NCBI GenBank assembly: GCA_937132085.1
Contig: CAKZNV010000219.1
Span: 1-44,191, forward strand
Source of the DNA: an uncultured Rubritalea sp.
GTDB taxonomy: Bacteria > Verrucomicrobiota > Verrucomicrobiia > Verrucomicrobiales > Akkermansiaceae
Length of the DNA: 44,191 nt
Direction: 5' to 3'
The notes beneath the pieces were generated by a model. It had not been told where the DNA came from, did no database searches, and saw only the letters and a program-made list of their open reading frames with translations. A program made the translations under genes and the position numbers. Position 1 is the stretch's first letter. The number at the start of each line of letters is the position of its first letter. Positions 1 through 44,191 of this stretch are shown here, in pieces.

Positions 1-77
1 CAGACGGGGGAAAGGAGCATGCGACGCATCCCCCGGTCCGACCACCTATCCCAGCGTTCGCTGAAAGTGAACTTTAT
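1..77. repeat. Structured interspersed repeat, copy A (5' truncated by window)
   Basis: This stretch is identical over 77 bases to 440-516. It contains stem II (CGGGGGA at 5-11 with TCCCCCG at 29-35) and stem III (GTTCGC at 56-61 with GTGAAC at 67-72, loop TGAAA) followed by TTTAT. The first stem of the element lies outside the window. It is non-coding and looks like a REP-type hairpin element. Confidence 0.75.
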
Positions 78-410
78 CCTGTTAATTCTCATCGCTCCGA
101 AAATATTCACTACTCATCATCCCAGAGCTATCTACATTGAAGAGAACTAGAACGTCTAAGGTCAGAACTAAGAGAACGCACTGATTTTAAACTGTTTGCC
201 AGAATGATGTAAGCAGAGCTTAGTGAAGCTACTAAGCCGTGATAAACACACATATTAACTGCAATGGGTTTCATCTAATCAAAACAGTCTAATATCATTT
301 TGTAATCAGTCTAAAATCAGTAGTTAACAAACCACCACTTCCTCCAAACACACCCTCTCCTCTTTACCCCATAAGCACACCTCCCCATTTCCCTTTACTC
401 TCCACACATT

Positions 411-516
411 TCCCCTTTGGCTGAAAGCCAAATTTATACCAGACGGGGGAAAGGAGCATGCGACGCATCCCCCGGTCCGACCACCTATCCCAGCGTTCGC
501 TGAAAGTGAACTTTAT
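411..516. repeat. Structured interspersed repeat, copy B (complete)
   Basis: This complete unit has three stems. Stem I is TTTGGC 416-421 / GCCAAA 427-432 with loop TGAAA, followed by TTTATACCAGA. Stem II is CGGGGGA 444-450 / TCCCCCG 468-474. Stem III is GTTCGC 495-500 / GTGAAC 506-511 with loop TGAAA, followed by TTTATGCTG. Copy C at 24216-24315 keeps the layout while the paired bases differ, so the fold itself appears conserved. It lies in gene-free DNA. Confidence 0.75.
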
Positions 517-684
517 GCTGTTATTGTAATCGCTAAATTCCCCCAATCGCTGAACGATGTCTTCTTCTTAAGAAGGTTAGGGATCTGATTACCCCCAACC
601 AATCTCCGATACTACAAAATAGATCTACTACCAATTAACTCTCAATAAAACCTCAAATCGACGCGGGTATCAGATTGCTTTACA

Positions 685-784
685 CTGCCTTGTTATGCCA
701 AGCGAAGAATAGAGGGAAACCTCAGTCTCAACGTAGAGTAGCACAAACCAAAACAGCCTCAGCAATGCCACTAACTCACTGAAC
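685..784 (-). repeat. 100-bp direct repeat, copy 1
   Basis: Positions 701-780 are identical to 1685-1764, and the next 16 bases on the left differ at only three positions. Read on the minus strand, the block encodes a hydrophobic peptide starting SELVALLRLFWF and ending SLGITRQ. The three flank differences are all silent third-codon changes (Leu, Gly, Arg), which points to coding selection. This copy has no ATG and stops soon after ITRQ, so it looks like a fragment. Confidence 0.7.
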
Positions 785-863
785 AACTCCAGATATCACC
801 AACTTCAGTTACTCTTTGTGCTACCTTACTGGTGCTCCGATAACGACGAGCTTGGCGGGTCTA

Positions 864-1487
864 TCAAGCAGTTCTCGGTTCTCTAGTTCTTCTGCCTAGA
901 ATGAGAAGGCTTCCCGTGAGCCCTAAGAGGAGTGCTGATGGCTCTGGCACGACTGTGGAGCTTTTGGTGAAAATGATGTCGCCTTCACTACCGGCGGCCC
1001 CTTGCACTGCTCCTACAGTGGTGGGGGTGTCCAAGGCGAGATTAATTCTGCTAAAGAAGTTGGGACTGGTGACTGTGATGTTTCCTGAGAAGCTTGTATA
1101 TGAAGCATCTTGCCCTGAAGAGGCGGATTTCAAACCAAATGTGGTGATTTCCGCGCTAGATAGGATGACAAATGCGTCTCCAGATACGAAATCTGTGATA
1201 GTGGTGCTAGATCCGAAAGGGGAGGTAAAGGTGGTGGTGTAGAAATCAAAGCCACCATTAAGAGCTCCTGGAACGTATCTGGGAGAGGAGTCTGCGATGC
1301 CTTCTGTCAGTGCTAAACTACTTTCAGTCAAAAAGCTCCAGCCTGCTGTTGAGGCGACATCATCGAGTGTCCATTCAACCAATACATTTGAAGACTGGTC
1401 TCGGCTAAAGTTGACGTGTAGAGCGGCATTTGCAGTGCTAGATACAGCTAATCCGAGAAGTGCGGAGATGATAGGTTTATGGTTCAT
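864..1487 (-). CDS. PEP-CTERM sorting domain-containing exported protein
   Basis: This is a 207-residue exported protein. An N-terminal signal peptide (about residues 1-21, ending STANA) precedes a Ser/Thr/Gly-rich, low-cysteine body of about 155 residues. The C-terminus carries the motif VPEPSALLLGLTG, a short hydrophobic helix and a basic RRTRE tail. That is the PEP-CTERM signal recognised by exosortase-type sorting systems in Verrucomicrobiota and other exopolysaccharide producers. The body resembles no family I can name. No exosortase or polysaccharide genes are nearby, so it is a dispersed substrate gene. It sits between two copies of a direct repeat at the left edge of the accessory block. 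The first ATG starts directly in the signal peptide. Confidence 0.85.
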   Translation of the reverse strand: MNHKPIISALLGLAVSSTANAALHVNFSRDQSSNVLVEWTLDDVASTAGWSFLTESSLALTEGIADSSPRYVPGALNGGFDFYTTTFTSPFGSSTTITDFVSGDAFVILSSAEITTFGLKSASSGQDASYTSFSGNITVTSPNFFSRINLALDTPTTVGAVQGAAGSEGDIIFTKSSTVVPEPSALLLGLTGSLLILGRRTREPRTA

Positions 1488-1584
1488 ATTGCTAGGAATT
1501 TTCTTTTCTATTTATACGGGTGAATAGTTATTGGACGAGATTTATCAAGGAGAAAAAAAGGGGGGATGAGTCTCTTCTGTTTCA

Positions 1585-1770
1585 TTAAATGGTATTATCT
1601 GCAAACTTCCTTTCATCTAATTGGTAGAGACATTGTGATAAATCCTCCTCAAAATATTCCAGCTCTTCCTGTCTTGTTATCCCTAGCGAAGAATAGAGGG
1701 AAACCTCAGTCTCAACGTAGAGTAGCACAAACCAAAACAGCCTCAGCAATGCCACTAACTCACTCAACAT
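1585..1770 (-). CDS. Small hydrophobic hypothetical protein encoded partly by a direct repeat
   Basis: This possible 61-residue protein starts at the ATG that opens MLSELVALL. The first 35 or so residues are hydrophobic and come from the 100-bp direct repeat. The tail is acidic (EELEYFEEDL). The only other copy of the repeat, at 685-784, keeps the frame and differs by silent changes in the SLGITRQ part, which is the main reason to call it coding. I do not recognise a family. A single membrane-spanning peptide is possible. It could also be the remnant of a longer gene or of a decayed cassette just downstream of the attC array. Confidence 0.3.
   Translation of the reverse strand: MLSELVALLRLFWFVLLYVETEVSLYSSLGITRQEELEYFEEDLSQCLYQLDERKFADNTI
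1669..1768 (-). repeat. 100-bp direct repeat, copy 2
   Basis: This is the partner of 685-784, with 96 of 100 positions identical and the central 80 (1685-1764) fully identical. The two copies lie about 1 kb apart in the same orientation and bracket the PEP-CTERM gene. They could support deletion or amplification of that gene by recombination. Confidence 0.75.
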
Positions 1771-1886
1771 CAAGGTGATTAACAACTAGAAACACCTCAA
1801 AGAACAAAGGGAATCACCTATCGAGTTCTAAGAATATCACCAAAAGCTCCAATTCTGCATAAGGTCTAAGCACAGACGATCCCAGA

Positions 1887-1985
1887 TGGAAACCGCATGT
1901 CACTGACAAGTGTTGGTGGTTAATAATCATAAAGCTCACTTAGCTGGCGGCGTATCTGCGAATTGTCTGATGCGAATTGTTATGC
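1887..1985 (-). other. attC-like recombination site 1 (99 bp, divergent type)
   Basis: On the plus strand the left arm AAC CGCAT gt CA ct GACAA (1891-1909) pairs with the right arm TTGTC TG ATGCG aatt GTT (1963-1981). This gives GTT/AAC, 5-bp, 2-bp and 5-bp helices with asymmetric unpaired bases, as in attC sites. Its sequence is unrelated to the other four sites, but its end box GTTATGC matches the start box of its own cassette at 2399-2405. Confidence 0.7.
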
Positions 1986-1991
1986 TAAAGT

Positions 1992-2393
1992 CTATTTGAT
2001 AAACTTTTTAAGGGCTGGTTCACTCCTTAACATATAATCCCTAAATGCAGCTGAGTCTTCATTCTCTAAATCACAATCAAACACTAAAGTAACCACATGT
2101 TCTAGTATGTCGTCCTTAATCTCCATGCTAAAACTAAATTTAGCTTCACCTTTCTCAAAATGATAGCGAACTACTCCAATATTACTATCTGACCCTGAGG
2201 TATTTGACGGCGTATACCCCCCACTGACTGATTTCCACCCATGCCTTTTAGCATAAGAAAACATACCATCATAAAAAAAAGCAGTCTCGCCAACCTCATT
2301 GTGTTCTGGAACTTCAACCTCATGTGGTTCAGTCTTACTCTTACAATTTACAAGAAAAAGAACTGCTAAAAATAGTATGTGTCGTATATTCAT
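1992..2393 (-). CDS. Cassette-encoded lipoprotein, hypothetical
   Basis: This is a small predicted lipoprotein of about 133 residues. The signal sequence MNIRHILFLAVLFLVNC ends in a lipobox (LVNC), so it should be acylated and exported. The mature part is acidic at first (EVEVPEHNEVGE), then mixed, with FSYAKRHGW and a KKFIK C-terminus. I recognise no family. It is the last complete cassette of the array, followed by attC site 1. I start at the second ATG because the hydrophobic signal begins there. An ATG three codons upstream (2402) lies inside the core box GTTATGC and would add MLN. There is no Shine-Dalgarno sequence. Expression would depend on readthrough from upstream or a cassette promoter. 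Confidence 0.75.
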   Translation of the reverse strand: MNIRHILFLAVLFLVNCKSKTEPHEVEVPEHNEVGETAFFYDGMFSYAKRHGWKSVSGGYTPSNTSGSDSNIGVVRYHFEKGEAKFSFSMEIKDDILEHVVTLVFDCDLENEDSAAFRDYMLRSEPALKKFIK

Positions 2394-2398
2394 ATTCA

Positions 2399-2525
2399 GC
2401 ATAACGTCCTAGCATAGCCGACCCCACGGAGAGGGCGAACTTGGACGAAGAGGTTGAGGTTGTGGTTTGGTGAAAAGGCTACAAACAGAGCGCCGTGGTG
2501 GTCGGACTACTGCGCCTTGTTCGGT
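2399..2525 (-). other. attC recombination site 2 (127 bp)
   Basis: Plus-strand ends are GCATAAC (2399) and GTTCGGT (2519). The inner arms TAGCCGACCCCACGG and CCGTGGTGGTCGGACTA pair perfectly apart from two single-base bulges on one arm, the classic extrahelical bases of attC. Between them is a spacer of about 60 bases that varies between copies. It belongs to the SUKH cassette (2537-3040). Confidence 0.85.
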
Positions 2526-2536
2526 TTTTGGTTGAG

Positions 2537-3040
2537 TTATTCGTCTTCGAAATCTTGAATCACAATTGATTCGTAGAAGTCTGTAAAGGATGTAGCAGAT
2601 AGATAGAAATTCGCAAAGGCTTCATCTTTTTGAGGTAATTCTCCAACCCGACGCGTCTCAAGGTAATTTTTAAGTTCAGGGGCTAGATTAGGAAACATGC
2701 TACGGAACGTATCGTCATCCCAAGAACTTCGGCCGCCAATGTCATAATAATATACGTGACCGAATCGATCCTCCTCTAGACATAAACACGTCGAAGAACC
2801 AAAAAGATTGTCCCCGATGAAAAGCATTCGGGGTGAAGAAAAACCAAAGTATTCACTCTTGATGATCTCTTCGGCAGTATGAAGTAAATCAATTACCGCA
2901 CTATCTCCAAGGGGCGTAATCTCCTTGAGTGGATAAGTGGCATCTCCATCGAAGCCAGATTTGGTATGGGATGTTAGGAAAAGTTTGTAATCCTCAGGTA
3001 AGGATAAACCTAATAATTTTTCTATTGTCTCAGAGGGCAT
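2537..3040 (-). CDS. SMI1/KNR4 (SUKH) family protein, cassette-encoded
   Basis: This is a 167-residue cytoplasmic protein with the look of the SUKH superfamily. An N-terminal helix with IEKLLGLSLPEDYKLFL is followed by a glycine-containing turn (KSGFDGDA), a central strand region LFIGDNLFGSSTCLCL, then FGHVYYYD, and a C-terminal FLSAT/FTDFYES helix. In bacteria such proteins often neutralise secreted toxins of polymorphic and contact-dependent systems, or act as stand-alone regulators. No toxin gene lies beside it, as is usual for immunity genes in cassettes. The cassette runs from the core GTTCGGT at 3049-3055 to the matching ACCGAAC box at 2519-2525, and the ATG lies about 9 bases inside it. 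No Shine-Dalgarno sequence is evident. Confidence 0.75.
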   Translation of the reverse strand: MPSETIEKLLGLSLPEDYKLFLTSHTKSGFDGDATYPLKEITPLGDSAVIDLLHTAEEIIKSEYFGFSSPRMLFIGDNLFGSSTCLCLEEDRFGHVYYYDIGGRSSWDDDTFRSMFPNLAPELKNYLETRRVGELPQKDEAFANFYLSATSFTDFYESIVIQDFEDE

Positions 3041-3048
3041 AAATTTTG

Positions 3049-3175
3049 ACCGAACGTCCTAGCATAGCCGACCCCACGGAGAGGGCGAACTTTGACGGAG
3101 GTGTTGAGGTTGTAGTTAGGTGAAAGCGCTACAAACAGAGCGCCGTGGTGGTCGGACTACTGCGCCTTGTTCTGC
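3049..3175 (-). other. attC recombination site 3 (127 bp)
   Basis: This site is nearly identical to sites 2 and 5 in both arms, with the same two bulged bases, and differs mainly in the central spacer. The end boxes are ACCGAAC (3049) and GTTCTGC (3169). It terminates the cassette of the exported protein at 3204-3611. Confidence 0.85.
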
Positions 3176-3203
3176 CATTTTTATTGATTTCGATATAGTA
3201 GGT

Positions 3204-3611
3204 TTACTGTGGTTCGTCTTGTTTTTCAAGTATTGGAATCTGCGAATTCATGAGACGGCTAACTCTTACTGCTAAAAGTAATTGAGTATCAGTTAATTCT
3301 TTCTGTTTGGTAAAAGCGGTCATTATTGTCGGTAAATCCATTGCGTGTTTACTAAAAAGAGCAAAATTCCCTTTGAGTTCTTCTTCTAATCTCTTCCTTG
3401 GGAAAGCGTTATCTTTGAATGTGAATGGTGAAAGAAATAGAGTTATCATCTCTGCTCCTTTCTGTCCCTTTTCTACTTTGGGTATGGTAATGCCAGTTGT
3501 CATTTCGAGAACTGTCTTTAACTCTTTACTAGAAATCTGCTCGGCTTGTAATTGAGAAACACTAATGAAAAGGAAGAAGAGTAAAATCTTGGAAGGCTGA
3601 ATGATGTTCAT
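3204..3611 (-). CDS. Small exported hypothetical protein, cassette-encoded
   Basis: This is a 135-residue protein with an N-terminal signal peptide (MNIIQPSKILLFFLFISVSQLQA, cleavage near residue 23). The mature part is helical and charged (KELKTVLEMTTG, RKRLEEELKGNF, MTAFTKQKELTD). No known domain is seen. The open frame continues upstream to 3641, but those extra residues would be encoded by the attC stem, so I start at the ATG in the TAAAAATATG leader (3611). This leader begins two bases from the cassette core GTTATGC and recurs in front of several genes here. The gene ends before attC site 3. Confidence 0.7.
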   Translation of the reverse strand: MNIIQPSKILLFFLFISVSQLQAEQISSKELKTVLEMTTGITIPKVEKGQKGAEMITLFLSPFTFKDNAFPRKRLEEELKGNFALFSKHAMDLPTIMTAFTKQKELTDTQLLLAVRVSRLMNSQIPILEKQDEPQ

Positions 3612-3618
3612 ATTTTTA

Positions 3619-3744
3619 GCATAACGTCTTAGCATAGCCATCCCAGACGGGAGGGCGATGGTGGACTTGTAGTTTAGGTGTTGAGTAGCGTAAAAGCTGC
3701 GGTAACAGGCGCCGTGGTGGTCGGACTACTGCGCCTTGTTCGGC
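3619..3744 (-). other. attC recombination site 4 (126 bp, hybrid)
   Basis: The right half (3709-3744) matches sites 2, 3 and 5 exactly, but the left inner arm differs (TAGCCATCCCAGACGG instead of TAGCCGACCCCACGG), so the central stem is poorly matched. The end boxes are GCATAAC and GTTCGGC. It belongs to the cassette interrupted by the IS30 element. Confidence 0.75.
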
Positions 3745-3760
3745 ATCTTGGATTCATAGA

Positions 3761-4782
3761 GTAAGTGCAACGCTTAGCTGTTCTCTAACAGCTAGGCATA
3801 ATATACTAATTATTATGGCACATTACAAGCACCTAACTTATGAAGAAAGAAGTATTATCGGACACCTTAGAATTCGCTGTTTATCGTTGCGAGAAATAGG
3901 ACGCAGGATGAATAGAAGCGTCTCTACTATCTCGCGTGAACTAAAGCGTAACAATCAAAGTCAGGATGGTCGTTACAGAGCCTCTCACGCCGATTCGAAT
4001 TATAACGCTCGAAAGAAGCGTGCGAGACGAGGGACTAACTTCAAAAAGAAAGAGTGGAGCCTAGTAATCGACTTACTAGCCAAGCAATATAGCCCTGAAC
4101 AGATATCTGGACGTTTAAAGCTAAAAGGTAAGCTCAGCATTAGTCATGAAACGATCTATAAATACATCTGGCATGACAAGAAATATGGTGGAGAGCTTTA
4201 CCTGCATCTAAGGGGAGCTATGAAAATACGGCGTAAACGCCACAACAGCCAGGACAGTAGAGGTCGCTTAGCCGGAAAGAAGATGATTGATAGTAGACCC
4301 AGCGAAATAGAAAAGCGGCTAAAAGTTGGGCATTGGGAGATAGATACTGTGCATGGCAAAGGTAAGAGAGCCATTGTGACGCTAGTAGAACGAGCAACAG
4401 GTTACGTGATGATTGGGCAGCTAGACTCTAGGAAAGTAGTAGATTTGAACAGCCGAACATCGAAGCTAATCAATCGTAAATCTGAACACTTCAAGACGAT
4501 CACGGCAGACAATGGGGTCGAATTCCACGGCTATAAGAAGCTAGAAAAGAGGCACAAGCTGGCTGTCTATTTTGCTTACCCTTACCACTCCTGGCAGCGA
4601 GGAACAAACGAGAATACGAATGGCTTAATAAGACAATACTTACCGAAAGGCTGCAGCATGGAAAACTTGACTCAAATAGAGTGTAATTCGATCGCTAGAA
4701 AACTGAATAATCGCCCACGAAAAAGATACGGATACCAGACACCATTAGAGATGCTAGAAAAACTGACTAGTGTTGCACTTCC
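3761..4782 (+). mobile_element. IS30-family insertion sequence (about 1.02 kb)
   Basis: A complete IS30-type transposase gene is bounded by imperfect inverted repeats. GTAAGTGCAAC at 3761-3771 faces GTTGCACTTCC at 4772-4782, and 20 of 27 terminal positions match in inverted alignment. A perfect 8-bp hairpin (TAGCTGTT 3775-3782 / AACAGCTA 3787-3794) lies just inside the left end and may block outside transcription. No clear target duplication is seen. The element sits between a cassette gene (4812-5213) and its attC. Confidence 0.8.
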
Positions 4783-4789
4783 AGCTTGA
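3815..4789 (+). CDS. IS30 family transposase
   Basis: This 324-residue DDE transposase moves the surrounding element by cut-and-circle transposition. The N-terminal helix-turn-helix (about residues 8-45, LTYEERSIIGHL to ISRELKRN) matches the IS30 DNA-binding region. The catalytic triad is D177 in GHWEIDTVHGKG, D232 in TADNGVEF, and E266 in GTNENTNGLIRQYLPKG. Length and motif spacing are complete, so it is probably functional. The frame runs seven bases past the apparent right inverted repeat, so the last codons and the TGA stop come from the flanking cassette DNA. It is the only plus-strand gene in the first 13 kb. An AT-rich, promoter-like stretch (CATAATATAC) precedes the ATG. Confidence 0.95.
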   Translation: MAHYKHLTYEERSIIGHLRIRCLSLREIGRRMNRSVSTISRELKRNNQSQDGRYRASHADSNYNARKKRARRGTNFKKKEWSLVIDLLAKQYSPEQISGRLKLKGKLSISHETIYKYIWHDKKYGGELYLHLRGAMKIRRKRHNSQDSRGRLAGKKMIDSRPSEIEKRLKVGHWEIDTVHGKGKRAIVTLVERATGYVMIGQLDSRKVVDLNSRTSKLINRKSEHFKTITADNGVEFHGYKKLEKRHKLAVYFAYPYHSWQRGTNENTNGLIRQYLPKGCSMENLTQIECNSIARKLNNRPRKRYGYQTPLEMLEKLTSVALPA

Positions 4790-4811
4790 TACTAGGCAAT
4801 TTTGTTGTGTT

Positions 4812-5213
4812 TCATTTTGTTGAGATTTCTTCAACTATTAGACGCCAATCTATAAACCAAGAATGAATCAACTCATTCTCAGAAGCTGTAAACTTAGGAT
4901 ATGAATTTATTACTCTCAAGCAAGCATCTAAAGTAGCACTCAGCAAAACTCTATCCATAGATTCATTAGGTAAACTGCTGAACTCTAGGTTATCTCCATA
5001 TCCTACTTCCACTTGATAAATATTATCTGAATTGGCAACTACTCGAAAATGTTCAGTGTTGTTTCCTATCAGAGTTATCATAAGGCAATAGTCTTCTTTC
5101 TGACCTATATTGAGATCTTGAAAAGATTTCATCATCTCACTTAATCTTTGTGATACTCTAAAATCAGCTTTTCTAGATTTTCTGGTTGCGATGCCTGTGA
5201 GTGAGAGTTCCAT
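4812..5213 (-). CDS. Hypothetical cassette-encoded protein
   Basis: This 133-residue protein has no signal peptide and is probably cytoplasmic. It shows mixed alpha/beta character: a basic N-terminus (RKSRKADFRVSQRL), a strand region (YCLMITLIGNN, YQVEVGYGD), and a helical C-terminus with HSWFIDWRLIVEE. I do not recognise the family. The two-layer look fits small immunity-type proteins, but this is only an impression. The cassette starts at the core GTTCTCC (5226-5232). The IS30 element has inserted just past the stop, between the gene and attC site 4, so the coding part is intact while cassette excision would now carry the IS as well. Confidence 0.65.
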   Translation of the reverse strand: MELSLTGIATRKSRKADFRVSQRLSEMMKSFQDLNIGQKEDYCLMITLIGNNTEHFRVVANSDNIYQVEVGYGDNLEFSSLPNESMDRVLLSATLDACLRVINSYPKFTASENELIHSWFIDWRLIVEEISTK

Positions 5214-5225
5214 TTCTTATTTTTA

Positions 5226-5352
5226 GGAGAACGTCATAGCATAGCCGACCCCACGGAGAGGGCGAACTTTGACGAAGGAGTTGAGGTTGTGGTTAGGTGA
5301 AAACGCTACAAACAGAGCGCCGTGGTGGTCGGACTACTGCGCCTTGTTCGCT
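5226..5352 (-). other. attC recombination site 5 (127 bp)
   Basis: This is the same type as sites 2 and 3. The ends are GGAGAAC (5226) and GTTCGCT (5346). The latter is identical to the start core of its cassette (5868-5874, complement AGCGAAC). The last codons and the TAG stop of the cassette gene lie inside this site. Confidence 0.85.
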
Positions 5353-5861
5353 TGCTGAGATTTTGATAGAGTTACCCACAATCTTGGGAATTCTTTTATT
5401 ATGAGAGGAGCGGTCTTCTGTGGATTGTCATCACCTCCATATTCAAATAAAAATGCGTCTCGGACTGCGGTTTTAGATGGCTTATTAAGTAGTTTTGCCG
5501 CTTCGTTGATAAAGTCATCTCCGATCAATTTTGCTACGCGAATCAATGTGTTAGTGTATCCTTCTGCTCCTGCTCCATCTAATGGCGCATTCTCTGCCAT
5601 CCACAGTAATAAAAAAACCGAGCTGCGTTTTTGTTTTTCATTACCTTTAAGTGCCTGTTCTAATAAAACAGGAAAATCAATACCTATATCAGAAGCCATT
5701 CCATTAAGATCTTTATAATTAACGGCTTCTTTAGATATTTCGTGAGTAAGCTTCACCTCTGAAGATCTCCATCCTTGTGCGTTTGAAGTAATAGTAGAGG
5801 TAGCCAGAGTGATTCCAAAGCATATACACGGGATGATAGTTAGAGTTGGAAAAGGTATCAT
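5334..5861 (-). CDS. Exported hypothetical protein, cassette-encoded
   Basis: This 175-residue protein has a signal peptide (MIPFPTLTIIPCICFGITLATS..., cleavage near NAQG). The mature part is helical, with NEKQKRSSVFLLLWMAENA and a YTNTLIRVAKLIGDDFINEAAKLL stretch (positions about 110-133) that resembles a HEAT-like or armadillo-like repeat, though I cannot name a family. I start at 5861 rather than the longer frame at 5891 because the upstream residues cross the cassette core site and the TAAAAAAATG leader is typical here. The C-terminal residues ANKAQ and the stop are encoded by attC site 5. It is the first recognisable cassette on the 5' side. Confidence 0.7.
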   Translation of the reverse strand: MIPFPTLTIIPCICFGITLATSTITSNAQGWRSSEVKLTHEISKEAVNYKDLNGMASDIGIDFPVLLEQALKGNEKQKRSSVFLLLWMAENAPLDGAGAEGYTNTLIRVAKLIGDDFINEAAKLLNKPSKTAVRDAFLFEYGGDDNPQKTAPLIIKEFPRLWVTLSKSQQANKAQ

Positions 5862-6122
5862 TTTTTTAGCGAACAGTATGTTAGTCGTCAATTAGCGGAT
5901 GCTTGATTGATGAATTTGGGTTAGGAATTGGGTGTTTGGTTTGTTTACAGTCGGTTTGTTATTAATTAGTTGTAGTCTGGTTGTATCAGGTGCTTTTACA
6001 AGTATATTTTTGTGAAGACTTATTGATAGTTTACGTATCGGAAGCAGCTGATATGATGTTTTGGAAATATTGATTTTATGATATGAAGTCTTATCATATC
6101 ACTATTTCAAGTTTACTTAACC

Positions 6123-6563
6123 TTAGTCATGAGTTTTATTGATTCTTATCAATATTCTTTCATTAGTTGGGTCATAAGATCCAGAAATAATAATATCATA
6201 ATATTTCGTCGGTTCTATGGATTGTGTCGTTCCTAATGATAATGAAAAATAAGCTAGATCATCGTCAAACTCGGTCACTGAACGATCCGTAAAGTCATAA
6301 GAAAATTTCGATTTACCTAATTTCTTGAGATCTGATAAGAAGCCGTCCGCAAACACATCATATTCAGCTTTAGTCATCTTCAAAAGCAAGATTTCATCAG
6401 AGCTGTTGTATATCTCTTTGTCTTTGAATTCATGCATTCTCAACTTCAGAACATCAACTACGTCCTTAGCTTCCATCTCCACTCTAGGTTTGGCCGGAGG
6501 AGTTTTCCGAGTAGAGCATGAGACTGAAAACAGTCCGATGATGATAAATATTAGAGTTTTCAT
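6123..6563 (-). CDS. Hypothetical lipoprotein
   Basis: This is a 146-residue predicted lipoprotein. The signal MKTLIFIIIGLFSVSC ends in lipobox FSVSC. It is followed by a proline/lysine linker (STRKTPPAKPRVE) and a globular part with KAEYDVFADGFLSDLKKLG, paired strands (KFSYDF, YFSLSLG, YYDIIISGSYD) and an IRINKTHD tail. No known family is recognised. It lies 5' of the attC array, in the same direction as the cassettes, and is separated from the first core site (5868) by about 250 bases in which I find no attC fold. The leader ACTAAAAATG again lacks a Shine-Dalgarno sequence. Confidence 0.7.
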   Translation of the reverse strand: MKTLIFIIIGLFSVSCSTRKTPPAKPRVEMEAKDVVDVLKLRMHEFKDKEIYNSSDEILLLKMTKAEYDVFADGFLSDLKKLGKSKFSYDFTDRSVTEFDDDLAYFSLSLGTTQSIEPTKYYDIIISGSYDPTNERILIRINKTHD

Positions 6564-6625
6564 TTTTAGTATTACTATCTAGAGGGCATCTATCTTTACA
6601 CAGTCGTGAGTTAAAGAGAAGAGGT

Positions 6626-8068
6626 TCATTTAGATTTTCCAGAAGTAGCGGGTTGGGCGGACTTTTCTTGTTCGCCACTTGGAGGTGTCTCGACCCAAAC
6701 AAAGTCCATAGCGTTACATTGTAGAAGTTTAGCCGGTGATTTCCAGCGAACTACTTGCTTCGTTAACAAGTCGCCGTAGATGAATACATCTGCAAGCGGT
6801 CCCTTTCGCGCTTTATAAAAAATGTGCCGTCCGTCTGGTGATACACCAGCTATACAATCCGAATGATTGGGTTTGTCCTCCAGTATCCCTAAGTGCAACA
6901 AGAATGCCGGAGCCAAACCACTACGTCCAAAATGATCGAAATCCCCAAACGAATCACGAAGATACTCAGGCACTAGAACACCATCAAGATGAGTTCGTTC
7001 TTTAGATAGGCGTAGCACATGTGGTGTGACTGAGGAGGTGACTTTTGCAGTCTCAGAGTTAATACTCCAAACGCGATCTTTAGATACATTTTCTCCCTGC
7101 CTAGCTCGAAACAATAAATTCCCCTCATCAGAAAACTTCAATGTAGTGCCAGTAGGAATCACTGCTATGCCACTGCCAGCCCTTGCAAAAAACTCAACAG
7201 GATGAGAAATATCTTCTAGTATTCCATCTCTCTGCAGAATCAGCTGACCAGTAAGTTTCCCTCCGTTCCAATTATATGGAGGAGAGGCGAGCAACAATGC
7301 TCGTTTCTTGCCGTCATTCGATACTATCGATTCTGAGTATCCAGACCTAGGTCGTTTGACGCGTCGAAAACTGCCGATATATTTTAGATCTTTGCGATCA
7401 TAGCTCCAGCAATTTTCATCTCCAGGTTTAGTAACCATCCAGAAATCGCCCTTCGCTTCTATTGGAATAAAAGGCACTTCTTCACTGATTTCCCCCGATG
7501 TCTTATCAATGACAATCCATTTGTCAGTAGATTTGCAGTAAATTGAATCGCCTATCACTCCAAACGCGGAAACCTGACGACCTTGACTCAAGCAGTCAAC
7601 TTCCCATGTTCGAAAATCAATATCATACAAGTTTACATCGTATCTCCCTAGCTCGCTATCGACCTGAAGCCTAATGAAGCGTGGATATAAGCCATCACTA
7701 TGATACCTAGATAAGAAGCTCAACAACGGTGTAGCATTCCACGAAGAATGACAAAACTCCACACGTTTTGTGATAGGTCGGTTCGGTAGCGTAGGAATAC
7801 ACTCCCAAGCTCCGGCGATAAAGTCCCATTGCTTACCCACTTGCTCACGGGTAAAAATGACGAACTTTCCAGTGCCAGGTTTAGATTGCTCCGCTAGCGC
7901 TGGAGGGAATGTTTTAAGAATCGGAGCTTGTCCTTGTGGAATAGCACCTTTCCCTACTCCAACAACTACGCTAAAACTCAACACTACTACAACAGTAAGA
8001 ACATCAAACACTCTACGCAAAGAACTGAATAAGAAGGACCTTGTAACTTTATGTGAGATATATTTCAT
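6626..8068 (-). CDS. Secreted hypothetical protein, possible beta-propeller
   Basis: This 480-residue protein has an N-terminal membrane/signal segment (about residues 20-42, VLTVVVVLSFSVVVGVG). The rest reads as repeated short beta strands ending in WD-like or propeller-like units: WIVIDKTSGEI, CWSYDRKDLKYIGSF, SIVSNDGKKRALLLA, NLLFRARQGENVSKDRVWSI, AGVSPDGRHIFYKA, DVFIYGDLLTKQVVRWKSP. The SPDGRHIFY-type motifs resemble TolB/WD40-like propellers. A role cannot be assigned. The C-terminus is a low-complexity EQEKSAQPATSGKSK tail. It is longer than a typical cassette gene, and no attC was found next to it. Confidence 0.65.
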   Translation of the reverse strand: MKYISHKVTRSFLFSSLRRVFDVLTVVVVLSFSVVVGVGKGAIPQGQAPILKTFPPALAEQSKPGTGKFVIFTREQVGKQWDFIAGAWECIPTLPNRPITKRVEFCHSSWNATPLLSFLSRYHSDGLYPRFIRLQVDSELGRYDVNLYDIDFRTWEVDCLSQGRQVSAFGVIGDSIYCKSTDKWIVIDKTSGEISEEVPFIPIEAKGDFWMVTKPGDENCWSYDRKDLKYIGSFRRVKRPRSGYSESIVSNDGKKRALLLASPPYNWNGGKLTGQLILQRDGILEDISHPVEFFARAGSGIAVIPTGTTLKFSDEGNLLFRARQGENVSKDRVWSINSETAKVTSSVTPHVLRLSKERTHLDGVLVPEYLRDSFGDFDHFGRSGLAPAFLLHLGILEDKPNHSDCIAGVSPDGRHIFYKARKGPLADVFIYGDLLTKQVVRWKSPAKLLQCNAMDFVWVETPPSGEQEKSAQPATSGKSK

Positions 8069-8157
8069 GTTTTCGTATCTGATTTTACTCTAGTAGTGTG
8101 TTTCTACTAAATAGGGATTTTGGTTACAGCTAGTTGAGTGAAGGTTGAGTAGATTGG

Positions 8158-8802
8158 CTACTGGGACTTATCCTGCAGTTGTGATTCTTTTATTTTTGAC
8201 CAATCAGTATAGTCCAATTTCATTTTGCCATCCACTACCTTAGCATCCACGGTGATCATGGGTGATATTTTGTGGAGCCAGCGAAAGCTGTTATTATTTG
8301 CAGGAACTGGAGCATCTTTGATTTTATCCGTAAATATTTTCATCGGAGCTTCGTAAAAATGGATCAGCACTTTTTCGGCGTTTTTGTAATAATCAGAGCC
8401 TTTTACTTCGATCGTATTTGCCTCTCTGATGAGCCCATCGATACATTTCAGCTTAGTCGTAGTTTCGTTTGTGAGGATATGCTTACAGACTGAAAAACTG
8501 AATCTATTGGAAGTCGGCAGATAAATGATGGGTTCAGGTCTACTGAAAACAAGTAGCGTTCCTATCTTTGGCTTTTTAGGTTGGTAATAAAACTCTTCAT
8601 AATCCCATAGCAGCTTACCATTGAGATAGTGTTGAAAGCGCATTACGAACGTTGTCGTTTTCGTAGTCTTATGAACAATATCCCATTTTCTGATACCTAG
8701 ATCCTCAGGTGTTAGGGTTTTACTTCTAGTGACAGATTCCTCTGCACAGAGATGTGAAGAGGAGACAATTAGTAGACTTAGTAGAGTGAATAGATTTTTC
8801 AT
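8158..8802 (-). CDS. Exported hypothetical protein
   Basis: This is a 214-residue protein with a clear signal peptide (MKNLFTLLSLLIVSSSHLCAEE, cleavage near residue 20). The mature region contains many aromatic beta-type segments (WDIVHKTTKTTTFVMRFQHYLNG, residues about 40-62; LLWDYEEFYYQPKKP; NRFSFSVCKHIL; IHFYEAPMKIF). It ends with DYTDWSKIKESQ. No family is recognised. It is the middle gene of the same-strand orphan block, with an A-rich leader GCTAAAAATATG and no Shine-Dalgarno sequence. Confidence 0.7.
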   Translation of the reverse strand: MKNLFTLLSLLIVSSSHLCAEESVTRSKTLTPEDLGIRKWDIVHKTTKTTTFVMRFQHYLNGKLLWDYEEFYYQPKKPKIGTLLVFSRPEPIIYLPTSNRFSFSVCKHILTNETTTKLKCIDGLIREANTIEVKGSDYYKNAEKVLIHFYEAPMKIFTDKIKDAPVPANNNSFRWLHKISPMITVDAKVVDGKMKLDYTDWSKIKESQLQDKSQ

Positions 8803-8859
8803 ATTTTTAGCTGGTTGTTCGTAAACTCTTTTAGAGTGAGAACGATGGAGATACTTTGA

Positions 8860-9252
8860 TTAGATTTTATTCGCTGAGTTCACTGCGATTACTTCAGATT
8901 TGTTTTGCTGTTTTTTAAAAGCTTGAGATTTCTTTTCATTCTCACGATTTATTCGAATCCATGAAGAAATGATTAAGAAAATTGGTGCTGATATAAGGCT
9001 AACAAAAAACAACCTATCGTAACGCGATAACCCCTTGTAAACATTATCAAACTTAGCAGCTATCATCGCTCTGTCCACTGAAGAGACTTCATGATGAGTT
9101 TTATAAACCAACTCGGATTCTAAGTTTCGTAATTCACCCTTTATTAGCCCATCGTTTTTTCTGATAACGACAAAAACCAAATTATAGATCATCATCACAC
9201 CTGCAATAGTATGAAATATTATATGTGAATTACGTCGTATTTCTTTTAGCAT
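8860..9252 (-). CDS. Two-helix membrane protein, hypothetical; possible cassette gene
   Basis: This 130-residue protein has two probable transmembrane helices (about residues 11-29, HIIFHTIAGVMMIYNLVFVV, and 81-98, LFFVSLISAPIFLIISSW). They are joined by a helical, charged loop (RNDGLIKGELRNLESELVY region), and a lysine-rich C-terminal tail follows. No family is recognised. The start codon lies inside GTTATGC, the same core box that opens two cassettes of the attC array, with GTTATGCTAAAA in common. I cannot find a matching GCATAAC box or attC fold downstream, so cassette status is unproven. Confidence 0.6.
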   Translation of the reverse strand: MLKEIRRNSHIIFHTIAGVMMIYNLVFVVIRKNDGLIKGELRNLESELVYKTHHEVSSVDRAMIAAKFDNVYKGLSRYDRLFFVSLISAPIFLIISSWIRINRENEKKSQAFKKQQNKSEVIAVNSANKI

Positions 9253-9276
9253 AACAGTTTCATTTGTCGTTATTTG

Positions 9277-9295
9277 CCTGTCTCATTTTGACAGG
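9277..9295. terminator. Hairpin CCTGTC-TCATTTT-GACAGG
   Basis: A 6-bp perfect stem with a 7-base loop lies in the gap between two orphan genes. No strong T-run follows on either strand, so terminator function is weakly supported. Its core TGTCTCATTTTGACA recurs exactly at 10065-10079, over the stop codon of the lipoprotein gene there. Confidence 0.35.
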
Positions 9296-9418
9296 GTTAA
9301 CTGACGGCTAAGATGTATAATATTGATTTCATTATTTTAGTATGGCTAAAGTCTACTAATTAAGGGCACTTAGTCTTTGGTTTTATTGATTCTTATCCAA
9401 TGCGCTCCTCCATATTAA

Positions 9419-9964
9419 TTACTGATTTATAAATCGAGTATGAATCTCTGTCGAGTTCAGTAGAGCCACTGATTTTTCCTTCAACTCATAATCAGAATCA
9501 GTTAACCAGATAAGAATAATGCTGTCCTGTAATGAGTTAAAAAAACCTTCATCCTTTAGTTCTTTTAGAACGCTCAACGTATCACTATGAAATTTTTTAA
9601 TGTATTGGATTTCATCTTCATCAAATTCAAAATCATCTCTTTCATTTTCATGAACAGCTTGAAATTGCTCATTCAATGACTCTATCTCTGCTGAAACTAG
9701 CTCAAATGGATCAGCTTCCCAGCCTCTCCATTCGTCTGGCGACAGTCTGTATGAATCGATCGGGTTAGATAAATCGGATTCTCTATTATACAATCCCACA
9801 GGCTGCATTTCATCGTAGCTCTCACCTAACTGAATAGCATAGCCATATAAATCATTGTTGGCAGCAGTCAATTCAGTGATGTGATTGATTACCGCTTCTT
9901 TTAGTAATAATTTAAACTTAGTGTGATCTTGATCCAGAAAGGATTTTAATTTCTCTTTGCTCAT
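9419..9964 (-). CDS. DUF4303-like protein
   Basis: This 181-residue acidic cytoplasmic protein has no signal peptide. An N-terminal helical region (LLKEAVINHITELTAANNDLYGY) leads into a strand with YAIQLGESYDEMQPVGLYNRES. Then come the conserved-looking YRLSPDEWRGWEADPFELVS and a C-terminal domain rich in Asp/Glu (DDFEFDEDEIQYIK, IILIWLTDSDYELK). The layout, a helical start followed by a glycine-containing strand and a PxEW-type motif, resembles DUF4303 proteins. These often sit with SUKH-type and other immunity genes. This is a family-level impression from memory, not a search result. Confidence 0.5.
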   Translation of the reverse strand: MSKEKLKSFLDQDHTKFKLLLKEAVINHITELTAANNDLYGYAIQLGESYDEMQPVGLYNRESDLSNPIDSYRLSPDEWRGWEADPFELVSAEIESLNEQFQAVHENERDDFEFDEDEIQYIKKFHSDTLSVLKELKDEGFFNSLQDSIILIWLTDSDYELKEKSVALLNSTEIHTRFINQ

Positions 9965-9983
9965 ATATTTTTAAGGTTAATAG

Positions 9984-10063
9984 TTTAGTATAGCACCCCC
10001 TAACGGGAGAACGAACTTGGATTTTTTGGGATTTCTATTCTTCTTAGCTTATTGGTTCTAGCG
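9984..10063 (-). other. Degenerate attC-like remnant
   Basis: GTTTAGTATAGCACCCC followed by ACGGGAGAACGAACTTGGA aligns with the left half of attC sites 2-5 (ATAGCCGACCCC, ACGGAGAGGGCGAACTTTGA) with several mismatches. The right half (GTGGTCGGACTACTGCGCC in intact sites) is not recognisable. It lies between two orphan genes on the 5' side of the array, where an older attC would be expected. Confidence 0.4.
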
Positions 10064-10068
10064 CTGTC

Positions 10069-10914
10069 TCATTTTGACATCACTGTCTTTGAATAAAATA
10101 CATCGCTTAGAACAGCAAAACCATCTGAACTTATTTTTAATTTAGCCAGTTCGGGTTTAATCTTCGCATACAATTTCGGCTTAGACACTACATTCTTTGC
10201 TGCCTGAGCATAACTATTCTCTAGACTCTTAAAATGCTCTTCCATTTCAAGAAAAACTATATTTCCAGTATGATTATCAGGCTTCCCTATCTTTTTTAAG
10301 ATTATGACATCTGACTTCAACCGCTCTGATAATTTCGAGATTAGGCTTAATAAATCGTTACATGAGTTATCATCACTCACTTGGCAAAGAGCACCCCACA
10401 TTTCTCGATTCATTTGTTGCTGAATAAGCATTACTGAATAGTGAGAGTCTCTCCCTATTTCAACGCTAACAAGATGATCACCATACATCACATCACAAAA
10501 ATTCTCTAATCTAGTAAGTTCAAAGTTTATGTTTTTAAATGATTCCTTATGCTCAGAGTCATCTGGATTCTTTAAATAAATGTTCTTCAACAATTTAAAA
10601 GAGGGCTTACTATTCTTCCTATTGTATTCAATTATTTCTGCCCTGACACTAGCCCTGACACTCTCATCTGCAACTTTAAGTGTTTTAAGTTTATTGTGTA
10701 ACAATTGTAATTCTGACTCCAATTTTTTAATGCTAGATGAAGTTTCCTCATCTTCGATATCAGATACAATCACTCCTAACTTGTTCACTACCAACTTTAA
10801 TTCATTCAGCAATTCTTTGTGGCTTTCATAACCTTCAGACTCATTTGAATTTGGCTTTTTTGAACAAGACACGATAAACAAGAAGCTGAGTAATGCATAG
10901 TTGATCATCTTCAT
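10069..10914 (-). CDS. Hypothetical lipoprotein, helical
   Basis: This 281-residue predicted lipoprotein has the signal MKMINYALLSFLFIVSC with lipobox IVSC. The mature chain is strongly helical and charged. Residues about 30-80 (HKELLNELKLVVNKLGVIV..., LESELQLLHNKLKTL) look like a coiled coil. A cysteine-containing middle section (FCDVMYGDH, ALCQVSDDNSCNDLL) follows, and then another helical part. No family is recognised. It is the most upstream of the minus-strand orphan block and directly faces the 3' end of the DedA-fusion gene, marking the border of the accessory region. Confidence 0.65.
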   Translation of the reverse strand: MKMINYALLSFLFIVSCSKKPNSNESEGYESHKELLNELKLVVNKLGVIVSDIEDEETSSSIKKLESELQLLHNKLKTLKVADESVRASVRAEIIEYNRKNSKPSFKLLKNIYLKNPDDSEHKESFKNINFELTRLENFCDVMYGDHLVSVEIGRDSHYSVMLIQQQMNREMWGALCQVSDDNSCNDLLSLISKLSERLKSDVIILKKIGKPDNHTGNIVFLEMEEHFKSLENSYAQAAKNVVSKPKLYAKIKPELAKLKISSDGFAVLSDVFYSKTVMSK

Positions 10915-10991
10915 ATTGCATATCTTTTACATGTATCCTTAATTAGATCAATCCATTTCAGACAAGTTTTGAAAACTTCCATTTCTAGACT

Positions 10992-12701
10992 CTAAACCTC
11001 ATAACGATCCTTCTTACCGTGCTTACGTATAAGCTGGATCAGGTCGCTTAGGGTCATTGGGCTGTGGCCTCTTGAGAGGTTTTGTCTTCCGCATTCCACG
11101 GCGGAGCGCCATTGGTGGAACATGGCTTTCCAGGCTTCTAGGAGTGAGAATCCTGGCTGGTAGATATGGGCTGGCTCAGCAGTCACTCCGTTCAGCTCTA
11201 ACACATGGATGCCTTCTCCACGCTGGAATGCCTCTAGGCTATCCACTCGAATATCATATCTGCCAATGTGGAATCCATCGAATGATCGGCTCAGCGCATC
11301 GATACTCTGCTCCATCGCTTCAGTGACTAGATGCCTGTCATCGGTAAACATGGCTCCTCGGCAATGCGTGCCAATTTCAGCTAGTGCGATGCGTTTCCCC
11401 TTCTCAGGAATTTCATTGAGTCGCTCAGCGAACTTTTCCTTATAGAAACCAAACATGGCAGCACCTCGGTCATCGGCTAGGATGAGATCTTCTAGTCTCG
11501 TCTCACCATCGCCTATCACACATTGCTGATGTTTCTCTGAAAGCGATATGATCTTGCCGTGTTCTTCATCTGGGTAACGCAGGTAGTAGACTCCATACTC
11601 GGGTCCACTGATGAATTTCTGGCCAATCACCTCTTCACGACACTCGGTGAGATACTCCGCAGCTTGTTCTCTGGATCTAATAATCGCCACTCCCTGGCCA
11701 CGTTCGCCTTCATCTGGCTTTAGCACCACAGGGTATTCTAGCCCCTGCTCAGACATCCATTTTTCTAGTAAATCAATGCGGCTAGCTTCGCTCATCGGCA
11801 TCCTTAGGTAATCCGCTACTTTCTCGGCTTGGACACTATCGGTAGAGAGTAGATCTAGGATCTCTCCTTTACTATCATAAGCAAACCCACTGCTCTCGAT
11901 CACGGGATTAGAGCTAGTAAACAGGCACCAACGGCCATTTCTGTAGCCAAGATAAATCAGATAAACGATGACTGGAGGATAGACCATCCACATCGGCCAA
12001 TACTCCCAGCGAGACAGTCTCTGCCACTTGCCATAGAGTCTGCGTCTGCCTGCCCAGCTAAACATCGGTAAAATGATTTTCAGCAACAGCCAGATAAACA
12101 ACGCCGCACCTAACAGACCGATCCAAGCGTAATCCGCATAGCTGGCTAACCAGCCTTTCACTGCATCGCCAGCAAAATACGCTAGCCCACCTAGAATCGG
12201 CACCCAGATCAATGCTGCTAGAAGTAGAGTCAGCGAGAATTTCCAAAAATTCCAGCCACTAGCACCAGCTGCTAGATAACTCACCACACGTGACCCTGGC
12301 ATAAATCTCGATAAAAATATCCACAGCACACCATAACGATCAAAAAACCTCCTACCTCTGGCTATCTTCTCAGCAGTGACTCGTCTACTCGCCCAGCGGC
12401 GAAACCAGCCTAGCTTCTCTGCCTCTCCCCCAGTGGTAGTCATCACTGCCAGCCTGCCTAGCCAATACACACCCATATCTCCGATCCAAATTCCTAGCAC
12501 ACAGCCAGTCATTGCCAGTGGAAACGTGATATTCCCCTGAGCAGTCAGCACACCTGCGAAGACGCAGGTAAGATCTTCCGAGACAAACGTCCCCAGAGCA
12601 AGCATCAACACCTTGAGAACTGGGTGATCCACCAAGTTCACAAGTCCTTCAATATTCTCAACACCGAATCCTCCTAGCGTATTTAATATTAGCCAACTCA
12701 T
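10992..12701 (-). CDS. DedA-family membrane protein fused to C-terminal ATP-grasp domain
   Basis: This is a 569-residue two-part protein. Residues about 25-215 form a DedA/VTT membrane domain, with the acidic pair E42-D43, an FLSRFMPGSR motif (129-138) and several transmembrane helices. DedA proteins handle lipid carriers and envelope homeostasis. A further transmembrane segment (236-252) leads to a cytosolic ATP-grasp domain (about 310-530). Its features are the nucleotide-binding stretch VVLKPDEGERGQGVAII (325-341, K328), GRYDIRVDS (480-488) and the metal-binding-type ELNGVTAEP (502-510). The second half resembles carboxylate-amine ligases such as D-Ala-D-Ala ligase-type enzymes, but the substrate is unknown. 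Start at the first ATG; no obvious operon partner. Confidence 0.85.
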   Translation of the reverse strand: MSWLILNTLGGFGVENIEGLVNLVDHPVLKVLMLALGTFVSEDLTCVFAGVLTAQGNITFPLAMTGCVLGIWIGDMGVYWLGRLAVMTTTGGEAEKLGWFRRWASRRVTAEKIARGRRFFDRYGVLWIFLSRFMPGSRVVSYLAAGASGWNFWKFSLTLLLAALIWVPILGGLAYFAGDAVKGWLASYADYAWIGLLGAALFIWLLLKIILPMFSWAGRRRLYGKWQRLSRWEYWPMWMVYPPVIVYLIYLGYRNGRWCLFTSSNPVIESSGFAYDSKGEILDLLSTDSVQAEKVADYLRMPMSEASRIDLLEKWMSEQGLEYPVVLKPDEGERGQGVAIIRSREQAAEYLTECREEVIGQKFISGPEYGVYYLRYPDEEHGKIISLSEKHQQCVIGDGETRLEDLILADDRGAAMFGFYKEKFAERLNEIPEKGKRIALAEIGTHCRGAMFTDDRHLVTEAMEQSIDALSRSFDGFHIGRYDIRVDSLEAFQRGEGIHVLELNGVTAEPAHIYQPGFSLLEAWKAMFHQWRSAVECGRQNLSRGHSPMTLSDLIQLIRKHGKKDRYEV

Positions 12702-12752
12702 GGAGAATTATTTAACACCATGAATTGTTAGAGGAAAGGTAAAAGATCAAAC

Positions 12753-12805
12753 TGACACCAGCCCTAACTACTAACTACCCTCTGCTAACTACTGAGACGA
12801 AGTCT
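12753..12805. repeat. Degenerate CTAACTA-rich repeat with hairpin
   Basis: TGACACCAGCCCTAACTACT is followed by further CTAACTAC units and the hairpin GAGAC-GAA-GTCTC (12793-12805). A related stretch, TGACCAGCCCTAACT followed by CTAACTACT units, lies at 22763-22801 just before ruvX. Both sit in intergenic DNA. Confidence 0.4.
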
Positions 12806-12863
12806 CCTTATCTGGAGCTACGCTGCCATTTTGTGAGTCACCCGGACCACATGCACCTGACAT
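12789..12863 (-). CDS. Short downstream ORF (24 aa) continuing after TGA
   Basis: Its ATG follows immediately after the TGA of the small membrane-protein ORF at 12864-12998, in the same frame, and it encodes MSGACGPGDSQNGS... to a TAG stop. It could be a separately translated peptide coupled to the upstream gene. It could also be the C-terminal extension of that gene if the TGA is read through or decoded as selenocysteine. The tail is small, Gly/Ser-rich and carries one cysteine. The end overlaps a repeat hairpin, so it may also be meaningless. Confidence 0.25.
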   Translation of the reverse strand: MSGACGPGDSQNGSVAPDKETSSQ

Positions 12864-12998
12864 TCAGGTAGAAATCCCCGCTTTAGGTAATAACCATAGC
12901 TGAAGTAAAAGATACACTGCCACACCGAAAGCTAGCCATAGCATCGTCTTAAGACTGCTATTTTTCGGTTTTGACTGAGTTACTGATTCATTTTCCAT
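12864..12998 (-). CDS. Small single-span membrane protein (44 aa)
   Basis: ATG at 12998 opens a 44-residue frame. A polar N-terminus (MENESVTQSKPKNSS) is followed by one transmembrane helix (about 17-37, LKTMLWLAFGVAVYLLLQLWL) and LPKAGIST before TGA. The domain logic of a soluble tail, one helix and a short outside end is plausible for a real small membrane protein. It shares its upstream region with the plus-strand gene at 13101. I know no family name. The frame continues past the TGA for 24 codons, discussed as a possible recoding event. Confidence 0.5.
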   Translation of the reverse strand: MENESVTQSKPKNSSLKTMLWLAFGVAVYLLLQLWLLPKAGIST

Positions 12999-13100
12999 AC
13001 CAATAAGACGCCCCTAGAGTGTGAATATTCCGCAATAATAAAAAAATATGTAACTTTCTTGCAACTTTCACCAACATGATGTGTTTTACCCCCAGAAGAC

Positions 13101-13559
13101 ATGAAAACGAATCAAACAGAGACCCCACTAAACGCAGCAGATCTAGAGACTCTAGAGAATGATGCTGTCTGGTCACTCCTAGATAAGACATCAGCTCAAG
13201 ACGCATCACCTGCGGCTAAGCCTATGTTTGCTCGTAATGTCATGCGTGAAATCCGCCAGCTTGAGGCAACTCAGCAGCCATGGTGGAAATCTATCTTTTC
13301 TAGCAATGTCGCTAAAGTGCTCATTCCAGCAGGTGTAACAGCCGCTTGCGTGATCGCATTCACCGACTTTTCTTCCTCCACATCAGCTACTTCAACTACA
13401 GCTGAAAACGCCGATTTCACACCTGAAGAATTTGCTCAATTTTCTGATTATTTAGCTAACTCTGAAGTAGATGCCTTCGCAGAAGAAATGCTAGCTATCG
13501 AAAATGAAGACCCAATCTTCATGTCTGCAGATGAAATTTATAACTTAGTCAGTAACTAG
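13101..13559 (+). CDS. Hypothetical membrane protein, anti-sigma-factor-like layout
   Basis: This 152-residue protein has a cytoplasmic-type acidic N-terminal part (about 1-65, with AADLETLENDAVWSLLDKT and FARNVMREIRQLE), a single transmembrane helix (about 71-89) and a Ser/Thr-rich then acidic C-terminal part. The arrangement resembles small anti-sigma-type or zinc-less regulatory membrane proteins of Verrucomicrobiota, where a residue block near FARNVMREIR precedes the helix. No sigma-factor gene is adjacent, so the role is only a guess. The ATG is preceded by AGAAG at a plausible ribosome-binding distance. A strong hairpin follows the stop. Confidence 0.7.
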   Translation: MKTNQTETPLNAADLETLENDAVWSLLDKTSAQDASPAAKPMFARNVMREIRQLEATQQPWWKSIFSSNVAKVLIPAGVTAACVIAFTDFSSSTSATSTTAENADFTPEEFAQFSDYLANSEVDAFAEEMLAIENEDPIFMSADEIYNLVSN

Positions 13560-13585
13560 ACTAACACCACTCCCCCCCTCCTCAT

Positions 13586-13631
13586 AGAGAAGCACAAGCA
13601 CTACATCCCCCCTATGTGCTTGTGTTTCTCT
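13586..13631 (+). terminator. Stem-loop after the 13101 gene
   Basis: AGAGAAG CACAAGCAC pairs with GTGCTTGTG TTTCTCT across a loop of about 12 bases, giving roughly 15 pairs with one mismatch. There is no long T-run, so it may act as a factor-assisted or bidirectional terminator. Confidence 0.6.
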
Positions 13632-13811
13632 TGAGTTAGAATGCCTCTAGGCATCCCAGATGAAATAGCTTCATTGCATTTGTAAAATTCTGGGTAATTA
13701 TGTTAATTCTGTATAGCGTCGCAGGCATAATTCCCCCTAGTGTTGATTCTCAGGCTATTTTCTGGCGAATTTTTCATTGCAATCTACTGCATTTCAAGGC
13801 ACACAGCCCTC

Positions 13812-15419
13812 GTGCTTACTATTAGAAATCTTACCAAAACCGTAGGGGGAAGAACCCTCTTTGAAGAAGCTAAAATGACCATCAACTGGGGCGAACGTGT
13901 CGCTCTCGTTGGACCCAATGGTGCAGGAAAATCAACTCTATTTAGAGCTATCCTAGGACAGGACGAGCCAGACAGCGGAACCGCTGAAGTGGACGAATAC
14001 GCCATCGTAGGTTACCTCGCTCAGGAAGCCGGCGACCCAGGTGCAGAGACTATTCTAGAAATCTCCATCGGCATCACTCCAGAGGTCGAAGAAGCGATCA
14101 AGGTCATGCGCACCGCTGAGAACGAAGGCACTACAGACTCACAAGAGTTCGCCGACGCTCAAGACACCTTCGACGCAGCTAACGGCTACGCACTAGAGCC
14201 TAAGGCTAAGAAAATCCTTTCCGGTCTCGGCTTCACTCAGGAGCAGATGGGCCAGCCAGCTAACACATTCTCAGGTGGATGGATCATGCGTGCGCACCTA
14301 GCACGACTCCTCGTCCAAGAGCCAGACCTCCTCATGCTCGATGAGCCGACTAACCACCTCGACCTCATCTCACTCATCTGGCTTCAGCGCTATCTGATGA
14401 ACTACCCAGGAGCTCTTCTCCTCATTTCTCACGACCGTGACTTCATGGACGAAATCATCGAGACCGTTTACGAAATCGATGAAACTAAGCTCATTTCCTA
14501 CACAGGAAACTACACTGCCTACTGTGAGCAACGCGAAAAGCGCTACGACCAAAAGGTCCAAGCTTACCGTGCGCAGCAGAAAGAAATCGATCGTGTGCAG
14601 GAATTCGTAGACAGATTCCGCGGAGTCGGCTCTAAGGCATCTCAGGTCAACGAGCGTATGAAGACGATTCAGAAGCTTAAAGACAAGCTCGTCAAACCAA
14701 TCGCTCCACGTAAAGTTTTCAAATTCAACTTCCCACAGCCACCACGCTCTAACCAGATCGTAGCTGAGCTCACTAAGGTGAAGCAGGCTTATGGTGAAAA
14801 AGTCATCTATGACGGTCTCGACCTCATCGTGGAACGCGGTGACCGTATGGTTCTCGTAGGTCCTAACGGTGCAGGTAAGTCCACATTGATGAAGATCATC
14901 GCTGGCCAAATCGAGATCCAAGGTGGCGACGTCAACGTTGGTTACGCTACTAAGATGGGTTATTTCTCACAGCACCGTGCACTCACTATGAACGAGTCTA
15001 ACACAGTGCTCGATGAGGTCATGTCAGCTAACGGAGAACTCCGTGAAGACGAAGCTCGTTCTATTCTTGGCTCATTCCTGTTCCGCAAGAACGATGTCCA
15101 GAAACGTATCCGAGTTCTCTCTGGTGGTGAGAAATCACGACTCAACCTCGTGAAATTCCTCGTAGATCCTCCTAACCTTCTACTGATGGACGAGCCTACT
15201 ACTCACCTTGACATCGTTTCTATCGAGGCCCTCGTCTCTGCTCTAAAGCAATACAAAGGCACGCTAGTATTCATCTCACACGATGTTCACTTCATCAGAA
15301 ACCTCGCTGAGACAACGCTCCACATTAACAACGGAGCAGTCACTCGCTACACTGGTGGCTACGATTACTTCATCGAGAAAAGCGGCCTAGACGACGACCG
15401 AAGCGCAGTAACTTCATAG
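13812..15419 (+). CDS. ABC-F family ATP-binding protein
   Basis: This is a soluble protein of about 535 residues with two ABC ATPase domains in tandem and no membrane segments, the ABC-F layout (EttA/Uup/YbiT group) of ribosome-associated translation factors. Domain 1 has Walker A GPNGAGKST (34-42), signature FSGGW (153-157) and Walker B LLMLDEPTNHLD. The charged linker (QKEIDRVQEFVDRFRG, then KASQVNERMKTIQKL) is typical. Domain 2 has GPNGAGKST near 350, LSGGEKSR near 436-443 and LLLMDEPTTHLD. I choose GTG at 13812 (MLTIRNLTK) because family members start there; the upstream in-frame ATG (13740) would add a non-conserved hydrophobic stretch. A terminator follows. Confidence 0.93.
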   Translation: MLTIRNLTKTVGGRTLFEEAKMTINWGERVALVGPNGAGKSTLFRAILGQDEPDSGTAEVDEYAIVGYLAQEAGDPGAETILEISIGITPEVEEAIKVMRTAENEGTTDSQEFADAQDTFDAANGYALEPKAKKILSGLGFTQEQMGQPANTFSGGWIMRAHLARLLVQEPDLLMLDEPTNHLDLISLIWLQRYLMNYPGALLLISHDRDFMDEIIETVYEIDETKLISYTGNYTAYCEQREKRYDQKVQAYRAQQKEIDRVQEFVDRFRGVGSKASQVNERMKTIQKLKDKLVKPIAPRKVFKFNFPQPPRSNQIVAELTKVKQAYGEKVIYDGLDLIVERGDRMVLVGPNGAGKSTLMKIIAGQIEIQGGDVNVGYATKMGYFSQHRALTMNESNTVLDEVMSANGELREDEARSILGSFLFRKNDVQKRIRVLSGGEKSRLNLVKFLVDPPNLLLMDEPTTHLDIVSIEALVSALKQYKGTLVFISHDVHFIRNLAETTLHINNGAVTRYTGGYDYFIEKSGLDDDRSAVTS

Positions 15420-15445
15420 TCTAACAGCACTACAAATTTAAAATC

Positions 15446-15484
15446 ACCACCTTGGTCAATCTCTGGCTAAGGTGGTATTTTTTT
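15446..15484 (+). terminator. Rho-independent terminator of the ABC-F gene
   Basis: ACCACCTT (15446-15453) pairs with AAGGTGGT (15469-15476), followed by A and seven T residues. It lies between convergent genes, the ABC-F gene and metR. Confidence 0.9.
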
Positions 15485-15498
15485 GCAACTACGTTCTG

Positions 15499-16419
15499 CT
15501 ATAATATCTCCACATCCGTGAACATCTGAGACATCGTGGTCTTCATCATTTTCACAAAATCGACGATGTAGGCAGATGAACCCAGATCGCTATTCACAGC
15601 GGCGTAGAGCTCGCTCTGTAATCCATTAACAGTGATCTTACGTTCTGAGATATAGCTTTTATCGAGATACTCCTTCACCGCCCAACGTGGTAACACTGCG
15701 ATTCCTCTACGGCTAGCAACTAACTGCAGAATAGCCACTGTAAGCTCTGTTCTACGCTGGTCTCTAGGCATGACCCCAGCGGGATTAAGCACTTTACGGA
15801 AAATGTCCATCCGCTCCTGAGGGATTGGATAAGTAATGAGATTTTCTAACTCAAAGTCTCTAGCTGTTAGATGAGTCTTAGCTAGTAGCGGATGATCATT
15901 TGCCAGTAATGCTGGCATCTCAAATTGGAACATCGAGAAATACTCAGTATGTTTGCGTCTCGTCTTGGTAGAAATAATAACTAGATCAGCTCTACCATCA
16001 TCTAACAGACCACCAGGATCAGCATGAAATCCTGAGATCAAATCCAACTCGACTTCTGGCCATTGTTCACGAAACAAATCCATAGCAGGCATCAGCCAGT
16101 CAAAACACGAATGACACTCCACTGCTATTCTCAGCTGCCCAGAGACACCTTGCTTAATCTTACTAATGTCTCGTTCAGCATCTGTGATTAATCTCTGAGC
16201 ATCATACGCCAGACCTAGTAACCTCTCTCCAGTCTTCGTCCACTGAATCGGCGATGTTTTACGAATGAAAAGCAGCTCCTCATAATGGTCTTCTAAAATT
16301 TTAAACTGATGTGATAAAGCACTCTGACTCAGGTGTAATCGTTCAGAAGCTCGGGTCATACTGCCTGTCTCGGCAAAGGCGATTAAACTCTCAAAATGTC
16401 GTATTTCTAGGGCATACAT
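15499..16419 (-). CDS. metR: LysR-type transcriptional regulator, probable MetR
   Basis: This 306-residue LysR-family regulator has an N-terminal winged helix-turn-helix (about 1-60) with FAETGSMTRASERLHLSQSALSHQ, the usual recognition-helix pattern. An effector-binding domain follows (about 90-295), with IAVECHSCFDWLMPAMDLF and GFHADPGGLLDDGRADL. The gene is transcribed divergently from metE, with 111 bases between start codons. This is the classic metR-metE arrangement, in which MetR with homocysteine activates methionine synthesis. The intergenic region carries a repeated TACTGAAC motif. Length fits MetR. Assignment rests on the family and the neighbour. Confidence 0.9.
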   Translation of the reverse strand: MYALEIRHFESLIAFAETGSMTRASERLHLSQSALSHQFKILEDHYEELLFIRKTSPIQWTKTGERLLGLAYDAQRLITDAERDISKIKQGVSGQLRIAVECHSCFDWLMPAMDLFREQWPEVELDLISGFHADPGGLLDDGRADLVIISTKTRRKHTEYFSMFQFEMPALLANDHPLLAKTHLTARDFELENLITYPIPQERMDIFRKVLNPAGVMPRDQRRTELTVAILQLVASRRGIAVLPRWAVKEYLDKSYISERKITVNGLQSELYAAVNSDLGSSAYIVDFVKMMKTTMSQMFTDVEIL

Positions 16420-16443
16420 GCACAGTATATATCAGAAAAACAC

Positions 16444-16481
16444 TACTGAACAACATGAATTATTCTAATACTGAACCACAT
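16444..16481. promoter_or_regulatory. Putative MetR operator: two direct repeats
   Basis: TACTGAACAACAT (16444-16456) and TACTGAACCACAT (16469-16481) are 12-of-13 identical and start 25 bases apart, in the metR-metE intergenic region. GAATTATTC between them is a small palindrome. The layout suits a LysR-type activator bound upstream of metE. Confidence 0.55.
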
Positions 16482-16530
16482 TAACTTTCACTACACTAAA
16501 CTACAAACTTCGTGCAATACTCTGTCTGCA

Positions 16531-18843
16531 ATGAACAAACAAGCATACAAAACACACGTATTAGGATTCCCAAGAGTAGGAGAAGACAGAGAACTCAAGT
16601 GGGCACTAGAGAAATTCTGGCGCAATGAAATCACGGAGAAACAACTGCAACATACAGCCTCCGAACTTAGGGAAATAAACTGGAAACTACAAAAAAAATC
16701 AGGACTAGACTTTGTCAGTGTCAACGATTTCAGCTTCTACGATCAGGTTTTAGACACAGCCTGCTGTTTCGGTATCATTCCTGAGAGGTATGACTGGGAT
16801 AGATCCGAGATAAGCCTTGATCTCTACTTCTCAATGGCTCGCGGTTCAGACAAGCAATCAGCTCTGGCCATGACTAAATGGTTCGACACCAACTATCATT
16901 ACATGGTGCCTGAAATCGCTGACTCACTTCAGTTCAGCCTCCATCCAGAGAAAATTCTCGCGGAACTCAAGCAAGCCACTGACCTTGGCTACGATGCAAA
17001 GCCAGTAATCATTGGACCAGCTACCCTTCTAACGCTAGCTCGCAAGGCAACAGAAAATGACCAATCTCCAATTTCAAGAATAGAGGAACTACTCCCTCTC
17101 TATGCTGAACTGATTAATCAACTTACTCAGCTTGGAGTGAACTGGATTCAGATCGATGAGCCGATCTTAACACAAGATCTCGATCAGGCTCAGATCGATG
17201 CAATTAAACTAAGTTACGAGTATTTCGAGCAATCCTGCCCTAAAGCGAAGATCTTAGTAGCGACATATTTCGGTCAGTTAGGAAATCACACTGAGGCACT
17301 AGCTAAGCTCCCAGTTGCTGGTGTGCACCTTGATACTACTAGCTCTGAGCTTGATCTAGAAAGCTTCGTTAAGAACTACTCTACCGACAAAGTGCTATCA
17401 CTCGGCCTCATCAATGGAAGAAACATCTGGGCAGAAAACCTCACAAAGAAGACGCCACTCATCCAGCTAGCTGAGAAACATGGTCACCGGGAAAACCTCT
17501 GGATTTCCTGCTCATGCTCACTTTTACACGTGCCTTACAGTCTCGAAAAAGAGTCATTTGAAAAACCGCTTAACAGCTACCTAGCCTTTGCAAAAGAGAA
17601 ACTCAGCGAGCTCAATTTGCTCTCTCAGGTAAATGTAGATCCACTAGCTGACACAGCCGTCCGCCGTAGCGCTCAAGACCATTACACTCGTATCACGAGC
17701 AAGCTTGCAAACGTCAAAAGCGTGCGTGAACAGTGTTCAACTCTCGACACTTATGAGAACAAAACTCGAAGAGCATTTAGCAAACGTCAGAAAATACAGA
17801 GAGAGGCATTAGGTCTTCCGCTACTACCGACCACGACGATTGGATCATTCCCTCAGACGCCAGCGATTCGTAAAATTCGCAGTGACTATAAGAAAGGCTC
17901 CCTCAGCCGAGAGCAATACCGTAAACACCTACACCAGCACACCGCCGAGTGTATTAACAAACAAGAAGACATCGGACTCGATGTCCTTGTCCACGGAGAG
18001 TTCGAGCGTAATGACATGGTCGAATTCTTCGCGGACAAGCTCAATGGCTACGCCTTTAGTGACTTCGGCTGGGTGCAGAGTTATGGCTCTCGCTGTGTCA
18101 AACCACCAATCATCTGGGCAGATGTCTCCAGAGCCTCTAGCCTCTCAGAAGAATGGATTTCAGATGCTCAAGCTCTGACCAACAAGCCAGTCAAAGGCAT
18201 GCTCTCCGGCCCTATCACCATGCTCCAGTGGAGTTTTGTTAGAGATGATATTCCGCGTAAATCAGTAGCCTTACAAATCGCGGTAGCTCTACGAGAAGAG
18301 ATCATCGAGTTAGAATCCAATGGAACAAAAATCATCCAAGTGGATGAACCTGCCCTACGTGAAGGACTACCACTCAGAAAAGCGCAACAAGCTGAATACC
18401 TAGACTGGGCAGTCGATGCCTTCAAACTAGCCACTAGTGGAGTCCTAGACAGCACCCAAATCCACACTCATATGTGCTATGGAAATTTCCAAGACATCTT
18501 CCAAGCGATCATCGATTTAGATGCAGATGTCATCTCCATCGAAGCCACCAGAAACCGCCTAGCGATTCTCAGCAGCTTCATCGAGCAGAAATACCCCAAC
18601 GAGATCGGCTTAGGCATCTGGGACATCCATAGTCCACGCATTCCATCTAGCCAGGAAATGAGTGATCTGTTAGCCAAAGCAGTGCGCCTCATTGATCCTG
18701 AAAACATCTGGGTAAATCCAGACTGTGGGCTTAAGACGCGTGGATGGAAAGAGACTGAAGCTTCACTCAGAAACTTAGTCAAAGCAGCCAAGACACAGAG
18801 AACAGCACTCGCGTCACTCAAGCAAGAACCAGCCTTGGCGTAG
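16531..18843 (+). CDS. metE: Cobalamin-independent methionine synthase
   Basis: MetE transfers the methyl group of 5-methyltetrahydropteroyl-tri-glutamate to homocysteine, the last step of methionine synthesis without vitamin B12. The 770-residue length matches the family, which is two barrel-type halves. The N-terminal half opens with HVLGFPRVGEDRELKWALE, and the catalytic half with TTTIGSFPQTPAIRKIRSDYKKG. Zinc ligands are visible: H647 and C649 in HTHMCYGNF, E671 in ISIEATRN, and C732 in NPDCGLKTRGW. Transcription is divergent from metR and probably MetR-activated through the repeated motif upstream. The stop lies six bases from the convergent UPF0261 gene. Confidence 0.97.
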   Translation: MNKQAYKTHVLGFPRVGEDRELKWALEKFWRNEITEKQLQHTASELREINWKLQKKSGLDFVSVNDFSFYDQVLDTACCFGIIPERYDWDRSEISLDLYFSMARGSDKQSALAMTKWFDTNYHYMVPEIADSLQFSLHPEKILAELKQATDLGYDAKPVIIGPATLLTLARKATENDQSPISRIEELLPLYAELINQLTQLGVNWIQIDEPILTQDLDQAQIDAIKLSYEYFEQSCPKAKILVATYFGQLGNHTEALAKLPVAGVHLDTTSSELDLESFVKNYSTDKVLSLGLINGRNIWAENLTKKTPLIQLAEKHGHRENLWISCSCSLLHVPYSLEKESFEKPLNSYLAFAKEKLSELNLLSQVNVDPLADTAVRRSAQDHYTRITSKLANVKSVREQCSTLDTYENKTRRAFSKRQKIQREALGLPLLPTTTIGSFPQTPAIRKIRSDYKKGSLSREQYRKHLHQHTAECINKQEDIGLDVLVHGEFERNDMVEFFADKLNGYAFSDFGWVQSYGSRCVKPPIIWADVSRASSLSEEWISDAQALTNKPVKGMLSGPITMLQWSFVRDDIPRKSVALQIAVALREEIIELESNGTKIIQVDEPALREGLPLRKAQQAEYLDWAVDAFKLATSGVLDSTQIHTHMCYGNFQDIFQAIIDLDADVISIEATRNRLAILSSFIEQKYPNEIGLGIWDIHSPRIPSSQEMSDLLAKAVRLIDPENIWVNPDCGLKTRGWKETEASLRNLVKAAKTQRTALASLKQEPALA

Positions 18844-18849
18844 ATCAGT

Positions 18850-20043
18850 CTAGCCTATAAGTTCTAACAGTTTATTTGCACAAGCCTTGGCGAAAGCTTC
18901 ACTGTTGATGTTTTCGTCAAGGTCAATCACTTCCACCCTTGAATGTTCTCTGATGGAATTAAAGAGAGCCTTATCAGCTTCGGCATCATAAAATGGCTGG
19001 CCTTCTGCCGAGATCACACTGACTCCTTTGAGTGGATTCATAATCACTGTCGGAGCGCTATTGGCATTTGATTTCTCTGCGATAATCTTACCGAGTTGCG
19101 CACACTCTTCAGCATTCGTTCTCAATAAAGTCACTTGTGGATTATGGATGTAGATCGTTCTGTTATTAAATTTCTCTGGAAGCGTCTCACGCTCCCCGAA
19201 GTTTGCCATATCGAGACAACCTGGAGCAACTACAGCAGGAATTCCAGCCTTAGTCATCGCATCCATTCTAGTAGGTCCAGCACTGAGCGTGGCTCCTACT
19301 AGCTCGTCCGCCCATTCAGTAGTCGTGATATCTAACACACCTGCGACCATGCCACTCTCGATCAGCGTCTCCATCGTCTTGCCGCCCATACCAGTCGTAT
19401 GAAATACCAGCACTTCATAGCCAGCATTCTCTAACACCTTACTTGCAATATCGATACATTCCGTCGTGTTACCAAACATGCTAGCCACGATGAGGGGCTT
19501 ACTTTCTTGCTCTGAAATCTCCATTTCCACCATACCACAGATCGCTCCCGCAGCTCTGGTGAAGATACGTTTTGAAATGCTGTTTAATCCAGCTACATCC
19601 ACCACACTCGGGATCATCACGATATCTTTCGTCCCTACATAGTGAGCTGTATTTCCGCTAGCCAAGGTAGACACCATGACTTTAGGGAAACCCAGTGGCA
19701 GAGCCCGCATCGCTGATGTAGCTAATGCAGTCCCCCCCCCACCACCGAGTGAAATGACCCCATCTATTTTTCCATCCTCTACCAGCTTAGCCAGCATGAC
19801 TGGTGCAGCTTTAGCCATCGCCACCACACATTCGCCACGGTCTTTTCTATCCATCATCGGCTGTAAATCTAGTCCAGCTAGCTCAGCGACCTCAAAGCGG
19901 CTAACATCTGGCTTCACTTCAGGTTCATCTCCAGTCCCCAGATCTACCAGCAGAGCGTTATGCCCTTTTTTCTTGATCAAGTCTGCTACGAACTGATGTT
20001 CAAAACCTTTTGAGTCTAATGTCCCTATGACGGCAATATTCAT
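18850..20043 (-). CDS. Tm-1-like ATP-binding (UPF0261) family protein
   Basis: This 397-residue protein matches the UPF0261/Tm-1 N-terminal family over its whole length. It opens with MNIAVIGTLDSKGFEHQF, has a glycine-rich loop SLGGGGGTALATSAM near residue 100, then PKVMVSTLASGNTAHYVG and IPSVVDVAGLNSIS. The C-terminal half contains FHTTGMGGKTMETLIESG, GVLDITTTEWADELVG and PGCLDMANFG. Family members bind nucleotide-like ligands; the plant homologue Tm-1 blocks a viral replicase. The bacterial role is unclear. The glycine loop is coded over a run of nine G bases (19732-19740 on the complement), a potential slippage site, but the frame is intact here. Confidence 0.88.
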   Translation of the reverse strand: MNIAVIGTLDSKGFEHQFVADLIKKKGHNALLVDLGTGDEPEVKPDVSRFEVAELAGLDLQPMMDRKDRGECVVAMAKAAPVMLAKLVEDGKIDGVISLGGGGGTALATSAMRALPLGFPKVMVSTLASGNTAHYVGTKDIVMIPSVVDVAGLNSISKRIFTRAAGAICGMVEMEISEQESKPLIVASMFGNTTECIDIASKVLENAGYEVLVFHTTGMGGKTMETLIESGMVAGVLDITTTEWADELVGATLSAGPTRMDAMTKAGIPAVVAPGCLDMANFGERETLPEKFNNRTIYIHNPQVTLLRTNAEECAQLGKIIAEKSNANSAPTVIMNPLKGVSVISAEGQPFYDAEADKALFNSIREHSRVEVIDLDENINSEAFAKACANKLLELIG

Positions 20044-20123
20044 GGGGTTAAAATAAACAGATAAGCTACTAAATCAATCAAGATCGCCTCTGACCAAGCC
20101 ACACATACTTATCAAAAACCCAC

Positions 20124-20168
20124 AAAAAAGCGCCATGCTATCAATCTAGTGATTGACGGCATGACGCT
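20124..20168 (-). terminator. Rho-independent terminator of the FKBP gene
   Basis: On the minus strand AGCGTCATGCCGTCAATC pairs with GATTGATAGCATGGCGCT (a few mismatches), followed by six T residues. It lies just downstream of the triple-FKBP gene. Confidence 0.88.
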
Positions 20169-20201
20169 GTAGAATTTGTTTACTAAGCTCGAAGCGTTAG
20201 A

Positions 20202-21434
20202 TTATTTAGCAGCTTCCTCTTTGACTATCTCTACTAATTCAAACTGGTAACAGAATGAACCTTTAGGTGTCCCTGGAGGAGGATTGTCTCCTACGATGTG
20301 CTGCACTGGAATCCAGATCTGGCGGACTTCACCAACTTTAAGAAGCTGAAGAGCCTTGCTGAATGCTGGTCTTTCCTTGAGTTGAGCGAGTGATAGAGTG
20401 ATTGATTTACCGAGAGGGATTGATGAGTCAACGATTTCACCGTCTGGTGCCCAGCCTGTGTAGTTCACCTTGATCACGTCATCCCCTGTTGGTTGAGCGC
20501 CTTTGCCCTCTTTAAGAACGATTGATTTTACCCCACCTTCTGAATCCACAGCATTTTCTGGGATAGCATTAAGGTTCTTTGGAGTGTCTGGCATAGCGAT
20601 TACCTTGAGTAGCTCTACATCGAAGCAGAGATCACCAGCAGGAGCACCTGGACGCTCAGGCACTTTGCCGTAAGCGAGTTCAGCAGGAATCCAGAAACGG
20701 CGTTTTTCACCAGCTACCATAAGTTGTAGACCTTCTGTCCAGCCTTTGATGACCTGGTTAAGAGGAAATGAAGTTGGCTCACCACGCATGACTGAGCTGT
20801 CGAACATACGACCTTCTGCATCCCAACCTGAATAGTGAACAGACACATTATCATTAGACTTAGGCTTCACTGTGCCAGTTCCTTTTTTGAGAACCTTGCT
20901 AGCAAGACCTGAAGCTGTTTTCACTGCATCAGCAGGAGGAGCAGCCACATCTTTAGGGACTGTTGGCATTACTGGAGCTTTCTTGATAGAGAGCAGCTCT
21001 ACATCGAAGCAGAGGTCACCACCTGGGCGACCACCACCTGGGTTTTCACCGTATGCCGCAGCAGCAGGTATCCAGAAGCGACGTTTCTCACCTACTACCA
21101 TAAGCTGTAGACCTTCTGTCCAGCCTTTGATGACTTGGTTAAGAGGAAATGAAGATGGCTGACCACGCTTCACTGAGCTGTCAAACATCTTGCCAGTCTT
21201 ATCCCAGCCTGAGTAATGCACAGTCACAGTATCTGCAGCTAATGGCATTTCTTTGCCAGTGCCCTTCTTGAGAACTTTTGATTTGAGACCTGAAGCTGTC
21301 ACGAGAGCATCCGCTGGTGCAGCTGCTACGTCCTTAGGTGCAGGAATATCCTGAGCGACAGCGCTCAAAGGCCCAAACGCTACCACACCAACAAGGCCAG
21401 TAGCTACTAGATTTCTAATAGTTGTATATTTCAC
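20202..21434 (-). CDS. Exported peptidyl-prolyl isomerase with three FKBP domains
   Basis: This 410-residue protein has a signal peptide (about 1-28, ending AVAQ) and three FKBP-type isomerase units. Units 1 (about 44-152) and 2 (about 172-277) are close copies: both carry VHYSGWD, MFDSSV, SFPLNQVIKGWTEGLQLM, GEKRRFWIPA, AYG and GDLCFDVELL. Unit 3 (about 290-402) is divergent (VNYTGWAPDGEIVDSSI, then ALQLLKVGEVRQIWIP) and has lost the VIKGW core, so it may be structural. It likely folds or guards envelope proteins. It is the last gene of a group with the C2-like and PqiA-like genes and is closed by a terminator. Confidence 0.93.
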   Translation of the reverse strand: MKYTTIRNLVATGLVGVVAFGPLSAVAQDIPAPKDVAAAPADALVTASGLKSKVLKKGTGKEMPLAADTVTVHYSGWDKTGKMFDSSVKRGQPSSFPLNQVIKGWTEGLQLMVVGEKRRFWIPAAAAYGENPGGGRPGGDLCFDVELLSIKKAPVMPTVPKDVAAPPADAVKTASGLASKVLKKGTGTVKPKSNDNVSVHYSGWDAEGRMFDSSVMRGEPTSFPLNQVIKGWTEGLQLMVAGEKRRFWIPAELAYGKVPERPGAPAGDLCFDVELLKVIAMPDTPKNLNAIPENAVDSEGGVKSIVLKEGKGAQPTGDDVIKVNYTGWAPDGEIVDSSIPLGKSITLSLAQLKERPAFSKALQLLKVGEVRQIWIPVQHIVGDNPPPGTPKGSFCYQFELVEIVKEEAAK

Positions 21435-21486
21435 GATGCAGGGACAATCTTGCAGATAACCCCACCTGTCAAGTGATCAGCGTCAT

Positions 21487-22032
21487 TTAAACAGATTTAT
21501 CTGTGCTTAAAAGCGTCTCTTCTAGCTCATGCGCTCGGTGTGCCAGCATGAATCCTGCCACAATCGACAGCACCACACTTACTGCGAAGACATACAAGCC
21601 CCAGTCCGCATGAATTCTCGATCCACCCGGTAAGCCCTTCACCGTCACGATCAATACCGAGATCACAAACACATCGATCATCGAAAATTTACCCAATTTC
21701 TCTACAAATTTAAGAAACTTGCCTGGACACCGACCTTCACGCAAACGCAGCCCAGCCATCCAGAGTATGAGTAATTTAGCGATCGGAAAGACGATAGAGA
21801 AACCGAAAATCAACGCAGCTACCCCCTCAGATCCACCACTCCACATGTGAGAAATGCCCTCAATGATAGAAAAACTAGAAACCGCAAATTCCTCAGGGAA
21901 GAGTAGATTCATAATCTCAGTGTAATCACCACCATACAGAGTTAGCCTTGGCTCGGTCTGCATCGTAGGTGCCACCAACCCCACTCCCAGAGTGAATGCA
22001 GAGATGATCAGAAGTATAAAAACACGTATCAT
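21487..22032 (-). CDS. PqiA-like (paraquat-inducible protein A) membrane protein
   Basis: This is a 181-residue integral membrane protein with four predicted helices: residues 3-22, about 73-95 (VAALIFGFSIVFPIAKLLIL), 115-135 and 147-165. The stretch EKLGKFSMIDVFVISVLIVT and the later YVFAVSVVLSIV match the PqiA domain, whose members work with MCE-type proteins in lipid transport across the envelope. No MCE (PqiB) gene is adjacent. It lies eight bases downstream of the C2-like gene and 52 bases upstream of the FKBP gene, so the three probably form one transcript. It is a single PqiA unit, half the length of the E. coli PqiA duplication. Confidence 0.75.
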   Translation of the reverse strand: MIRVFILLIISAFTLGVGLVAPTMQTEPRLTLYGGDYTEIMNLLFPEEFAVSSFSIIEGISHMWSGGSEGVAALIFGFSIVFPIAKLLILWMAGLRLREGRCPGKFLKFVEKLGKFSMIDVFVISVLIVTVKGLPGGSRIHADWGLYVFAVSVVLSIVAGFMLAHRAHELEETLLSTDKSV

Positions 22033-22040
22033 TATCTAAA

Positions 22041-22718
22041 TTACTTAGTCTGGAGTTTCTGTTCAGCAGTCATTTCACGTAGTAGAGGAAGCAAGAAATC
22101 CTTCACACTACCTTCTCGCTTCACCACTTTCACCTCTAGTCGCTTCCATCCATTGCCTTCACTGCGATCCTTATTGATGATCTCATTCGTCCCTTCATGC
22201 AGATCAGACAACTTCAGCGGGATGCTGCCCACTTCATCAGACGGACTAAGATAGTCTTTATCTAAAATTTTCACCACTAGTTCATCACCGCCTTTTACTC
22301 TAGCGGCCGTGATGATCTTCTCAAATTCGATGCCAATGTTAATGTCACCTTGAGCGAGTTGCTTCAGATCTTTCAGAGCAATAGGTATCGTGATTCCTCT
22401 CCAATTAGCAATAAACGTGTCCGATCTCTCAGACGAACTAAAGATAGTCTTCCCATCAAACTCCATTTTATAATAAAGATCTGGAGCGTCATCGTCATCA
22501 TCCCAGTCGTCCTCATCATTGTCATCATCCAGAGCCATGGTATAAGTCTCCACCTCTGAAACAAAAACATAATAAGTAGCCGCTGGATCCAGCCCATCAG
22601 ACTCCGCAGCCACAGCCGCCTCATCTCGCTCAGCAGGTTCAGCGCTTAACAAAGCCACAACACCAGCACCACATAAAATCAGCCCAATAGGAAAAGTCAG
22701 AGACAATACATTCTTCAT
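22041..22718 (-). CDS. Membrane-anchored protein with C2-like domain and acidic stretch
   Basis: This 225-residue protein starts with a hydrophobic anchor or signal (about 5-25). An extremely acidic run follows (ALDDDNDEDDWDDDDDAPD, about residues 63-81), which could bind calcium. The second half looks like a C2-type beta sandwich: DELVVKILDKDYLSPSDEVGS and IPLKLSDLHEG match the Ca-loop and strand pattern LxVxVxDxDxxSxDDxIG. The C-terminus is helical (SVKDFLLPLLREMTAEQK). It is the first gene of the C2-like / PqiA-like / FKBP group, which suggests an envelope role. Function is unknown. Confidence 0.6.
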   Translation of the reverse strand: MKNVLSLTFPIGLILCGAGVVALLSAEPAERDEAAVAAESDGLDPAATYYVFVSEVETYTMALDDDNDEDDWDDDDDAPDLYYKMEFDGKTIFSSSERSDTFIANWRGITIPIALKDLKQLAQGDINIGIEFEKIITAARVKGGDELVVKILDKDYLSPSDEVGSIPLKLSDLHEGTNEIINKDRSEGNGWKRLEVKVVKREGSVKDFLLPLLREMTAEQKLQTK

Positions 22719-22762
22719 TGCCAGAACTCTAACTCAGCATTAGAAGTGAGCAAGAAGAATTC

Positions 22763-22801
22763 TGACCAGCCCTAACTGCTCTATACTACCTACTAACTAC
22801 T
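22763..22801. repeat. Degenerate CTAACTA-rich repeat
   Basis: TGACCAGCCCTAACT (22763-22777) followed by TACTAACTACT is related to the stretch at 12753-12793. It lies directly before the GTG start of ruvX, in the spacer shared with the divergent C2-like gene. Confidence 0.35.
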
Positions 22802-22808
22802 CAAAAAA

Positions 22809-23270
22809 GTGACCACACCTCTGCAACATCCCATCCTCGGCATCGACCACGGCGAAGCTAGATTCGGCATCGCCATCACTGACGCCGCGGGAATTCTCGC
22901 TCACCCACTGGAAACGATCACTGTGCAAGCCACTGACCCAGTTACTAGGATAGTAGAAATTATCGCCCAGCGCCAAGTCCAGAACATCGTGCTCGGTCTA
23001 CCACTCCGTATGGATGGAAGCGAAGGAACTGCCGCTGAGAAAATCCGTGCGTTTGCCGTAGAGCTCACTGAGAAAATCACCATCCCACTACATTTCCAAG
23101 ACGAACGACTCACCACAGTCTCCGCCTCGGCAAAACTCCACCAAGCTGGCAAAAATGCTAAGAAGCAGAAATCGATGATCGATCAAGCCGCCGCCGTGGA
23201 AATACTCAACAACTGGCTCTCTGCTCAGTCACCAATGGAATTCCCAGAAGAATTCCACCCAGACTTTTAA
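22809..23270 (+). CDS. ruvX: RuvX/YqgF family pre-16S rRNA nuclease / Holliday junction resolvase-like
   Basis: This 153-residue RNase H-fold protein of the YqgF group is implicated in trimming the 5' end of 16S rRNA and historically called a Holliday junction resolvase. The first acidic catalytic residue is D13 in LGIDHGEARFGIA. IVLGLPLRMDGSEG, the LHFQDERLTT segment and a final D in MIDQAAAVEIL complete the active-site pattern. The start is GTG; an alternative start would have to be deep inside the conserved domain. It sits 12 bases upstream of truA, a likely two-gene operon linking rRNA and tRNA maturation. Confidence 0.92.
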   Translation: MTTPLQHPILGIDHGEARFGIAITDAAGILAHPLETITVQATDPVTRIVEIIAQRQVQNIVLGLPLRMDGSEGTAAEKIRAFAVELTEKITIPLHFQDERLTTVSASAKLHQAGKNAKKQKSMIDQAAAVEILNNWLSAQSPMEFPEEFHPDF

Positions 23271-23282
23271 ATCTACTTTATC

Positions 23283-24044
23283 ATGCGACTCAAACTCACC
23301 ATCGCCTACGACGGCCGACCCTACTCTGGCTGGCAATCACAGCCTAACGGACAAACCGTTCAAGACATCATCCAAGGCGCTATCGCTGAAGTCGCTAAAA
23401 GCGATCAGCCACACCCTATTCATGGCTCTGGCCGCACCGATACTGGCGTCCACGCAGATGCCCAGATCGCTCACTTCGACACCCCAGAAAATGTCGACAT
23501 GAACCCCTACAACTGGGTTCCCGCTCTCAACACCAAGCTCCCTGCTGGCATCCGCATCATGGATTGCGAAGAAGTCTCAGATGATTTTCATGCCCGCTTC
23601 TCAGCCAAGCAAAAGACCTACGTTTACGAACTCTGTCTCGCTCCAGTGCTCCACCCACATCTCCACGGCAGAGTCTGGCACCTACCACGTCAGCTAGATC
23701 CGGTATCGCTAGAGATCGCCCTCAGCCACTACGTAGGCAAACATTGCTTCAAAGCCTTCGCAGCCAATAGAGGTAACGAAACTGAAGCGACCGACTACAC
23801 GAGAACCATCACAACATCTCAGTTTGAAACTATTGAAAACGGCTACCGCATCACCTTCACTGGTGACGGATTCATGTATAAAATGGTCCGCCTCCTCACC
23901 GGCGCAGCCGTCCAAGTATCCCAAGGCCGCGTCCGACTAGACGACCACTTAGCTCTCCTAGACCAAACCAAAGATCTCCCCAACGGCAAAGCCCCCTACT
24001 GCGCCCCAGCAGCTGGCTTAACGCTGTCACAAGTTGATTATTAG
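23283..24044 (+). CDS. truA: tRNA pseudouridine(38-40) synthase TruA
   Basis: This is a 253-residue enzyme that makes pseudouridine at positions 38-40 in the tRNA anticodon stem-loop. The catalytic aspartate D53 lies in GSGRTDTGVHA, and the start MRLKLTIAYDGRPYSGWQ is typical. Later family landmarks are FHARFSAKQKTYVYE, HCFKAFA and GFMYKMVRLLTGA. Length matches bacterial TruA. It is the second gene of the ruvX-truA pair. The stop is followed by a structured repeat region rather than another gene. Confidence 0.96.
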   Translation: MRLKLTIAYDGRPYSGWQSQPNGQTVQDIIQGAIAEVAKSDQPHPIHGSGRTDTGVHADAQIAHFDTPENVDMNPYNWVPALNTKLPAGIRIMDCEEVSDDFHARFSAKQKTYVYELCLAPVLHPHLHGRVWHLPRQLDPVSLEIALSHYVGKHCFKAFAANRGNETEATDYTRTITTSQFETIENGYRITFTGDGFMYKMVRLLTGAAVQVSQGRVRLDDHLALLDQTKDLPNGKAPYCAPAAGLTLSQVDY

Positions 24045-24076
24045 AGGAGAGAAAAAGGGTGATTAAGAACGTATGT

Positions 24077-24375
24077 GGAGCTTCGCTCCGTCATTGGTTG
24101 ATTGGTCATCGGTCATTGGGTGGATTCTTTGGAACCCTGTGCTTTGCTGAATCTTGAGGAGCTAATGCTATATCTTTAGGCTGAGCACCGAAACTCACAT
24201 CCTAATCATCGCCCCTTTCCACAACGGGGAAATTTATACCAGAATAGGGAAAGGCAAAGCCGCATCCCTATTACCCATAGCCCCAACTAACTCGTTCCCT
24301 GAATGGGAACTTTATGCAGCATCAACCCGGCCCATTGACTCTTGACCAATCAACCAATGACGTCGCTTCAGCGAC
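24077..24375. mobile_element. MITE-like composite: terminal inverted repeats around structured repeat copy C
   Basis: Positions 24090-24120 and 24331-24361 are inverted copies (19 bases, GTCATTGGTTGATTGGTCA, are identical, with similar flanking bases). Outside them are two different small hairpins: GGAGC-TTC-GCTCC (24077-24089) and GTCGC-TTCA-GCGAC (24362-24375). Inside is the three-stem repeat unit. The element fills the gap between truA and the UvrD-like gene. No coding frame is seen in it. Confidence 0.6.
24216..24315. repeat. Structured interspersed repeat, copy C
   Basis: The layout matches copy B. Stem I is TTTCC 24216-24220 / GGAAA 24228-24232, followed by TTTATACCAGA. Stem II is AATAGGGA 24243-24250 / TCCCTATT 24265-24272. 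Stem III is GTTCCC 24294-24299 / GGGAAC 24305-24310 with loop TGAAT, followed by TTTATGC. Stem sequences differ from copy B on both sides, so pairing is kept by compensatory changes. Confidence 0.75.
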
Positions 24376-24378
24376 CTT

Positions 24379-26394
24379 CTAATCCTCATCATCGTCCAAC
24401 ATATCATTCAAACTAGAGAAGAAGCTCTCTTGCTCTTCTTCACTTGCTTCGGCACCCATGATGTCTTCGTAGTCGTGCTCAGTGATGTGCTCGAAATCTA
24501 GTTCCTTGATAAAGATGCTGCTCTCACAGTGAACTCGCTCACCGTATTTACTACGATATGAACAATAGGTCATCGTCATCTCATCCTGCGCACGAGTGAT
24601 CCCCACATACAGCAATCGACGTTCCTCGTCCACGGTTCCTTCCGCCTGACTACGCTTGTGCGGTAAAATTCCATTCTCTAGGCCGACAAGATACACGATA
24701 GGAAACTCGAGTCCTTTCGATGCGTGAAGCGTGATGAGGCAGACACCTTTTTGCTTCTCGATGTCGTCATCATTTCTATCTTCCTGCAGCGCCATTCTAT
24801 CGAGAAACTGCGACAAGGTCTTGCCCTGCCTAGAGGCGTCTCGTAGGTAATCCACCACATCGTGAATCCCTTCCGCTCGCTTTTCTTTCTCGTTGTCAGT
24901 CTTACAACTACGCTGGACCCATCCACCGAAGTCGATCGTTTCTAAAAATTCTTTCAGAACATCACCCATGTTCTCTCGATTATTCTGATCTAACAGACGA
25001 TGACGAGTCTCCGTCACTAGATCGGTAAATGCGATCACAGATTTCTTCACCTTGGTGCTCAGTTCTGCCAGCACTTCCTCATTTGCCATCGCCTCCCAGA
25101 CGCTCATCTCACGCTCACGACTAGCCTCGGTGATCAGCAGAATAGATCCCTGACCAATCCCTCTCGGCGGAGCATTGAGAATTCTCAGTAGAGGAACATC
25201 GCTCAACGGATTATAAAACATCTGCAGATACGCCATCACGTCACGCACTTCTTTTTTATCAAAGAAACTCTGTGCACCCACCACACGATAAGGAATATCG
25301 AAGGCTCGCATCGCAGCTTCGAGATTTCTACTTTGCTGATTCGTTCTAAACAACACGGCAAAGTCTTCCCATGGTTTTTTATTCACACGGTGTCTTTCCA
25401 TGATCTCTTCCGCGATGAATTCTGCCTCTTCTTCATCACCTGGCATGGAAATAATGCGTAGCTTCTCACCACCTGGATGATGCGGCTTCAGTTCCTTCTC
25501 TCTACGACCGATATTGTTTTTGATCAACGAGTTCGCTACATGCAGCACTGCCGCACTACTGCGATAGTTCACTTCTAACAGAATCACTTTAGGATTAGGA
25601 TAGTGCTTCTCAAACTGCAAAATATTCGTCACATCCGCCCCTCTCCAGCCATAGATACTCTGGTCATCGTCACCCACCACACAGATATTAAATGGCTTAC
25701 CAACGAGCTGTTTGAGCAGCTTCATTTGCAGACCATTGGTATCTTGAAACTCATCCACTGTGATGTAGCGATACTTATCCTGCAGCACCGCTCTCACATC
25801 CTCATGCTCACGGAGCAGCCTCTCTGCCAGCACCATGAGATCATCAAAATCTACCGCATTCTGAGTGCGTAGCTCTGCTTCATAAGCTTTGGCAATTTCC
25901 GCCACCAGATCATCTGCATGATAGTCAGGAGCCAGCCCCTCATTCTTATTCTTAGAAATCATGCTCAGCACCTGCATCGCATCGAGATTAAGATCCTTAC
26001 CGCCTTTTCTCACGATCAGTTGCTTCACTAAGCCCACCTGATCGCTTCCTGCATAAATCGTAAAGTTCTTCTTATAGCCGAGCTTATCAATGCCCTCTCT
26101 GAGAATACGCACACACAACGAGTGGAATGTGCAGACTGTCAGCAGCTTACCAGCCTTCTTATCCACCATTGCGCAGACGCGTTCCCGCATCTCTACCGCA
26201 CTTTTATTAGTAAAGGTCACCGCCAGAACATTCTGCGGAGCGATCCCTTTTTTAAGCATGTGTGCAATCCGGCAAGTCACTGTGCGAGTCTTCCCCGTTC
26301 CAGCCCCCGCAAGAATAAGCACAGGACCATCTAGAGTGCTCACAGCATCACGCTGCGCCTCATTGAGACTCGATAATGAAAAACTTTCTGACAT
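24379..26394 (-). CDS. UvrD/PcrA/Rep-type ATP-dependent DNA helicase
   Basis: This is a 671-residue superfamily 1A 3'-5' helicase. The Q motif LNEAQRDAV (10-18) is followed by Walker A AGAGTGKTRTV (30-40), motif Ib region TFTNKSAVEMRERV, the Walker B motif DEFQDTN, GDDDQSIYGWRGAD (motif III), NYRSS (IV), VCLITLHASKGLEFPIVYLVG (V) and EERRLLYVGITRA (VI). Such enzymes act in repair, replication restart and removal of roadblocks. The length is slightly below UvrD/PcrA and close to Rep, and the C-terminus lacks a Tudor-like tail, ending in an acidic MLDDDED. I cannot separate PcrA from Rep. Confidence 0.95.
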   Translation of the reverse strand: MSESFSLSSLNEAQRDAVSTLDGPVLILAGAGTGKTRTVTCRIAHMLKKGIAPQNVLAVTFTNKSAVEMRERVCAMVDKKAGKLLTVCTFHSLCVRILREGIDKLGYKKNFTIYAGSDQVGLVKQLIVRKGGKDLNLDAMQVLSMISKNKNEGLAPDYHADDLVAEIAKAYEAELRTQNAVDFDDLMVLAERLLREHEDVRAVLQDKYRYITVDEFQDTNGLQMKLLKQLVGKPFNICVVGDDDQSIYGWRGADVTNILQFEKHYPNPKVILLEVNYRSSAAVLHVANSLIKNNIGRREKELKPHHPGGEKLRIISMPGDEEEAEFIAEEIMERHRVNKKPWEDFAVLFRTNQQSRNLEAAMRAFDIPYRVVGAQSFFDKKEVRDVMAYLQMFYNPLSDVPLLRILNAPPRGIGQGSILLITEASREREMSVWEAMANEEVLAELSTKVKKSVIAFTDLVTETRHRLLDQNNRENMGDVLKEFLETIDFGGWVQRSCKTDNEKEKRAEGIHDVVDYLRDASRQGKTLSQFLDRMALQEDRNDDDIEKQKGVCLITLHASKGLEFPIVYLVGLENGILPHKRSQAEGTVDEERRLLYVGITRAQDEMTMTYCSYRSKYGERVHCESSIFIKELDFEHITEHDYEDIMGAEASEEEQESFFSSLNDMLDDDED

Positions 26395-26501
26395 AAATAG
26401 TAGGCGCTAATCAACTCCGCCTTGCCTCAAGTGTCAAGCGTTCTGAATTCTAGAAATCTGAACTATGATTCAAGAACGTAGAAGTCTTAGCGACTAAAAG
26501 C

Positions 26502-27212
26502 CTAAGCTCTCTTTCTTCTTAGCAAGATCGCCAAAGATGAGAATGAGATAAGCAGAGCGCTAGACGGCTCAGGCACAGATGTCGTGAAAGACACATTAGT
26601 CCCTCGAGTAATGGTAGGAACTAGATTTGAGGATAAACGGAACACCTCGGAAGATTCAGCACCTTCTCCAGATCCTGATCCTAACTCTACATCCCAGTTA
26701 AACGTGGTTGTTTCTGAGTGTTCTGCATTTCTATCAGATGAGTCTACTAGATCAACTTGCCATGAGTAGGCATCATTGTTTTCCCAGCCAGTATTAGTGC
26801 TAAATGCAAAATAGTTTCTGTCATCTCTAGTGTAATCTTGAGGAGCATCAGGTAGAGCTGAATAGTTTATTAGACCAGTAGTAGTGAGAGGATCACCATT
26901 GGAATACGTGTCCTGCACTCCCACTACGAGAGAATTCCAAGTTGAGGAATTCTGAGTAGAGACATCCCATAAGTAGCCATTAGATAATGCCCCGAAGCTA
27001 TAGGTAACATCAAATGAGTTGCCCATTCCAGTAGGAGCTGGGCCTTCTGCTAGAGCATAGTTTACTACGATGTCTCCACCTGTAGCACTATCAAAGCTAC
27101 TGAAATCGAGACCTTGATAGTTAGGCTGATAATAGCTTGTGACGTCTTCAGCCAACAATGTGAATGGGCTGAAAGAGATGATTCCTGCGATAAAAACGGG
27201 GGATTTATTCAT
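26502..27212 (-). CDS. PEP-CTERM sorting domain-containing exported protein
   Basis: This 236-residue exported protein has a signal peptide (MNKSPVFIAGIISFSPFTLLAED) followed by a Ser/Thr/Asn/Gly-rich body rich in Tyr and Trp. The C-terminal sorting signal is SVPEPSSALLISFSSLAILL followed by RRKRA. It is the second PEP-CTERM protein here and unrelated in sequence to the one at 864-1487. A body motif such as NWDVELGSGSGEGAESS suggests a surface or matrix protein; no function is known. It stands alone, divergent from the exported-protein/cytochrome group. Confidence 0.85.
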   Translation of the reverse strand: MNKSPVFIAGIISFSPFTLLAEDVTSYYQPNYQGLDFSSFDSATGGDIVVNYALAEGPAPTGMGNSFDVTYSFGALSNGYLWDVSTQNSSTWNSLVVGVQDTYSNGDPLTTTGLINYSALPDAPQDYTRDDRNYFAFSTNTGWENNDAYSWQVDLVDSSDRNAEHSETTTFNWDVELGSGSGEGAESSEVFRLSSNLVPTITRGTNVSFTTSVPEPSSALLISFSSLAILLRRKRA

Positions 27213-27406
27213 AGTTACTTGGGGGTGAATTTTTATAAAAACTACTTATAACAAATTACTTATATTTAATTTTTATGGAATGTAAAGTTTATTTTAAAAA
27301 ACCAGGGTAACTTGGAAGAAATTCCAAACCAACTCAGTAGATAAGTTAAAACAAAACACAAGAATGACGATAAGAGCAAACAAGTCATCGTGACTAAAAA
27401 ACTAAG

Positions 27407-27420
27407 CTCTTGATCAAGAG
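27407..27420. promoter_or_regulatory. 14-bp perfect palindrome upstream of 27459
   Basis: CTCTTGATCAAGAG lies 39 bases before the ATG of the exported-protein gene and is followed by a small hairpin AGAG-ATT-CTCT. A dimeric repressor site or part of a 5' leader hairpin are possible readings. Confidence 0.35.
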
Positions 27421-27458
27421 AGATTCTCTAGTCAGAATATAACTTAACTAAACTACCT

Positions 27459-28007
27459 ATGACTAAACTACCCGTTAAAACAATTTTCGTATTTGTATTC
27501 TCTCTTCTAGCTTGGACAGTATGCCAGGCAGAGGAAGACAAAGCAGCTAAGAAAGAAAACCTCCTCGTAGAAAATCAAAGTATCATAGGGTATTGGATGG
27601 CAGAAGAGAATGCTCTGTTTGAGCAGCTCAAGGCTCAAAGCCAAAAACAGCTCGAAGATGGAACCGTTACTGAAGAGCAAATCAGAGAGCAAGCTAAGAA
27701 GTATAGCACGATGATGGTCATGCATTATCATGAAAATGGAGAAACTAACATGCACACCACTCAAGGAAAACATCCTGGTAAGTTTGAAGTCGTAGCAAAA
27801 CGTCCTGAGAAATCTGAGATCGATGTAGATGTAACCTCCGAGAAATTTGGTTTAGAAAAAGGAACAGTAACATTCAAAAAAGACACTATTGTCTTATCCT
27901 CACGCGAGCATCGAGATGCTAAAGTCACTCTGAAAAGAATCTCCGCAGAAAAAGCGCAAGAACTAATAAAGGCTATCCCTAAGAAGCCACCTGTCCCAGG
28001 TGAGTGA
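27459..28007 (+). CDS. Exported hypothetical protein
   Basis: This 182-residue protein has a signal peptide (about 1-24, ending CQAEE). The mature region starts acidic and lysine-rich, then EENALFEQLKAQSQKQLEDGTVTEEQ, MMVMHYHENGETNMHTTQG and a C-terminal KVTLKRISAEKAQELIKAIPKKPP tail. The lipocalin-like alternation around GKFEVVAKRPEKSEIDVDV suggests a beta-rich fold that resembles small DUF4488- or TIGR-type proteins, but I cannot name it. It is the first of three closely spaced plus-strand genes before the cytochrome. Confidence 0.7.
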   Translation: MTKLPVKTIFVFVFSLLAWTVCQAEEDKAAKKENLLVENQSIIGYWMAEENALFEQLKAQSQKQLEDGTVTEEQIREQAKKYSTMMVMHYHENGETNMHTTQGKHPGKFEVVAKRPEKSEIDVDVTSEKFGLEKGTVTFKKDTIVLSSREHRDAKVTLKRISAEKAQELIKAIPKKPPVPGE

Positions 28008-28025
28008 TTCTAACCTTCTGGAAGT

Positions 28026-28559
28026 ATGAGCGAAGTTAACTTAAGAGAAAAACTGTTCCGTGTCGTGGACAAAGCAGGTAAGATTGCCAATGGTCTAAAA
28101 ATTGCGGCAATACCTATTCTCGTCTTGAACCTGATCGTCTCAGTCATCGGCTTTTACTACTTTCTAATCTATACAGATATGGGTCACTGGAGCTGGGGTA
28201 TCCCTACTCTCATCATGATTCTCCCCCTCCTATCTGTAGCAGCTGTGCTGTGGATTCTGGATACTGTCGCATCTGTGCCTAAAGCTCTGCGTAGCTCATC
28301 AGCTGATTTCGGCACTATCATCAAGCACCACCGCAAGAAGCTAGAAATGGCGGAGAATGGTAAAATGAGTAAATTTAAATACCTCAAACTAGTAGGTAGA
28401 ATACTCTGGGAAGCCACAGACATCGTCGATGGTGTCGGCATGGCAGCCTTCGTATCAACGCCAGTCTTTTGGTTCCTCTATTTATGCACCTTCCTAGGAT
28501 CGTTCATTTTCGGAGCCATCATGCTCATTTCCATCGTGATTCACTACATCATGTCCTAA
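28026..28559 (+). CDS. Integral membrane protein, hypothetical
   Basis: This 177-residue protein has about four transmembrane helices (about 23-46, 53-77, 139-156, 158-175) with a cytoplasmic charged loop at 85-125 (PKALRSSSADFGTIIKHHRKKLEM). No recognised family. It follows the exported protein by 18 bases and precedes the cytochrome by 46, so the three may share a transcript and an envelope role. Confidence 0.7.
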   Translation: MSEVNLREKLFRVVDKAGKIANGLKIAAIPILVLNLIVSVIGFYYFLIYTDMGHWSWGIPTLIMILPLLSVAAVLWILDTVASVPKALRSSSADFGTIIKHHRKKLEMAENGKMSKFKYLKLVGRILWEATDIVDGVGMAAFVSTPVFWFLYLCTFLGSFIFGAIMLISIVIHYIMS

Positions 28560-28605
28560 AAATAATTTTACAAGTAAAACGAACCGTCCTAAACTAATAA
28601 CGAAT

Positions 28606-29118
28606 ATGAAAACAATACTTAAACTCTCAATCCTCACAGCGGCAATGATCATGCCAGCAGCAGCTCAAGACGCAGCAGCAGAACATCCTGGCAAAGCAAT
28701 TTACGCTACTTGCTCAGCATGCCACCAGCCAACTGGAGCAGGTATCCCCGGAGCATTCCCTCCTCTAGCTGAATCTGAGTGGGTCAACGGACCTGTAGAA
28801 AACCTTATCCGTATTCAGCTCCGTGGACTCATGGGTGAAATCACAGTTAAAGGTGTAAAATACAACAGCGTGATGCCTCCTAATGCAGCGATGACTGATA
28901 AGCAGATCGCTGACGTGCTCACTTATGTGCGTAGCAACTTCGGCAACAAATCAGGAGCAGTCACAGAAGACCAAGTCAAAGCTCTCCGTGGAGAAGTAGG
29001 CAAGCCAATGCTCAAAGAAGCTGACCTCATCGATCCTAAGAAAGTCGAAGAAAAAGCAAAGGAAGAGCCAAAAGCAGAAGCTCCAGCTGAAGCACCTAAA
29101 AAAGACGAAGCTAAGTAA
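28606..29118 (+). CDS. Exported c-type cytochrome (class I)
   Basis: This is a 170-residue monohaem cytochrome c exported through its signal peptide (about 1-20, AAAQ). The haem-binding motif CSACH is at 36-40 and the methionine ligand is M90 in NSVMPPN. Between them are the usual GIPGAFPPLAES and the ITVKGVKYNSV segment. The C-terminal part is a long Lys/Glu/Ala/Pro-rich tail (about 125-170) that may tether it to other redox proteins. Similar small cytochromes carry electrons to oxidases or act with dehydrogenases. The gene ends at a strong terminator. Confidence 0.92.
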   Translation: MKTILKLSILTAAMIMPAAAQDAAAEHPGKAIYATCSACHQPTGAGIPGAFPPLAESEWVNGPVENLIRIQLRGLMGEITVKGVKYNSVMPPNAAMTDKQIADVLTYVRSNFGNKSGAVTEDQVKALRGEVGKPMLKEADLIDPKKVEEKAKEEPKAEAPAEAPKKDEAK

Positions 29119-29150
29119 AATTAGAATCGATTCTTAACCAATTTCAAAGT

Positions 29151-29182
29151 GCCCTTTAGAGAAATCTAAAGGGCCTTTTTTT
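29151..29182 (+). terminator. Rho-independent terminator after the cytochrome gene
   Basis: GCCCTTTAGA pairs perfectly with TCTAAAGGGC across a GAAA loop, followed by C and seven T residues. Confidence 0.93.
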
Positions 29183-29213
29183 GTGCATGTAACCCTACCA
29201 TGGGCTTTGGCTG

Positions 29214-29537
29214 TTAGGCTAGAAAGCTACGTGAGAATAAGACAGCCACCACGATGTATGCTACACAGCTAAGGTAAAGCCACAGACGGTTTTCTGGCTT
29301 AGTGAAATCAATTAGTTTCTCTTTTTTATCTGCGATCTTCAGACCATATAGAGACATAATCGGTAGAAAACCCCCCAAAGTAAGAAAGGATAAAGCAGCT
29401 AAGAAACATGATAGAAGTCCAGAAGCAACCATCACCCAAAGTGACTTCAATACCCCATGCCCCATATACATCGCTATACTGAAACTAACTATTGGCAAAG
29501 CTACCCGTAGGAGATTTAGTTTATGCGCCAGTTTCAT
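29214..29537 (-). CDS. Small membrane protein, hypothetical
   Basis: This 107-residue protein has three or so transmembrane helices (about 12-29, 33-53, 88-105) and a cytoplasmic loop rich in Lys/Asp around 65-80. No family is recognised. Its start codon overlaps the end of a truncated glyoxalase-fold remnant on the same strand. Confidence 0.6.
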   Translation of the reverse strand: MKLAHKLNLLRVALPIVSFSIAMYMGHGVLKSLWVMVASGLLSCFLAALSFLTLGGFLPIMSLYGLKIADKKEKLIDFTKPENRLWLYLSCVAYIVVAVLFSRSFLA

Positions 29538-29715
29538 TTAATTCTACGGTATATCCATCTAGATCTTTCACTACCGCTCTCCTTCCCCACGGTGAATCTG
29601 TGGGGTCAGCGAGAACAGTGGCGCCTATCTCAACTAAGCTCAAAACAATCTGATCTAATGCTGTAACTGAAAAACCAAATCTTACATTGACCGTGCCAAC
29701 AGCTTTTCCCTTTTC
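29521..29715 (-). pseudogene. Truncated VOC (glyoxalase/bleomycin-resistance fold) remnant
   Basis: An open frame without a start codon (TGA upstream at 29716-29718) encodes the C-terminal module of a vicinal-oxygen-chelate protein. It reads NVRFGFSVTALDQI, IGATVLADPTDSPWGRRAV and VKDLDGYTVELNETGA, with the usual final E in TVEL. Only about 64 residues remain of an expected 115-130. The lost N-terminal half would have held the first metal ligand. It may be a deletion scar next to the squalene-cyclase-repeat gene. Confidence 0.7.
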
Positions 29716-29745
29716 TCATCGCTAGCGACAGCGAACTAGCGATGA
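29716..29745. other. 10-bp inverted repeat at the end of the cyclase-repeat gene
   Basis: TCATCGCTAG (29716-29725) and CTAGCGATGA (29736-29745) form a perfect stem with a 10-base loop across the stop codon of the cyclase-repeat gene. No T-run follows in the transcribed direction, so it may protect the mRNA 3' end rather than terminate. Confidence 0.45.
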
Positions 29746-30951
29746 AAGCGCATATCCTGTGCCGTAGGACTGGTGGTAATTGTAGAGTGGATAGTCCCAG
29801 AATGATCCGTCTCCGTCTTGTCGACTGATGAGGATCTTACCGATTTTATTCTTCCACTCTTTGCGCTGAGCTTCTGGAATTTCTTCAAAGCTTCTGGCTG
29901 CGTAGTAGTGGCCGTAGAAGTAGAAATAGCCTGAGACTGAAAAGTGAGTTTCGTGCGGAATAGGACGTTTTCTAGCGATGTCTAACCAGCCATTTCTTTT
30001 CACTAGTCTGTCTAGCCATGAGACGATTACTTGATCAGTGACTTTCTCATCTCCATAAAGTTTAAGCGCTAGGTTACAGACTTGGGAACGAGCTAGTGAT
30101 CCACCTGGTCGGTTGATCGTTACTCGAGGGTGATTCTTATGACCTTCTGCATAAACGTAGCTAAAGTCAGCAACTCGCTGACGCTGGACAGATACCACTG
30201 CCGCAGTCTTGCGTGTTGCATCGAACTTCAGATCAAAGACCTGCATCGCATCATGGATAGCGACTAATACCGTAGAAGTAGTGAATGACATGGAGCCTCC
30301 AGTAGGTCGTGTTGCAGCAATATCCGTTAGATAGCCCCAACCTCCATCAATGTCTTGATTCACTAGCAAAACGTCGATCTGCAGCTGAGCCATTTCTTGA
30401 TATTCAGCTAGCTTTTCCTTAGTCACCCCCTCTCGCTTAGAGAGAGCTACTAAAGCCTTGAGAGCGTATGCATGTCCCCAAACATTATAAGTAGATGTGA
30501 TATCAGCTCTCTTCAGGTGGGGAAGATTATTGAGCATCCATTTCTCACACTTTTCGATCGCTGCGGTGACTTCAGGACGATCATCCTTAGCCTCTATCAT
30601 GCCAGCTAGAGCTAGAGTGGTAGAGCCCATTCGATACGCTAGATGCGCACCTGGTAGAGGCGCATAGATATTGAGACGTTTCGTTTTCTGAGCGTTCCCC
30701 CATGAGCCGTCTTTATTCTGGTGAGTGAGTAAGAAATCCACTCCTGCACGAATTGATTTCTCAAGTTCCACAGAGCTTAGAACTACATCTTTTTCTGAAT
30801 AAGGAGAGACATCGAGAGGCACTGCTCTCCTCTCAGTAGGAAGCGTATAATCTCCGTCAATACTATCGCTGGTCTTCTGGGCAGAGACTGTCCCAGAGAT
30901 AAATAGCGAGCTAACAACTATACTGAGATGGAGAATAATACGCTTTTTCAT
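29722..30951 (-). CDS. Secreted prenyltransferase/squalene-oxidase-repeat (terpene-cyclase-like) protein
   Basis: This 409-residue protein has a signal peptide (about 1-24, TVSAQ). The mature chain is an alpha-alpha barrel made of squalene-cyclase-type repeats, with QW-like cores HQNKDGSWGNA, NQDIDGGWGYL and RQDGDGSFWDYPLYN and inter-repeat helices such as YNVWGHAYALKALV. The catalytic DXDD motif of true class II cyclases is not evident, so it is more likely a binding or structural exported protein, as commonly found in Planctomycetota and Verrucomicrobiota. It is the last gene of the pyrB-containing series, 30 bases after the adaptor gene. Confidence 0.8.
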   Translation of the reverse strand: MKKRIILHLSIVVSSLFISGTVSAQKTSDSIDGDYTLPTERRAVPLDVSPYSEKDVVLSSVELEKSIRAGVDFLLTHQNKDGSWGNAQKTKRLNIYAPLPGAHLAYRMGSTTLALAGMIEAKDDRPEVTAAIEKCEKWMLNNLPHLKRADITSTYNVWGHAYALKALVALSKREGVTKEKLAEYQEMAQLQIDVLLVNQDIDGGWGYLTDIAATRPTGGSMSFTTSTVLVAIHDAMQVFDLKFDATRKTAAVVSVQRQRVADFSYVYAEGHKNHPRVTINRPGGSLARSQVCNLALKLYGDEKVTDQVIVSWLDRLVKRNGWLDIARKRPIPHETHFSVSGYFYFYGHYYAARSFEEIPEAQRKEWKNKIGKILISRQDGDGSFWDYPLYNYHQSYGTGYALSSLVRCR

Positions 30952-30980
30952 AATGAATTGGAGATCTATTTAAATACTCA

Positions 30981-32399
30981 CTATGGAGTAATAACTACCT
31001 GTCCGACAGTAAGACCTGAAGTAATTTCAAGTTGGCCACCTGACTGACGACCTACTTCTACTTTCACCATTTCTGGATCACCTTGAGCCATTTTGACTTT
31101 GACTGCATACGTTCCATCGGCATTTGTGGTCACAGCGTTGGCTGGCACCGTGATGACATCATCTTCCTCTGTTACGATGATTGAAACTTTCGCCTTTGTC
31201 CCAAGAATAAGCTTTTTAGGAGCTGATGCAGGGTCAGCAAAGTTAATATTCATCTGCCACTTAGAATCTACCCCAGGATACTCTGAAGCGACCTTAGCCT
31301 GAGCTGAGTATGATTTCCAGGCATCTCTATCCAGTCTTAGAATAGCCTTATCAGCATCACCGAGCAGAGTTCTTTCTGCTTCGCTGAGAGTGGCTGAAAA
31401 TGTGAAAGTTGTCTGTTCAGGAACGATCGTCATGACAGTCAAACGAGATGGCACATCACCCCCGATTTTTAGAACCTTACTAGCGTGAGATCTATCCCAC
31501 TTACCATCTCTGATGTCTCCGTAGTAGAAGATACCATCAGATGGTGATTTGAAATCGATGATTGCTCTGTCTGCTTTGAGATCCACGAGATACTTAGCTG
31601 CATCTGCATCGTTCTTTCTGAGTTTTTCGAGATCTTGCTTTTTAATTGAGAGAGCTCTTGGTGCTCTTTTCTTCACGTTATCTAGCTCAGCTTTCGCTTT
31701 TGTAGCGGCAACTTCCCAGTTCTGATCAACACGAGGAACTCCTACCTCTAATGTGAACTTAGTCTTCTTCTCTTGGCCTTTAAGATTTAGCTCAGTTGCT
31801 TTCATCTTATGCTTAGCTCTCTTGATGATGATCTCTTCTGTGTCTTCAGTGAGTCCGTCTGCTTTATACATCTTGTAGAGCTGATCTAGCTCTTCTTTAG
31901 AGTATGCTAGATAATTCACAGCTTGGAAGAGATCAAACTTCGCCTCTTCTATCTGAGCAGGTCTCTGCACAGTTTTGTAATAAGCATAGTCTTCCAGGAA
32001 GCGACTATACTTAGTCTCAGCAGCTTTAAGCTGAAGAGCTGTTGAGAATTCGAGTTGTGCTAGATCCTGTTCAGCATTTGCTAGTTCGAGCTTTTGCTTC
32101 ACTCTAGCTTTCTCTACGGCAATGATCTTTTCGTCAAGGTCTTCAGTATCGATCCAGACCAATGTATCCCCCTTTTTGACCACACTTCCAGATGGTAAAA
32201 CTTTCTCTATCTTCATTGCTCCCCATGCTTCTGGCTTGACTGTGATTGGGAAACTTTTGGTAGGAATCGCTGTAGCGCTAAGCTCTACTGATTGTATAAA
32301 CTTATCTGCTTTAAGAGTGATCTCCCCAGCTGTGAGCAGTGTCGGGCTTAGTAATGTGGCCGCTAGTGTTAGCGTAGCAGGTTTGGTCAATATTCTCAT
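30981..32399 (-). CDS. HlyD-like periplasmic adaptor (membrane fusion) protein
   Basis: This 472-residue exported protein has a signal peptide (about 1-24, TAGE). The barrel-sandwich half-motifs are split by a long helical hairpin (about 90-290), with alternating heptad-like KARVKQKLELANAEQDLAQLEF and AKAELDNVKKR runs. The second half of the lipoyl-type domain is DFKSPSDGIFYYGDIRDG, and the C-terminal barrel and MP domain holds GTKAKVSIIV and GLTVGQVVITP. Adaptors link an inner-membrane ABC or RND pump to the outer membrane, but no pump gene is adjacent. It may act with a distant transporter. Confidence 0.78.
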   Translation of the reverse strand: MRILTKPATLTLAATLLSPTLLTAGEITLKADKFIQSVELSATAIPTKSFPITVKPEAWGAMKIEKVLPSGSVVKKGDTLVWIDTEDLDEKIIAVEKARVKQKLELANAEQDLAQLEFSTALQLKAAETKYSRFLEDYAYYKTVQRPAQIEEAKFDLFQAVNYLAYSKEELDQLYKMYKADGLTEDTEEIIIKRAKHKMKATELNLKGQEKKTKFTLEVGVPRVDQNWEVAATKAKAELDNVKKRAPRALSIKKQDLEKLRKNDADAAKYLVDLKADRAIIDFKSPSDGIFYYGDIRDGKWDRSHASKVLKIGGDVPSRLTVMTIVPEQTTFTFSATLSEAERTLLGDADKAILRLDRDAWKSYSAQAKVASEYPGVDSKWQMNINFADPASAPKKLILGTKAKVSIIVTEEDDVITVPANAVTTNADGTYAVKVKMAQGDPEMVKVEVGRQSGGQLEITSGLTVGQVVITP

Positions 32400-32420
32400 A
32401 GTCGTTTTTGATATCTGTTA

Positions 32421-33140
32421 TTATTTTTTCCTCCGTGCTGCTGGAGAATTCTGTGAAATGTAAGCGCCTTTCTTGGCGATCCAGATCGTGTGTAGTCTAT
32501 TTTTTCTGCCTCTATGTGCCGCAGGGACTTCTAATACGGAGACCTCGAGCTCGGCCTTTCGTAATAGTTTGGTATATTTAGGATCTGAGTAGGCAGACCA
32601 TACAGCGAGGATTCCTCCATCCTTCAGAGCGTTCTTTGCTGCATGTATCCCTTCTAGCGAATACAAACTGTCATTTTGTTCACCATGAAATGCACTTGGT
32701 CCATTATCTACATCCAACATGATCGCTGAATATTCCTCAGTTGCCTCTGCGATCAACCTCTGAACAGGCTTCAGCTTCACCACGACTCTTGGATCATCGA
32801 GTAATTCTGGGTGCAAAACTTTCATATAAGTTTGGTTCCATTCTAGGATCGCTTCCGTCAGTTCAGCCACAACGAAGGATGCACCTTTCTGAGGAAGTGA
32901 TTCCACTGCTGCTGCGAGAGTGAATCCCATGCCTAGTCCACCGACTAGAACTTTAGGTTGCTTGGTAGGTCTAAATGGTTGGCAGGCGATTCTAGCTAGC
33001 TCTTCTTCAGATCCATGAGCAAGACTGGTCATCAATCGTTGTCCATTGGAGCTGATGAAGAAACTTCCGTCATGCTCAAAAAGTTCTAATGACTCACCTT
33101 CTGGAGTCAGAGTTTCTGCTAATTTGTTATATGGCTTCAT
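32421..33140 (-). CDS. Spermidine-synthase-like (polyamine aminopropyltransferase family) methyltransferase fold
   Basis: This 239-residue protein has a Rossmann-type fold. The nucleotide-binding motif KVLVGGLGMGFTLAAAVE (about 64-81) is followed by the acidic FVVAELTEAILEWNQ (89-103), DVDNGPSAF (143-151) and the substrate-side NDSLYSLEGI. The C-terminus is lysine-rich. It resembles SpeE-type enzymes and related spermidine synthase-like proteins; here the tetra-glycine and DxGDGG hallmark differs, so it may be a related methyltransferase-fold protein rather than a true spermidine synthase. It is 22 bases upstream of the adaptor gene and 26 downstream of pyrB. Confidence 0.7.
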   Translation of the reverse strand: MKPYNKLAETLTPEGESLELFEHDGSFFISSNGQRLMTSLAHGSEEELARIACQPFRPTKQPKVLVGGLGMGFTLAAAVESLPQKGASFVVAELTEAILEWNQTYMKVLHPELLDDPRVVVKLKPVQRLIAEATEEYSAIMLDVDNGPSAFHGEQNDSLYSLEGIHAAKNALKDGGILAVWSAYSDPKYTKLLRKAELEVSVLEVPAAHRGRKNRLHTIWIAKKGAYISQNSPAARRKK

Positions 33141-33166
33141 AAAAATAGTTTAGATAAATAGGCTGA

Positions 33167-34072
33167 CTATGCTTTTAGCAGCTCAGCAATCAATGCCATT
33201 CTCACTGGAACACCATTCTGAGCCTGCTCAAAGTATTTAGCTTGTGGCATAGCATCCACACTTTGTTTGATTTCGTTCACACGTGGCAGCGGGTGCATCA
33301 GGATTGCTGAGGACTTCATCTGCCCCACTATCTCTGGAGTGAAGATGAAGGAATCTCTGACTTCACGGAATTTCTCCATATCTTCAAATCTCTCTTGCTG
33401 CATTCTCGTGTCGTAAATGACATCCGAGTTTTGTAAAATCTCTGAGCTAAGGTCGTAACTAACATTATCCCCAGCTTGCGTATATTCTGTAGGCATTTGG
33501 ATCACTTCTGGCGCTACGAATGAGAGCTCTACTCCATCAAAATGGCGTAAAACTTTAGCCAGTGAATGCACTGTTCTACCGTATTTCAGATCACCTACGA
33601 AAGCTACCTTGAGTGGCTCATCACCGATGCGATGATGCTTAGCGATGGTGTATAGATCCAGCAGACTCTGAGTAGGATGCTCACCTGCTCCGTCTCCACC
33701 ATTCATGACTGGCACTGGCGAATACTGCGCTGCTATGTTTGCCTGTCCTTTGGTTTTCGTTCTTATCGCGATGATGTCCGTGTAGCCACCGACCATGCGG
33801 ATCGTGTCTTCGATGACTTCCCCCTTCGTGATCGATGAGAAGTTCACGTCGGTCTCTGAGACGACATTGCCGCCGAGACGCATCATCGCTGTCTCGAATG
33901 ACAGCCTAGTCCTCGTAGATGGCTCATAAAAGAGGGCTCCAAGAATTCTACCGTCGCAGATTTTAGAACCACCCTTTTTAAGGATTTCTTCCATCTCTGC
34001 GCTCCGAGATAGGATGTGATTTAGATCTGAACGAGAGAACTGATCGGCTGACAAGACATGCTGCATTTCCAT
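33167..34072 (-). CDS. pyrB: Aspartate carbamoyltransferase catalytic chain
   Basis: PyrB condenses carbamoyl phosphate with aspartate to carbamoyl aspartate in pyrimidine synthesis. The 301-residue protein shows the carbamoyl-phosphate motif YEPSTRTRLSFE (49-60), the loop SSITKGEVIEDT (79-90), HPTQSLLDLYT (132-142) for carbamoyl phosphate and aspartate binding, and MHPLPRVNEI near the C-terminus. No regulatory subunit (pyrI) is beside it, and it is not in a pyrimidine operon, but lies within a mixed series of membrane and exported proteins. Length fits the unregulated catalytic form. Confidence 0.95.
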   Translation of the reverse strand: MEMQHVLSADQFSRSDLNHILSRSAEMEEILKKGGSKICDGRILGALFYEPSTRTRLSFETAMMRLGGNVVSETDVNFSSITKGEVIEDTIRMVGGYTDIIAIRTKTKGQANIAAQYSPVPVMNGGDGAGEHPTQSLLDLYTIAKHHRIGDEPLKVAFVGDLKYGRTVHSLAKVLRHFDGVELSFVAPEVIQMPTEYTQAGDNVSYDLSSEILQNSDVIYDTRMQQERFEDMEKFREVRDSFIFTPEIVGQMKSSAILMHPLPRVNEIKQSVDAMPQAKYFEQAQNGVPVRMALIAELLKA

Positions 34073-34140
34073 GCAGTAGGTGTATAAATCTGGATGCGCT
34101 ATGTCAGCAAAAATCGTTGATTCCTGAGTAAATCCCTAAA

Positions 34141-35034
34141 CTACTGAGAAATCCCGTTAGGTAGTTCTGAGAGATTATGGATTTGACGCTTCTTTTCCTT
34201 CTCCTTCTTAGGATCATAGATAGTAGAGTCGATAACTCCTACTGTGCCTGTATCAGTAGTGAAAAGCTTAGGCGTAGTGCCTCCAGGCCCTAGTTTATGG
34301 TAGATACGCTTAATCGGCTTACCCGCTGGATTTACCACCGTATGGCAATGAATATCTGGTGACGTGAGGAAGAGAACGTGAAGATTACTCGCTCTGTCAG
34401 TAGTCGCTTTAAACTGTCTGAAAGATAGATTTCTGCCCATTGAATAGGTTGCTAGCATTCTGCCACGCTTTACGTCTTCGACCTGCACATAGAGATCGCT
34501 CTGGCCATTACCTGAGACATTCATGATACGATACTCTCTAGTGTCACCTGCTGTTCCAGGAACACCTGCTTTTTGCCTCCAAGACACAAAGCCATTGATC
34601 ACCGTAAAATGCACCTTGTTAGAACGAATCCCCTGCTTCACATCCTGCCCAGGCATTCTCACGATTGCATAAGCTGAGTAGTTACCTGGCTGTGATAGGT
34701 CAAAGGTGTTGCTGACAGTAAATGAAGTCGTGACAGTTCTACCTGTCGGCACAGTAGTCGGCTTATAAGCCACTTTATTCAGAGCATGCAGTGGTCGTCC
34801 GTTTGTGTTCTCGACGATAAATTCGATCCATGGATTCTCCTGTGTGTTTCTAAAATTAATCGGCTGCCCAGCACGGTTAGTGATCGTGATATTGATACGT
34901 GTAGGCTCGTGAGCAATGAACTGCCTTTTCTGAGACTCAGCAAACACTGTGATCTGTCCACTAGCCATACTAGCTAGTGACATCAGTGCTAGGATTGCCA
35001 AATAGATTGAGTTTTGTTTTTTATTAGATTTCAT
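34141..35034 (-). CDS. Exported hypothetical protein with Ig-like region
   Basis: This 297-residue protein has a signal peptide (about 1-26). Residues about 27-145 have a beta-sandwich look: ITVFAESQKRQFIAHEPTRI, ITITNRAGQPINF and FDLSQPGNYSAYAIVRMP. The second half is a repeated propeller-like or beta part (RIMNVSGNGQSDLYVQVED, LHVLFLTSPDIHC, LFTTDTGTVGVIDSTIYD). It ends with a charged DPKKEKEKKRQIHNL stretch. I do not recognise a family. It follows the kinase-like/FGE gene by 28 bases and precedes pyrB by 68. Confidence 0.65.
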   Translation of the reverse strand: MKSNKKQNSIYLAILALMSLASMASGQITVFAESQKRQFIAHEPTRINITITNRAGQPINFRNTQENPWIEFIVENTNGRPLHALNKVAYKPTTVPTGRTVTTSFTVSNTFDLSQPGNYSAYAIVRMPGQDVKQGIRSNKVHFTVINGFVSWRQKAGVPGTAGDTREYRIMNVSGNGQSDLYVQVEDVKRGRMLATYSMGRNLSFRQFKATTDRASNLHVLFLTSPDIHCHTVVNPAGKPIKRIYHKLGPGGTTPKLFTTDTGTVGVIDSTIYDPKKEKEKKRQIHNLSELPNGISQ

Positions 35035-35062
35035 AATTTTAGGAGTAGGTTGAGTCTATAGA

Positions 35063-36607
35063 TTATTCTGGTTGAGCGACTGTTCGGAAACCGAGATTGA
35101 TACGTCTGATATCTCTAGCATCTGGCATTCCAGGCTCTGTGTCTAGCCATTCACGATTACTTGCGCCTACTGTTTTATTGACGTAGGAGCCTCCACAGAT
35201 CACAGGCTTTCGTTGCGTTGTAGTAGGATCGTGAAGCGGTCTTGTCATTTTCAGTGTCCATTCAGAAACATTTCCAGCTAGTCCATAAATACCACTAGAG
35301 GTAAGGTCTTGGCTTTTCTGATCCACTGGCCCCCACTCTGATACAGGTAGGTCTCTGGCCTTCATTTTAGAAGCTTGGATAGCTGCATACCATTCCTCCT
35401 GAGTTGGTAGTCGACGGTTATTGAAGTCAGCATACGTGTAAGCATCCCACCAGTCCACACCTACCACTGGGCAGTTTAGGCTCATCTTGAGACCATTCCA
35501 TGTGCGGCCATTTTTAGCCGCTTCATACATCGCTTCCCAGTCTGCTGGTTCATGCGATATCTTATAGGCTGGCTGTGCCTCATGCTCATAAGCATCGGCA
35601 TTACTTGTGAGTCCGTTAAACTCCGTTAAAAAGACTGCGTATTCCGCTATCGTAACTTCGTGTGCATCTATCTGAAAAGCGCTAAGGCGCATCTTCTCGT
35701 CATTATAGTTGAGGTATTGCCCTGCAGGGATAGCCACTTCACCTGTCAACTCTCGCTGCTTCTGAGGCTTCTCTCCTTTCATGATTAAAAATGCGATAAT
35801 TCCCGCGATCAGTAGTCCTAGCGCAACTCCGACGCCCATGATGGCCTGTTTACTAAAAGCACTCTTCTTTAGAGCCATTGTATGGCTTTGTAGCAGCGGC
35901 TCTATTGGCTCTCCTAGTTGACGCTCTACTCCATCGGAAAGATCTCGTATTTGCTCCCAAGTGAGTGGGATTTCACGCTCTAGATCGACCATATAAGCTA
36001 ATAGCGACTGAGTCCTCGTAGCTCCAGGCTGATTTTTATCGATCAACTGCATGAAGGCTGTTCCTATCATATGCTTATCACCAGTCGCAACAGAATGATC
36101 TCTCTCTCCACCAACAGCCATGTTGATCAGACGACACATCCCTGTCTTAGACACATAAATCTGGTCTTCTGCAATCGGTAGCGATGCTACCCGATGACTC
36201 TCTAAAAATAAGTTAGCTTCCGCTATCTGCTTCAAAATATGTGCCACACGCTCAGGCGTAAATTTCGTTCCAGCCGCAATAAGTTCCGAGAGTGTTTCTC
36301 CAGAAAGTTTCTCTCTAGCATAAAAGCAGATATTTTGCTCACGCACGGCCTCAAACACAGAGCCAATGAGTGGGTGATCCACCTTCGCCTTAGTCCGCAC
36401 ATCGCTAAGGAATGTGCTCACCATGGCTTCATCTAATTGGACTGCTCTATTAAGACTATCGATGACGACTTCACGATTCACGGATACCTGATTAGCATTC
36501 CAGGATCTAGTGTTCTCGTCTTCAAAGGTAAGTTCCTGCAGATAGTAATCTCCTATCTGCATTCCTGGCGCTAGGCGCTGAACTGTTTCTAATTCTATAT
36601 CTGACAT
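35063..36607 (-). CDS. Degenerate kinase-like domain fused to formylglycine-generating-enzyme (SUMF1) domain
   Basis: This 514-residue protein has three parts. Residues about 18-240 look like a serine/threonine kinase fold (REVVIDSLNRAVQLDE for the beta-3/alpha-C region, later LPIAEDQIYVSKTGMCRLINM in the place of the catalytic loop and DFG). They lack the conserved Lys, HRD and DFG motifs, so this is probably a pseudokinase. A transmembrane helix (256-276) follows. Residues about 290-512 form the FGE-sulfatase domain: IDAHEVTIAEYAVFL, CPVVGVDWWDAYTYADF, RRLPTQEEWYAAI, YGLAGNVSEW, CGGSY and LGFRTV. The FGE domain lacks the two-cysteine active-site pair of true formylglycine enzymes, so it may be structural or binding. 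Confidence 0.82.
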   Translation of the reverse strand: MSDIELETVQRLAPGMQIGDYYLQELTFEDENTRSWNANQVSVNREVVIDSLNRAVQLDEAMVSTFLSDVRTKAKVDHPLIGSVFEAVREQNICFYAREKLSGETLSELIAAGTKFTPERVAHILKQIAEANLFLESHRVASLPIAEDQIYVSKTGMCRLINMAVGGERDHSVATGDKHMIGTAFMQLIDKNQPGATRTQSLLAYMVDLEREIPLTWEQIRDLSDGVERQLGEPIEPLLQSHTMALKKSAFSKQAIMGVGVALGLLIAGIIAFLIMKGEKPQKQRELTGEVAIPAGQYLNYNDEKMRLSAFQIDAHEVTIAEYAVFLTEFNGLTSNADAYEHEAQPAYKISHEPADWEAMYEAAKNGRTWNGLKMSLNCPVVGVDWWDAYTYADFNNRRLPTQEEWYAAIQASKMKARDLPVSEWGPVDQKSQDLTSSGIYGLAGNVSEWTLKMTRPLHDPTTTQRKPVICGGSYVNKTVGASNREWLDTEPGMPDARDIRRINLGFRTVAQPE

Positions 36608-36714
36608 TCAAAAAATTTTTCGTTAAGAGAGGTAGATTTACACAAATTGAAAAAATAACAACCAATAGATCGCTATTCGGTTAATCTTTAAGTATATTCT
36701 ATCGCTCTGTAATT

Positions 36715-37947
36715 CTATTCTGGCAACGTAGGTAGTAGCAACCCTTCGCCTAGATCGTCCATTGGCAATAGATCGTAAGGTGAAGTTTGTGGCTGGATTT
36801 GATGTTTATACTGCTCCTGCGCATGAATCCCATGAAGCCTGCCAGGCGTTGCATGTTGATCCATAAGCTCTCCCTTGTAGTAAAGTTCTACCACTTGTCC
36901 AAAATACGTTCTATTACCGAACAAGTGCACGTCAGCTACATCCATTTTAGGTAATTGATAAATAGCTTCAATACTCTCAGTCTGTTCCTTCCAGTCAGGA
37001 GTTCCCGTCGTCCAGCGTTTCGATATATTACGTTCACGCTGTTGTGGCACTGGCTTGATCGCCTTGTTGTCTACGATATCGTAGAAAAAAATACGCACTT
37101 CGATCTGCGATGGGTCAACTTCACGGTCAACCATTCTTCTGATCGGCACAGTCACATCTGCTCGGAGTTTATCCGGTGAAATTCGCTGCATGATATTGCC
37201 AAGCTGGAACGCAACGAAATTTGGAGGATCTTGAATTCCATTCGCTATCTTATCTGCCGCTACTTCGTAGTATCGGCCGACCTTTGGCCCCATCTCAAAC
37301 AATAACTCGTAGGCATCGCCCGCCTTTTCCCAGTTACGCATTACTTCATAAAGTTGCGCCCTGCGGTAAGTGATTGCCGGCTCCTCAGGATCGATCGCTT
37401 CAGCTGAATCGAGCTTTAAAATCGCTCGCATAATATCTCCCGAACGCTGTAAAGAAGCGGACTCCTCTACTAGTTTCTCTACCTGTGTATTCTTAATAGC
37501 TGGGAAACGACCTCTAACAAATCCTGCTTCTGGACGGATTTCTAAACCAAAACTACGCTCCATTGTCTGAGGTTTCACTCCTTGCCTCAATGTATCAGCT
37601 GTCACAACACCTCCATACTCTCTCAGCAATTCCTCTGCACTCCTCTCTTTCACCTCTTCGAGGCTCTTCCTATTTGGATTATCCACCACCATCGGAATGT
37701 AATATTTCTCTATCTCACCTTGGATTTGATGCTCGACAATACGAGTGTCACCCACCCGTGTTGCCACCGCTACACCCATCATCACTAATTGAACAAATGC
37801 AACTAGTCCGCACAGGCAGCAAGCAATCCTGAAAGTGCTTCTACGCGTCTGCGGCTTAGGTTGATTAAAGTCCACGCTGAGTTGCAGATCGTCTTCGACC
37901 TTCGCTGTGCTTAATGATTGTATCTCTTTCTCCATCTTTGTAGCCAC
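36715..37947 (-). CDS. Membrane-anchored protein with TPR-like region
   Basis: This 410-residue protein has a cytoplasmic N-terminus (1-39), one transmembrane helix (about 40-63) and a large outside part. Residues about 150-220 read as TPR-like helix pairs (VEKLVEESASLQRSGDIMRAILKLDSAEAIDPEEPAITYRRAQLYEVMRNWEKAGDAYELLFEMG). The second half is a beta-rich unit (PNFVAFQLGNIMQRIS, QIEVRIFFYDIVDNKAIKPVPQ, MDVADVHLFGNRTYFGQVVELYYKGEL). No family name is known. It is the first gene of the minus-strand series that continues through the FGE-like gene, 107 bases away. Confidence 0.65.
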   Translation of the reverse strand: MATKMEKEIQSLSTAKVEDDLQLSVDFNQPKPQTRRSTFRIACCLCGLVAFVQLVMMGVAVATRVGDTRIVEHQIQGEIEKYYIPMVVDNPNRKSLEEVKERSAEELLREYGGVVTADTLRQGVKPQTMERSFGLEIRPEAGFVRGRFPAIKNTQVEKLVEESASLQRSGDIMRAILKLDSAEAIDPEEPAITYRRAQLYEVMRNWEKAGDAYELLFEMGPKVGRYYEVAADKIANGIQDPPNFVAFQLGNIMQRISPDKLRADVTVPIRRMVDREVDPSQIEVRIFFYDIVDNKAIKPVPQQRERNISKRWTTGTPDWKEQTESIEAIYQLPKMDVADVHLFGNRTYFGQVVELYYKGELMDQHATPGRLHGIHAQEQYKHQIQPQTSPYDLLPMDDLGEGLLLPTLPE

Positions 37948-38029
37948 TTACTATCCACTTTTCATATATCTGAAAAGAGGTAAATCAGACTTATGTAAAG
38001 TCGATGAGCTTTGGGAGATGAGCTGGGCC

Positions 38030-38530
38030 CTATTTAGTCAGGAAATCAAAGACTTGTTTCACACTAGGTATAGCCAATTTACCACTAGCATCTTCAACTA
38101 CAAACACCACACGAGATGTTTTACCGTGAGCTACTACATTTACCAAATAACGACCGGGCTCTAGCAGCTTTTTATCCATGGTCTGATCTAGCTTCACCTG
38201 CTTAGCTTTTTTCACAAAGTAAATAGCTGGCTGAGCCCCGGGCTCCATCACCGCTCCATCTGCCTTCACCTTAAATGCATTTACAATGAGCATGTCGGCC
38301 ACTTCTTCTAGCTCCAGAAGCGCATTCGGCTTCACCGGCTTATCCACCACAGCGAACAGCATATTACCTTCTAACATCACCGCCTTCTGACCACCAATCG
38401 TCACATCAAACGGATAAAGTATTGGCCGTTCTTGCTTCTTTTCCTTCTCCGCCACTGGTGCAGCTTCTTCAGCGCTCACATTGATCACTCCTAAAGTAAT
38501 CAGCATTAAAATCATCCATTTAGTTTTCAT
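38030..38530 (-). CDS. Exported hypothetical protein
   Basis: This 166-residue protein has a signal peptide (about 1-20, NVSAEE). The mature chain has a KEKKQERP linker, then a beta-rich globular part (YPFDVTIGGQKAVMLEGNMLFAV, LELEEVADMLIVNAFKVKADG, GRYLVNVVAHGKTSRVVFVV) and a C-terminal helix (SVKQVFDFLTK). No known family. It lies upstream of the TPR-like gene and is separated from rpsT by a terminator. Confidence 0.65.
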   Translation of the reverse strand: MKTKWMILMLITLGVINVSAEEAAPVAEKEKKQERPILYPFDVTIGGQKAVMLEGNMLFAVVDKPVKPNALLELEEVADMLIVNAFKVKADGAVMEPGAQPAIYFVKKAKQVKLDQTMDKKLLEPGRYLVNVVAHGKTSRVVFVVEDASGKLAIPSVKQVFDFLTK

Positions 38531-38566
38531 GCGGTCAGTCTAGCATTCTACGACTCCCAGCAACAC

Positions 38567-38596
38567 AAAAAACGAGAAGCTATTACGCTTCTCGTT
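38567..38596 (-). terminator. Rho-independent terminator of rpsT
   Basis: On the minus strand AACGAGAAGC pairs perfectly with GCTTCTCGTT across a 6-base loop and is followed by a run of T residues (six A at 38567-38572 on the plus strand). Confidence 0.9.
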
Positions 38597-38689
38597 CTTG
38601 ATCTAAAGTAAATGTGTTATCGGAGCTCGGCTCCAATATTCTTAGTGTGTCGTCTTAGTGATTACTAAACGAAGACTAAGAAAGCAGAA

Positions 38690-38956
38690 TTAAGCAGTAA
38701 CGCTCTTTACTGCCTTAGCTGCTTTGCTCTTGAGGTTAGCAGCCTTGTTCTTGTGGAAAATGTTGTTCTTAGCAGCTTTGTCTACTACTGCAGCGTATCC
38801 GCTGAGTGACTTCTGAGCTGTTTCTTTGTCGCCTGCTTCTACTGCAGCGAGAGTCTTCTTACGGAGAGTCTTTACGCGAGTCTTAAGGTCTGTGTTGCGT
38901 GCGTTACGTGTTTCGTTCTGACGGACGCGTTTGAGTGCTGATCTTGAGTTAGCCAT
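38690..38956 (-). CDS. rpsT: 30S ribosomal protein S20
   Basis: This 88-residue, strongly basic, all-helical protein matches S20 over its full length: MANSRSALKRVRQNETRNARN at the start, then KTLRKKTLAAVEAGDKE, the VVDKAAKNNIFHKNKAANLKSK segment and a KAVKSVTA end. S20 binds 16S rRNA early in small-subunit assembly. Monocistronic, closed by its own terminator. The leader is AT-rich with no strong Shine-Dalgarno sequence. Confidence 0.97.
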   Translation of the reverse strand: MANSRSALKRVRQNETRNARNTDLKTRVKTLRKKTLAAVEAGDKETAQKSLSGYAAVVDKAAKNNIFHKNKAANLKSKAAKAVKSVTA

Positions 38957-39141
38957 GATGTTTGTTGATGAAAATGTTGTTTATTTACTTTAGTTTGCTT
39001 GGTTAAAGCGTGATTCTCAGCGACCTCAATAATAATCGGGGTGCTGGGAAGTGGGAAACTAGCCAAACCGCCAGCTTTGTCAAGCTTTTGACTTAGATAA
39101 TCTTTGTCCCACATCGTCCTAACTTACCATTGTCTTAAAAA

Positions 39142-39215
39142 TACGCCCGTAGGGAGTCGAACCCCAAACCTCCTGATCCGTAGTCAAGCGCTCTATCCAA
39201 TTGAGCTACGGGCGC
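39142..39215 (-). tRNA. tRNA-Arg(ACG), copy 1
   Basis: The 74-nt cloverleaf has acceptor GCGCCCG/CGGGCGT (one G-U pair), D-arm GCTC...GAGC, anticodon stem CTTGA/TCAGG around loop CTACGGA (anticodon ACG, read as ICG), and T-arm TGGGG/CCCTA with loop TTCGACT. The discriminator is A. No CCA is encoded. The sequence is identical to the second copy 114 bases away. Confidence 0.93.
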
Positions 39216-39255
39216 CTTTAAGCTGCTGTTAAGCTATTCGCAAGAGAGTGAAAAA

Positions 39256-39329
39256 TACGCCCGTAGGGAGTCGAACCCCAAACCTCCTGATCCGTAGTCA
39301 AGCGCTCTATCCAATTGAGCTACGGGCGC
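39256..39329 (-). tRNA. tRNA-Arg(ACG), copy 2
   Basis: This gene is identical over 74 bases to the tRNA at 39142-39215, with the flanking AAAAATA and CCTT also shared. The tandem pair suggests a recent local duplication that raises dosage of the CGN-reading arginine tRNA. Confidence 0.93.
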
Positions 39330-39405
39330 CTTAGCACTTTTCTTGCGAGCGGCAAAAAGCCATACTCACTAACAATTGTCAAGCACTCAGCAGAGAAAAA
39401 TCGAT

Positions 39406-40428
39406 TTATTTTGCCTCAGCCTCCAGCAGAGACTTGATACTTTTATACTGTGCATTCCACGCATCCTTACTATATCCACCTGATAAAGTCATCACATACG
39501 GCACTCCATGCCTCTTACAGGCTGCCAACACTAGTGCGTCTCGCTTCGCTATTCCCTCATGACTCATCTTGCCATTCGCTAACGGATCTCCCTCCAGAGC
39601 ATCACAACCTGCCACGTGAAACACTATATTTGGTTTAGATTTCTTAAATAAATCGTCAATTTCCGCTTCTAGCGTCTTCAGATAAACCTCATCAGTCACT
39701 CCAGCCGCCACTTCTACATCTCGATCTCCTACCTCTTTCGGCACCGGATAAATCCCACCTTCGTGCATCGAGAAGGTATAAGTAGTCGGATCATCCTTAA
39801 GACAAACGATTGTTCCGTTGCCTTGATGAATATCCGTATCGATAATCAGAGCTCTTGTGATCTTCCCTTCTTTCTGCAGAACTTTAATCGCTATCGGAAC
39901 ATCGGCGATAATACAGAAGCCCTCACCTACATCTGGCTTCGCATGGTGAAACCCTCCACCAAGGTTGATCGCCATTTTATCAGAATTGGTCAGCGCCAGT
40001 CTAGCAGCAGCCAGCGTTCCTCCACTAGCGAGTCTTGCTCTGCTCACTATCATACTATCTATCATCCTGTTCGGAATGATTTTAAGCTGCGGCGCTTCTA
40101 GATAGCTGGCCACATTCTTGGTCTTCTTCAGACTTTTCAGATATTCAGGAGTATGCACCAGCAGAAGTTGTTCCTCAGTGAGCTGATTCGGTTTCACAGT
40201 GTTTTGCTCCGTCACCAGCCCATCCTTTTTCAGCCCTTTGTAAATCTTATCATACTTGGCGATATCGAATGGATGCAGCTTCTCCATACCGAACACATTG
40301 ATTTTGTATTTCGGTGAATACACTATCGGAATCGAAGAAGGCTGAGCGTTCTCTACTACAGTTGCACAGCTGACTAGAGGAATAGCAAAGATTCCTAATA
40401 ACAGACGGCTAAATATCAAATTGATCAT
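39406..40428 (-). CDS. Histone-deacetylase-family protein with lipoprotein signal
   Basis: This 340-residue protein has the arginase/deacetylase fold of the class IV (HDAC11-like)/acetoin-utilisation group. Zinc and catalytic residues are all present: H161-H162 in GGGFHHAKPD, D199 and H201 in IIDTDIHQGNGT, D276 in AGCDALEGDPLANG, and Y319 in SGGYS. So it should be an active deacetylase of acetyl-lysine or acetylpolyamine type substrates. Unusually, it begins with an export signal ending in lipobox IPLVSC (C21), so it should be lipidated and face the periplasm or outer membrane instead of the cytosol. Monocistronic, next to tRNA-Arg genes and a PDZ protein. Confidence 0.85.
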   Translation of the reverse strand: MINLIFSRLLLGIFAIPLVSCATVVENAQPSSIPIVYSPKYKINVFGMEKLHPFDIAKYDKIYKGLKKDGLVTEQNTVKPNQLTEEQLLLVHTPEYLKSLKKTKNVASYLEAPQLKIIPNRMIDSMIVSRARLASGGTLAAARLALTNSDKMAINLGGGFHHAKPDVGEGFCIIADVPIAIKVLQKEGKITRALIIDTDIHQGNGTIVCLKDDPTTYTFSMHEGGIYPVPKEVGDRDVEVAAGVTDEVYLKTLEAEIDDLFKKSKPNIVFHVAGCDALEGDPLANGKMSHEGIAKRDALVLAACKRHGVPYVMTLSGGYSKDAWNAQYKSIKSLLEAEAK

Positions 40429-40522
40429 CCAACGATACTACCAGACATCCAATGATCTCATAATTGATCAAATCAATACTAACATCGAATAGAATGATGG
40501 AAAAACAGAATTGCTAGCTAGC

Positions 40523-41215
40523 CTATTTATTTTGTTTTTCTAACCATTGATTAAACTTAGCCTCATTTTCTTGTTTGTTCTCTTTTGAACTATCTATGAT
40601 TCGACGTCCTTCAATCCTCAGAGACAGAACCAAAAAATCCCCGTCACGTAGGATGATAAAGGGAACTTTTTCACCAATGGGCAAAAAAGTGATATCCGCT
40701 TTTGTTATGAAAACTTCCTTCCCTGGTTTTGGCATCTCTCCTCCCATTCGGATAATTTCATCACCTCGTAAAATTCCACCTTTGTGGGCAGACTTACCTG
40801 CAGTTACACGAGTTATCTGCATTACTTTAACATCTCGACCATTACTCAGCTTTATAAGTTTTTCTTTATAGGAAATACCTAATACGGCTTTAGATCGGCT
40901 AAAAAAGTGCTCCCTTATAATTGACTCTAGCCTGACTTTAGTTTCGGGCGATTCCACCTCAAAATAATAACGACACAGAATAGAAGCCCCCTCCTTAGGG
41001 TGCTGCGTCAGCCATTTTGAGAGAGCCTCGTGCGCACTTACTCTTGTAGGGTAGTCTTCGTCATCCAGTTTATTTATCTGATCCCGATTCAACGCCGGAG
41101 ATACATCGCTTTCCTCTTGTGCATATGATTCCACTACGAGCATAGCTATGATCACAAGCCGACACGTCATGTAAAATGACGTAGCTAGTTGTCCTCTTTT
41201 TAAGCTTATTCTCAT
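40523..41215 (-). CDS. Exported PDZ-domain protein, hypothetical
   Basis: This 230-residue protein has a hydrophobic N-terminal segment (about 14-32, probably a signal or anchor). It is followed by a helical stretch with HEAT-like character (NKLDDEDYPTRVSAHEALSKWL, then YFEVESPETKVRLESIIREHFF), then a PDZ-type module (about 110-205): VLGISYKEKL, ITRVTAGKSAHKGGILRGDEIIRMGG and VPFIILRDGDFLVLSLRI. No protease domain is present. It sits 29 bases downstream of the larger Sel1/PDZ gene and shares its PDZ theme, so the two may work together in the periplasm. Confidence 0.72.
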   Translation of the reverse strand: MRISLKRGQLATSFYMTCRLVIIAMLVVESYAQEESDVSPALNRDQINKLDDEDYPTRVSAHEALSKWLTQHPKEGASILCRYYFEVESPETKVRLESIIREHFFSRSKAVLGISYKEKLIKLSNGRDVKVMQITRVTAGKSAHKGGILRGDEIIRMGGEMPKPGKEVFITKADITFLPIGEKVPFIILRDGDFLVLSLRIEGRRIIDSSKENKQENEAKFNQWLEKQNK

Positions 41216-41244
41216 CCTTGCTGTATAGGTATCAATACACGCTC

Positions 41245-43350
41245 TTATTTAAAAGATACGCTGATCTCTTTATCTCGGTATTTGTGGGCATTACTGGCGG
41301 CATATTGAATATTAGGATTACGCCTAACTAAAAGATCGATCGGGTAATCTGTAGGCCAAAACGCCATTAATCTCATAAATAGATTACGAGATCTAGTGCT
41401 TTGCATATCGTGACCTTGGCATTTTAAAATAGTATCTCCTACTCGCAAACCTGATTTAATCACAGGACTAGTTGCATCGACTGCTATTAGAATAGGAACA
41501 CTATTCACTTTCTTATTACTGTAGCTAAGATACCATCCGAATTCCGCTTTTAAAGGAGTATCCTCAATGGAGATTTCATGCTCTTTACCTAGTATTTTGA
41601 GCATCTGCGCCACTTTGTTAGCAAATTCACCTGCTCTATGCTCTACCAGCAAAGAGTTTAGCTTAACTTCATCGGAGAGAAATAATCCTGTAAGATCCTT
41701 AAGTTCTTGGGCATTGAGAGGTTTCTGAGCCAAGTATTTACCGATCAGTTCACTTTCAGCTTCTGTGAAAATGGATACTGGCAGCGATACTACATGAGTA
41801 AACAGATCTTTCTTTAGGATACTGGCTTCTTCCTCCTCATCTTCTATTTTTTTAAATTTCCAGTCTGCTGGGATATCTCCAAATTTTTGTAACTCTTTGA
41901 ACGCCTTTTCACGGAATTTATCAGCACTTGGGAATCCTTCTTCGATCAAAAGCTTTGCCTCTTTTTTTTGTTCGGGGGTCATCTTAGGCTCTACTTCTTT
42001 TAGGAGCTTTTTGGCTTTCTCGTAGAATGGGCCTCCTTTAAATGCTAATAAGCGGTTCAGAGCGGCTACACCTCTTGGTAGATTTCTAGCGTTAGAACTC
42101 TTAGAAGTCGCAGAGATTTCTCCTATATCGAATAATGCTTTGTGGCAGTCCTTATGATAAATGAGATGAGCCATTCCGCGATCAACATACTCACGGTGTT
42201 CTTCAACATTCCTATTTTTAATTAAAAAATACAAACCTATTTGATGGTGAAAATAGTGAGCATCTTGATGCTTGAGGTGTAATTTCCTCAATATATTAAT
42301 CGCTAAAACCTCTTCCTCTTTAGTAATTTTCTTATTAAAAAACATTGTCATACACCCCTCAGCGAAAAGCTTTTCCAGATGAGCGTCTCTGCGTCCATAT
42401 TCATATGCCGATGTAGCCGCTGCATACAGAACTGCGCATTCTGCGGAACAATAAGAATATTTCCAATGCGGTTTTGGAGATCTCACTTCCATCAAGTGGA
42501 TCAGTCTCTCTAATCCAGCATGACCTCTAATAACTGAGCTCTTTCCCTGATATTCGTTCTCAAGTTCCATTAGGGTAGGTATTCCTAGGTGTGGATTTCC
42601 ATATTGAGATTCATAACTCCCAATATACTTACGAGCAAGAGGATGACCTAAACTAGCATAATGGCGTAGCGCCTTCTCAGATTTCATGATTAAATCTTCA
42701 GAAAAATGGCTTACCCATGGTGAATTTACGATAAGTTTGCTCTTATGGAAGACTTCCACAGCAGCTTCTAGTAATTGCTCTTTTTCTACACCAATAGCAT
42801 AATGCTTAGCAGATTCTTCGAGGTCAATTCTCCCAATTTGGCCAGAAGAATAAAGTAATGCTAGAGACCAACGAGCCTCCCTAACACCAGCATCTAAAGC
42901 TCGCTGCATTTTCTCTTCAGCTTTGGCAGAATCTTTCTTAATACCATACATTCCATGACGCTGAAAAACATCAAACTTCCATTGAGCTATGGGATGCCCC
43001 TGCGACTTCGCTTTTGTTAACAAAGCGACTCCGCGTTTCACATCGAGTTTCACAAATACACCTTGAAAATAGAAGTTACTCAACAGCATATTTCCTAGTG
43101 GACTCCCCTTTTCAGAAGCTTGCTTGGCTCGTTGAAAAACTAGGGCTTCGTTGTGTCGGACATTTTGATAAGTATTATATGAGCAATAAGCCCACTCAGC
43201 TAATGCATCTTTATCCCCGTTATTCACACCCGCGTCCAAAGCCTTCTTATCCCATGGTTTACGATTCCACGCACCATCAGGAACAGCAGCTGATACGACT
43301 AGAGTCGAGAGTAAACACATTAATAACACCGCAGATTTGAAGTTAAGCAT
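41245..43350 (-). CDS. Exported Sel1-repeat and PDZ protein, hypothetical
   Basis: This is a roughly 701-residue exported protein with a signal peptide ending near SAAVPDG. The N-terminal third has Sel1-like repeats (helix pairs such as SPLGNMLLSNFYFQGVF, HPIAQWKFDVFQRHG, AKAEEKMQRALDAGVREARWSLALLYSSGQ). A long helical middle with further TPR-like features follows. The last 130 residues carry a PDZ-type fold (LIAVDATSPVIKSGLRVGDTILKCQGHDMQS). No catalytic motif was found. I place the start at 43350, where the signal begins; an ATG eight codons earlier (43374) is possible. Cysteine-containing CSYNTYQNVRHNEALVF lies just after the signal. Confidence 0.75.
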   Translation of the reverse strand: MLNFKSAVLLMCLLSTLVVSAAVPDGAWNRKPWDKKALDAGVNNGDKDALAEWAYCSYNTYQNVRHNEALVFQRAKQASEKGSPLGNMLLSNFYFQGVFVKLDVKRGVALLTKAKSQGHPIAQWKFDVFQRHGMYGIKKDSAKAEEKMQRALDAGVREARWSLALLYSSGQIGRIDLEESAKHYAIGVEKEQLLEAAVEVFHKSKLIVNSPWVSHFSEDLIMKSEKALRHYASLGHPLARKYIGSYESQYGNPHLGIPTLMELENEYQGKSSVIRGHAGLERLIHLMEVRSPKPHWKYSYCSAECAVLYAAATSAYEYGRRDAHLEKLFAEGCMTMFFNKKITKEEEVLAINILRKLHLKHQDAHYFHHQIGLYFLIKNRNVEEHREYVDRGMAHLIYHKDCHKALFDIGEISATSKSSNARNLPRGVAALNRLLAFKGGPFYEKAKKLLKEVEPKMTPEQKKEAKLLIEEGFPSADKFREKAFKELQKFGDIPADWKFKKIEDEEEEASILKKDLFTHVVSLPVSIFTEAESELIGKYLAQKPLNAQELKDLTGLFLSDEVKLNSLLVEHRAGEFANKVAQMLKILGKEHEISIEDTPLKAEFGWYLSYSNKKVNSVPILIAVDATSPVIKSGLRVGDTILKCQGHDMQSTRSRNLFMRLMAFWPTDYPIDLLVRRNPNIQYAASNAHKYRDKEISVSFK

Positions 43351-43447
43351 AATAATATAATATCGAGACCTCATTAGGAGTCAATAGCATTTAGTAAAGA
43401 GCATTGTTCTCCTCAAAGCTACATGAGAGGGAATCTACTCACATTGA

Positions 43448-44191
43448 TTAAGCTGATGGTCTGAAGCCGGCTTTAATCTCTCTAAGAGTCGCTGCTCCGA
43501 TGATATGAGACACTAGGAAATAGCAGACAATGCCTGTGGCTGCGATTGCTCCAAGAACAAGGAACTTAATCGCCTTGTGACCTTCATGCAAAGCATCATG
43601 CAGGAAATGCGCTGCAAACCAGACAACAACACCCATCACAACACTCGCGATAAGCATCTTGAATAGCTTCACCCAAAATTCCTTAGTCAGACTCAAGTAA
43701 CCTCTTCTGTTCAGACCAACAATGAGCATCAGCACATTGAGCCAGCCAGCAATCGTAGTAGCAACGGCACAGCCAATGTGTAAGTTATTTGTTCCATTCA
43801 GGAAGGCATACGCAATCAAACATAATATTATATTTGCAAAAGCTGAAATGAAGGTGAATCGCATCGGAGTCTTAGTATCTTCCCTCGCAAAATAGCCGGG
43901 TTGGACAACTCTAGCCATAATATAGGCAGGGCAACCTAATGAGAAAGCAAGCAAAGCCTGGCTAGCTAAGACTGAGTCAGATGAGGTGAATTCACCACTG
44001 CGAAACATCACATCAATAATTGGCTCAGCAAGAACACCAATCCCGACCATCGCAGGGAGAGCCAGAAGCATTGCCATACTCATACCTGTCTGTAGACTCT
44101 CCTTCGCAGCCTCCATCTTGTTAGCTTTTACGTTCCGTGAAATCTCAGGAAGCAATACAACTCCGAAAGCTATGCCAATTAAACCAAGAGG
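43448..44191 (-). CDS. murJ: MurJ-type lipid II flippase, C-terminal part (cut by window end)
   Basis: The frame is open to the window edge and runs off it at 44191. The visible 247 residues match the C-terminal half of MurJ/MviN. They include GLIGIAFGVVLLPEISRN, MAMLLALPAMVGIGVLAEPIIDVMFRSG, SLGCPAYIMARVVQPGYFAREDTKTPMRFT and six or so transmembrane helices. The C-terminal tail is LREIKAGFRP. MurJ flips undecaprenyl-linked lipid II across the membrane for peptidoglycan synthesis. The N-terminal half (with the conserved Asp/Arg cavity) lies outside this window, so activity cannot be judged. Next to the Sel1/PDZ gene without evident operon linkage. Confidence 0.93.
   Translation of the reverse strand, partial: PLGLIGIAFGVVLLPEISRNVKANKMEAAKESLQTGMSMAMLLALPAMVGIGVLAEPIIDVMFRSGEFTSSDSVLASQALLAFSLGCPAYIMARVVQPGYFAREDTKTPMRFTFISAFANIILCLIAYAFLNGTNNLHIGCAVATTIAGWLNVLMLIVGLNRRGYLSLTKEFWVKLFKMLIASVVMGVVVWFAAHFLHDALHEGHKAIKFLVLGAIAATGIVCYFLVSHIIGAATLREIKAGFRPSA

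Follow-up and report, generated by a model that had tools for sequence, protein, structure and literature searches.

Introduction

Passages of PMC8618304 describe CALINs and sedentary chromosomal integrons as attC-bounded cassettes, mostly of unknown function, with conserved attC sites and no intI gene nearby, and Verrucomicrobiota are among the phyla which that review lists. Mobile elements have been described at such sites as well. According to the portions of PMC7923331 consulted, group IIC-attC introns have their insertion point in the R'' region of attC and run against cassette transcription, and IS1111-attC elements lie at one end of cassette attC sites in passages of PMC11187229. ISVa6 of Vibrio is named in PMC4572688, in passages that make no mention of an attC target.

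Here we analyse a stretch of 44,191 nucleotides from a Rubritalea-like genome (the window), which begins at base 1 of its contig, C219; other genomes and contigs carry G and C numbers. We read 1857–5874 as a CALIN into which an IS30 element has inserted, the element coming from an attC-associated group that we infer to recognise attC (probability roughly 0.85). Because verrucomicrobiotal integrons have already been published, the array by itself is another verrucomicrobiotal case of a known integron type, and as such it is well supported.

attC sites and cassette boundaries

Five minus-strand attC sites span 1857–5352 of the 44-kb contig (Table 1). A sequence-only reading of this DNA had reported attC-like sites here, separating orphan genes, and stem pairing, covariation and box logic confirm them as real. 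Pairing was scored per site on a 21-position attC stem written by hand. Sites s4 and s1 are damaged: s1 reads CTT where R' should read GTT, and s4 is probably chimeric to judge from its arms, the 5' arm resembling those of s2, s3 and s5 and the 3' arm being different. An Rfam scan of the window returned two tRNAs and nothing else. For cassette homologues, sought in the compared loci with nine window-overlapping loci left out, the window itself was the only one among the matches listed.

Across 17 sites of the genome, in an alignment fitted to the structure, two-sided changes occur in 13 of the 21 pairs, against 4.6 in shuffles (0/500). A model of these 17 sites recovers the five in the window at E-values of 1.9e-33 to 3.3e-15, a recovery that is not independent because the five are among its seeds, and has no further window match below E 0.29. 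Elsewhere the tests are fairer. A model built from the five sites alone finds at least 27 more matches (E≤1) across the remainder of the genome, a lower bound given that 150 of 561 first-look candidates were scored, and gives matches (E≤0.01) in 10 of the 11 other genomes of the genus, with none in G004. An attC model works beyond its own seeds; the failure of such a model at the sites, which the earlier reading had named as a refutation, was not seen. In at least three of the 27 matches (C230, C221 and C186), an IS30 end replaces the 5' arm.

Folding of the bottom strand, which that reading had put forward as a check, was compared with dinucleotide shuffles. On neither strand do the site stretches fold with better energy than their shuffles, the plus strand of s4 excepted (z −2.22; 5/200 shuffles). 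At all five sites stability is greater on the plus strand, which for the cassettes is the 'bottom' one. As a test of single attC sites, folding energy was dropped, being uninformative with this long loop.

The start boxes GTTATGC, GTTCGGT and GTTCGCT had been said to match their own end boxes, and they do so in full in three of the five window cassettes: e (GTTATGC with s1) and d (GTTCGGT with s2), as computed, and a (GTTCGCT with s5), by eye. Cassette c has one mismatch, and the boxes of cassette b, which is interrupted by the IS, match at 2/4. Over 13 arrays of four genomes, 33/51 cassettes have matching boxes, compared with a permuted mean of 4.9 and maximum of 14; four arrays excluded from this count (C156, C221 and C230 of the same genome, and G003:C6) contribute one full match in six, giving 34/57 overall. 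By eye, CTAACATACT precedes the GTTCGCT box of cassette a and resembles the end of an attI-like stretch on C24.

Table 1. Features of the cassette array and its right-hand flank, in window coordinates.
Feature	Position	Strand	Details
attC s1	1857–1985	−	R'' GCATAAC; R' altered to CTTATGC; 14/21 pairs
Cassette e ORF	1992–2402	−	136 aa; no Pfam match; boxes 4/4
attC s2	2399–2525	−	21/21 pairs
Cassette d ORF	2537–3040	−	167 aa; SMI1/KNR4 (SUKH-1) family, PF09346 E 7.4e-10; boxes 4/4
attC s3	3049–3175	−	21/21 pairs
Cassette c ORF	3204–3611	−	start after R' box; longer ORF to 3641; no Pfam match; boxes 3/4
attC s4	3619–3744	−	16/21 pairs
IS30-family element	3747–4796	+	between cassette b and s4; ends defined from comparison of copies
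IS30-family transposase	3815–4789	+	324 aa; HTH_38 60.7 bits (cut-off 27), rve 29.3 bits (cut-off 32.6)
Cassette b ORF	4812–5213	−	133 aa; no Pfam match
attC s5	5226–5352	−	21/21 pairs
Cassette a ORF	5334–5861	−	175 aa from ATG after start box; no Pfam match
Cassette a start box, GTTCGCT	5868–5874	−	first cassette with complete attC; read by eye
Decayed cassettes (probable)	5900–10950	−	orphan ORFs, cassette-like starts, attC-like 3' half at 9968–10022

An IS30-family element beside attC

On its sequence features we assign the element in the window to the IS30 family: its transposase has an HTH_38 match above the Pfam cut-off and an rve match under it, and ISVa6-type relatives of this transposase are annotated as IS30 in PLSDB. 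An IS1111-attC identity was rejected: at E≤0.01 the Pfam matches are HTH_38 and rve, with none to a DEDD family. AAGTGCAAC is found, by eye, near both ends of the element. No perfect 3-bp duplication flanks it (CAT and CAA); at the best of 63 border settings, 6 of 16 copies have one, the sample being 14 of the 19 Vibrio copies described below together with the elements of the window and of G022.

Two nucleotides separate one end of the element from the outer edge of the R'' box of s4. Systematic tests of position, which used IS left ends, place the IS end 9 nt from the final base of the AAC in R'' in 10 of the 16 elements of the order whose left end could be read (AAC at nucleotides 7–9 outside it), the window's included. 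The same spacing is seen in both elements of G515, which belongs to another family, and in 14/19 copies from four Vibrio records, the four that were scanned for all copies among 253 matching plasmid records. Four of the 19 lie away from attC and one is at attC with a one-base shift; flanks are shared among some Vibrio copies, which makes the independent events fewer than the copies. Two of the ten AAC cases of the order (G049:C4 and G379) fold as attC no better than shuffles do. The other six elements of the order lie away from attC. In a transposase tree of 27 rows, all 13 attC-inserted rows fall in one group of 17 (support 99/98), which takes in only two of those six, from G387 and G172. The IS30 copies of Teredinibacter and Pseudoalteromonas that were checked showed no attC.

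Within the genomes compared, then, an IS30 group in Verrucomicrobiota and Vibrio recurs at one position and in one orientation beside attC; the literature searched describes no attC-targeting IS30 group. The position suggests that the group recognises attC, that the site stays whole and that the IS joins the cassette. We consider it probable that this branch is attC-specific. Its transposase would recognise attC, insertion would fall 2 nt outside R'' in a single orientation with the site unbroken, and the IS would then be a cassette passenger, travelling along when the integrase moves the cassette. The elements might instead sit at attC by chance, or through the tolerance of arrays for insertions, with no recognition of a target; cassette arrays are dispensable, and copies that share flanks within an array may have been spread by recombination. 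Tolerance alone, however, predicts insertions scattered over the cassettes, whereas IS end and AAC are equally far apart in every counted case from the order, G515 and Vibrio, across differing attC sequences, and this explanation is unlikely.

Integron integrases on other contigs

That no integrase accompanies the array, as the sequence-only reading had it, is true of the contig: a genome search found no intI on C219, whose left side is open at window base 1. It does not extend to the genome, in which contigs C18 and C24 each encode an integron integrase adjoining cassette arrays. These score 376.1 and 347.1 bits, respectively, over the TIGR02249 cut-off of 265, and the genome-wide lack of an integrase that had been named as grounds for abandoning the interpretation was not found. 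Both proteins carry the IntI-type insert in alignment. The best solved relative of both is V. cholerae IntI4 (2a3v; E 7.8e-72 and 9.9e-71), and a scan with IntI gave records from uncultured Rubritalea and Verrucomicrobiales (80–84% identity). The attC type of the window is that found beside the C24 intI (137.7 bits).

Contig C24 ends with a copy of the window's IS30, and contig C18 with the end of a group II intron. Assembly breaks occur at repeats such as these, and the contig of the array itself starts at window base 1, all of which favours a draft assembly having split one intI-bearing integron, of which the array would be a fragment, with no CALIN in the cell. We regard this as improbable: in both C18 and C24 the intI lies to the right of minus-strand arrays, whereas 38 kb to the right of the window's array are without intI.

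We therefore retain the CALIN label of the earlier reading, which is supported: five attC sites are clustered (at least two make a CALIN), no integrase lies beside them on a contig that ends at their left, and in three of the five cassettes the start box matches its own end box. The evidence supports a genuine array of cassettes whose contig lacks intI. The cassettes were most likely put at this locus by an IntI that the cell encodes elsewhere, or else a rearrangement separated the array from its IntI; the intact sites could still be substrates for that IntI in trans.

The region to the right of the array

The 17-site model finds no complete attC in 5900–10950, and the attC-like 3' half there suggests that the array formerly extended to about 10.9 kb. 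The earlier reader overlooked this half-site, as well as the IS30 insertion, which falls within the coordinates of that reading, and the two intI genes on other contigs. Compared at the DNA level with the 11 other genomes of the genus, window 5400–10950 has no match at E≤0.001; vertical conservation, raised earlier as a counter-argument to a cassette array, was thus not seen at that level. G003 is the sole other member of the genus in which DedA is matched at E≤1e-60. Its DedA locus was compared as an empty site; the neighbouring genes differ from the window's, and the 15 kb around the gene hold no attC match at E≤0.1.

Discussion

Insertion at attG, reportedly treated by Loot et al., was also considered as a source of scattered sites. 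It is extremely improbable that the five are intergenic repeats of an ordinary kind and not attC, for although their whole-site folding energy is unremarkable, box logic, covariation and the occurrence of such sites next to two IntI genes speak against it.

A finding of 'no integrase' on one contig may conceal integrases on others. If the attC specificity of the IS30 branch is true, an IS30-type element reads an integron recombination site at single-base precision, and a further attC-targeting kind is added, unrelated to IS1111-attC and to group IIC-attC introns. It could then be asked whether the transposase recognises attC as folded DNA and how selfish elements ride in arrays.

As far as the passages cited above describe them, the known systems compare with this locus as follows. 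It shares with CALINs and sedentary chromosomal integrons (PMC8618304) its attC-bounded cassettes, mostly of unknown function, its conserved attC and its lack of a nearby intI, but other contigs of its genome carry two intI genes, and an IS30 lies beside attC. Group IIC-attC introns (PMC7923331) resemble the window element in position and in running opposite to the cassettes, and are ribozyme retroelements, whereas the latter is an IS; group II intron ends are present in this genome too. IS1111-attC (PMC11187229) likewise puts an IS at one end of cassette attC sites, with a DEDD transposase and a seekRNA in place of the IS30-type HTH_38 and integrase-core match seen here. The transposase of ISVa6 is 52.8% (V. 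anguillarum) or 52.2% (a V. campbellii record) identical to that of the window, and both elements are spaced 9 nt from the AAC of attC.

attC sites and box logic

The sequence-only reading had described five attC-like sites separating minus-strand genes, with cassette start boxes matching their own end boxes and no intI alongside. The window comprises all of contig C219 (44,191 bases), which belongs to a draft assembly of 4.46 Mb (254 contigs, 98.7% complete). Paired against a stem written by hand, sites s2, s3 and s5 leave three bases unpaired, all on the R''/L'' arm, where unpaired bases are located in known attC sites. From its sequence, s4 looks chimeric, with a 5' arm shared with these three and a different 3' arm. 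The folding energies of single sites are unremarkable, which counts against their identity as attC.

attC sites, insertion element and integrases of the source genome
Feature	Contig	Position	Strand	Property
attC s1	C219	1857-1985	minus	14/21 stem positions paired
attC s2	C219	2399-2525	minus	21/21 stem positions paired
attC s3	C219	3049-3175	minus	21/21 stem positions paired
attC s4	C219	3619-3744	minus	16/21 stem positions paired
attC s5	C219	5226-5352	minus	21/21 stem positions paired
IS30-family element	C219	3747-4796	plus (transposase)	between cassette b and s4
IntI	C18			322 aa, 376.1 bits
IntI	C24			424 aa, 347.1 bits

A covariance model seeded with the five sites works beyond them: it gave at least 32 matches on 16 contigs of the genome at E<=1 (five being the seeds) and matches in 11 of 12 genus genomes at E<=0.01, the source genome counted in. 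Across 17 attC sites of this genome, two-sided changes occur at 13 of 21 pairs, a count biased in the structure's favour because the alignment had been fitted to it; shuffles averaged 4.6, none of 500 reached the observed value, and slid structures gave at most 6.

The start/end box logic is a sign of genuine cassettes independent of covariation. In 13 arrays from the source genome and three others (G011, G006 and G005), 33 of 51 cassettes have start and end boxes that agree across the four variable positions, against a mean of 4.9 and a maximum of 14 in 2,000 within-genome permutations. Four omitted arrays contribute 1/6, giving 34/57 overall; three of them are from the source genome (0/4 matches) and include attC sites broken by IS30. 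Two of the four site-to-site cassettes in the window match fully and one at 3/4 positions, and the start box of the first cassette (5868-5874) matches its own end box by eye. An A-rich leader (TAAAAAT) directly 3' of R' and an A-rich trailer ahead of R'' recur across different cassettes, in the window and in loci L144-L149.

Minus-strand ORFs continue right of 5874 until a DedA-type gene at 10992, the orphan genes and DedA already noticed on this 5' side, with cassette-like starts (near 9252, for example, GTTATGCTAAAAG) and, at 9968-10022, a 3' half resembling that of an attC. Because the model search detects no complete attC site between 5874 and the DedA-type gene, we infer, rather than observe, that the region to ~10.9 kb consists of decayed cassettes. 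The DNA of 5400-10950 has no match at E<=0.001 in the 11 other genus genomes, and there is therefore no sign of vertical conservation at the DNA level. Left of the array lie direct repeats (1-84 / 440-523, 99% alike; 685-785 / 1669-1769, 96% alike, the latter containing TTGTTAT near an R''-like box) and a 207-aa ORF (864-1487) with no Pfam match and a C-terminal end that we take to be a PEP-CTERM-like signal. Two tRNA-Arg (ACG) genes stand in tandem at 39142-39215 and 39256-39329.

Integrases elsewhere in the genome

A genome-wide search found two integrases scoring above 265 bits, the cut-off for integron integrases. Alignment places in both the IntI-type insert between the core boxes, a feature specific to IntI. 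Among solved structures the best match to both is V. cholerae IntI4 (2a3v; E 7.8e-72 and 9.9e-71), and relatives bearing names, 80-84% identical, come from uncultured Rubritalea and Verrucomicrobiales MAGs, so that the genome is described here as Rubritalea-like. On both contigs minus-strand cassettes lie left of a divergent intI; the site-to-site cassettes beside it (one on C18, two on C24) match at 4/4 box positions, as does, by eye, the first cassette after the attI-like stretch on each. One C24 site scores 137.7 bits with the attC model, against 145-149 bits for s2, s3 and s5. The window array therefore has no integrase on its own contig, yet the cell encodes two, and the earlier designation as a CALIN was right in observation and reading alike. 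In integrons generally, IntI cuts and rejoins cassettes; the enzyme from C18 or C24 could do so here.

An IntI above the cut-off is encoded by 45 of 98 genomes sampled from the genus, family and order, source genome included. Two types occur, ~322 aa and open frames of ~420-540 aa (L012:2813-4087 and many relatives); the C24 protein is extended at its N terminus by roughly 100 aa. A stronger example of attC without IntI than the window is G006, with 14 attC matches in a single array (L142:8399-19627, on G006:C2) and no IntI above the cut-off (best partial match E 8.6e-24).

An IS30 element at attC

Read outward, the left end of the window's IS30 element is GAATCCAAG, then ATGCCGAAC; the element terminates 2 nt short of the R'' box of s4 (GCCGAAC, 7 nt), leaving R'' whole. 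Eight more right-end pieces lie elsewhere in the genome, six leading, by eye, into a cassette trailer with the opening bases of R'' behind it; C156:3388 does not lead into such sequence, and C221 is ambiguous. A ninth match, on C203, is a different IS30. An IS30 right end replaces the 5' arm of attC 3' halves at C230:33754-33892, C186:3071-3191 and C221:11721-11844. With CTTAG and CCAAG taken as borders, the best of 63 settings, a perfect 3-bp duplication flanks 6 of 16 copies (14 from Vibrio, plus those of the window and G022), the window copy not among them; the others may have recombined.

A profile from four transposases, run against 386 genomes of the order, retrieved 24 loci from 18 of them. 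The left end is readable in 16, and AAC lies at nt 7-9 outside the IS in ten (window counted in), the chance expectation for a fixed triplet being ~1/64. The following sequence pairs like attC in eight of the ten (<=3/200 shuffles as good) and fails in G049:C4 (48/200) and G379 (97/200). AAC is absent at nt 7-9 from the remaining six readable elements; G172 pairs well (4/200) despite lacking it. A search of 387 phylum genomes added one family, G515, whose two elements both have AAC at nt 7-9; in G576, G665 and G612 none is at attC among five loci listed of seven.

The best matches in a plasmid collection, 50-53% identical, are Vibrio elements annotated IS30 or ISVa6. Of 19 copies across four records, with fewer independent insertions than copies since some have common flanks, 14 carry at nt 7-9 the AAC of an attC that we take to be VCR-like; one sits at such a site with a one-base shift and four elsewhere. 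In a tree of 27 transposases, all 13 attC-inserted rows fall within one group of 17 (support 99/98), whose other members are G387 and G172, neither of which sits at attC, plus two lacking a readable end; the ten rows outside comprise eight not at attC and two unreadable. Orientation to attC, judged from left ends, is constant across the counted cases.

Position and orientation at attC are observed; most likely the element recognises attC and inserts beside R''. Insertion would leave a cassette of gene, IS and intact attC, and so the IS could travel with the cassette.

Comparison with known systems

Searches of the literature on IS30/IS1111 with attC or integrons, IS30-family targets, ISVa6 and superintegrons, outside ISfinder and most subscription journals, returned no paper on an attC-targeting IS30; the portions of PMC4572688 that name ISVa6 make no mention of attC. 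Published attC-targeting elements include IS1111 members (PMC11187229) as well as the group IIC-attC introns (PMC7923331). Array contigs of this genome likewise contain parts of group II introns (RF00029, RF01998; L011:8-76 on C18, L044:324-471 on C50), and the C18 intron end leads, by eye, into a cassette trailer, like group IIC-attC introns. Verrucomicrobiota integrons and proposed CALIN origins are covered in a review (PMC8618304). The window array is a further example of already known cassette arrays, and the IS30 element is the part of it worth following.
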